A stretch of 33,778 bases of DNA from an uncultured bacterium (GTDB lineage: Bacteria > Verrucomicrobiota > Kiritimatiellia > RFP12 > UBA1067). The stretch covers positions 1 through 33,778 of the forward strand of contig CACZCD010000013.1 of NCBI GenBank assembly GCA_902779565.1. The letters are read 5' to 3'. The position numbers and the translations under genes are program-made. The notes under the pieces were generated by a model. It ran no database searches and was not told where the DNA came from. It saw only the letters and a program-made list of their open reading frames with translations. Below, piece by piece: positions 1 through 33,778 of the stretch (the stretch's first letter is position 1; each line of letters opens with the position of its first letter).

Positions 1-122
1 TGTACCGCGCCTTGTATGGTGAACACGGACTCTGGGTGCGTCCCGCAAAGATGTTCTTCGAGACCATCGAGCGCGACGGCAAGCGCATGAAACGTTTTGA
101 ACTGCTGGAGGATGCGAAATGA
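1..122 (+). CDS. DUF1653 domain protein, C-terminal end (partial)
   Basis: The reading frame enters from the left edge (first full codon at base 3) and ends at TGA 120-122, giving 39 residues. The peptide reads YRALYGEHGLWVRPAKMFFE and continues with a basic stretch to RFELLEDAK. The YRALYG, LWVRP and MFxE pattern with a closing RFE is the characteristic core of DUF1653, a small domain of unknown function common in bacteria. Only the C-terminal half of that domain is in the window. Its stop overlaps the ATG of the next reading frame (ATGA), so the two were probably translationally coupled. The function is unknown; the family call rests on recalled motif similarity. Confidence 0.7.
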   Translation, partial: YRALYGEHGLWVRPAKMFFETIERDGKRMKRFELLEDAK

Positions 123-196
123 TGTTCAAGGACAAGATTGTGGTTGTGACTGGCGGGGCGCAAGACACCGATAATGGTTGGAGGCTGGAGGGATGA
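119..196 (+). pseudogene. N-terminal stub of a short-chain dehydrogenase/reductase
   Basis: From ATG 119 the frame encodes MMFKDKIVVVTGGAQ, which is how a classical SDR begins: beta-1 followed by the TGGxxGIG nucleotide-binding loop. After TGGAQ the expected GIG is missing, and ten unrelated codons (DTDNGWRLEG) lead to a TGA at 194-196. A GGAGGA Shine-Dalgarno lies at 109-114 inside the DUF1653 end, and the start overlaps that gene's stop, so this was once the next cistron. More than 200 residues are missing, so the product cannot be an active dehydrogenase. The stub now delivers ribosomes to the ATG at 193, which overlaps its stop. The most likely history is a deletion that joined the SDR start to the TIGR04076 leader. 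Confidence 0.6.
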
Positions 197-552
197 AGAA
201 GGTAAAAATAACGATTCTGAAGACGACGCTCGACAAGGAGCTTGCGGCGGAATACGGCATTGACGGGCTGACCGCCTGTCCGATGATGAAAGCCGGCGAT
301 GTGTTCTACGCCGACTACGCGAAGCCGCAGGGATTCTGCGACGAGGCGTGGAAGGCAATCTACCAGTATGTGTTTGCGCTGGCGCATGGCGCGGACAAGT
401 CGCTCTTCTACCACGGTGACTGGATCAAGAAGCCCGGCGTCGCCATCGTGAGCTGCAACGACGGACTCCGCCCCGTCATCATGAAACGCGAAGCGACCGA
501 CGAGGAATCGAAGATCGACTACGAGCCAATCGAAAATAGGGCGTTGGCATGA
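193..552 (+). CDS. TIGR04076 family protein
   Basis: This encodes a 119-residue cytosolic protein of the TIGR04076 family, whose biochemical role is not established. Visible family features are the KVKITILKTT beginning, a CPMMKAGD segment near residue 30, a GFCDEAWKAIYQYV helix near residues 50-65 and the near-terminal SCNDGLRPVIMK block. The conserved Cys in CPM, in GFCD and in SCNDG would suit metal or redox chemistry, but that is inference. I chose ATG 193 rather than the upstream TTG at 178 because the family begins at MKKVK and a purine-rich GGAGGCTGGAGGG directly precedes it. The ATG overlaps the stop of the SDR stub, so translation is probably coupled. A short 9-bp repeat array begins at its stop codon. 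Confidence 0.75.
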   Translation: MKKVKITILKTTLDKELAAEYGIDGLTACPMMKAGDVFYADYAKPQGFCDEAWKAIYQYVFALAHGADKSLFYHGDWIKKPGVAIVSCNDGLRPVIMKREATDEESKIDYEPIENRALA

Positions 553-578
553 TTCACAATACTCACAATGTTCTCACT
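552..578. repeat. Degenerate 9-bp repeat array at a gene end
   Basis: Three 9-mers lie end to end, ATTCACAAT, ACTCACAAT and GTTCTCACT. The first two differ at two positions and the third is more diverged. The array starts at the last base of the preceding stop codon and fills about half of the short gap between convergent genes. It resembles the 9-mers at 13333-13359 and 14056-14073 in period and in CTCA content. Confidence 0.4.
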
Positions 579-607
579 CGGCGCTCTTCTTGGCTCGCTT
601 GCCGGAA

Positions 608-1894
608 TTACTGCCGGTCTTCGATCTTTTCCTTCGTGGACCACAATCCGGCGGACGGCGTGGAGATGTAGTACACCTCTTCGCCGTCAGGCATCGTGTT
701 GAATCCCGTCTTCATCTTTGCCGGGTCGTAGCGCTTGAGCGTCTCCGCAAGGTCGGCGTAGCCGAAGCATACGGACTCGACCTCCTCCTTGCTGAGGTGG
801 CCGGGCGCGTAGGTGATCTTGAAGCGGCCTTCCGAGGAGCCGTGGATGAGGTGAGCGGTGCCATGCGTGAGATCCTGGAGCACGGGTTCGGTGCGCCAGA
901 GCTTCATCACGTTCTCCGTGCCGGAATAGCCGTAGGCGCGGATGAGCTTGTCAACCTCCTCCTGTTCGCCGAAGCGCTTCAGGCCGGGCGCGATGATGAG
1001 CAGTTCGCCGCCGTCGGCCATCGCCATGCGCGTGCGGTAGATCGCCTTGTTCGCCACCCACGTGGAATAGAACTCGTTGCCCTGCATCACCGCCACCACC
1101 TTCTTGAGTGGCGGAACGATGGTGATGTTGCGCTCGCGGGAGAGCTTCGCCGCGTTGAGATACGTGTCGAGGTCGTCGCCGACGAACGCGCCGATATGCT
1201 GGAGTTCGCCCTGGTCGTCGTAGGCCATCACCACCTCGAAGAAGAAGTCCGGCAGGTGCGAAAGGTACTGCTCCTGCGCGCGGTTGTAGCAGGCGCGCAG
1301 CGGGGTGATGAGCCTGCCGAGGTTGTTTTCGATGCCGCAGCAGGCCGCCATCATGTGCGAGGCGCAGATCATCGGCTTGCCGCCGAGGCCGATGAAGTAG
1401 TTCTTGTTGTGGTTGGCGAAGCCGAGGACCTCGTGCGGCACCACGTGGCCGACGTTGATGATGAGATCCCAGCCGCCTTCGAGCAGCGTCCTGTTCACGC
1501 ATACGGGAATCGCCCAGTCGGCCTTGCCGTGCGACACCTCCTTCACGAAATCGGCCGGCACTTCGCCGATCGTCTTCACGCCGTTGCGCCAATCGTGCTT
1601 GAGGATGCGCTCCTCGGGGATCGAACCGAACATCCACCGGTTCTGCTCCGGCGTGTGCGGCAGATGCTGCCCGAGCGTCGGGATCACATAGACCTCCGCC
1701 TCCTTCGAGAATATCTTGTAGAACTCCTCCACAATCCAACCGGAGCCGCTGTGCGCGCGCGTGATGTCCGGCGGCAGCAGCAGCACCTTCTTCGGGTTCG
1801 CGCAGATGCGCCGGCGGGCTTCCTCTGCCGCCTTGTGGACCAACTCCAGCATTTCGCCGCGCGAAATGGTTTCAACTTTCTCGAACCAGGACAT
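608..1894 (-). CDS. LarA-type nickel-pincer 2-hydroxyacid racemase/epimerase
   Basis: The 428-residue protein matches the size of lactate racemase LarA. Spacing of the key residues fits LarA: H154 and K164 are 10 apart like LarA His174 and Lys184 (Lys184 carries the nickel-pincer nucleotide), and H180 lies 16 after K164, like the nickel ligand His200. R46 in DITRAH fits LarA Arg75, and H77 or H80 in GQHLPH fits catalytic His108. The superfamily racemises or epimerises 2-hydroxy acids, including aldonates, so the substrate cannot be set from sequence. The cofactor genes larB, larC and larE are not in this window and would have to be elsewhere. It is a single-gene minus unit with its own promoter at 1937-1945 and an AGAAAGG ribosome site ahead of the ATG, and it is convergent with TIGR04076. 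Confidence 0.8.
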   Translation of the reverse strand: MSWFEKVETISRGEMLELVHKAAEEARRRICANPKKVLLLPPDITRAHSGSGWIVEEFYKIFSKEAEVYVIPTLGQHLPHTPEQNRWMFGSIPEERILKHDWRNGVKTIGEVPADFVKEVSHGKADWAIPVCVNRTLLEGGWDLIINVGHVVPHEVLGFANHNKNYFIGLGGKPMICASHMMAACCGIENNLGRLITPLRACYNRAQEQYLSHLPDFFFEVVMAYDDQGELQHIGAFVGDDLDTYLNAAKLSRERNITIVPPLKKVVAVMQGNEFYSTWVANKAIYRTRMAMADGGELLIIAPGLKRFGEQEEVDKLIRAYGYSGTENVMKLWRTEPVLQDLTHGTAHLIHGSSEGRFKITYAPGHLSKEEVESVCFGYADLAETLKRYDPAKMKTGFNTMPDGEEVYYISTPSAGLWSTKEKIEDRQ

Positions 1895-1936
1895 TGTCGT
1901 GTGCCTTTCTTTTGCGGTTTTTTAAATTTTTCGCGC

Positions 1937-1945
1937 ATTATACCA
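1937..1945 (-). promoter_or_regulatory. Extended -10 promoter of the LarA-like gene
   Basis: The minus strand reads TGG-TATAAT followed by GCGCG. TATAAT is at 1942-1937, with the start codon 42 bases further on, leaving a leader of roughly 35 bases that contains AGAAAGG. No convincing -35 hexamer is seen at the normal spacing. Confidence 0.6.
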
Positions 1946-2061
1946 TAAATGCCGCCGCCCGTGTCGGCAATCTGTACTGAAATCAGCGACGAATGGGAGA
2001 CGGCGGATAATAAATCATTGAAAATGTCCCGCCTTTTGAGACGCCCTACGTACCGGAGAAA

Positions 2062-2070
2062 TGATATAAT
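2062..2070 (+). promoter_or_regulatory. Extended -10 promoter of the oxidoreductase operon
   Basis: TGA-TATAAT is at 2062-2070, followed by ATTCGACC. The first ATG is at 2125, preceded by GGAGAATT, so the leader is about 45 bases. No strong -35 is visible. The rest of 1895-2124 holds no gene or clear hairpin. Confidence 0.6.
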
Positions 2071-2124
2071 ATTCGACCTATGCGTGACTGCACACCAATT
2101 CGATAACACAACGGAGAATTAATT

Positions 2125-2679
2125 ATGTCCACGAAGAAGACAGCAAAGAAAATCAAGAACGTGCTGATCATCTCGGCGTCGTTCCGCCCGAACTCCAATT
2201 CCCACGCGCTTTGCCAGGAGGTCGCGAAGGGCGTGAAGGCCGCGGGCAACAAGGCCGAGGTCATCCGGCTCAAGGACAAGAAGATCGGATTCTGCACCGG
2301 CTGCTACGCCTGCCAGAAACTCGGTAAGTGTGTGATCCAGGATGATGCGAACGCGATCGTCGAGAAGATATGCAGGGCGGACACCGTCGTGTTCGGCACG
2401 CCCGTGTACTACTTCTCGATCGCCGGTCAGCTCAAGGCGCTCTTCGACCGCTGCGTGGCGAAGTGGCCGGAGCCGAACGGCAAGCCGTACTACCTCGTCG
2501 CGACGATGGCGGAGAACAGGAACTGGGATCTCGTGAAGGCGCCGCTTCAGGGCTTTGTCGATTGCTTCGAAGGCGCGAAGATCAAGGGCTTCCTCAAGGC
2601 CGGAGGCGTTTACGAGCCCGGTGCCGTGAAGAAGACAAAGTTCATGAAGGCGGCTTTCGATCTCGGCAGGAGGATATGA
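2125..2679 (+). CDS. Flavodoxin-fold NAD(P)H-dependent oxidoreductase
   Basis: The 184-residue protein is a flavodoxin-fold FMN enzyme of the NADPH-dependent FMN reductase group. After a lysine-rich start it shows beta-1 and the FMN phosphate loop (LIISASFRPNSNSHALC, residues 14-30), a Cys-rich GFCTGCYACQ segment near residue 58 typical of the iron-sulfur-flavoprotein-like subgroup, and the isoalloxazine-contact segment FGTPVYYFSIAGQLKALFDR near residues 91-110. It probably passes electrons from NAD(P)H to a quinone, nitro compound or other small acceptor. The substrate is not readable. It is the first gene of a three-gene plus operon and lies 9 bases before the SnoaL-like gene. The Cys motif has the pattern CxxCxxC plus a later Cys, so a small iron-sulfur cluster is possible but unproven. 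Confidence 0.75.
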   Translation: MSTKKTAKKIKNVLIISASFRPNSNSHALCQEVAKGVKAAGNKAEVIRLKDKKIGFCTGCYACQKLGKCVIQDDANAIVEKICRADTVVFGTPVYYFSIAGQLKALFDRCVAKWPEPNGKPYYLVATMAENRNWDLVKAPLQGFVDCFEGAKIKGFLKAGGVYEPGAVKKTKFMKAAFDLGRRI

Positions 2680-2688
2680 GGGCAGGGC

Positions 2689-3129
2689 ATGACGGACGAA
2701 CAGACAGGCCTGATTGGCCGCAATCGCGAGGCGATGCGCCTCTTCGAGAAGTGCATCAACACGAACGATCTTGAGCTGGGCCGCACGCTCATCGCGGAAA
2801 CGGCGGCGTTCAAGACGCCCGTTTCGCCCACGCCGCTCTACGGCGCGGAGGGATACCTGAGTGTCGTCAGCCTCGTGCGGAAGAGTTTCCCGGATGTGCA
2901 GTGGAAGCTTGTGGATATGGTGGCGGACGAAAAAACGGTCGCCGTCTATTGGGAGTGCTCCGGTACGTTCAACGGCGAAGCCCCCTTCGCCGGACTTCAG
3001 CCGAACGGACGCCGCTTCACGACTACGGTCATGAACTTCTACTCGTTCGACTTGGGCGGCAAGATCTGCAAGGACGTTGCCGCAACTGGCATCGCGGGCA
3101 TTCTGCAGGGCATCGGTGCCATCCCATGA
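2689..3129 (+). CDS. SnoaL-like (NTF2-fold) small protein
   Basis: A 146-residue protein with the pattern of the NTF2/SnoaL-like fold, also called ester-cyclase-like: an N-terminal helix (NREAMRLFEKCINTNDLEL), a central ETAAFKTPVSP segment, then GAEGYLSVVSLVRKSFPDVQWKL, and strands AVYWECSGTFNGE and FTTTVMNFYSFDLGGKI. Enzymes of this fold act as cyclases, isomerases or dehydratases on small hydrophobic molecules, and many members only bind ligands. No catalytic residue can be fixed here. It sits 9 bases after the flavodoxin-fold gene and 19 bases before the ABM lipoprotein gene, so all three are probably one transcript acting on one type of small molecule. The ATG is preceded by GGCAGGGC rather than a strong ribosome site. 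Confidence 0.65.
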   Translation: MTDEQTGLIGRNREAMRLFEKCINTNDLELGRTLIAETAAFKTPVSPTPLYGAEGYLSVVSLVRKSFPDVQWKLVDMVADEKTVAVYWECSGTFNGEAPFAGLQPNGRRFTTTVMNFYSFDLGGKICKDVAATGIAGILQGIGAIP

Positions 3130-3148
3130 TTTCAAGGGGAACACAGAT

Positions 3149-3616
3149 ATGACAGCGCGTAAATTCATCAAGAACATCTGCTCGGTCGCGGGCGCGGTGA
3201 TGCTCACGGGATGCGTTTCCTGTGACGTGGCAAACCGGCACAACAAAGAGCAAGAAGAGAAAAACATGTTCGTGGTACGAATCGCCGAAATCGAGGTCTA
3301 TCCGGAATGGTTGGAGGCATATCTTGCCGCCGCCGGGACGGTCGGGGCGGAATCGGTCGCAAAGGAGCCAGGCGTCATCTGCATCTTCCCGATGCAGAAG
3401 AAGGAGTCGCCGACCTCCATCCGCATCGTGGAGATCTACCGCAGCGAAGAGGCCTACAATGCGCACCTCGCGGCGCCGCACTTCCGTGCATACAAGGAGG
3501 GCACGCCGCACATGATCAAGTCGCTGAAGCTCGTACCCATGCAACCGCTCGACCCTGCCCATGCGGACAGCATCTTCAAGAAATGGGTGCAGATGCAACA
3601 AGCCAAATGGGCGTGA
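3149..3616 (+). CDS. Lipoprotein with antibiotic-biosynthesis monooxygenase (ABM) domain
   Basis: This 155-residue protein begins with a lipoprotein signal (MTARKFIKNICSVAGAVMLTGC) whose lipobox LTGC places the acylated Cys at residue 22. A short linker leads into an ABM dimeric alpha/beta-barrel domain, residues about 40-140: a FVVRIAEIEVYPEWLEAY strand and helix, a middle KEPGVICIFPM strand, VEIYRSEEAYNAH, then the PHFRAYKEGT helix. Cytosolic relatives such as YgiN are quinol monooxygenases or small-molecule oxygenases. A membrane-anchored form exported across the inner membrane is less usual. I chose ATG 3149 because it gives a complete signal peptide and has AAGGGGA upstream; the longer frame upstream overlaps the preceding gene. 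Third gene of its operon. An AAC/AAG-rich stretch follows the signal. Confidence 0.7.
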   Translation: MTARKFIKNICSVAGAVMLTGCVSCDVANRHNKEQEEKNMFVVRIAEIEVYPEWLEAYLAAAGTVGAESVAKEPGVICIFPMQKKESPTSIRIVEIYRSEEAYNAHLAAPHFRAYKEGTPHMIKSLKLVPMQPLDPAHADSIFKKWVQMQQAKWA

Positions 3617-3705
3617 GTCGTTGGCTCCCGCCGTTGCAATGTCGCCAAGCCGCAGGTAAACAACGACGGGCAAGGCAGGCGACTGTCGGCATCTCGTCGT
3701 CTCTC

Positions 3706-3735
3706 TTGACATACCCTACGGGGGTATAGTATAAT
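3706..3735 (+). promoter_or_regulatory. Consensus sigma-70-type promoter of the csoR-like operon
   Basis: TTGACA at 3706-3711 and TATAAT at 3730-3735 are separated by 18 bases, which is the best -35/-10 pair in the window. It is followed by ACGCGGCC. The long 18-base spacer and the dyad inside it fit a promoter kept off by a repressor bound between the hexamers. Confidence 0.85.
3711..3727 (+). promoter_or_regulatory. CsoR-type operator (ATACCC-GGGTAT dyad)
   Basis: Bases 3711-3727 read ATACCCTACGGGGGTAT, an inverted repeat of ATACCC and GGGTAT around five bases. Known copper-sensing CsoR operators in Firmicutes have this TACCC-GGGTA form with a G-tract. It overlaps the last base of -35 and fills the promoter spacer. 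The next gene encodes a CsoR-family protein, so autoregulation by metal-relieved repression is the natural reading. Confidence 0.8.
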
Positions 3736-3767
3736 ACGCGGCCAATAAGGCATAGAAGGGAAATGAG

Positions 3768-4046
3768 ATGAGAAAATGCATTGAAGACGTGACGTCGCTC
3801 CAGCTGCGGCTGAAAAAGATCATCGGGCAGCTGTCGGGCGTCCAGAAGATGCTGGCGGAGGATGTGCCGTGCGAGGACATACTCACACAGCTCAATGCGG
3901 CGAACGGGGCGCTCCACCGCCTGTCATTCATCGTCCTCGACGGGCATCTCCGCCATTGCGTGCGCGAGGGCATCGAAAAAGGAAACGCCGACGAGACGAT
4001 CGAATCATTCGCTGAGGCGCTGGAAAGCTTCTCGAAGATGGCGTAG
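3768..4046 (+). CDS. CsoR/FrmR-family metal-sensing repressor
   Basis: This 92-residue all-helical protein belongs to the CsoR/RcnR/FrmR (DUF156) family, which binds DNA as a tetramer and releases it when a metal or reactive sulfur or aldehyde binds. The hallmark copper ligands are present: C35 in PCEDIL, H60 and C64 in GHLRHC, with spacings 25 and 4 as in CsoR. The basic RLKKIIGQLSGVQKML helix, residues 14-29, is the DNA-facing region. The Cys-His-Cys set favours Cu(I) over the formaldehyde sensors, which lack the second Cys. C4 is extra. Its promoter holds a matching operator, and the permease gene follows 14 bases downstream, so the pair forms a self-regulated metal-efflux operon. The residue before C35 is Pro instead of the aromatic seen in some CsoRs, so selectivity should be tested. 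Confidence 0.85.
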   Translation: MRKCIEDVTSLQLRLKKIIGQLSGVQKMLAEDVPCEDILTQLNAANGALHRLSFIVLDGHLRHCVREGIEKGNADETIESFAEALESFSKMA

Positions 4047-4060
4047 ATGAGGCTCTTGAG

Positions 4061-5068
4061 ATGAAAGACATACTGCTTGCGTTCGTGCATGTATTCGCCA
4101 TGATGGCGCCATGGCTCGTGTTCGGGTTCCTGATGGCAGGGATCATCGCCGTCTGGATTCCGCGAAACTGGGTCAACCGCGTGATGGGCGGCCGTTCCGG
4201 ATTCGGCGGCATTTTGCGCGCCGTCGCAATCGGCGTACCGCTTCCCATCTGCTCGTGCGGCGTGCTGCCGATTGCCGCCGGGCTGCGCAAGCACGGCGCG
4301 GGGAAAGGACCAACCGCCGCCCTTCTCATCTCCACGCCGCAGACGGGCATTGATTCGATTCTTGCCACATACGCCCTGCTTGGCCCTGTCTTTGCCGTGG
4401 CGCGCCCTGTCGCCGCCGCACTTACGGGCATCGTGGGCGGAGCTGTGGTCTCGGCCGTTGGTGGGGAAGATGCGGCGCCCGCGTCCGTGGAGGATGCATC
4501 CGCCGGGTCGCGTGGGATAAAGGCGATATTCTGGCAGGCGTATAGACGGCTTCTCGGCTCGGTCGCAAAGCCGCTTGCCGTCGGACTCGCCATTTCCGCG
4601 CTTGTCACGGTGCTTGTGCCCGACAACTTTTTCGCGGACGCGTTCCATGGCAGCGACTGGATCGCGATGCCGGTGATGGCGCTTGTCGGCTTCCCGATGT
4701 ACGTCTGCTCCACGGCGTCGATTCCGATCGCCGCCTCGCTCATCGCCAAGGGCGTTTCGCCCGGGGCGGCGTTCGTGTTCCTGATGGTCGGCCCCGCGAT
4801 GAACGCGATGTCCCTCACAACCGTCTCCGCGCTTGTGGGGCGCAAGGCCGCCGCCGCATACGTCGCAGTGATCGTCATCGGCGCTGTTCTCTGCGGAATC
4901 GCGATCAACCTGCTTCCAGATGCGCTTCCCGCCTCTTCCGCAATTGCCGCCTCGGGCCATTCGCTTTCCGTCGTACACTGGGCATCGGCTGCGTTTCTGG
5001 CAATAATGATGGTCTACAACCTCGTGCGCCCGTTGGGCATGGGGCATCACAGCTGCTCTGCGAAGTAA
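4061..5068 (+). CDS. SO_0444/ArsP-type permease, probable Cu/Zn efflux
   Basis: A 335-residue inner-membrane permease of the DUF318/ArsP (PF03773) group with about eight hydrophobic segments in two halves. Each half carries a signature: GVPLPICSCGVLPIAAGLRK (near residues 65-84) and GFPMYVCSTASIPIAASLIA (near 215-234) followed by MVGPAMNAMS. The paired Cys in the first signature and single Cys in the second are typical of the SO_0444 branch, which is tied to copper/zinc efflux, whereas ArsP proper exports organoarsenicals. The C-terminus GMGHHSCSAK adds His and Cys that could bind metal. It lies directly behind the CsoR-type repressor and shares its promoter, which supports a metal role. No chaperone or P-type ATPase accompanies it. 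The order of substrates (Cu, Zn, other) cannot be read from sequence. Confidence 0.8.
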   Translation: MKDILLAFVHVFAMMAPWLVFGFLMAGIIAVWIPRNWVNRVMGGRSGFGGILRAVAIGVPLPICSCGVLPIAAGLRKHGAGKGPTAALLISTPQTGIDSILATYALLGPVFAVARPVAAALTGIVGGAVVSAVGGEDAAPASVEDASAGSRGIKAIFWQAYRRLLGSVAKPLAVGLAISALVTVLVPDNFFADAFHGSDWIAMPVMALVGFPMYVCSTASIPIAASLIAKGVSPGAAFVFLMVGPAMNAMSLTTVSALVGRKAAAAYVAVIVIGAVLCGIAINLLPDALPASSAIAASGHSLSVVHWASAAFLAIMMVYNLVRPLGMGHHSCSAK

Positions 5069-5170
5069 AGGCGAGTGCGCAATGAGAGGAACGGCAAGCT
5101 ATACGCCACCCGAAGAAGAGGTTGTTCAATTGCGATTTTTAGGTTAAACATAGATTCATCAGTTGAACAT

Positions 5171-5201
5171 CTCACGCAGAGAGGCGGAGAGCGCAGAGAA
5201 A
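5171..5201. repeat. CACGCAGAG-type interspersed repeat fragment
   Basis: CTCACGCAGAGAGGCGGAGA followed by GCGCAGAGAA has the look of the CACGCAGAG-GCGGAGA-CGCAGAGA repeat scattered through many environmental and PVC-group genomes. It lies in the decayed 5069-5338 gap. Only one copy is seen in the window, so the call depends on recalled similarity. Confidence 0.4.
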
Positions 5202-5234
5202 AGTCAAAACCGGCTCACCCACGAATTTCGAGAG

Positions 5235-5338
5235 ATGAACTGTAGCCAGGCAGTGCTTGTGGCATTTGCCGCAGGCTCGGAAAGAACAAGGACGAACTGC
5301 TGCGCCAAGTTCCAGAAGTTCGTGGATTTCGCGAGCAC
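5235..5338 (+). pseudogene. Possible remnant of a C_GCAxxG_C_C family gene
   Basis: From ATG 5235 the frame gives MNCSQAVLVAFAAG, matching the NCxQAVLxAF start of the small Cys-rich C_GCAxxG_C_C (redox-associated) family. From about 5272 the match continues only in the next frame, as RLGKNKDELLRQ, resembling the following LGxDxxxLLR helix, which implies a one-base indel. The GGG, CGA and later Cys motifs are absent, because the stretch runs into the end of the Gfo/Idh gene at 5339. Only about 35 codons of a roughly 130-codon gene remain. The match is short, so this is a suggestion and not a firm call. Confidence 0.35.
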
Positions 5339-6700
5339 CTATCGCATCGCGACCACGACTTTTCGGCCGCAGAGGCGGCTTCGTTCACACGCGAAGCCCA
5401 TGACGTGCCCTTCCACGCTATCGTCGAACGAGGAAGAAAGACGTGAGAAGTCTCTTGTATCGACAGCTTCCAGGAAGTCACGGATAAGCTGCAGGTCGCC
5501 GCCGCCGTGTCCGCTATCCTTGTAGTTCCCTTCGTCTGTCGGCTTGAACGACCATGGATAGGATCGCCCGGTGTCGAAACGGTGGAGCGTGAATGTCGTC
5601 CCGTCGCCTTCGATATACCCCATCGTCCCCATTACGCGCGTACGCCGTCCGCCCCAAGGCGTGAAAGCGTCCAAGGTGAATGACGCCGTAACGCCGCCCT
5701 CAAACAGAAGCGTGGTCACGATGTGGTCCGGCTGATCGTTATCCATGTCGTAGATGCAGCGTCCGTAGTCTGTCGTGCGCAGCTTCTTGAGGATCTGCGC
5801 ACTGGTGAACTTGCGCGGCAGGTCAAACACATAGAGATGGCGATGCTGCCGCACGTAGATGTTGATCGCGGAATACGGACAGAACTTCTCGTGCGGACAT
5901 CCATCCGTGCAACGCGGCGGCGCGCCGGCTGGTCTGTTCTCGTGACGGAAGAGGGCAACACTTCCCTCTGCGCTTACGCGCACGCAACGCCGCCCTATGA
6001 GCCAGCGGAGGATATCGAGATCGTGGCAGCTCTTTGCGACGATCATCGGAGTGGAGGCCTTAGAGTTGTGCCAGTTGCCGCGCACGAACGAATGCGCCAT
6101 GTGCGCCCACTGAACAGGCTCCTGATGCTGGATGTTTACGACCTCACCGACAAGGCCACGATCCAGAGCGCCCTTCAACGCCCGGAAATATGGCGAGTAT
6201 CGCAAAACATGTCCAACCGCGACCATCACACCCGTCTCATGCTGCCGTTCAAGAAGTGCACGGCACTCGCGCACAGTCTGTGCCATGGGCTTTTCGAGCA
6301 GGATGTCATATCCCTGTCGCATCGCCGCCATGGCCGCCTCATAGTGGAGATCATCGGGCAGGGAGACGATCAGCACGTCCGCAAGCTTCCCCTTGCGTCC
6401 CGCCGCCAACATTTCACGGAAATCACCGAAGCACCGCTCCTGCGGTATCTTCCAGAGACGCCCCATGCTGTCGCAGCGTTCCTTCTGGATGTCGGAAACG
6501 GCCACAACCTTCAGCGTCCCCGGGAACAGCTTCCCATACTCCGTGTACGTCTGGCCGCGGCTTCCCGCGCCCATCACTGCAACCGTGATTTCACGGCTCG
6601 TCTTCAGCGAGAGCGGACGCGCCCTGCCGATTTCGGCAAATGCCGCCGCCACAGCATCCTCTGAAGGTTTTCTGGTACTAACTTTTATTGACTTTTTCAT
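5339..6700 (-). CDS. Gfo/Idh/MocA family oxidoreductase
   Basis: A 453-residue NAD(P)-dependent sugar oxidoreductase. After a basic N-terminus the Rossmann domain shows AVMGAGSRGQTYTEY near residue 43, VAVSDIQKER near 70, and the family EKPMAQ with its catalytic Lys near residue 137. The C-terminal half has SCHDLDILRWLIG and a Cys set in CTDGCPHEKFCPYSA near residue 265, found in a large-sized branch of this family. Members oxidise or epimerise sugars and sugar derivatives; the substrate is not readable. I use ATG 6700 instead of the TTG nine bases upstream, because it directly follows the previous stop by five bases and begins MKKSIKV. It is the last gene of the sugar-acid operon and so is probably used with the same substrate pool. 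Confidence 0.8.
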   Translation of the reverse strand: MKKSIKVSTRKPSEDAVAAAFAEIGRARPLSLKTSREITVAVMGAGSRGQTYTEYGKLFPGTLKVVAVSDIQKERCDSMGRLWKIPQERCFGDFREMLAAGRKGKLADVLIVSLPDDLHYEAAMAAMRQGYDILLEKPMAQTVRECRALLERQHETGVMVAVGHVLRYSPYFRALKGALDRGLVGEVVNIQHQEPVQWAHMAHSFVRGNWHNSKASTPMIVAKSCHDLDILRWLIGRRCVRVSAEGSVALFRHENRPAGAPPRCTDGCPHEKFCPYSAINIYVRQHRHLYVFDLPRKFTSAQILKKLRTTDYGRCIYDMDNDQPDHIVTTLLFEGGVTASFTLDAFTPWGGRRTRVMGTMGYIEGDGTTFTLHRFDTGRSYPWSFKPTDEGNYKDSGHGGGDLQLIRDFLEAVDTRDFSRLSSSFDDSVEGHVMGFACERSRLCGRKVVVAMR

Positions 6701-6705
6701 GGTTC

Positions 6706-9700
6706 TCAATACAACTTGCGGCCATAGACAAGTATCTTGCCAAGGTGGAAGAAATTCTCCTGCGAGTCCGGTGCGCGCCGGACTCGCACCTGTGTGGCCC
6801 TGCGCGGCGATGCGCTGATATCCACCCGATACGTATCCCGTACATCATCCGCGCGGAACACCGTGCTCCACGTCTGGCCGTCCTCGGAAAGCTGCACCTC
6901 GATCGGCACCTGCCGCGCACGGTTGCTGCCGCCGCCCCTGTTTTCGGCGATCACCCCGCAGATGTCGGCCGCGCCGGCAAGAATCACCACGGCCCACGGA
7001 GACTTCTCCTTGCCCGTATGGAAAGCATTCCGTTCGCACGGCGACCGGTCCAAGCACCTCGCATACCGTGCCGGCACGTCCCATGAACTCGTGGAGGACG
7101 TCCTGAGCATTCCGTCCGACGAAAGCAGTTCGCCACCGAAGTCAGATGTCGGATACAGAAGCGACGACTCCGGCACCGGCTCAAGCCGATCCTGCAGCTG
7201 TGCGAGCTGACGGAACGCCTCCCTGTTGCCGGTCCTTGACGCGCCCAAGATTAGCGGCGCAAAATCAAGTTTGGCTTTCGCGCCATCTGTCGATTTCGCT
7301 GCAACGACATCTTCAAGCGTCTTCATGAACGCCTCTGTTCCGCCTTTGGCGGACATCATCGCGTCCCATCCCCAGCCAAGAGTCTGGGCGAAGTAATCGC
7401 GAGTTCCGTACTGCGCAAGCAGGACGGCCTTCAGCACGGGCACCATCCGCTGCGCGTTGCCTGACAGGCGCGCGGTCCACTGCTTGAGCACCTCCTTGAA
7501 ATCCGACTCCTCCTGCAACATGGAATCGTCCTGGCGGAGGAGCGGCGCCATTTCAACAAGTTCATCGGCAAGAGCCTGAACGCCCTTCTCGTCCGCGACG
7601 CGCGCGAAATAGGGCGTGAGGAAATCCCAGAGCGGCTGTCTGCCCGTGCGCAGTCCGGCGGCGCATGCGCGCACCCATTCCCTCGTCGCCTCAAGCGGCG
7701 CGTGCGTCTGCTTCAACCATTCGCCATATTCCCGCCACGCATTGTAGTGCTGTGGCCAAAGGCGGCATGCGCGCCGGAAGAACGCCTCGACATCCTGCCC
7801 CCGAAGGCCACGTTCCTCCGCAAGGACACCAAGCTCCACCATCCGATCCGCATCAAGCCGCTTCTCGCGGTCGCCTTCGAACGTACTCTCATACGCCTGC
7901 ACATACGCCCATACGGGGTTGTCCCAGAACTTGACATGCATCCGGGTCGGACGCGCGACATAATTGTCGATCTCCCATTTGCCGCCCAGAAGACGCCGCG
8001 TGTAGGCGCAATGCGCAGGCTGCCCTGCCGTGCAGCTCGGAAGTCCATGCGCATTGCTGCACGCCGACCCGAACTTCGAAAGCTCACCACACACGCCACC
8101 CACGATCGGCGAGTAGCGCCGCTTCGGCCATTCACCCGCCGCCTCCCAGGATTCGTAATAGTGCGGACCCTGCACGGAATCGCCGAAGCAGTTGAACGTG
8201 CGGTAAGGTATCATCCAGCATGCACCGCCATAGTCGCGCAGCGGCATGTTCACGTACCAGCTGAGAAAGCGCTGCTGCCTCGGGGCATCGTCCACGCTCG
8301 CCGTCGGCTGTCCCTGATGGACCGCAAAGCGCCATTGCCAGACCGGCTGCGCGAGTGCTCGCCTGTGCAGCCTTCCGGCCTTTGCCGTCGAACGGTAGGC
8401 ATCCATGAAATCGGCAAGCCACGCCTCATCGCGGTCTAGGTATTCGAGCGCAACCGCCGTCGCAAAACGCCGACCTGCGTTGTCGCCATTGATCCAGCGT
8501 CCGAAGTCCTGGAAGAACAGCGATTCAAGATTGAGTATCGCCCTTTCGCCATCGCACGGCCCGCTCCATGCGAAATCCTCCATCCATCTACGATCCTTGA
8601 AGAACGCTTTCAGGAAGATGTTCGCGCCCGGACGGGCCTGTAGCGCGCGCCAAGCATTCTCGCCAATGCGGCGCAAAACCGCATACAGCGCAATGTCTGT
8701 CTTCTGCTCATCCGCAAGTTCGGCATCCGGCGCGACAGAAACAAGTCGCCGCTTCAAGGCATCGAGCGGGAACGGCCGGATCTTTCCGGTGGACTTCGCC
8801 GGACGCTTGATAAGTTCAACCCGTTTGATCTCCTTGCGCTTGATGTCCTTGCCCGACAGGATCAGATACCCCATCGCGCTCTGCCCCCACAATGTGCCGC
8901 GCCCAAGCGAGAACACGCGCTCCAGAAGCGCAAGGTTGGATTTTTCATGGGCGGGATCCTTTCGCCAGAGCGCATACTCGGCCATGTCGATGCTCTGCCG
9001 TTGGTTCACCGACAAATGCGTCTGCGGCATCCTGCGGAGGGACGCGATGTACGCCTTGCCACCCTCAAAGTCCCCTTTTTCTCGGAACCTGTTCGCCTCC
9101 GTGACGATCTCAATCCCGAAATCCATCGTGAAGTGGCGCGCCCAGCCATACCTGTCATCCTTGTCGAGCGCGCGGAGCGCCTCCCATTCCGCCTTGTAGG
9201 CAAGTGGACCTTCAAGCAACTGAGTCACGTTAAACCGACCCGTCTGCGATCCGAGAATGTCAAACGCCGAACCGTATGCGTTGGCGGCTTTCGCCGGGCT
9301 GGTGTCACGGAGCGATTTACCTTTGCGAAAGAGCATTTCAGCCTCGCCGCTGCGCTTCACCGCCTTGTTGACCATGTCCGCAAGCTTCTCGTCGGTGATT
9401 GTGCGCGGCAGGTTCTCGAACTGCGCGAAGAACCGGGCGGGCGGCGGCGTGATGCAGGTGATCGCCGGGAAACGTTTCGAACGGATTACGGCGGGTTTCA
9501 GCGTCTCGTTTGCGGCGGTCGTCTTGACATCCGGCTCATCCCTGTCATCATAGACCGCAAACAGGTATTTCGAGCCAACCGATCGCCTGAACCCTTCGCC
9601 CTCGAACACCTTCCTCACATCCTCACCGCTCACGCACCAATCGCTTCCCGCCTGCAGGATGATGACGCCTTTCCCCGCGTCCGCTGCCCGATCCAAGATT

Positions 9701-9813
9701 GATGGTGCGGCGAAAAGCGCCTCCGATGCCGCCGCCACAAGCACGGCGAGCAAAAACCGCACGTCAATCAGCTCGTTAACGCCGCAAGCCTTTATTTTCG
9801 TCTCCTCCAACAC
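6706..9813 (-). CDS. Large secreted transglutaminase-like protein of unknown role
   Basis: A 1035-residue protein with an N-terminal hydrophobic segment FLLAVLVAAASEALFA (near residues 20-35) ending AxA-like, so it is probably exported. Most of it is helical repeat-like sequence without a named domain. Near residue 585 a block GGVCGELSKFGS then HGLP and AGQPAHCAYTRR resembles the Cys and His regions of transglutaminase-like (papain-fold) enzymes, with a following GKWEIDNYV. Residues from about 880 have a discoidin-like look (SSWDVPARY, WAVVILAG, VQLSEDGQTWSTVF, TQVRVRR), suggesting carbohydrate or surface binding. The start is uncertain: GTG 9813 is the longest frame, yet GGAGGAG lies inside it at about 9809-9803, and GTG 9762 would give a tidy signal peptide. 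Nine bases after the symporter. Confidence 0.6.
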   Translation of the reverse strand: MLEETKIKACGVNELIDVRFLLAVLVAAASEALFAAPSILDRAADAGKGVIILQAGSDWCVSGEDVRKVFEGEGFRRSVGSKYLFAVYDDRDEPDVKTTAANETLKPAVIRSKRFPAITCITPPPARFFAQFENLPRTITDEKLADMVNKAVKRSGEAEMLFRKGKSLRDTSPAKAANAYGSAFDILGSQTGRFNVTQLLEGPLAYKAEWEALRALDKDDRYGWARHFTMDFGIEIVTEANRFREKGDFEGGKAYIASLRRMPQTHLSVNQRQSIDMAEYALWRKDPAHEKSNLALLERVFSLGRGTLWGQSAMGYLILSGKDIKRKEIKRVELIKRPAKSTGKIRPFPLDALKRRLVSVAPDAELADEQKTDIALYAVLRRIGENAWRALQARPGANIFLKAFFKDRRWMEDFAWSGPCDGERAILNLESLFFQDFGRWINGDNAGRRFATAVALEYLDRDEAWLADFMDAYRSTAKAGRLHRRALAQPVWQWRFAVHQGQPTASVDDAPRQQRFLSWYVNMPLRDYGGACWMIPYRTFNCFGDSVQGPHYYESWEAAGEWPKRRYSPIVGGVCGELSKFGSACSNAHGLPSCTAGQPAHCAYTRRLLGGKWEIDNYVARPTRMHVKFWDNPVWAYVQAYESTFEGDREKRLDADRMVELGVLAEERGLRGQDVEAFFRRACRLWPQHYNAWREYGEWLKQTHAPLEATREWVRACAAGLRTGRQPLWDFLTPYFARVADEKGVQALADELVEMAPLLRQDDSMLQEESDFKEVLKQWTARLSGNAQRMVPVLKAVLLAQYGTRDYFAQTLGWGWDAMMSAKGGTEAFMKTLEDVVAAKSTDGAKAKLDFAPLILGASRTGNREAFRQLAQLQDRLEPVPESSLLYPTSDFGGELLSSDGMLRTSSTSSWDVPARYARCLDRSPCERNAFHTGKEKSPWAVVILAGAADICGVIAENRGGGSNRARQVPIEVQLSEDGQTWSTVFRADDVRDTYRVDISASPRRATQVRVRRAPDSQENFFHLGKILVYGRKLY

Positions 9814-9822
9814 CCCTTATCT

Positions 9823-11079
9823 TCACTCGATCTCTTTGTCTTTCTGGCGTATGATAACAGAACCCGCGCGCGATCCAACGACGGCGAAGAAAAAGATGTC
9901 GCACAGGAAAAGCGAGAACACCCAGCAGCTCGAAAGAATCCCGAAACGGTCTGTGACAACGCCGATGAGCGCAAGGAGCGCACCGCCGGAGACAAGGGAC
10001 ATCGTGATGCCGGAGGCGACCGGGACAAGCCGCCCCAGTCCATCCGTCGCCAGATTGAAGATGCCGCCGAACATCACCGAGATGCACAGTCCGCACGCGA
10101 CCATGAGGATCGACGAGAGCGGCAGCTGCACGGACACGCCGGGCAGCGAGACCTTCACGAAGGGCACGAGCGCGGCGGCGGCGAGAAGCGCAACCGCGAC
10201 GGCGGCCGCGCCGCCAACCATCGTCCGCGCCGAAATGCGGTTGCCCAGAATCCCCGCGCCAAAGCGGCCAACCATCATGAGCGCGCAATAGGCCGAGACC
10301 ATCGCACCGGCCACAACGGCACCAGCGTAGGCCGGCGTCCCCTCGGCCGTGAGATAAAGGTTCACCATGTTGCAGATGCCACACTCCACCGGCTCAAAGA
10401 GGAACATTGCCAGCGCGCCGAGCGCGAAGTGCCGGAACTTGAAGGCGGCAAAGATGTCATGCCAGGGCGATGGCGCATCTGGCTCAAGATGGGGCTCGGG
10501 GATCTCCGCCTTCAGGATCACCACAAATCCGAAGGCAAAGAAGAGAAGCGCGGCAACCTGCACCGGCAAGGCGTCCAGAACGTTCGCCTTGGCCACTTCG
10601 TTGCCGATGAGAAATCCGAGGATCAGGGGTGAGGACATTCCGCCGACGGAGTTGAAGGTACAGCCGTACTGCACGAGACGGTTTCCGCCGTTGCCGCCGC
10701 CGCCCAGCGTATTCATCATCGGATTGGCCGTGACGTTCAGCATGCACATCGAAAGGCCCGCCACGAACGCGCCCGTGACATACACGCCGAAGGACGCGAC
10801 GAACCCGGCCAGAATCTGCAACGCCACGCCCAGGATCCCCACCGAAACCGCCGCCAGCGACGTGAACCGATACCCCTTCCGCTTCAGGACCATTCCGCAG
10901 GGAATCCCCATGAAGAGATAGGCGAGGAAGTTCGCCGACGAGCCGAACTGCGAAAGCGCGTTCGAGGCTCCGAACTGCGCCTTTACGACCGCCGCGAGCG
11001 GCCCTGTGAACATGGTGACGAACCCCACCATGAACACCATGCCGAACATCACGGCGATCGTCAGTCTGTTCCCCTTCAT
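9823..11079 (-). CDS. FucP-like MFS sugar symporter
   Basis: A 418-residue inner-membrane transporter with 12 predicted helices, of the FGHS (FucP-type) branch of the major facilitator superfamily, which takes up sugars with protons. Recognisable pieces are the helix-1 FGMVFMVGFVTMFTGPL, the loop SQFGSSANFLAYLFMGIPCG (near residues 42-61) that matches FucP's signature, KRKGYR, and MLNVTANPMMNTLGGG near 125, where FucP proteins have ETxANPY. The central cytoplasmic loop (PEPHLEPDAPSP) separates two six-helix halves. A GAGGAGG ribosome site precedes the ATG. It lies between the dehydratase gene (26-base gap) and the secreted protein gene (9-base gap). The substrate is probably the sugar or sugar acid processed by the neighbouring dehydratase and aldolase, which is inference from context. 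Confidence 0.8.
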   Translation of the reverse strand: MKGNRLTIAVMFGMVFMVGFVTMFTGPLAAVVKAQFGASNALSQFGSSANFLAYLFMGIPCGMVLKRKGYRFTSLAAVSVGILGVALQILAGFVASFGVYVTGAFVAGLSMCMLNVTANPMMNTLGGGGNGGNRLVQYGCTFNSVGGMSSPLILGFLIGNEVAKANVLDALPVQVAALLFFAFGFVVILKAEIPEPHLEPDAPSPWHDIFAAFKFRHFALGALAMFLFEPVECGICNMVNLYLTAEGTPAYAGAVVAGAMVSAYCALMMVGRFGAGILGNRISARTMVGGAAAVAVALLAAAALVPFVKVSLPGVSVQLPLSSILMVACGLCISVMFGGIFNLATDGLGRLVPVASGITMSLVSGGALLALIGVVTDRFGILSSCWVFSLFLCDIFFFAVVGSRAGSVIIRQKDKEIE

Positions 11080-11105
11080 TCGCCCACCTCCTCAACTTTC
11101 CGCGC

Positions 11106-12248
11106 TTAGTAGTTGTCGCAGCGGTAGAACTCGATGGCCTCGTCGGAGACCTCGATGCCGAGACCGGGCTTGGTCGGCACATCGGCATAGCCGTTGACGG
11201 CGGGAATGTCATCCGGCACGAGGTCGTGGCGGATCGGCGTATCCTGCTCGCAGTATTCGAGCAACTCCGCGTTCGGGATGGAGGCGATGATCTGGAGAGA
11301 GGCCGCCTCGACGATCCCAGAGCTCCAGCAGTGCGGCACCACATTGATGGCGTTCACCTCGGCGTAGGACGCGATGCGCACCGCCTCCGTGATGCCGCCG
11401 CAACGCGTGATGTCCGGCTGGACGAATCCGAGCTTGCAGTAGTCGATCAGCTGCTTGAACCCGAAGCGCGTCGTCTCGTTCTCGCCACAGACGATGCGCA
11501 CCGAGGTCGATTCCTGAAGACGCTTGTAGCCGAGATAGTCATGCGGCCAGAGCGCTTCCTCAACCGCGTACGGGTTGTACTTCTCGATGGCCTTCACGAG
11601 CTGGATGCGGGAGGCGACATCGATCGTGACCTTATCGGACGGGATATAGCCAATGTCGAAGATGAGATCGATATCGTCACCGACCGCCTCGCGCGCCGCC
11701 TTCACGAGCTTCACTTCTGTGTTAAGGTCCTGCTCGAAGCCACCCCAGCCAAGCTTGATCGCCGTGTATCCCTTTTCCTTCCACTTGAGCGCCTCTTCCT
11801 TCGCCTCCGCCTCGGTGTAGGGCATGAGGACAGACGCATAGCAGCGCACCTTGTCGCGATACTTGCCGCCCAAGAGCTGCCAGATCGGCTTGTTGAGCGC
11901 CTTGCCGAGAATGTCCCAGATGGCGATGTCGATGCCGCTCATCGCCTGGATCGCCGCGCCGTGGTTGCCGTAGAAGTTGCAGTGCAGGTACATGTCGTCC
12001 CAGATCTTTCGGTAGTCGAACGGATCGCGTCCGACGACGACGTTGGCAAGACCCTGGCACGTGCGGTGCGAGACCGGCGACTCGATGATGGATTTGATGA
12101 CCCACGGCGCGGAATCCACCTCGCCATAGCCGACGATCCCTTCGTCGGTCGTCACGCGGACGATGATACCGTCCTGCGCGCTGTCGTTAATTTCCTTGAT
12201 CTCGCCCTTCTGGCGGACAGGGATCGCCTCAACCTTTACGATTTTCAT
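11106..12248 (-). CDS. Enolase-superfamily (mandelate racemase type) sugar-acid dehydratase
   Basis: This 380-residue protein has the two-domain enolase-superfamily layout, a capping domain followed by a barrel. It is built on the MR pattern: metal ligands D198 (FDIGY), E230 or E231 (VEEALWPHD) and E256 (GENET), a His-Asp dyad D279 (QPDITRCGGIT) and H306 (VPHCWSS), and a lysine K165 in AIKLGWGG. MR-type enzymes with this dyad commonly dehydrate aldonates (galactonate, rhamnonate, fuconate, gluconate types) to 2-keto-3-deoxy acids; only one Lys is seen at the KxK position, so the exact reaction is not certain. ATG 12248 is preceded by AAAGGAAC. It is 11 bases from the alcohol dehydrogenase gene and 26 from the symporter gene. 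The HpaI-type aldolase in the operon would cleave its product. Confidence 0.8.
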   Translation of the reverse strand: MKIVKVEAIPVRQKGEIKEINDSAQDGIIVRVTTDEGIVGYGEVDSAPWVIKSIIESPVSHRTCQGLANVVVGRDPFDYRKIWDDMYLHCNFYGNHGAAIQAMSGIDIAIWDILGKALNKPIWQLLGGKYRDKVRCYASVLMPYTEAEAKEEALKWKEKGYTAIKLGWGGFEQDLNTEVKLVKAAREAVGDDIDLIFDIGYIPSDKVTIDVASRIQLVKAIEKYNPYAVEEALWPHDYLGYKRLQESTSVRIVCGENETTRFGFKQLIDYCKLGFVQPDITRCGGITEAVRIASYAEVNAINVVPHCWSSGIVEAASLQIIASIPNAELLEYCEQDTPIRHDLVPDDIPAVNGYADVPTKPGLGIEVSDEAIEFYRCDNY

Positions 12249-12259
12249 TTGAGTTCCTT

Positions 12260-13294
12260 TCAGTTGTTCAAATTCACTACCGCCTTGATGAGACCGTCGG
12301 GATGGCGGTCGACGAGATCGATGGCGGTCGGAAGCTCCTCGAATCCGAAACGGTGCGTGACCATGTCGGCGTTGTTGAACTGGCCGCGCGCGATAAGATC
12401 CATAAGCGGCACCCACGCAAGCTCGTTGTTCGTGCCGCCGCGAATGGTGAGCTGACGGAAGATCACCTCGTCCGTCGGAATCTCAATCTTCGTGCCCGCC
12501 GCCGGAAGACCGTACAGGTTCACCACGCCGCCCGCCGCACAAAGCCGCAACGCGTTCGCGAACGTGACCGCCGCGCCCGCCGCGTCGATCGAAAGATCCA
12601 CGCCCCGTCCGTCCGTCTCGGCGCGCACGATGGCGTCCAGATCCTGTTCCTTCGTGTTGACCACGATGTCCGCGCCGAAGCGCCGCGCATTGTCGAGACG
12701 CGAAAGGTTGCGCCCCGCCGCGATGACCTTTCCCGCGCCGTGGCATTTCACCGCCTGAATGAACGACAGCCCCGCGACGCCGACACCCTGCACGAGGACG
12801 GTCGCGCCCAACGGCGGCGGGTTGCGGTAGATGGCCCCAAACGGACAGATCGACGCCTCCAGAATCGCCCCCTGTTCATCCGTCATCACACTTGGCATCT
12901 TGCGGCAGCAGTTGTCCGGAACGGCCACATATTCGGCATACCCACCCTCAAACGGGGGAAAGCCGATCTCGCCCGCTTCCGCACACAGATGCTTGTTGCC
13001 CGTGCGGCACTTCACGCAGATGCCGCAGCCGACCGAGGTCTCAACGACGACGCGGTCTCCCACCTTCACGCCCTTCGCGCCCGGTCCCAGTTCAGCAACT
13101 TCTCCGCAGATCTCATGGCACAGGACGCCAGGCGGATTCCACGCGCCGAAGCGTCCACGGATGATCGACACGTCCGTCGAGCAGACGCCCGCCGCACGCA
13201 CCTTCAGCACCACCCAACCAGGTTTCGCCACCGGATCCGGATAATTGGTCTCAAGCTCAATCCTGTCAACACCCTTCCACACCCATGCCTTCAT
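12260..13294 (-). CDS. Zinc-dependent medium-chain alcohol/polyol dehydrogenase
   Basis: This 344-residue member of the zinc MDR family has the catalytic zinc ligands C38 (GVCSTD), H60 and E61 (LCHEICG), and the four-Cys structural site C90, C93, C96 and C104 (CGICVKCRTGNKHLC). The Rossmann segment VLVQGVGVAGLSFIQAVK is near residues 166-183. Relatives include sorbitol, threonine and L-gulonate-type dehydrogenases. In this operon it is likely to oxidise a sugar or sugar alcohol or aldonate before or beside dehydration, but no residue fixes the substrate. A GAGGAAG ribosome site precedes ATG 13294. The promoter region upstream includes heptamer and 9-mer arrays, so this gene could also start a separate transcript inside the operon. 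Confidence 0.85.
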   Translation of the reverse strand: MKAWVWKGVDRIELETNYPDPVAKPGWVVLKVRAAGVCSTDVSIIRGRFGAWNPPGVLCHEICGEVAELGPGAKGVKVGDRVVVETSVGCGICVKCRTGNKHLCAEAGEIGFPPFEGGYAEYVAVPDNCCRKMPSVMTDEQGAILEASICPFGAIYRNPPPLGATVLVQGVGVAGLSFIQAVKCHGAGKVIAAGRNLSRLDNARRFGADIVVNTKEQDLDAIVRAETDGRGVDLSIDAAGAAVTFANALRLCAAGGVVNLYGLPAAGTKIEIPTDEVIFRQLTIRGGTNNELAWVPLMDLIARGQFNNADMVTHRFGFEELPTAIDLVDRHPDGLIKAVVNLNN

Positions 13295-13305
13295 TTTGCT
13301 TCCTC

Positions 13306-13322
13306 AGTTGATAGTTGATAGT
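13306..13322. repeat. Heptamer array AGTTGAT, two copies plus partial
   Basis: AGTTGAT AGTTGAT AGT lies in the leader of the dehydrogenase gene, between the -10-like TAAAAT and the ribosome site. The same heptamer recurs at 30923-30946 ahead of fabZ, and a related heptamer occurs inside hemW. Confidence 0.55.
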
Positions 13323-13331
13323 ATTTTAGCA
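13323..13331 (-). promoter_or_regulatory. Possible internal promoter of the dehydrogenase gene
   Basis: The minus strand reads TGC-TAAAAT (13331-13323) with a 28-base leader to ATG 13294 containing GAGGAAG. This would let the lower five genes be read without the aldolase and peptidase genes. No good -35 is seen. Confidence 0.35.
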
Positions 13332-13332
13332 C

Positions 13333-13359
13333 CTCTCAAACTTCTCAAACCTCTCAAAC
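13333..13359. repeat. 9-bp array CTCTCAAAC x3 at the end of the M24 gene
   Basis: CTCTCAAAC, TTCTCAAAC and CTCTCAAAC lie end to end. On the coding strand the unit is GTTTGAGAR, and its GTT TGA gives the final Val and stop of the M24 gene. A matching two-copy array occurs at 14056-14073 at the gene's other end. Confidence 0.65.
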
Positions 13360-14052
13360 CTTTATAACAAAATACTCCATGTCACGCGGATAGTCGAAGA
13401 GATTCTCCAATCCATCTTCCGTCACAAGATAATCATTCTCCACGCGCATTCCCCATTCCCCCTCCATGTACACGCCGGGCTCAAGCGTGCAGATGTCGCC
13501 CGCTTCCACCGGTTCGTCGCAGCCGTCTTCAAACGCCGGTTTCAAGTAAGGTGCCGGTCCGACAAGGTGTCCGCCATGATGCGGCATCCGTCCGCCAAAA
13601 CCGCGTGCCGCCAGCACCTCCATCATGGGCGGACGAACAGAAGAGGCAACCACGCCCGCGCGCATATTCGCCACGCCGACATCCTGACAAGCGAGAACAG
13701 CTGCGTAGGCCGCTTGCTGCCGCTCCGTCGGTGCGCCGAAAAAGAACGTGCGGCATGTGTCGCTCCAAACCTCGCCGCGCCGAACGGAGAGGTCGAGAAT
13801 GAAGAGGTCTCCCGGCTTGAAGACGTAATCCGTAGGCGGCCCCTCAATCGAACCGGTCCGCGCCCCGCCGACAAAATCGCCGATGAACTCATGCGGCTCA
13901 TCGCCGCACACGCGATCCACGGCCTCCTTCACGAGATTGTAGGCCTCCCGTTCGGTCATGCCGACACGAAGCCCTGCGCGCAGCGCCTCATACGCTGCGC
14001 GGTTCGCCTCCAACGCCCGCCTGACATCCTCTGGCCTAACCTTTGTTCTCAT
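13354..14052 (-). CDS. M24-family metallopeptidase-like protein (pita-bread fold)
   Basis: The 232-residue protein covers only the catalytic pita-bread domain of M24 (methionine aminopeptidase, Xaa-Pro dipeptidase) proteins. Numbered from the ATG, the five metal ligands are D87 (FILDLS), D98 (WSDTCRT), H159 or H162 (PHHGGHLVG), E191 (LEPGVY) and E205 (VENDYLV). It lacks the N-terminal creatinase-like domain of prolidases, and at this size it resembles methionine aminopeptidase, but its motifs (GGARTGS, HHGGH) look like the aminopeptidase P side. Its place between an aldolase and a dehydrogenase in a sugar-acid operon is unexplained. A C-N-bond-cleaving hydrolase role of the creatinase type is possible but unproven. 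ATG 14052 is used; a GTG just upstream is an alternative. 9-bp repeats flank both ends and supply its stop. Confidence 0.75.
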   Translation of the reverse strand: MRTKVRPEDVRRALEANRAAYEALRAGLRVGMTEREAYNLVKEAVDRVCGDEPHEFIGDFVGGARTGSIEGPPTDYVFKPGDLFILDLSVRRGEVWSDTCRTFFFGAPTERQQAAYAAVLACQDVGVANMRAGVVASSVRPPMMEVLAARGFGGRMPHHGGHLVGPAPYLKPAFEDGCDEPVEAGDICTLEPGVYMEGEWGMRVENDYLVTEDGLENLFDYPRDMEYFVIKV

Positions 14053-14055
14053 CAC

Positions 14056-14073
14056 GCCTCAAACTTCTCAAAC
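14056..14073. repeat. 9-bp array at the end of the aldolase gene
   Basis: GCCTCAAAC and TTCTCAAAC lie end to end; on the coding strand GTTTGAGAA GTTTGAGGC. The first unit provides the final Val codon and TGA of the aldolase gene, and the second sits in the Shine-Dalgarno zone (GAGG) of the M24 gene. Confidence 0.55.
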
Positions 14074-14841
14074 CTCGCCCCTCGCCCGCGCCATTTGGAG
14101 CTTGCAGCCCTCGAACATCGCGCTCGTGTCGTTGCGGATCGCCATGAACTGCACGCCGCGCCGCTTCCAGACGTCGAAGTTGCCCTCTGTGTAGCAACCG
14201 AGCAGAATCCCCTTTTCGCGAATCTTCCGGCAGCATTCGTCAAACGTTGACGACACTTCTGGATCGTCGAACTGTCCGGGCTTGCCCATCGACATCGTGA
14301 AGTCGTAGGGCCCCACGATGATCGCATCGATCCCCGGCACCGCGAGAATCTGGTCGAGACGACGCGCGGCGTTGATGTGCTCCAGCTGGAGAATCACGAG
14401 CGGATCGTGGGCAGACGCCTCAAAATATTTCCCAACGTCATCCGCGCCGTAGTTGTGCCCGCGCCTTGCGCCCACGCCGCGCGTACCGCCGTGGATCGGA
14501 TAGCGGCAATACGACACGGCCCGCGCCGCGTCGTTTTCGTCCAGAATCATTGGGATGATCACGCCTGCCGGCGCAAAGTCGATGATGCGCTTGATCTCCG
14601 TGTGGTCGCAGGCCGGTACGCGATAGAAGCTCGCCACGCCCGTGCCGCGCACGGCCATCAGGTGCTGCATGGCGTTCTCGCGACTGAACTCGCCGTGTTC
14701 GCCGTCGAACCACATGAAGTCGAACCCGGCTGCGCAGGCCAGTTCTGTCACCGCGCTGTCGGTGAACGTGATTGCGATGCCCAGCGGCATCTTGCCCGCC
14801 CGCACCTTCTCGAGAAACGTTTCCAGATTGTTTATTTTCAT
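14068..14841 (-). CDS. HpcH/HpaI-type 2-keto-3-deoxy acid aldolase
   Basis: A 257-residue class II (metal-dependent) pyruvate aldolase. Residues align with E. coli HpaI: H49 in FDGEHG (HpaI His45), R74 in FYRVP (Arg70), metal ligands E154 in LEHINA (Glu149) and D180 in GPYDFT (Asp175), with near-identical spacings. Relatives such as YfaU, HpaI and GarL cleave 2-keto-3-deoxy-rhamnonate, hydroxy-heptenedioate or keto-deoxy-glucarate into pyruvate plus an aldehyde. With the MR-type dehydratase and zinc dehydrogenase in the same operon, a 2-keto-3-deoxy aldonate is the likely substrate. It is the first gene of the minus operon; the promoter region 14842-14890 contains an inverted repeat. Its stop codon comes from a 9-bp repeat unit. 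Confidence 0.85.
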   Translation of the reverse strand: MKINNLETFLEKVRAGKMPLGIAITFTDSAVTELACAAGFDFMWFDGEHGEFSRENAMQHLMAVRGTGVASFYRVPACDHTEIKRIIDFAPAGVIIPMILDENDAARAVSYCRYPIHGGTRGVGARRGHNYGADDVGKYFEASAHDPLVILQLEHINAARRLDQILAVPGIDAIIVGPYDFTMSMGKPGQFDDPEVSSTFDECCRKIREKGILLGCYTEGNFDVWKRRGVQFMAIRNDTSAMFEGCKLQMARARGEV

Positions 14842-14860
14842 TTCTTTCTTTCTTTTTATC

Positions 14861-14876
14861 CGTGAAGTGTATCACG
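14861..14876 (-). promoter_or_regulatory. Promoter-operator candidate of the sugar-acid operon
   Basis: CGTGA (14861-14865) and TCACG (14872-14876) form an inverted repeat spaced by six bases. On the minus strand TGA-TACACT (14874-14866) lies inside it as an extended -10-like site, 25 bases before the aldolase ATG. The dyad would suit a repressor of a GntR/LacI kind; no regulator gene is nearby. Confidence 0.4.
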
Positions 14877-14890
14877 AATCCGTGGAAAAA

Positions 14891-15595
14891 TCAGCAAGAA
14901 ATATCATCCGATGGAGGGACCGCGCGGGCAAAGGCCGGACGCGCAGTCTCAAAGAAAAGACGCTTCCGGGAATGCGGATGCAGAAACGCAAGCCGCCAGG
15001 CATGGAGCTGGAGCGGCCCATCGCCTTTCCCGTAGCGCGCATCGCCCACCACGGGATGTCCGCTCTCCGCGAAATGCACGCGTATCTGGTTCTTGCGTCC
15101 GCTCTTCAGCTGCACCTCGACAAGTGAAACGTCACCGCTCTCGCGCAAGACCTTATAAAGTGTGCGCGCCAGCTTTCCGTCCGCCGGGTTCTTCACCGAG
15201 TGTACCGAAAGCGTGCGAGGGTCTTCCGCCAGATAGCTTTCGAACATCCCCTCCCTCTGCTCGAAGTGTCCATGCACGCAGGCAAGGTAGGTCTTTTCGG
15301 TGATGTCGTTCCAGTTCGCGCGAAAGTACTCCTGCACCTCCGGGGACTTGGCGACCATCATCACGCCGGAGGTTTCGCGGTCGAGGCGATGGACAAGGTA
15401 AACGCATTTCCGGCTCTTCGCCTGCCCCTTCCGCACGTAGTCGGTGAGCGCACGTTCCACGCTGTACTCTTCGCCGCCGCGTCGGGTGGCGCAGGAGAGA
15501 ATCCCCGCCGCCTTCTCGACCACGATGACGTCAGGGTCCTCGTGGAGAATCGAAAGCCCACGCATCCGATGGCGGTTTTTCCCGGCGCGCGGCAT
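14891..15595 (-). CDS. RluA-family pseudouridine synthase
   Basis: A 234-residue RluA-type RNA pseudouridine synthase. Motif I HRLDRETSG contains the catalytic D72 and is preceded by a beta-strand start LSILHEDPDVIVVEKAAGIL. Later family blocks are EKTYLACVHG, the VEVQLKSGRKNQIRVHF motif (residues about 170-186) and HPVVGDARYG. There is no S4 domain, so it is a short single-domain form. The RNA target, 23S rRNA or tRNA, cannot be assigned. It follows the secreted-protein gene after a 14-base gap with GGTGGA before ATG 15593-15595, so the two probably share a leaderless promoter at 16298. It ends 49 bases before the aldolase ATG. Confidence 0.85.
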   Translation of the reverse strand: MPRAGKNRHRMRGLSILHEDPDVIVVEKAAGILSCATRRGGEEYSVERALTDYVRKGQAKSRKCVYLVHRLDRETSGVMMVAKSPEVQEYFRANWNDITEKTYLACVHGHFEQREGMFESYLAEDPRTLSVHSVKNPADGKLARTLYKVLRESGDVSLVEVQLKSGRKNQIRVHFAESGHPVVGDARYGKGDGPLQLHAWRLAFLHPHSRKRLFFETARPAFARAVPPSDDISC

Positions 15596-15609
15596 GGTCC
15601 ACCAATCCC

Positions 15610-16290
15610 TTACTTGACCTTGAAGTCGTAGAAGCGGTTGCGCCCTTCGCAGCCGATGATGCCGGCATAGAAGGAATCAGGGAGATCGTTGTCCACGTAG
15701 CCGATCTCGTAGCCGCAGCACCGCACCATCATCTCCTTCACGCCCTTGCGCGTCTTGGTGACCTTGACCTCGAGATTGTAGCGCGTATCCTTGTTGAACG
15801 GTACCTTCAGGTAGGCCGCCTTGTACCAGAACGGCTTACCGTCTTTGATCAAATGGTGCCACACGTTCAGCCCTTCATCATACAGAACGATCTCCCAGTG
15901 CTCGCCGAGGGTCGGCTCGCCCGTCTCGGCCTTGTCGAACTTCTCGGCGAGAACGATCAGCGGGGCCATGCGCCAGTCGAAGCTCATTACCGACGAAACC
16001 GTCTGCCCGGCCTCGACCCGATCCTTCAGCACCATCGCGGAATAGACTTCGTTGCAATGCTTCTTGAAGATCTCCTCGCCGGAGAGCGCCGGGCATTCGT
16101 TCTCAATGCCATCCTCCTTCTGCACGAACCCATGCATGTACTTCAAGCGCGGACTCTTCACAAGAATCCAGTCGTTCGAGCTCCAGGCGCCCGGCTCAAA
16201 CGTGATTTCGGCTTTCGTGCCCGCCGCAAGCGGCTGGGCGGCAAACGAGGCCATCAGCCCCGCCACGACAATAAGGATGTTTCTTTTCAT
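15610..16290 (-). CDS. Secreted lectin-fold (DUF1961/LamG-like) protein
   Basis: This 226-residue protein has a signal peptide (MKRNILIVVAGLMASFAAQPLAAG, cleavage near residue 23) and a beta-rich body. The blocks HWEIVLYDEGLNVWHHL, the central KPFWYKAAYLKVPFN, YNLEVKVTKTRKGVKEMMV and FYAGIIGCEGRNRFYDFKV have the strand alternation of concanavalin-A-like lectin/glucanase domains seen in many planctomycete and lentisphaerae secreted proteins. Catalytic acids cannot be identified, so sugar binding and sugar cleavage are both possible. I chose ATG 16290; the longer frame upstream runs through the divergent promoter region. The start is only 7 bases from a TATAAT and has no Shine-Dalgarno, so it is probably leaderless. 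Confidence 0.6.
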   Translation of the reverse strand: MKRNILIVVAGLMASFAAQPLAAGTKAEITFEPGAWSSNDWILVKSPRLKYMHGFVQKEDGIENECPALSGEEIFKKHCNEVYSAMVLKDRVEAGQTVSSVMSFDWRMAPLIVLAEKFDKAETGEPTLGEHWEIVLYDEGLNVWHHLIKDGKPFWYKAAYLKVPFNKDTRYNLEVKVTKTRKGVKEMMVRCCGYEIGYVDNDLPDSFYAGIIGCEGRNRFYDFKVK

Positions 16291-16306
16291 GCGCGAGATT
16301 ATACCA
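16291..16306 (-). promoter_or_regulatory. Leaderless promoter of the lectin-fold gene
   Basis: The minus strand reads TGG-TATAAT (16306-16298), then seven bases CTCGCGC, then ATG at 16290. The expected transcription start falls on or next to the A of the ATG, and no ribosome site is present. It forms half of a back-to-back pair. Confidence 0.7.
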
Positions 16307-16311
16307 CATTG

Positions 16312-16327
16312 TGATATAATTCGCGCC
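16312..16327 (+). promoter_or_regulatory. Leaderless promoter of the zinc-ribbon gene
   Basis: TGA-TATAAT (16312-16320), then seven bases TCGCGCC, then ATG at 16328. It mirrors the minus-strand promoter exactly in spacing, all within the 37 bases between the divergent genes. Confidence 0.7.
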
Positions 16328-16918
16328 ATGTCACAGGAATGGAACATCCGGAGCCGCGGACACGTGTGCTCCATCTGCGGGAAGGGGCTGGTGGACAAGG
16401 CCCCTGTGGTGAGTATTCTGCATGAACTGCCGGACGGCTACGAGCGGCTGGACTGCCATCCGGAATGCTGGAAGACGGCGCCGCGCGACTGGGAACCGTT
16501 TAGCTCCTGGGAGGGCGTGTACGCCGCCCCGCCGCCGCCCGACAAGAAGGAACCGCTCAAGAAGGAAACGGCCGACGAACTTCTGCGCCATCTCATCTCG
16601 CTCGACGATCCCGCCATGAAGAACGTGGTGTATGTGCTGGCGGTGATGCTCGAACGCTCCAAGATCCTCGTGGAACGCGACGCGAAGGAGCAGCCCGACC
16701 GGACCATTATCCGCATCTACGAACACCGCCGCACTGGCGAATCGTTCATTGTCCTCGATCCGCGCATCCGGCTCGAAAACCTGGGCGATGTGCAGAGCGA
16801 AGTCGTCGCGCTTCTCTCCGGCACCAAGACGCTCGGCGAAGTCGCAGAATCCAACGACGATGCGACGCCCGCTGAGGAAAACCCCTCGCCCGGCGGCGAC
16901 GCGTCCACACCGGCTTGA
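16328..16918 (+). CDS. Zinc-ribbon hypothetical protein
   Basis: A 196-residue protein I recognise only as a type widespread in PVC-group genomes, with no assigned role. It starts with a treble-clef-like Cys set, C14-x2-C17 (VCSICGK) and C43-x3-C47 (DCHPECW), likely one zinc. Then comes a WEPFSSWEGVYAAPPPPDK linker, an acidic helix with ETADELLRHLISLDDPAM, and YVLAVMLERSKILVERDAK near residue 115, followed by IRIYEHRRTGESFIVLDPRI. The last 30 residues are acidic and Pro-rich with no fold. The gene is probably leaderless and overlaps hemW by four bases, suggesting a linked role or just a shared transcript. A role as a nucleic-acid-binding or regulatory zinc ribbon is a guess. Confidence 0.55.
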   Translation: MSQEWNIRSRGHVCSICGKGLVDKAPVVSILHELPDGYERLDCHPECWKTAPRDWEPFSSWEGVYAAPPPPDKKEPLKKETADELLRHLISLDDPAMKNVVYVLAVMLERSKILVERDAKEQPDRTIIRIYEHRRTGESFIVLDPRIRLENLGDVQSEVVALLSGTKTLGEVAESNDDATPAEENPSPGGDASTPA

Positions 16919-18123
16919 ACCTCTACATCCATTTCCCGTTCTGTCGGAGCAAGTGCGCCTACTGCGCCCTTCACTCCTATGTCGGACGCTCCGAGAAAGA
17001 ACGCGACCAATACGTTGATGGCATCCTCCATCAACTCCATCAGCTCTTTCCCTCCACCCCTCTTCCCTCTTCCCCCTTCCCACTTCCCTCTTCCCTTTTC
17101 CCTCTTCCCTCTTCCCTTTTCCCTCTTCCCTCTTCCCCTATCTCCACCCTCTACTTCGGCGGCGGCACGCCCGCGCTCTGCAACCTCCAGCCCCTGCTGG
17201 ATTTCCTCGCCCCCCATCTCTCCCCAGCTCTCAACCCTCAACCCTCATCCCCCAACTCTCAACTCAAAACTCTAAACTCTAAACTTCCGACCGAATTCAC
17301 CGTTGAACTGAATCCGTTGGACGTCTCGTCGGAACTTTTGCGGCAGCTGAAAGCGGGAGGCGTGAACCGTCTCTCCATGGGTGTACAGAACTTCGACGAG
17401 GCAATCCTGCGCGCGATGGGTCGCCCCCACACCGCCGAACAGGCGCAAACAGCCTGGCGTCAAATCCGCGAAGCCGGTTTCGACAACGCTGGCATCGATC
17501 TCATCTGCGGATGGCCCGGCGAACGGCAGAACGGCGCGGTCTCAGATTCTTGGAAGCGGACGCTCGATGCGGCGGCGGAACTTGCGCCAGACCATTGTAG
17601 CGTCTATACGCTGATTCTCGAACCCAAGACGCGTCTGGCGCGTGACGTGGCGAGCGGTCGCGTCACCCTACCCTCCGACGATGTTGCGCTCGCGGAACTG
17701 GCGGCGGCAGAGCAGGCGCTTGCCGCCATCGGATTGGAGCGCTACGAGATCTCCAGCTTCGCCAAGCCGGGCTGGGAGTGCCGACACAATCTGGCGACCT
17801 GGCGCGGCGAGGACTACATCGGCATCGGGGATGGTGCCTGCAGCCGCGAGGGGAACGCTGAGTCGAGGGTCATTTTCCGTCTGCGTCTTTTGAAGGAAGG
17901 ATTCTCCCCTGCTCAGGCGGCGGTGGACTTCCCGGAACTCGCACCGCGCGTGGCTGAATGGTGCGCCACTCTTGACCGCTTTGTCGCCGAAGGTCTCCTC
18001 ACCTCTCACCCCGCCCCTCTCAAGCAGTCCCCTGTAACTCGCAACTCGAAACCCGAAACGACTTACTGCCTCACACCACGCGGCACGGAGGTCTGCGACA
18101 CCATCCTCGCTGAACTTGTCTGA
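16915..18123 (+). CDS. hemW: HemW-type radical SAM heme chaperone with inserted repeats
   Basis: A 402-residue radical SAM protein whose C10-x3-C14-x2-C17 (FCRSKCAYC) binds the 4Fe-4S cluster; GGGTP at 82-86 and ELNP at 131-134 are SAM-binding motifs of HemW and its CPO-like relatives. HemW delivers heme to membrane enzymes; true coproporphyrinogen dehydrogenases carry an extra N-terminal segment not present here. The start TTG 16915 overlaps the previous stop (TTGA), so translation is coupled. Three non-conserved inserts, made by heptamer DNA repeats, sit at residues about 46-75 (LFPLPSS repeats), 103-124 and near 368-382. They lie between core elements, so the fold may survive, but heptamer slippage would shift the frame. 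Radical SAM call sure; HemW assignment probable. Confidence 0.8.
   Translation: MNLYIHFPFCRSKCAYCALHSYVGRSEKERDQYVDGILHQLHQLFPSTPLPSSPFPLPSSLFPLPSSLFPLPSSPISTLYFGGGTPALCNLQPLLDFLAPHLSPALNPQPSSPNSQLKTLNSKLPTEFTVELNPLDVSSELLRQLKAGGVNRLSMGVQNFDEAILRAMGRPHTAEQAQTAWRQIREAGFDNAGIDLICGWPGERQNGAVSDSWKRTLDAAAELAPDHCSVYTLILEPKTRLARDVASGRVTLPSDDVALAELAAAEQALAAIGLERYEISSFAKPGWECRHNLATWRGEDYIGIGDGACSREGNAESRVIFRLRLLKEGFSPAQAAVDFPELAPRVAEWCATLDRFVAEGLLTSHPAPLKQSPVTRNSKPETTYCLTPRGTEVCDTILAELV
17063..17139 (+). repeat. Heptamer array TTCCCTC x11 inside hemW
   Basis: Eleven contiguous 7-mers of the TTCCCTC type (variants TTCCCTT, TTCCCCC, TTCCCAC, TTCCCCT) span 77 bases, almost all pyrimidine. Read in frame they give a repeated LFPLPSS. 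The unit is not a multiple of three, so one unit gained or lost shifts the hemW frame. Confidence 0.85.
17229..17284 (+). repeat. Heptamer array TCTCAAC x8 inside hemW
   Basis: Eight 7-mers in perfect register: TCTCAAC, CCTCAAC, CCTCATC, CCCCAAC, TCTCAAC, TCAAAAC, TCTAAAC and TCTAAAC. It is degenerate and therefore probably older than the TTCCCTC array. Confidence 0.8.
18034..18061 (+). repeat. Heptamer array GNAACYC x4 near the hemW end
   Basis: Four 7-mers GTAACTC, GCAACTC, GAAACCC and GAAACGA fall in the C-terminal part of hemW, where the protein reads VTRNSKPET. It is the third heptamer array in this gene. Confidence 0.6.
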
Positions 18124-18175
18124 GACCGACCGCAAGGGCTGAAGCCGCGTTCTGCGCGAGGGGTTCTCCAGAGTA

Positions 18176-18970
18176 TCAGAATTTTAGGCGGAGACCAATT
18201 CCGCCATGCGTCCAGTCGTTGTGGGCGCACCGATAGGTGCTGGCGCCGTTCGTGCGGCGCTGATCGCCGCCAACGACATCATACTGTTCCACATAGGCAA
18301 AAGCGGAACAGTTGTCGCAGAACCGCCAGGAGAATTCAAAGCGGAACGAAACGGATCCCAAACCGCCACTGCCCCAGCCGGTGCCATCGATGTTGCGACC
18401 GAATGTCCGCTTGAAGACATGCGCATTTCCGCCTTCCGTGAAGACGGAGGGTGTGAATGACAACTGTTCCCAGATCGGAAAGCGGTGCCGGATGCCCACC
18501 TTGGCATAGAAGAAATCCTTGCCGCGGAACGTGCGCCGCAAGCGGCTGAATGGAACAATGTAGGGATTTTCAAGCGACTGTTCGATCTGCCACCAGTGAT
18601 AGGTGCGGTTGGAGGCATCGTGTTCGCGGTTGAATCCCCTGTACATCGTCCAGGAACGCGTGAGATCGTTCTTGAGCTTCCATTCCTCCGCGAAGTCGAT
18701 GTCATACTGCCAGGTGGGTCCCAGCTCCGTGTGGTAAAAGGCATGGCGATGAGTGTCCGAACGCCGCCCCGTGAGCGAACTTACATCCCAGTTCCGTATC
18801 CCGAAGCGCCCGAACGGACCGACATCTGCACCGAACCGCACGCCCGTCACCTGCATCGCGCGGTCCTCCATGATCTTGCCGAGCGACACGTAGGTGGTAC
18901 GCACTTCGGACGACACGTCCAAGAAGAGCGGCGAAAGAGCGGTGGCGAATATGGCGGTCAAGGAGCACAT
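18176..18970 (-). CDS. Predicted outer-membrane beta-barrel protein
   Basis: A 264-residue protein with a hydrophobic N-terminus (MCSLTAIFATALSPLFLDVSS), probably a signal peptide though it lacks a positive start. The body alternates aromatic and polar residues (WQYDIDFAEEWKLKND, FFYAKVGIRHRFPIWEQLSFTPS, SVSFRFEFSWRF, SAFAYVEQYDVVGG), and it ends in GIGLRLKF with a C-terminal Phe, the usual signal for barrel insertion. Two Cys in RFCDNCSAF and the long YRGFNREHD loop may be surface exposed. The family is unnamed; no enzyme motif is seen. It is the last gene of the lpxB unit, so it fits envelope assembly. The ATG has no convincing ribosome site (GAGAGG is too far), and its start is therefore the least certain part. 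Confidence 0.6.
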   Translation of the reverse strand: MCSLTAIFATALSPLFLDVSSEVRTTYVSLGKIMEDRAMQVTGVRFGADVGPFGRFGIRNWDVSSLTGRRSDTHRHAFYHTELGPTWQYDIDFAEEWKLKNDLTRSWTMYRGFNREHDASNRTYHWWQIEQSLENPYIVPFSRLRRTFRGKDFFYAKVGIRHRFPIWEQLSFTPSVFTEGGNAHVFKRTFGRNIDGTGWGSGGLGSVSFRFEFSWRFCDNCSAFAYVEQYDVVGGDQRRTNGASTYRCAHNDWTHGGIGLRLKF

Positions 18971-19004
18971 GGCAAGGGGTTGCGATTACCTCTCGAAATA
19001 GATG

Positions 19005-20180
19005 TCAGGGGACAGGGAATCGGGACACCTTGAGATTCTTGGCGCCTTCAATCGGGAATTCGCCATCCCCCCAAGGTTGGTGCCAGACGAGTGAACCATG
19101 GAAGCGGTTCTCCGGATCGTAGATACCGTACACCAGACCCGACACCTCCGGCAGAAGCCGACGTCCGCTTTCAAAATTGACCGAGCCGACAATCACGTTG
19201 CAGCGCGAGCGGGGATGGCCGAAGAGATTGGTGACGGTCGTGGAAAGAATCACGCGGTTGTGCTGCGCGACGACATGGTTGATCACGGAAAGGTGCGTCG
19301 CATCGTGAAACACGATGCCTTCCTCGCAATTGTGGACATAGAGATAATCCGCCACCACGTGCTCCCCCAGCACCAAGCCATAGCGGAACCCCTGCACCGC
19401 CACATTGTTCAACACCTGATTGTCGTTCTGGTCTCCCGACATCATCAACCCCACGGTGTGGCAGGGATTCGGCTGGAGCGACTTCTTGAGAACCGTATCG
19501 CCCACATTGTCATCGAGGCAGAACTGCGAATCGCGCACAATCGCCCGCGAAGAATTCTGAAGATTGACGCAGCCGCCTTTCGGATACATCGTCTCCTTGT
19601 CAAGATGGGCGCGGAATTCAAGGTTGGCGATCGAGACCAGCCCAATCGAGAACTTCCCCCGACATGAGTCCCCCTCAACGGTGGCGAGGAGCGTCCACGG
19701 ACGCGCCTGCGGGTCGCGCTCCTCCGGCGGCGTCCAGTCTGAAAAGAGACAGGTGTTGGGCATCCCCATCGTGCCGAAACGGGTCGGGGTGAAATGGGAC
19801 TTGACCGCCGACAGCGGACGCACCTGATAGGTGTAGAGCAGCTTGCACGGCATCTCGCCCTCGAACGCAATGTTCAGTCCTTTCACCGGCGGAATGACAA
19901 GCTGCCCGCGACAGGGCTTGCCGTCCACGAACTCCCGCGCCGGCCCGGCAATGCGGTAACCCTTGGGCGAATAGGGGATGATGATCTTCCCTGCGCCCTG
20001 CGCCGCCACGGCATCGATGGCCGACTGAAAGGCCGCCGTGTCATCTGTCACGCCGTCGCCCTTGGCCCCAAAGTCTCTCACATTGACCGCGCCCGCCGCC
20101 ACGGCGGGGATCCACACGGTGCAAAGCGCCATCCGCGCAAAAGTCCTCATCTTCGATTCCCTTCGATCCTTCGCTTTCAT
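19005..20180 (-). CDS. Secreted pectate-lyase-like right-handed beta-helix protein
   Basis: A 391-residue secreted beta-helix protein of the pectate lyase superfamily (Pectate_lyase_3-like), seen from VNVRDFGAKGDGVTDDTAAF just after the signal peptide. Later segments IVFHDATHLSVINHVVAQHN and VLSTTVTNLFGHPRSR have the turn-and-stack look of helix coils. Such proteins cleave or bind polysaccharide, but active residues cannot be assigned. I prefer ATG 20180, which overlaps the lpxB stop as ATGA; ATG 20150 (MRTFARMALCTVW) with AGGGA upstream is an alternative giving a shorter, typical signal peptide. It lies between lpxB and the barrel gene. Its stop codon falls in a CCCTGTCCCCTGA sequence that resembles part of the lpxB repeat core. 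Confidence 0.7.
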   Translation of the reverse strand: MKAKDRRESKMRTFARMALCTVWIPAVAAGAVNVRDFGAKGDGVTDDTAAFQSAIDAVAAQGAGKIIIPYSPKGYRIAGPAREFVDGKPCRGQLVIPPVKGLNIAFEGEMPCKLLYTYQVRPLSAVKSHFTPTRFGTMGMPNTCLFSDWTPPEERDPQARPWTLLATVEGDSCRGKFSIGLVSIANLEFRAHLDKETMYPKGGCVNLQNSSRAIVRDSQFCLDDNVGDTVLKKSLQPNPCHTVGLMMSGDQNDNQVLNNVAVQGFRYGLVLGEHVVADYLYVHNCEEGIVFHDATHLSVINHVVAQHNRVILSTTVTNLFGHPRSRCNVIVGSVNFESGRRLLPEVSGLVYGIYDPENRFHGSLVWHQPWGDGEFPIEGAKNLKVSRFPVP

Positions 20181-21454
20181 CTGCTCTCTCGTCCTTTTCC
20201 CGCCACCAGGATTTCGCGCGCCGCAATCTGGATCGGATCGCCATCGGCCTGAAGGTACGCCATCGCACCGTCGAGACGCGCCGACGCCTCCGCGCGGGCG
20301 GCAGGGTCTGAAAGCCATGCCGTCAGCTGCTTTGCCACCGCCTCGGACGTAAAATCCTCCTGAAGGAGTTCAGGCATGGGCGGCTCAAATCCGCACTTCT
20401 CGGCGATGATGTTCGCAAGCCCCGCATGACGCACCCCCGTGATGGCGCGACGCAGGATCCAAGCCAGAAGCGGCGACACCGCATACACCAAAACTGTCGG
20501 GCACCGCACAAGCGCCGCCTCCAATGTTGCCGTACCGCTTGCCACCGCCGCGCAGTCCGCGCTGCGCAGCAGGGCGCGCGCCTGACCGCGCCAGACCTCC
20601 ACGGGCGGCAGCCCCTCAAATGAGGCGAGAATGCGGCCAATCTCACGCTCCGCCCTCTCGTTCGCCGCCGGAATCACTATCTTCAGGGTCTGTCCCCGTT
20701 CCTCTTTTAGGGTCTGTCCCCCAGTTTCTGGGGTCTGTCCCCCTACTTGCAGGGTCTGTCCCCCAGTCTCATTTAGGGTCTGTCCCTTTGCAATCAGCGT
20801 AACGGCTTTAAGTAGCCGCGGCAAGATTCGCTGAATCTCTCCCATCCGCGAACCTGGCAAAAGTGCAACAATCCGCTCTTTTCTTCTCAAAACCGGCGCT
20901 CTTTCAGGGTCTGTCCCCGTCTCTTTTGCGGGGCCTGTCCCCGCGTCCTTTATAGGGTCTGTCCCCACAGACTTTATGCTTTCATCCTTCACCATACCCA
21001 CGAGCGGATGGCCGATGAACTTCGCATTAAGGTCTGTCCCCTTGAAGATCTCGGGTTCGAACGGGAAGAAGCAGAGCAGCTCCGTGAGCGCCGCCGCAAC
21101 CTTCGGAACGCGTCCGCGATGCCAGGCCCACACCTGCGGACAAACGATATGAACAGCGGGTATCCCCAGCCCTTTCGCGTAGGCGGCAAGCTTCAGGTTC
21201 ATCCCGGGGTAGTCGATCGTGACCACCACATCCGGTCGCCATTCGCGGATGGCCCGCTTCATCGTATGCGCAACGCCGAGAAAATAGAAGATCCGGCGCA
21301 CGACCTCCCAAATCCCGAACACCGCGAGATCGGCCGTCTGAAACCCATAGTCGCCATAGCCGCGCACCTCTGCCCCGGAGTCCCGCAGGATTTCCGCGAG
21401 ACGCTCCGCGTAGAGCACGCCGGACTCCTCGCCGGCCAGCAGCAGGGCCTTCAT
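20177..21454 (-). CDS. lpxB: Lipid-A-disaccharide synthase with repeat-derived insertions
   Basis: A 425-residue GT19 protein; most LpxB are near 380. It shows the family start KALLLAGEESG, PQVWAWHRGRV (residues 106-116), FIGHPLVG near 146 and LLPGSRMGEIQRILPRL (199-215), followed by the C-terminal GTATLEAALVRCPTVLVYAV block. It joins UDP-diacylglucosamine to lipid X at the inner membrane to make disaccharide-1-P for LPS. Two insertions stand out: residues about 161-186 (GTDP/GTGP repeats) and 223-257 (GGQT repeats), coded by nine copies of an 11-bp sequence. The first lies between FIGHP and LLPGSR, the second between the LLPGSR helix and the KIVIPAANE strand, both likely loops. ATG 21454 follows the esterase stop by two bases. 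Confidence 0.9.
   Translation of the reverse strand: MKALLLAGEESGVLYAERLAEILRDSGAEVRGYGDYGFQTADLAVFGIWEVVRRIFYFLGVAHTMKRAIREWRPDVVVTIDYPGMNLKLAAYAKGLGIPAVHIVCPQVWAWHRGRVPKVAAALTELLCFFPFEPEIFKGTDLNAKFIGHPLVGMVKDESIKSVGTDPIKDAGTGPAKETGTDPERAPVLRRKERIVALLPGSRMGEIQRILPRLLKAVTLIAKGQTLNETGGQTLQVGGQTPETGGQTLKEERGQTLKIVIPAANERAEREIGRILASFEGLPPVEVWRGQARALLRSADCAAVASGTATLEAALVRCPTVLVYAVSPLLAWILRRAITGVRHAGLANIIAEKCGFEPPMPELLQEDFTSEAVAKQLTAWLSDPAARAEASARLDGAMAYLQADGDPIQIAAREILVAGKGRESR
20686..20786 (-). repeat. REP-like GGGTCTGTCCC array, five copies, inside lpxB
   Basis: Five perfect GGGTCTGTCCC cores start at 20686, 20710, 20731, 20752 and 20776, with starts 24, 21, 21 and 24 apart. All spacings are multiples of three. 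Read on the coding strand each core gives GQT. The core is an imperfect palindrome (GGG-n-C-n-G-n-CCC). Confidence 0.9.
20907..20965 (-). repeat. REP-like GGGTCTGTCCC array, three copies, inside lpxB
   Basis: Cores start at 20907, 20931 (GGGCCTGTCCC variant) and 20955, spaced 24 and 24. Their frame in lpxB differs from the first array: these read GTDP, GTGP, GTDP. Confidence 0.85.
21030..21040 (-). repeat. Single REP-like core inside lpxB
   Basis: AGGTCTGTCCC differs from the consensus by one base and is read as KGTDL in LpxB, between the PFEPEIF strand and AKFIGHP. It may be a ninth copy or chance. Confidence 0.5.
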
Positions 21455-21456
21455 CT

Positions 21457-23202
21457 TCAAAAGATCTTACGGTGTTTCAGGAATTCGTTGATGCGGTCAA
21501 GCCATGTATAGCTGCCGGTCTCCGGCGACGCCTTCTTCTGGAAGCAGTGCTGACGCGTGGCGAGCGTGTGAAGTTCGCCCTGAATCCCCATGCGGCGAAG
21601 CTGTTCCCACGTCTTGACGGAGTTCATCGCCGCCCAACCGTCGGCGTCGCCGTGGATAAACAGGATGGGGCAGGTGTCAAGATCGAACGCGAACTCCGGC
21701 ACAAGACGCGAATCGTCTTCGTTGCCGCCCTTTGCGTTCGGGCGCTCGGCGCCATCCGTCAGCGCGTAAGCCGGATAGATCGCCACCGCCCACTGCACGT
21801 TGCAGGGGATCTTGTCGAGATCGTCGATTGGCCAGTAGGCGCGATTCCGGGAACTGGTCGCGCCCATGAGCGTGAGGTGCCCGCCGGCCGAAGATCCCAT
21901 GATGCCGATGCGGTTCGGATCAAGCCCTTTAGACGCCGCCTTGGAACGCACGATGCGGATGGCACGCTGGAGATCCTGCCAGGCCGTCGTATGCTTGGCA
22001 AGCCCACCGAGCGGACGCGGCGTGCGGTATTTCATCGTGACGACAGCCATTCCCTTTTCGTTCAGATAGCGACGCGCGGGGGCGACCTCAAAACCATCCG
22101 GGGCGTTGCCCTTGTAACTGCCGCCAGAATAGATGATCTGAATCGCCGTGGTCTTGAGCTCCTTCGGCATGTGCCATTCGAGATAAGGCGTGCACTGGTT
22201 GGTCTGAACGTCAGGCATTTTCCCTTCGGGCCAGAGGTTCTCCCGCTCATGCGACGCGCGCGCCTCATCATTCGCGAAGCGCGACATCAGCTCGACCTCC
22301 GGCGCGAGAGGACCAAGAAACTTCATCTGCCGCATGAACTCGATGGCACGCTCAAGCCCGAACGCACCATGGGGCTTGTCGGGGTAGAGGTGGACTTCGG
22401 CCGGGATCTTCATCCGGCGGAGCTGACGGTACACATGGGTGGAGGCCGAAGGCGCATAGGGATCCTTGCCGCCATGCGACATCCACATCGGGCAGGTCTT
22501 CGCGTCAAACTTGAACACGTTGTCCAGCGTGACATCGACCGCATCGCCGTCACGCGTGTTGGGGCATCCAACGCCGTCCGTCATGGCATACGCAATGGCG
22601 AACGTGCACGCCCAGTTGATGTGGCAAGGCACCGTCGCGTCAAGCGCATCCACGGGCGCGTAGGCCGGAGTCTGCGAACTCGTCGCCAGCAGCGTGGCGA
22701 GGTGCGAACCGGCGGACATCGAAACGGTGCCGATCTTCTCGGGATTGAAGCCGCGCTTCGCCGCCTGCGAACGGACAACACGCACTGCGCGCTGGCCATC
22801 CTCCCATGCGGTCTGATGGATGGGGAGCCCCTTCGGGCGCGGCGTGCGGTACGTGAGCGACACGCAGGTCACGCCGATCTCCGTCAGCGCCTGGCGCCAC
22901 TTCTCCACCAATTTCACATCGCAGCAAGAGTTGTAGCCGCCGCCGGAGATAAGAATCATGCACACATCCGTCTTCACATTCGCCGCCGGCGGATCGAACC
23001 AGTCAAGGTACGGACGGCGGAAATCTTCCGGCCTGTAGCCCGGCGCCCTCGTCTCGACCGTCGTCGCACCGATCTGGTGCGGCTGGGCATCCGGCATCTG
23101 ACCCTCCGGCCAGATGTATTCCCGTTCCGTCGCCGCGAATGCCGTCATCGCGGCAAACGCGAATGCTGTGCAGCAAAGATGCGCAACCTTCTTGTAGTCC
23201 AT
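21457..23202 (-). CDS. Secreted tandem alpha/beta-hydrolase (esterase-type) protein
   Basis: A 581-residue exported protein (signal peptide up to about residue 23) made of two copies of an alpha/beta-hydrolase domain related to acetyl-xylan/feruloyl esterases. Domain 1: motif SMSAGS with S163, D247 in GGKDPY, H278 in KPHGAFG. Domain 2: MGSSAGG with S438, D521 in HGDADGW, H552 in RQHCF. The triad residues lie 274-275 apart in the two halves, and both halves begin with WPEGxMPDxQ (31 and 324). Oxyanion segments GGGY near 88 and GGSY near 360 match too. The likely job is removing acyl groups from plant or mucin polysaccharide. Its own promoter is at 23228 and ATG 23202 follows AAAGGAAAA. Lies upstream of lpxB (stop 2 bases before its ATG). 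Confidence 0.8.
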   Translation of the reverse strand: MDYKKVAHLCCTAFAFAAMTAFAATEREYIWPEGQMPDAQPHQIGATTVETRAPGYRPEDFRRPYLDWFDPPAANVKTDVCMILISGGGYNSCCDVKLVEKWRQALTEIGVTCVSLTYRTPRPKGLPIHQTAWEDGQRAVRVVRSQAAKRGFNPEKIGTVSMSAGSHLATLLATSSQTPAYAPVDALDATVPCHINWACTFAIAYAMTDGVGCPNTRDGDAVDVTLDNVFKFDAKTCPMWMSHGGKDPYAPSASTHVYRQLRRMKIPAEVHLYPDKPHGAFGLERAIEFMRQMKFLGPLAPEVELMSRFANDEARASHERENLWPEGKMPDVQTNQCTPYLEWHMPKELKTTAIQIIYSGGSYKGNAPDGFEVAPARRYLNEKGMAVVTMKYRTPRPLGGLAKHTTAWQDLQRAIRIVRSKAASKGLDPNRIGIMGSSAGGHLTLMGATSSRNRAYWPIDDLDKIPCNVQWAVAIYPAYALTDGAERPNAKGGNEDDSRLVPEFAFDLDTCPILFIHGDADGWAAMNSVKTWEQLRRMGIQGELHTLATRQHCFQKKASPETGSYTWLDRINEFLKHRKIF

Positions 23203-23227
23203 ATTCCTGTTTTCCTTTCGGACGCGA

Positions 23228-23236
23228 ATTATACCA
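23228..23236 (-). promoter_or_regulatory. Extended -10 promoter of the esterase-lpxB unit
   Basis: The minus strand reads TGG-TATAAT (23236-23228) then TCGCGTCC, with a leader near 20 bases containing GAAAGGAAAA before ATG 23202. It separates this unit from the truncated glycosyltransferase gene just upstream. Confidence 0.65.
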
Positions 23237-23262
23237 TAATCAAAACTGTCGGACGAATGATC

Positions 23263-23898
23263 TCAAACGGAAGGATCGCCCTCTCCGCCGGAAGTGACGA
23301 TGCCGTGATAGCAAAGATGCTGAGGACTGACGGCACCGTAGGATTTCGCCAGATCCAGATAACGCTGGGCGACGGCCGTGATGCCGGCGGCCTGGCGGTA
23401 GTTTTCGCGCGCAAGGCGGCGCATCCAGCCAAGCGTCCAGCGCGGCGCTACGCGCTCAAACGTCTCCGGCCAGGCATCCATGATGTCAACGATGTATTTC
23501 GCCCCCGTCCGCGCACAGAACCGCCGCACCTCCCGCCCGATGAAGAGCGGCGGACTTGAGACGACGATCAGGTCCGGCGCTTCCGTCGCCGCCGATACCA
23601 GTGCCGCCCAGTTCTTCGCGAACCGCCAATGGCTCCAGATCCGCTTCAGGCAGATGTTCCGGCGGTAGCCCGGCACTCGGATGAACTTCAAGGTGAAAGG
23701 CAGAGAGGCGGAAAGCTCCTCGAGCGTCCTGCCGCCCGTCAGCCGCCGTTCGTCTTTCTGGGCGTGGCTCCAGTTCTGGGTCCAGTACGTGACACGATGC
23801 CCGGCCCGCGCAAACGCCTCGGACATAAGCCAATACCGCTGGGGGCGGTACCCCTCCACCGGAAGGTTGTCGAACGGATTGACGATCCAGACGTTCAT
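23263..23898 (-). pseudogene. Truncated GT4-type glycosyltransferase (N-terminal half)
   Basis: 211 residues covering only the N-terminal Rossmann domain of a GT-B glycosyltransferase of the WbuB-like GT4 kind: MNVWIVNPFDNLPVEGYRPQ start, GHRVTYWTQNWSHAQK near 33, PDLIVVSSPP near 108, KYIVDIMDAWPETF near 134. The frame stops at TGA 23265-23263 after GVVSPQ-type sequence, before the donor-binding domain with its EX7E motif, so half of the normal ~400 residues is missing. The break falls just upstream of the esterase promoter and at a GTTTGAGA octamer. It is 25 bases from the PHP-like gene and was probably once a full cistron of the rlmN unit. Activity as a transferase is unlikely; a binding role cannot be excluded. 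Confidence 0.65.
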
Positions 23899-23923
23899 TT
23901 GCCGCCGCCTTGCCTCCCGATCC

Positions 23924-25201
23924 TCACATCAGCATGAACGGCTGCGAGAAGAGCTCTTCGCCCGAGCCGTCCAGCGCATACGCCTTCACGCGCGCAAACA
24001 TGTGCACCCGATCACGCGGCGCGGCGGACGGCGAGGGCGTCTCCATCTTCCACGCCACCCGTGTTCCCTTCGCCGTCTCCTTCACAGGACCAAGCGCCGT
24101 GATCACGACGATCCGCGCCGGACGGTCTGTCTCGGCCTCGACCGTCGTCCCGTCGAACGAAATCCGTGTGAACTTCAACTCGTCCAACCCGCGTTTCGCC
24201 CCGTAGAAATTGCCTTCGCGATACGCTTTCAGGCACGCATGCACCGTCCGCTCCGGCGTGATCAGCACGTTCACCCCGAACGAGTTGTCCTTCCGGCGGA
24301 TCGAATGGTCCGGCACGAAGAAACCGAAGCACTGCCGTCCGGTAGAGAGAACCCAGTCCCAATAGCTTTCGCTGTTGCTCGCGCCGCCCTCGATCACCTC
24401 GATCCCCAGCACGCGCGGATCATGGTCCAGCACCTTCAGCAGAAAGAGCCGATCCACTCCCGTCCACTTCGGATGGTTGAACGTCACGCCGCCGCCGTCT
24501 GGATAGATGAGTCCCGCGATCATCCGGTCGATCGCCTTGGACCAGTGTTCTCCCGAGCCGAAATTGTACCCGGCGCGAAAGCCCGTCTGGAACCGCCGCT
24601 TCTGGTGCTGGTCGAACGTCCCCGAAGCAAACGCCGAGCCCGGCGCGTTCATGTGCGTGTAGCGGCATGTCCTCCCGTTGTCCATCAGGAAGTTGTGGTG
24701 TTCCGCATTCGGCGCCTCCAAAACACCCTCCGGCAGCGGCTTGAAAAGCTTCTCCCCCTCCTTGAACGGGAACTCCGCCTGCAGCTCCGGCGGCAGCTCC
24801 TTGATCCACTTCCCGACGATAGCGTTCCAATCGAACGGCCCCTCCACGCGCTTCCCGTTCACCATCACGGCGTGCTCGTGATGCAAACGGAAATAGTCCT
24901 TGGTCATCTTCGCAAGCGGCCACCACGGCGCGCTCGGATAGTAGTTGGAGAGCGTGAGGAACCCCAGCCCGCGCGCAAGGATCACATCAAGATCCTCCTG
25001 CGTCTTGCAGTGGACATGCGTCGTCCCCTTGATCTGGAGCGCCGTGGACCAGTCCACGTCCTTGTACGGATGCCGGTTGCGCGGCGGTGCGTCATGCTGG
25101 ATGATCGGCGCCTCTTCCGCCGGCTTCGCGACCTCCTCCGCACGCGCACCGCCCATCGCTGCCGTCGCGGCGGCCGCCATCATGAATTCACGTCTGTTCA
25201 T
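23924..25201 (-). CDS. Exported PHP-like protein with Tat-type signal
   Basis: A 425-residue protein starting MNRREFMMAAAATAAMGGARA, a short Tat-like signal (NRREF then a hydrophobic run). From residue 59 the GTTHVHCKTQED segment with H62 and H64 looks like the first metal-binding motif of PHP-type phosphoesterases, and later HH, DHH-like and FNHPKW (near 240) segments could supply further ligands. The middle (near residues 90-200) has NYYPSAPWWPL and DNGRTCRYTHMN. The C-terminal 100 residues (VEAETDRPARIVVITALG, MFARVKAYALDG) are a beta-rich Ig-like extension. The substrate is unknown. ATG 25201 lies within the rlmN end (14-base overlap) with AAGGAGAACC before it, so it is coupled to rlmN. 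PHP assignment is tentative. Confidence 0.55.
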   Translation of the reverse strand: MNRREFMMAAAATAAMGGARAEEVAKPAEEAPIIQHDAPPRNRHPYKDVDWSTALQIKGTTHVHCKTQEDLDVILARGLGFLTLSNYYPSAPWWPLAKMTKDYFRLHHEHAVMVNGKRVEGPFDWNAIVGKWIKELPPELQAEFPFKEGEKLFKPLPEGVLEAPNAEHHNFLMDNGRTCRYTHMNAPGSAFASGTFDQHQKRRFQTGFRAGYNFGSGEHWSKAIDRMIAGLIYPDGGGVTFNHPKWTGVDRLFLLKVLDHDPRVLGIEVIEGGASNSESYWDWVLSTGRQCFGFFVPDHSIRRKDNSFGVNVLITPERTVHACLKAYREGNFYGAKRGLDELKFTRISFDGTTVEAETDRPARIVVITALGPVKETAKGTRVAWKMETPSPSAAPRDRVHMFARVKAYALDGSGEELFSQPFMLM

Positions 25202-26354
25202 CTTCGGTTCTCCTTGCTTTGTTCCGTTGAAGATCCTCCGTCCCCGGCAGATGCCGCAGACGCAGCTGACCGCACGCCGCCTGACGCTCCTTCCCGCGCG
25301 AGCGCCGGATCATCGTCTGCACATGGTTCTTCATCAGCACGTCGAGGAACATGAGCATCGTCGATTCCGGCGGCGTCTGGAAGTCCGGACGGTGATCCAC
25401 CGGCGAGAGCGGGATCAAGTTCACCTTGGCCATCGGCACCTCCCGCACGCGGCGCGCGAGCGCCTCGGCGCAATCGCGGGAATCGTTCACGCCCTTGATT
25501 ACGGTGTACTCAAAGGTGATGATGCGCTTCGTCTTGAGCGTGTAGTCGCGGCACGCCGCCATCAGCTCCGCGAGCGGCCACTTGCGGTTTACCGGCATCA
25601 GCTCGTCACGCAGCCGATCGTCCGGCGCATGCAGCGAAACGGAAAGCTCGAACTGCAGACCTTCGGCGGCCAAACGCGCAAAGCCCGGCACCACGCCGCA
25701 CGTGGAGAGCGTGATGTGCCGCGCACCGAGGTTCGGTCCCTTCCCGGCATTGATGAGCTTCAGCGCACGCATCGTCTCGTCGTAGTTCGCGAACGGCTCG
25801 CCCATCCCCATCACCACGAGATTCGTGAGCGTGCCGTACTTCCGCGCCGCCATCACCTCGGCGACGATCTCATCCGCGCGGAGCGACCGCACGATCCCCT
25901 TCGCGCCGCTCGCGCAGAACGCACATCCCATCGCACAGCCGATCTGCGACGAGACGCACTGCGTGAGGCGCACCGTCTCGCGTCCGCCGCCCTCGCCCTT
26001 CGCGAAAACGGGAATCACGACGGTTTCCACCAGCTCGCCGTCGCTCATCTTCAGGAGCAGCTTCTTCGTGCCATCGGGCGCCGTGTCGCAGGCGACCTCC
26101 TCGGCGGGAAGAATCGGAAACTCACGCTTCAGCGTTTCACGGAAATCTTTCGGGAGCGTGGTGGCCTGATCCCAGTCCGTGATGTAGTCACGGTAGAGCG
26201 CCTGTAGGATCTGGTCGGCACGGAAGGCGCGCAAGCCGCGCGCCGTGAGGAGCGGCTTCCACTCCTCCGGCAGCACGGACCACGCAGGCGTGGCGCAAAC
26301 CGACGTCCCCTCGCCCGCCTGAATGCCGTCCTTCTCCTTCCGTCTCATTTCCAT
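25188..26354 (-). CDS. rlmN: 23S rRNA/tRNA adenine-C2 methyltransferase RlmN
   Basis: A 388-residue radical SAM enzyme that methylates C2 of A2503 in 23S rRNA and of A37 in tRNAs. The cluster Cys are C140, C144 and C147 (GCAMGCAFC), preceded by C133 in RLTQCVSSQ, which is the conserved Cys near the cluster in RlmN. The second catalytic Cys is near residue 362 in AACGQL, within the KERQAACGQLR closing motif. GMGEPFANYD and SLHAPDDRLRDELMPVN are the other signatures. The first residues are a basic, non-conserved extension. ATG 26354 is only eight bases from TAAAAT, with no ribosome site, so it is probably leaderless; ATG 26348 two codons later is an alternative. It begins the unit with the PHP-like gene. 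Confidence 0.9.
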   Translation of the reverse strand: MEMRRKEKDGIQAGEGTSVCATPAWSVLPEEWKPLLTARGLRAFRADQILQALYRDYITDWDQATTLPKDFRETLKREFPILPAEEVACDTAPDGTKKLLLKMSDGELVETVVIPVFAKGEGGGRETVRLTQCVSSQIGCAMGCAFCASGAKGIVRSLRADEIVAEVMAARKYGTLTNLVVMGMGEPFANYDETMRALKLINAGKGPNLGARHITLSTCGVVPGFARLAAEGLQFELSVSLHAPDDRLRDELMPVNRKWPLAELMAACRDYTLKTKRIITFEYTVIKGVNDSRDCAEALARRVREVPMAKVNLIPLSPVDHRPDFQTPPESTMLMFLDVLMKNHVQTMIRRSRGKERQAACGQLRLRHLPGTEDLQRNKARRTEDEQT

Positions 26355-26362
26355 TGCGCGCT

Positions 26363-26371
26363 ATTTTACCA
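26363..26371 (-). promoter_or_regulatory. Leaderless promoter of rlmN
   Basis: The minus strand reads TGG-TAAAAT (26371-26363), then AGCGCGCA, then ATG 26354 after eight bases. No Shine-Dalgarno is present, so the mRNA is predicted to begin at or next to the start codon. Confidence 0.6.
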
Positions 26372-26396
26372 TAAAACGGCTCAGACGGCGGACGCT

Positions 26397-27974
26397 TCAC
26401 CGCTCAAGGAACCGGCCGGTGCCGGCATGGGTGAAGATGCCGGCGTCGTAGGCGAGCGCGCCATTCACGAACACCTTGTCCATGCCTGTGCAGAAGGAAT
26501 GGCTCTTCGCGAACGTGGCCGTATTGCGGAACTCCCCTTCACGCCAGATTGCGATATCCGCAAACGCCCCCGCCGCCAACACACCCCGATCCCGGATACC
26601 GAAACGCCGGGCGGGAATCGACGTCATCCGCGCAATCGCCGTCTCGCGGCCAGCCTTCGCGGCGACACGCCGGTAGAACTCCGGCATGGTCCCGTAGGCG
26701 CGCGGATGCGGATGGTCGGCGGCGAGCGGACCCCACGGCGCACGCAACGACGCGTCACTGCCCGGCACGATCCACGGCCTCGAATAGATCTTCTCCAGAT
26801 TCTCCTCGCTCATTCCGAAAAAGAAAGCACCCGTGCGGCAAAGATCCTTTTCGAGAATCCTGCAGACGAGTTCGCCCGGCGTTTTCGCCGGACATCCGGA
26901 ATCATCGAGAATTTCGGCGATCGTGCGGCCGGGATAATCCTTGTTGTCGGCGTGCCACACGCCGCCCACCATCACCGAGGACCAGTCCCGCTCCTGCGCA
27001 TCCAACTCTGCCACGATCCGCGCCCGCAGCGACGGTGTCTGGAGCCGTTCCATCTCCGCCGGCGCGCCGCCCTCCCCCGCCCAATCGGGGAACACCACAT
27101 CCAGATCGGTGCCCGCCGCGCAGAACGGATACCGGTCGCTGCCGAGCAGAAGCCCCGCGTCGATGGCATCCTGCATCTTTTCAAGCACAGCATCAATCTT
27201 TCCCCAGTTCCGCTGCCCGCTCGTCTTGAGATGCGAGATCTCCGCGCGAATGCCCGTCGCCTTCACGAGCGTCAGCACCTCGTCGATTGCCTCAAGGATC
27301 CGGTCGCTCTCGCTCCGCATGTGCGTCGCGTAGAAACCGCCGCGCGCAGCCGCAGTCTGGGCGAGGGCCACGACCTCTTCGGGCGTGGAATACTTTCCGG
27401 GTTGGTAGATGAGTCCCGTCGTAAGCCCCCAACCGCCGTCATCGAGTTCGCGTGCGAGAAGCCGTTGCATCTCCTTCAGTTCGTCAGGCGTGCAGGCGCG
27501 TCCGCGATAGCCCACGACCGACGACCGCAACGTGTTGTGCCCGATGAACTGCACCGTGTTGATGGCGGGCTTCGCCGCCGCCAGCACCTCACGGTATTCG
27601 GCCAGCGAACGCCAGGTTAGCCGTTCGCCCAAAATGCTCGCCCAGTCCCCCGACAGACGCGCCTCGCCGTAACGGGGCGCGATGCTGCCGCCGCATTGTC
27701 CGTTGATCTCCGTCGTGACACCCTGACTCAGCTTGCTCGGGGCATCCGGCTCCACCACAAGATAGGCATCGCTGTGGCTATGTGCGTCGATGAACCCGGG
27801 CGTCACAAGGGTTCCCGTCGCGTCCACGATCTGGTCGAAGCCACTCTTGTCGGAAATCTCCGTTCCGTCCGCCGTCACGGCGGCGATGCGGTCGCCTTCA
27901 ATGATGACGTTCCCGCGAAACGCCGGCTCACCTGTCCCGCTGACAAGGGTTCCGTTCTCGATCAGGATGCGCAT
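26397..27974 (-). CDS. N-acyl-D-amino-acid deacylase (amidohydrolase)
   Basis: A 525-residue amidohydrolase of the D-aminoacylase group. Metal-site motifs are PGFIDAHSHSD with HSH at 65-67, C96 in NGQCGG (the Cys ligand typical of D-aminoacylases), the ATHMRSES and SHLKTSG stretches with His ligands, and the GSDASLRAPWG segment carrying the later Asp. It removes N-acyl groups from D-amino acids, or hydrolyses related cyclic amides, and takes part in cell-wall or D-amino acid turnover; the exact acyl and amino acid cannot be fixed. Its ATG shares one base with the nfeD-like stop (TGATG), so it is coupled to that gene. There is no signal peptide, so it is cytosolic. Confidence 0.8.
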   Translation of the reverse strand: MRILIENGTLVSGTGEPAFRGNVIIEGDRIAAVTADGTEISDKSGFDQIVDATGTLVTPGFIDAHSHSDAYLVVEPDAPSKLSQGVTTEINGQCGGSIAPRYGEARLSGDWASILGERLTWRSLAEYREVLAAAKPAINTVQFIGHNTLRSSVVGYRGRACTPDELKEMQRLLARELDDGGWGLTTGLIYQPGKYSTPEEVVALAQTAAARGGFYATHMRSESDRILEAIDEVLTLVKATGIRAEISHLKTSGQRNWGKIDAVLEKMQDAIDAGLLLGSDRYPFCAAGTDLDVVFPDWAGEGGAPAEMERLQTPSLRARIVAELDAQERDWSSVMVGGVWHADNKDYPGRTIAEILDDSGCPAKTPGELVCRILEKDLCRTGAFFFGMSEENLEKIYSRPWIVPGSDASLRAPWGPLAADHPHPRAYGTMPEFYRRVAAKAGRETAIARMTSIPARRFGIRDRGVLAAGAFADIAIWREGEFRNTATFAKSHSFCTGMDKVFVNGALAYDAGIFTHAGTGRFLER

Positions 27975-28423
27975 CAAACCGCTTCCACGGTGAGCGTAAG
28001 ATTTCGCCGCGAGACCACCCGCACGCGCGCGCCGGCGGCAATGGAGGCATTCGAGACGGCATCCCACTCGGCATCGCCCAGCACCACGCGCCCCGGCACG
28101 CCGGGGGAGAGGGAAGTGATGGCCTCGCCCATACGTCCCGAAAACTCGTCGCCCAACGCCGCGCCCTTGCCGTTGTCACCGAGGAACACATTCTTCACAT
28201 AGCGGCGAAGCGTCACGAGATAGACGAGCGAAAAGAGCGAGAAGAGCGCAAACTGCCACATGAGCGTCGGGCTGAACGGCTCCGGCAGCAGCAGCACGAG
28301 CAACCCCACCGTCGCGGCCGAAAGCCCAAAGAAAAACATCACGAAACCGGGCGTGAGAATCTCCGCGAGCATTAGGCCCGCGCCCACATACATCCAGATC
28401 CAACCGTTGCTAAGAAAATCCAT
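27974..28423 (-). CDS. NfeD-like membrane protein
   Basis: A 149-residue protein with two hydrophobic blocks (residues about 9-47, and 57-70) followed by a C-terminal OB-like domain (GRMGEAITSLSPGVPGRVVL and AGARVRVVSRRNLTLTVEA), as in short NfeD or YbbK proteins. NfeD partners of stomatin-type proteases help membrane-protein quality control; no stomatin gene is adjacent here, and the partner is an amidohydrolase gene instead. ATG 28423 has a strong AAGGAGG site, and the promoter is at 28444. The last segment, VEAV-stop, forms the TGATG overlap with the next gene. Confidence 0.7.
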   Translation of the reverse strand: MDFLSNGWIWMYVGAGLMLAEILTPGFVMFFFGLSAATVGLLVLLLPEPFSPTLMWQFALFSLFSLVYLVTLRRYVKNVFLGDNGKGAALGDEFSGRMGEAITSLSPGVPGRVVLGDAEWDAVSNASIAAGARVRVVSRRNLTLTVEAV

Positions 28424-28443
28424 GGTTTTCCTCCTTGCCGCAC

Positions 28444-28452
28444 ATTATATCA
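28444..28452 (-). promoter_or_regulatory. Extended -10 promoter of the nfeD-like operon
   Basis: The minus strand reads TGA-TATAAT (28452-28444) then GTGCGGC, with AAGGAGG before ATG 28423. The leader is about 15-20 bases. Confidence 0.65.
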
Positions 28453-28529
28453 TTTTTCGCCTAACTGTGCGCAACACGCCTTAGACCGAAATGTAATGGT
28501 TACTGAATTGTGGACAGAAGGCATGGGGA

Positions 28530-28638
28530 ACTCTCCCCCTGAGACAGGGGGAGCGCCCCGGAGGGGCGAGGGGGTATGATCCGTCGCCAGTCATACTCCC
28601 CCGGCCTCCGGCCACCCCCTCTATCTTAGAGGGGGAGT
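28530..28638. mobile_element. 109-bp multi-hairpin palindrome (MITE/REP-like)
   Basis: Five hairpins fill the element: CTCCCCCTG-AGA-CAGGGGGAG (28533-28553), CGCCCC-GGA-GGGGCG (28554-28568), a central GGGGGTATGA against TCATACTCCCCC (28570-28602), GGCC-TCC-GGCC (28603-28613), and CCCCCTCTA-TCT-TAGAGGGGG (28615-28635). The outer ends ACTC(T)CCCCCT and AGGGGGAGT also pair. No coding sequence is inside and no transposase is near. Such compact palindromes move with help from a distant transposase; terminator activity for recJ is also possible. It fills much of the 281-base gap 28424-28704, which has no gene. Confidence 0.6.
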
Positions 28639-28701
28639 CTGCATTCTCGTAATATCATCCTGCATTCCCATAATATCATCCTGTATTTCCATGATGTGAT
28701 C
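28639..28701. repeat. Three 21-bp tandem repeats
   Basis: CTGCATTCTCGTAATATCATC, CTGCATTCCCATAATATCATC and CTGTATTTCCATGATGTGATC lie end to end with no spacer. They fill the space between the palindrome and the recJ stop at 28705. The 21-bp period equals two helical turns, so bound factors would sit on one face. Confidence 0.8.
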
Positions 28702-28704
28702 CAG

Positions 28705-30417
28705 TCAAGCGGACGCACGATCCGCTGCACTTGAAACACCGCAAAGACGGAGTTCCAGATGCGGCTCTTCGCCGCCCCAATCGGAAACGTCTAGCGTAAA
28801 CGAAATGTCATAGCGGTTCATCGCCCGCGCGCGCAACCCCTCGACCCGATCGCCACGACCCCACCAGGTTGCGCGCGGAATGCGCTTGTCGGAAAACGAA
28901 AATACGGCGTGCTTACCGCTCTCGCCGATGGGCTGGGCATCGGCGAACGTGACGCCACGCAGACCTAGAACCGGCTCAGGATTCCCTTCGCCGAACGGCT
29001 CCATCACCTGAAGCTCCTCATAGAGATCCATCGTCAGATCCTCGGGTGCCACCCAAAGTTCCGGCGCGCGGAAATCCACCTTCTCCACAACACCCACCGA
29101 CGCCCGCTGCTGCGCACACGCTTCCGTGAACGCCGCCCTGAAATCCGCGAAGCGTCCCTCCTTGACGGAGAATCCGCCCGCCGCCGTGTGTCCACCAAAA
29201 CGCTCCAGGAGATCCGTGCACGCCGTCAAGGCGGCATGCACATCATAGCCCTCCGGCGCACGAACGCTTCCACGTCCGCCGACCGACACCGCCACCGGCA
29301 CGCCGAACCGGTCTACCAGCCGCGACGCGACAATTCCACAAACACCTTGCCGCTTCAAGGTACCGTCCCCCGCCTCATCGTTCACCACAACAGCCGACGG
29401 CGACGAATCCTTCACCTGCGTCAACGCCTCCGCCATCATGTCGTTCTCGACCGACTTGCGCGTCATGTTATGCCGATCCACAATCTGCGCAAGGTTGCGC
29501 GCGGTCTCCCGGTCTTCGGCCATCAATAGATCGTAGGCGGCACGGGCCGAATCCATGCGGCCGGCGGCGTTGATGCGCGGACCCAGCAGAAATCCGAAAT
29601 CGCGCGAGGTGAGATCGACCGCCCGGCGCTGCGCCCGGAGCAGAAGCTCCTTGAGTCCGACAGGGGCGGCGGCAAACGCCTTCAGCGCATTCGCCGCCAG
29701 AATCCGGTTCTGTCCGAGCAGCGGCACGATATCCACCACCGTCGCAAGCCCCGCCAGAACCATCAGCGGCGCCCCGAACTTTCCGCCGTCGTAAAGCCCC
29801 GTCTCCGCCGCACGCGCGGCCAGCGCATTCGCCAGAAAGAAAGCGACGCCCGCCCCGCAGATCTCCTTCGCACCCAGCGCCTGTGCCGCTTCGCTCTGCG
29901 CGGCGATCTTGGGATCGACCAGCGCCTCGCAGACGGGAAGCGTCTCTGGGGGCAGATGGTGGTCCGTCACCACGACCGACACGCCGCGCTCCCGCAGCAT
30001 CTGCACTTCCGCCGACGACGTGATACCGCAATCGACCGTCACAACCAGCGCTGCCTCCGGATGCTCCGAAAGCATCCGCTCGACGCTGGCAACCGTCATG
30101 CCATAGCCCTCCGTGAACCGGTCCGGCAGAAACGCCTCGGCTTTCCCGCCGAGACGCCGCACCGTCGTCACCAGGATGGCGCTCGCGCAGACGCCATCAC
30201 AGTCATAGTCCCCGAAGACGACAATCGGCCGCTTCTCGCGGACGAACGGCAGAATCACCTCAACGGCGGCGGAAATGCCCGGAAGCGCCGGCGCCCGGGC
30301 AATGCGTTTCAACGAAGGATCGAGGAATTCTTCGCGCGCCGTTCCGGATAGGCCTCGCTGGGCCATCAACTTTTCAACTATGCCGCACACATCTTTCGCT
30401 AACGGACGCGCCGTCAC
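28705..30417 (-). CDS. recJ: Single-stranded-DNA-specific exonuclease RecJ
   Basis: A 570-residue RecJ, a 5'-3' ssDNA exonuclease used in recombination and mismatch repair. DHH-family motifs are GDYDCDG (residues 69-75), VTVDCG (127-131), TDHHLPP with DHH at 152-154, and later the DHHA1 motif GHTAAGGF. The usual GSGRS-type loop reads GGRGSVRAPEGYDVH. Its full length and domain order fit the family. GTG 30417 overlaps the fabZ stop as GTGA, so RecJ is coupled to the fatty-acid genes, which is an odd partner. No strong ribosome site is seen, consistent with coupling. Confidence 0.85.
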   Translation of the reverse strand: MTARPLAKDVCGIVEKLMAQRGLSGTAREEFLDPSLKRIARAPALPGISAAVEVILPFVREKRPIVVFGDYDCDGVCASAILVTTVRRLGGKAEAFLPDRFTEGYGMTVASVERMLSEHPEAALVVTVDCGITSSAEVQMLRERGVSVVVTDHHLPPETLPVCEALVDPKIAAQSEAAQALGAKEICGAGVAFFLANALAARAAETGLYDGGKFGAPLMVLAGLATVVDIVPLLGQNRILAANALKAFAAAPVGLKELLLRAQRRAVDLTSRDFGFLLGPRINAAGRMDSARAAYDLLMAEDRETARNLAQIVDRHNMTRKSVENDMMAEALTQVKDSSPSAVVVNDEAGDGTLKRQGVCGIVASRLVDRFGVPVAVSVGGRGSVRAPEGYDVHAALTACTDLLERFGGHTAAGGFSVKEGRFADFRAAFTEACAQQRASVGVVEKVDFRAPELWVAPEDLTMDLYEELQVMEPFGEGNPEPVLGLRGVTFADAQPIGESGKHAVFSFSDKRIPRATWWGRGDRVEGLRARAMNRYDISFTLDVSDWGGEEPHLELRLCGVSSAADRASA

Positions 30418-30908
30418 TTCTGCATGGTGTCTATCGTGCCGATCATGCAGGTCACAGTCACCTCTGCCGCCAATTCGTCCTTAACATAGCCCTTCAGAGA
30501 GAATACGCCAAGCCTTGACTTCAGGCGCACGGTCTGCGCGACCGTGTAGAGCGTATCGCCCGGACGCACCGGACGGCGGAAGCGCGCATCCTCAATCTTT
30601 GCGAGCAGGAATCCGGCGTTCCCCTCCGGCAGCTGCTTGCACGCGACGAGCGCCGCACCCGCCACTTGCGCCATGGACTCCACCAACACTACGCCCGGCA
30701 CCACAGGATATCCAGGAAAGTGACCTTCAAAGAACGTGTTCACGGCCTTACCGGGGATGGCCGTCTTCGCGTCTGTGTAGGTGTAGCGTCCAAACGCACC
30801 GGTCTCGTCGGCCGAGATCAGCTCATCCACAAAGAGGAAGGGATCGCGATGCGGCAGAAGCTGGATGCCGGGAAGGTGGAACTCATTCTTGAACTTTGGA
30901 TATTCCAT
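30414..30908 (-). CDS. fabZ: 3-hydroxyacyl-[acyl-carrier-protein] dehydratase FabZ
   Basis: A 164-residue hot-dog fold dehydratase that converts 3-hydroxyacyl-ACP to enoyl-ACP in fatty-acid synthesis. It shows LLPHRDPFLFVD (residues 17-28) and the catalytic pair H63 in EGHFPGYPVVPG and E77 in VESMAQ. The MEYPKFKN start and slightly longer N-terminus are not informative. It lies downstream of fabF, across a 37-base gap that contains AGTTGAT-like heptamers, and overlaps recJ by four bases. It belongs to the fabH-fabF-fabZ-recJ unit. Confidence 0.9.
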   Translation of the reverse strand: MEYPKFKNEFHLPGIQLLPHRDPFLFVDELISADETGAFGRYTYTDAKTAIPGKAVNTFFEGHFPGYPVVPGVVLVESMAQVAGAALVACKQLPEGNAGFLLAKIEDARFRRPVRPGDTLYTVAQTVRLKSRLGVFSLKGYVKDELAAEVTVTCMIGTIDTMQK

Positions 30909-30922
30909 GTGCGCTCTCTATA

Positions 30923-30946
30923 AGTTGGTAGTTGATGGTTGATGGT
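30923..30946. repeat. Heptamer array AGTTGAT-type x3 between fabF and fabZ
   Basis: AGTTGGT, AGTTGAT and GGTTGAT plus GGT form a run that ends at the fabF stop codon. The AGTTGAT unit is identical to the one at 13306-13322, so the two loci share a repeat family. Confidence 0.65.
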
Positions 30947-32199
30947 CATTTCTTGAACACGAGCACGCCGTTGTGTCCGCCGAATCCGAGCGAAGTGCTT
31001 ACCGCGACCCGGATATCCTTCGCCACGCCGACGTTCGGCGTGTAGTCGAGATCGCATTCGGGATCGGGATTCTCATAGTTGATCGTCGGCGGAATGAACC
31101 CTTCGTCAATCGCCATCGCGCAGACCGCCGCCTCAAGCGCACCCGTCGCGCCGAGCAGGTGGCCCGTCATGGACTTCGTGGAGGAGATCTTGATCTTCTT
31201 GGCCTGCTCTTCGCCAAACACTTCCTTGAACGCCTTCGTCTCCATCACGTCGTTGAGATGCGTGGAGGTACCGTGCGCATTGATGTAATCGACCGTTGAA
31301 AGGTCCTCCACGCCCGCATCCTTCAGCGCAATGCGGATCGCCTTCACCGCGCCAGCCCCACTAGGATCAGGTGCTGTGATGTGGTAGGCATCGGAGGTTG
31401 CGCCGTAGCCAGCCAGCTCACAGTAGATCTTCGCGCCGCGCGCCTTGGCATGTTCCTCCGACTCGAGGATCAGCATTGCCGCACCCTCGCCCATCACGAA
31501 ACCGTTGCGGTCGATGTTGAACGGACGCGACGCCTTCTCGGGGCAATCGTTGAACTGCGTCGCCAACGCGCGCATCTTCATGAACCCGCCAACGGCGAAC
31601 TCAAGGATCGTCGCCTCCGTGCCGCCGGAGATAATGACGTCGGCACGGCCCGCGCGGATGGCGTCGAGCGCCACGCCGAGCGCATCCGTCGAGGAGGCGC
31701 ATGCCGTCACCACCACCTGGGCGGGTCCCTTCGCGCCCAGCGCCATCGAAACGTTGCCCGAGCCCTCGTTGGCGATCAGCTCGGGGATCGCCAAGGGCGA
31801 GAGACGGTCCGGACCACGTTCAAGGAGCGTCTTCCACGCCTCTCCGGTCGTCTGCATGCCGCCAATGCCGTTGCCAAGGATCGTCCCTACACGATCCATG
31901 TCCGGCTTGTTCTCCTCGGTGAAACCGGCATCCCGCCACGCTTCGACCGCCGCCGCCACCGCATAGACGGAGAAGAGGTCCATGTGTCGCGCAGCCTTTC
32001 GGTCCACATACCCCGTCGCGTCAAGATAGGCATCGAAATCCTTGAGTTCGCCCGCCACCTGACAGGTGCACCGTGAGGCATCGAACTTGGTAATCTTCCC
32101 AATGCCGCATTTGCCGGCCTTGAGCGCACTCCAGGTTGCCGCCTTGCCGTTGCCGACAGGCGTCACCATACCGAGTCCCGTAATCACTACCTTCTTCAT
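30946..32199 (-). CDS. fabF: Beta-ketoacyl-ACP synthase II FabF
   Basis: A 417-residue condensing enzyme that elongates acyl-ACP with malonyl-ACP. The catalytic triad is C167 in TACASSTDAL, H309 in NAHGTSTHL and H347 in KSMTGHLLGA. The N-terminal VVITGLGMVTPVG and the GFGGHNG closing block are standard. The gene lies between fabH (25 bases upstream) and fabZ. GAAGGAGAAA precedes ATG 32199. No acpP, fabD or fabG is in the window. Confidence 0.95.
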   Translation of the reverse strand: MKKVVITGLGMVTPVGNGKAATWSALKAGKCGIGKITKFDASRCTCQVAGELKDFDAYLDATGYVDRKAARHMDLFSVYAVAAAVEAWRDAGFTEENKPDMDRVGTILGNGIGGMQTTGEAWKTLLERGPDRLSPLAIPELIANEGSGNVSMALGAKGPAQVVVTACASSTDALGVALDAIRAGRADVIISGGTEATILEFAVGGFMKMRALATQFNDCPEKASRPFNIDRNGFVMGEGAAMLILESEEHAKARGAKIYCELAGYGATSDAYHITAPDPSGAGAVKAIRIALKDAGVEDLSTVDYINAHGTSTHLNDVMETKAFKEVFGEEQAKKIKISSTKSMTGHLLGATGALEAAVCAMAIDEGFIPPTINYENPDPECDLDYTPNVGVAKDIRVAVSTSLGFGGHNGVLVFKK

Positions 32200-32224
32200 G
32201 TCGCTTTCTCCTTCTTCGTTTAAA

Positions 32225-33205
32225 TCACAGATGGGGCCACTGCAGATAGGTGCCGGCGTAGGTCAGTCCCGCGCCGAAGCCGCACAGCACGATCTTCATG
32301 CCGTCCTTGAGTTCGCCTTTCCGGCGCGCCTCGTCCAGCGCGATCGGGATCGACGCCGCCGAGGTGTTGCCGGTGGTCTCAAGGTTCAGGTAGAACTTCT
32401 CGATCGGCAGCTTCATTCGCCGCGCGACCGCCTCGATGATGCGCCCGTTCGCCTGATGCGCGAACACGCGATCGAGCGCGGCGGGCGTGGTGCCGAGCTT
32501 TTCGCAGAGCTGGTTCGTCACCTTCGCGAGCGCGCGCACCGCAAATGCGAACACGTCGTGCCCCTGCAGCACAAGCGTGGGGATCGGGAACATGCCGGGC
32601 TGCGGCTTCAGGCGCGTGCCGCCGTCACGATAGATGAACGAGGCCCCTTTCCCGTCCGCCCACAGCACCGTGTGCGCGGCGGGGCCCTCACCCTCCGCCT
32701 CGCCGACCACGACCGCGCCCGCGCCATCGCCAAAGAGGATGCAGCTGCCGCGATCGCGCCAATCGACGATGCGCGAAAGCGTCTCCGCACCGATGACAAG
32801 CGCCTTCGCGCCCTTGTTCACCTTCGCCCAGCAGCGCGCCTGCTCCAACGCGTACACGAAACCGGCGCAGGCCGCCTGGAGATCGTAGGCGCCACATTCC
32901 GAACAGCCGAGCGCCGCCTGCACAAGACACGCCGTGGAGGGGAAGGTCGCATAGTCGGGCGTGGAGGTGGCCACGATGATGAGCCCGATCTCGGCGGGCG
33001 CCACGCCCGCCGACTCAAGCGCAGCCTGCGCGGCCTTGGCGGCCATCGTGGACGTGCAATCGTCCGCCTCGGCAATGTGCCGCGAACGGATGCCGGTATG
33101 CGACCAGATCCATTCATCGCTCGTATCCAACGACTTCGAAAGATCGTCGTTGGTAACGATCTTTGGCGGCAGATAGCTTCCTGTTCCCAGTATGCGTACG
33201 GACAT
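32225..33205 (-). CDS. fabH: Beta-ketoacyl-ACP synthase III FabH
   Basis: A 326-residue FabH that starts fatty-acid chains from acetyl-CoA and malonyl-ACP. Catalytic residues are C113 (AACAGFVYAL), H250 (VFAHQANGRI) and N280 (TTGNTSAAS). I use ATG 33205 (MSVRILGTGSYLPP) because GGAGGAAAAC precedes it and the family begins at this strand; the 20 codons upstream in frame run through the promoter. It is the first gene of the fab-recJ unit with a promoter of TTGCGG and TAGAAT at 33265-33237. Confidence 0.95.
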   Translation of the reverse strand: MSVRILGTGSYLPPKIVTNDDLSKSLDTSDEWIWSHTGIRSRHIAEADDCTSTMAAKAAQAALESAGVAPAEIGLIIVATSTPDYATFPSTACLVQAALGCSECGAYDLQAACAGFVYALEQARCWAKVNKGAKALVIGAETLSRIVDWRDRGSCILFGDGAGAVVVGEAEGEGPAAHTVLWADGKGASFIYRDGGTRLKPQPGMFPIPTLVLQGHDVFAFAVRALAKVTNQLCEKLGTTPAALDRVFAHQANGRIIEAVARRMKLPIEKFYLNLETTGNTSAASIPIALDEARRKGELKDGMKIVLCGFGAGLTYAGTYLQWPHL

Positions 33206-33236
33206 CCTCAGTTTTCCTCCAAAAAGAATAGTGCGT

Positions 33237-33265
33237 ATTCTATAAAATCCGCGCCTCGACCGCAA
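33237..33265 (-). promoter_or_regulatory. Promoter of the fabH-fabF-fabZ-recJ operon
   Basis: The minus strand reads TTGCGG (33265-33260), 17 bases, then TAGAAT (33242-33237), followed by ACGCAC. A leader of about 25 bases leads to GGAGG before ATG 33205. No FapR-like or FabR-like operator is recognised. Confidence 0.5.
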
Positions 33266-33268
33266 CCC

Positions 33269-33778
33269 CTACTTGAGCAATGTCACACCGCCGACTTCCG
33301 AGGCCCATTCGAAGGCCTTGTGCCAGTGGTTGCACGTGAAGCCCGTCACGCCAAGCGCCTTCGCCTGCCGAAGATTCTCAAGGGAGTTTACCCCAAACAT
33401 GCGGAACTCAAGCCCGGCAGCGCGGACGGCCTCCGCATCCGCCGGTGTCATCACCCCCACCGTCGAACTGCAGCCCGGGCAAAACACCTCAACCCGGGCA
33501 TCCTTGCACTTCTGTATGTACTCCTGTACGTTGAACGGCTTCTTGCGCGACAGCGCCACAAGCCAAACGGCGCGATACTTCGGATACCGCGCCTTGAAAT
33601 CCTTCAACGCCTCGTAGTGGAACGACGAGACCACGATGTTCGTCTCGGTCAGACCCGCCGCCTTCACCGCCGCATCGAATATGTCGGCGTACTGCGGCGA
33701 ATAGCCCTTGATCTCCGACTGCAGAACCCCATGCTTCGGCACAACCGCCAGCACCTGATCTAAAAGCGGAATACGGTA
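33269..33778 (-). CDS. Glycerophosphodiester phosphodiesterase family protein (partial)
   Basis: The C-terminal part (170 codons to the right edge; the 5' end is outside the window) of a GDPD-type TIM-barrel protein. Blocks are RIPLLDQVLAVVPKHGVLQ, SEIKGYSPQYADIF with the EIK that follows the barrel's metal-site strand, NIVVSSFHYEALKDFKARYP, and TGFTCNHWHKAFEW near the end. The family hydrolyses glycerophosphodiesters; the N-terminal HR and GxxENT metal sites cannot be checked here. Its TAG at 33271-33269 is 63 bases before the fabH ATG. The final VTLLK lacks a transmembrane tail. Confidence 0.7.
   Translation of the reverse strand, partial: YRIPLLDQVLAVVPKHGVLQSEIKGYSPQYADIFDAAVKAAGLTETNIVVSSFHYEALKDFKARYPKYRAVWLVALSRKKPFNVQEYIQKCKDARVEVFCPGCSSTVGVMTPADAEAVRAAGLEFRMFGVNSLENLRQAKALGVTGFTCNHWHKAFEWASEVGGVTLLK

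Follow-up and report, generated by a model that had tools for sequence, protein, structure and literature searches.

A 109-bp five-hairpin element behind recJ is probably a gene-less member of a REP-like repeat family associated with DUF559 genes

Structure of the element

We analysed a stretch of 33,778 nucleotides from an uncultured bacterium (hereafter the window). The initial annotation had described an element of 109 bp with five hairpins and symmetrical halves at positions 28530-28638. This is borne out, and the ends given for the element coincide to the base with those of two half units in inverted order. Each half unit follows the same plan: a large C/G hairpin, a small hairpin and then a tag ending in GTATGA. 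Read on the other strand, the right half has the plan of the left half in different letters and ends in GGGGGAGTATGA. The two tags face each other over 11 bases, and their pairing makes the fifth hairpin. The features of the locus are listed below, where R1 denotes a covariance model of the half unit.

27974..28423, minus strand: 149-aa open reading frame, downstream neighbour, called nfeD in the initial annotation (ORF list; name unconfirmed)
28530..28579, plus strand: left half unit, 50 nt (R1 match C13:28531-28579 (+), E 2.8e-22)
28533-28553, plus strand: large hairpin of the left half, CTCCCCCTGAGACAGGGGGAG
28555-28567, plus strand: small hairpin of the left half, GCCCCGGAGGGGC
28568-28579, plus strand: tag of the left half, GAGGGGGTATGA
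28580..28590, no strand: spacer of 11 nt separating the two tags, which forms the loop of the middle, fifth hairpin
28591..28638, minus strand: right half unit, inverted, 48 nt (R1 match C13:28591-28637 (-), E 3.8e-21)
28591-28602, minus strand: tag of the right half, TCATACTCCCCC
28603-28613, minus strand: small hairpin of the right half
28615-28635, minus strand: large hairpin of the right half
28639..28701, no strand: direct repeats of 21 bases in three copies (CTGCATTCCCATAATATCATC type), corresponding to the arm of a larger TIR element seen around other copies (22 bases identical to the right arm of class A)
28705..30417, minus strand: recJ, upstream neighbour on the same strand as the downstream ORF (TIGR00644, E 1.4e-113, 380 bits, slightly missing the curated cut-off of 396.9)

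The DNA fold of positions 28510-28660 has an energy of -39.4 kcal/mol; 200 dinucleotide shuffles average -27.1 (z -4.2), and none of them was as low. No open reading frame of at least 80 aa on the ORF list covers the element. An Rfam scan of the whole window gave no gathering-level match, no promoter-like site was found on the element, and two pattern searches retrieved it as a single copy within the window. Among the neighbours, the name recJ was confirmed by the match to TIGR00644, while nfeD remains an unconfirmed name because the 149-aa ORF has no NCBIfam match at E<=0.001. The window also contains, at 17037-17148, 7-base tandem repeats of the CCCTCTT/CCCTTTT type.

We aligned 20 half units, seven from the own genome and 13 from other fetched contigs. 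In this alignment 97.8% of the cells pair and 8 of the 14 pairs change on both sides. Double changes occupy 42 cells, where shuffles average 11.9, and the covariation score was reached by none of 500 shuffles. When the partner is slid by 1-3 columns, pairing falls to 47-60%. The number of further pair types is unremarkable (16, shuffle mean 16.4). Eight of the 13 foreign rows were fetched using the right large hairpin as a search pattern, so the constancy of this hairpin in those rows follows from the search itself; no such bias affects how the small hairpin varies, or how left and right halves differ. Half units resembling those of the window also occur in Bacteroidales, where the letters of the small stem differ and the pairing is kept. 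The structure of the half unit is under constraint.

Copies in the own genome and in other bacteria

A search for further copies had been suggested, and the own genome (4.09 Mb in 322 contigs, completeness 95.92) holds many. A DNA search gave 46 matches, the best other copies being 97% identical over nearly their full length. With R1 we obtained 78 half-unit matches at E<=0.001 from the 150 of 1497 first-look candidates that were scored, and 76 of them lie below 1e-12. When neighbouring half units less than 600 bp apart are paired, they form 26 pairs with inward tags, four with outward tags and one on the same strand, leaving 16 singles, some of which are near contig ends. All inward pairs except one are gene-less and enclose a spacer alone (25 of 26). 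This spacer has 12 nt in 19 pairs, 2, 14, 14, 21 and 31 nt in five others and 11 nt in the window copy. The remaining pair encloses 373 bases.

The distribution of the repeat among genomes is patchy. Named genome contigs contain the exact 23-base right hairpin in at least 101 stretches; judging by the record titles, 100 of these belong to Bacteroidales groups, many of them from ruminant samples, and one to a Kiritimatiellae bacterium. Among 288 genomes of the window's phylum, with the 21 best candidates per genome scored, R1 matched 45 at E<=0.01, including 10 at E<=1e-5. The 13 other genomes of the same family gave one match in total, and a single genome of another family (G217) gave 19. R1 also matches, at E<=1e-5, 17 of the 198 genomes in the order to which one Bacteroidales genome belongs. 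This patchy pattern is consistent with mobile DNA that gut bacteria have in common. The right hairpin is also present at two places on one IMG/VR contig (L296 2277-2299; L297 728-750).

A DUF559 gene between half units

Locus L287 gave the first indication of a gene: its half units lie on either side of an ORF of 130 aa that matches the DUF559 family (PF04480, E 9e-28). The own genome has a single DUF559 match, and it lies inside the inward pair that encloses 373 bases on contig C85:

C85 11375-11421, plus strand: upstream half unit, tag towards the DUF559 gene, identical to the right half of the window copy (48/48 bases)
C85 11466-11783: DUF559 gene match, between the half units
C85 11795-11842, minus strand: downstream half unit, tag towards the DUF559 gene, a diverged left half

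The ATG within the GTATGA tag is an in-frame possible start codon of this DUF559 ORF (L324 about 1450-1460). On C134 (L069) the ATG of the tag is likewise in frame, as the possible start of an ORF with a signal-peptide-like beginning.

We detected DUF559 in 31 of 49 repeat-bearing genomes. The other 18 lack a match; many of them are incomplete assemblies, which may or may not explain the absence. At 12 of 30 DUF559 loci from repeat-bearing genomes, facing R1 half units (E<=1e-5) lie within 150 bp on both sides, and at 15 of the 30 one R1 half unit lies within 200 bp. Gene and repeat also co-occur at the genome level: in the 288 phylum genomes, DUF559 (E<=1e-10) is present in 6 of 10 with the repeat (E<=1e-5) versus 33 of 278 without it (Fisher p 6e-4).

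A model-free flank test compared the best inverted repeat between the 300-bp flanks of a locus with those of 100 shuffles, and a locus passed when it scored above all of them. This was the case for 24 of 30 DUF559 loci, 12 of 29 Y1 loci (L181 was left out of the 30) and 1 of 30 recJ loci. Y1 elements with terminal repeats are known, and hence the test reveals flanking repeats rather than their kind. Among DUF559 loci taken from the 288 phylum genomes and not chosen for repeats, 15 of 17 new strong ones passed, as did five of six more that had been tested in the round of 30 loci. The controls, weak DUF559-like parts of long ORFs, did not (0 of 6; L350 was left out of seven). In this phylum sample, most of the repeats flanking DUF559 have other sequences (CCCTCACCCC..CCCTCTCCC..GGGAGAGGG and the like) and few are recognised by R1, so that their shared feature is the design. 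Ten plasmid loci were taken from 10 of the 31 records with a match, which belong to alphaproteobacteria, cyanobacteria and Deinococcus; eight of the ten passed, two of them narrowly (29 versus 28 and 27 versus 26). Searches of open PMC articles, which leave subscription papers and preprints outside, gave no title or abstract start linking DUF559 to repeats, and no relevant title on Vsr with REP or on palindromic elements, homing and Vsr; among the articles listed, none dealt with the present repeat.

Our main reading, to which we give a probability of about 0.62, places the 109-bp element in a REP-like mobile family as a member without a gene; the member that carries the gene encodes DUF559, a small Vsr-like PD-(D/E)XK endonuclease. 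The initial annotation had proposed a MITE or REP-like mobile unit. This proposal is supported, as the element is multi-copy, has no strong counterpart at 29 other recJ loci, is patchily distributed and is built like the two ends of the DUF559 unit in the own genome. Counting against the main reading are the 18 repeat-bearing genomes without DUF559 and the DUF559 loci that fail the flank test (6 of 30, 2 of 17 and 2 of 10). The Y1 loci that pass this test, the differing sequences of the DUF559-flanking repeats in the phylum sample and the TIR element described next also weigh against it.

A larger TIR element around many copies

Many copies in the own genome are enclosed by a larger element with the TIR GGTAATGTCGCAAAGTTGGGGATG and 21-base arms (including L002, L003, L014, L017, L020 and L026). 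We parsed 24 copies, leaving out one that failed the parsing pattern (L024) and one cut by a contig end (L025). At least one TIR is present in 14 of the 24, and both are present in 11. Six of these 11 have perfect 8-bp target duplications; the flanking 8 bases match at 7/8 in one more and poorly, at 2/8 or 4/8, in two. The target-site duplications sought following the initial annotation thus exist for the larger element that encloses many copies; for the 109-bp unit by itself none were found. TIR ends are missing from about half of the copies. TIR-less copies L016, L018, L021 and L023 have a common second type of left flank (..AATGT.CACAAATATT..GCATTGCCAC) and sit shortly upstream of apparent gene starts.

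With up to three mismatches, the TIR was found in three of 288 genomes of the class: the own genome, G321 of the same genus and G336 of the family. The search for a transposase with matching ends, also suggested earlier, identified no such gene with GGTAATGTCGC ends; the associated gene is the DUF559 endonuclease, not a classical transposase. In Bacteroidales the hairpin core is found inside an element with quite different ends, AACGTGAGTTCGACGAA (L080, L089, L127 and others; 12 of 118 places). At L127 the AACGTGAGTTCGACGAA-ended element seems inserted in another hairpin copy.

The right side of the window copy matches the class A right arm exactly (22/22 bases, with none of 1000 shuffles as high), and this match is to the 21-base arm only. 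A left TIR is not significant there (216 and 86 of 1000 shuffles as high). Because the right arm is present and a recognisable TIR is absent, the window copy is probably a decayed member of the TIR element.

These patterns bear on an alternative, namely that the window copy is part of a classical MITE, in which the hairpin pair would be cargo between TIRs moved by a DDE-type transposase that leaves 8-bp duplications. The TIRs and duplications of the own copies argue for it, together with the right arm of the window copy. It has to contend with the left side of that copy, the copies that lack TIR ends, the Bacteroidales cores within other ends and the missing transposase gene. We hold this alternative to be a serious one, at somewhat under even odds, and it is compatible with the main reading. 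Since many copies lie in a TIR element with 8-bp duplications, a DDE-type element probably picked up the hairpin pair and spread copies of it, and the TIR element could have spread many own copies without DUF559. We rejected the TIR element as the whole answer, as it fits a subset of the copies only.

In-frame units and the enzyme

DUF559 units with their hairpins are found in frame inside conserved genes, often those of type I restriction systems. We observed them in HsdR (L328, L333, L334, L337) and HsdM (L329, L330, L340), and also in EPSP synthase (L319), GHMP kinase (L313) and isoleucyl-tRNA synthetase (IleRS, L304). The frame is continuous in the last case, and the two IleRS parts align to residues of a solved enzyme up to 538 and from 542. 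Gene-less half units lie inside open frames of the own genome on C30 (at least 433 aa) and C46 (at least 367 aa). These two cases are weak evidence of in-frame location, because Pfam names neither protein and long open frames are common in this DNA. On C5 and C8, half units close to further genes were checked for open frames, and nothing notable emerged.

The DUF559 proteins of ten loci share invariant positions that include R, Q, D, E, D and H. Their profile matches the solved structures 3hrl (E 1e-32) and 3r3p (E 3e-4), the latter a mobile-intron protein, the enzyme I-Bth0305I. A DUF559 protein of Caulobacter is presented in the literature as a Vsr-like PD-(D/E)XK endonuclease with a predicted role in mismatch repair (PMC12907096). 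Judged by these profile matches and this description, DNA cutting by DUF559 is likely and homing-type spread is plausible.

Homing could also make DUF559 a passenger. Hairpin pairs would then move by other means, and a homing-type DUF559 gene would invade the spacer of existing pairs, which serve as its empty target. The position of the gene, exactly that of the spacer in gene-less pairs, agrees with such an invasion, and so does the profile match to a mobile-intron protein. However, whole hairpin-gene-hairpin units sit in frame within conserved genes, and quite different repeats flank DUF559 in other groups, which is easier to understand if gene and hairpins travel together. We consider the passenger explanation unlikely.

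Position behind recJ

Strong hairpins between two genes of the same strand might also act on the transcript behind recJ, as a terminator, an insulator or mRNA-stabilising hairpins. A scan of positions 28300-28900 revealed one terminator-like site, at 28339-28356, off the element. The terminator between recJ and nfeD proposed in the initial annotation thus lacks sequence support, even if such a scan cannot exclude an effect on the transcript. We scanned 30 recJ loci with R1: the own one and 29 more, drawn from the 50 further genomes of genus and family with a recJ match. The 29 include three from the same genus (G345, G342 and G321); the loci extend at most 1.5 kb past the match and some end at contig ends. 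Strong half units were found at the own locus only (E 7e-24 and 1e-22), and three other loci gave weak matches (E 0.008 to 0.09). A single copy at a position conserved in relatives would have spoken against a mobile unit; we found many copies in the genome and no strong half unit at the 29 other recJ loci. Half units elsewhere also lie inside reading frames, and a functional transcript element appears quite improbable.

RAYT genes

The own genome has Y1_Tnp matches, as do 17 of 25 repeat-bearing genomes; 8 of 25 right-hairpin genomes have none. By pattern, half units occur near Y1 genes at 1 of 35 loci, and the own loci (five, two of them overlapping) are negative. With R1 they were found at 4 of 30 foreign Y1_Tnp loci, the nearest 345 bp from the gene match. 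The own RAYT genes adjoin GGGACAGACCC repeats. Repeated AGGGTCTGTCCCC motifs occupy positions 20677-20970 of the window, and on the other strand this motif stands beside own RAYT genes on C251 and C207 (L076 about 1239-1320; L074 about 2260-2580). Given this location, AGGGTCTGTCCCC may be the repeat partner of RAYT in the own genome.

Paired tagged palindromes in many copies, and the Y1_Tnp matches themselves, would suit an ordinary REPIN, a REP doublet mobilised by the tyrosine transposase RAYT. We rejected RAYT as the partner because half units do not adjoin Y1_Tnp genes. With genomes that lack Y1_Tnp, a GTATGA tag instead of GTAG and own RAYT genes beside another repeat, this explanation is largely refuted and has very little probability left.

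Discussion

Bacterial genomes often carry REP-like repeats, and their spread is usually attributed to RAYT. We regard the DUF559-associated paired-hairpin family as a variant of the REP/REPIN kind, in which the repeat looks ordinary and the partner is unusual. We infer that DUF559 mobilises the repeat, on the strength of sequence comparisons. Two half units with inward tags bracket either the DUF559 gene (one copy, on C85) or a spacer of 2-31 bases (25 copies, that of the window included). In the mechanism that we propose, DUF559 would bind or cut at the hairpins or tags, or at a target, and copies would spread in a homing-like manner through break repair or strand transfer. The window copy reached its place behind recJ probably within the larger TIR element, now decayed, and need not act there.

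A broader proposal is that paired palindromic repeats of several bacterial phyla form a large superfamily whose dedicated mobiliser is DUF559. This would be the homing-type equivalent of REP-RAYT, comprising units with the gene, gene-less pairs and insertions in essential and restriction genes that keep the reading frame. We advance it tentatively, as slightly short of an even chance. If DUF559 partners another large group of palindromic repeats, this would give a function to a domain whose name still marks it as unknown. It would also help to explain identical hairpins in distant gut bacteria, and it predicts a reaction between nuclease and hairpin that can be tested. The mobile unit would be one able to sit in frame inside genes such as those of IleRS, EPSP synthase and HsdR.

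Comparison with known systems

The family resembles a MITE in that many own copies are enclosed by an element with TIRs and 8-bp target duplications. It differs from a MITE in that the hairpin core also occurs without TIR ends and, in Bacteroidales, inside other ends.

A 2013 survey found no dedicated transposase for a whole superfamily of REPs. It presents CGTC-tagged REPs as REP-like dimers, names no dedicated transposase for them, and describes them with stems of 8-9 bp that start with A-T pairs and with a CGTC end (PMC3733652). The family studied here resembles these REPs in forming REP-like dimers. By that description, however, its half units fit neither the stem nor the CGTC end, and we therefore set this identity aside (PMC3733652).

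The likeness to a Vsr-like homing endonuclease such as 3r3p lies in the distant relationship to DUF559 and in a nuclease gene carried by a mobile element. The gene of 3r3p, by its name, goes with an intron, whereas the DUF559 gene stands between palindromic half units and has gene-less derivatives.

The parallels with the REPIN and GTAG REP-RAYT systems are the following: short tagged palindromes, inverted pairs, many copies and one gene between the same palindromes. The family differs from REPIN-RAYT in that the gene encodes a DUF559 endonuclease and not a Y1 transposase, and in that each half consists of two hairpins. Its tag ends in GTATGA (GGGGGAGTATGA or GAGGGGGTATGA), where GTAG REPs have GTAG or similar.
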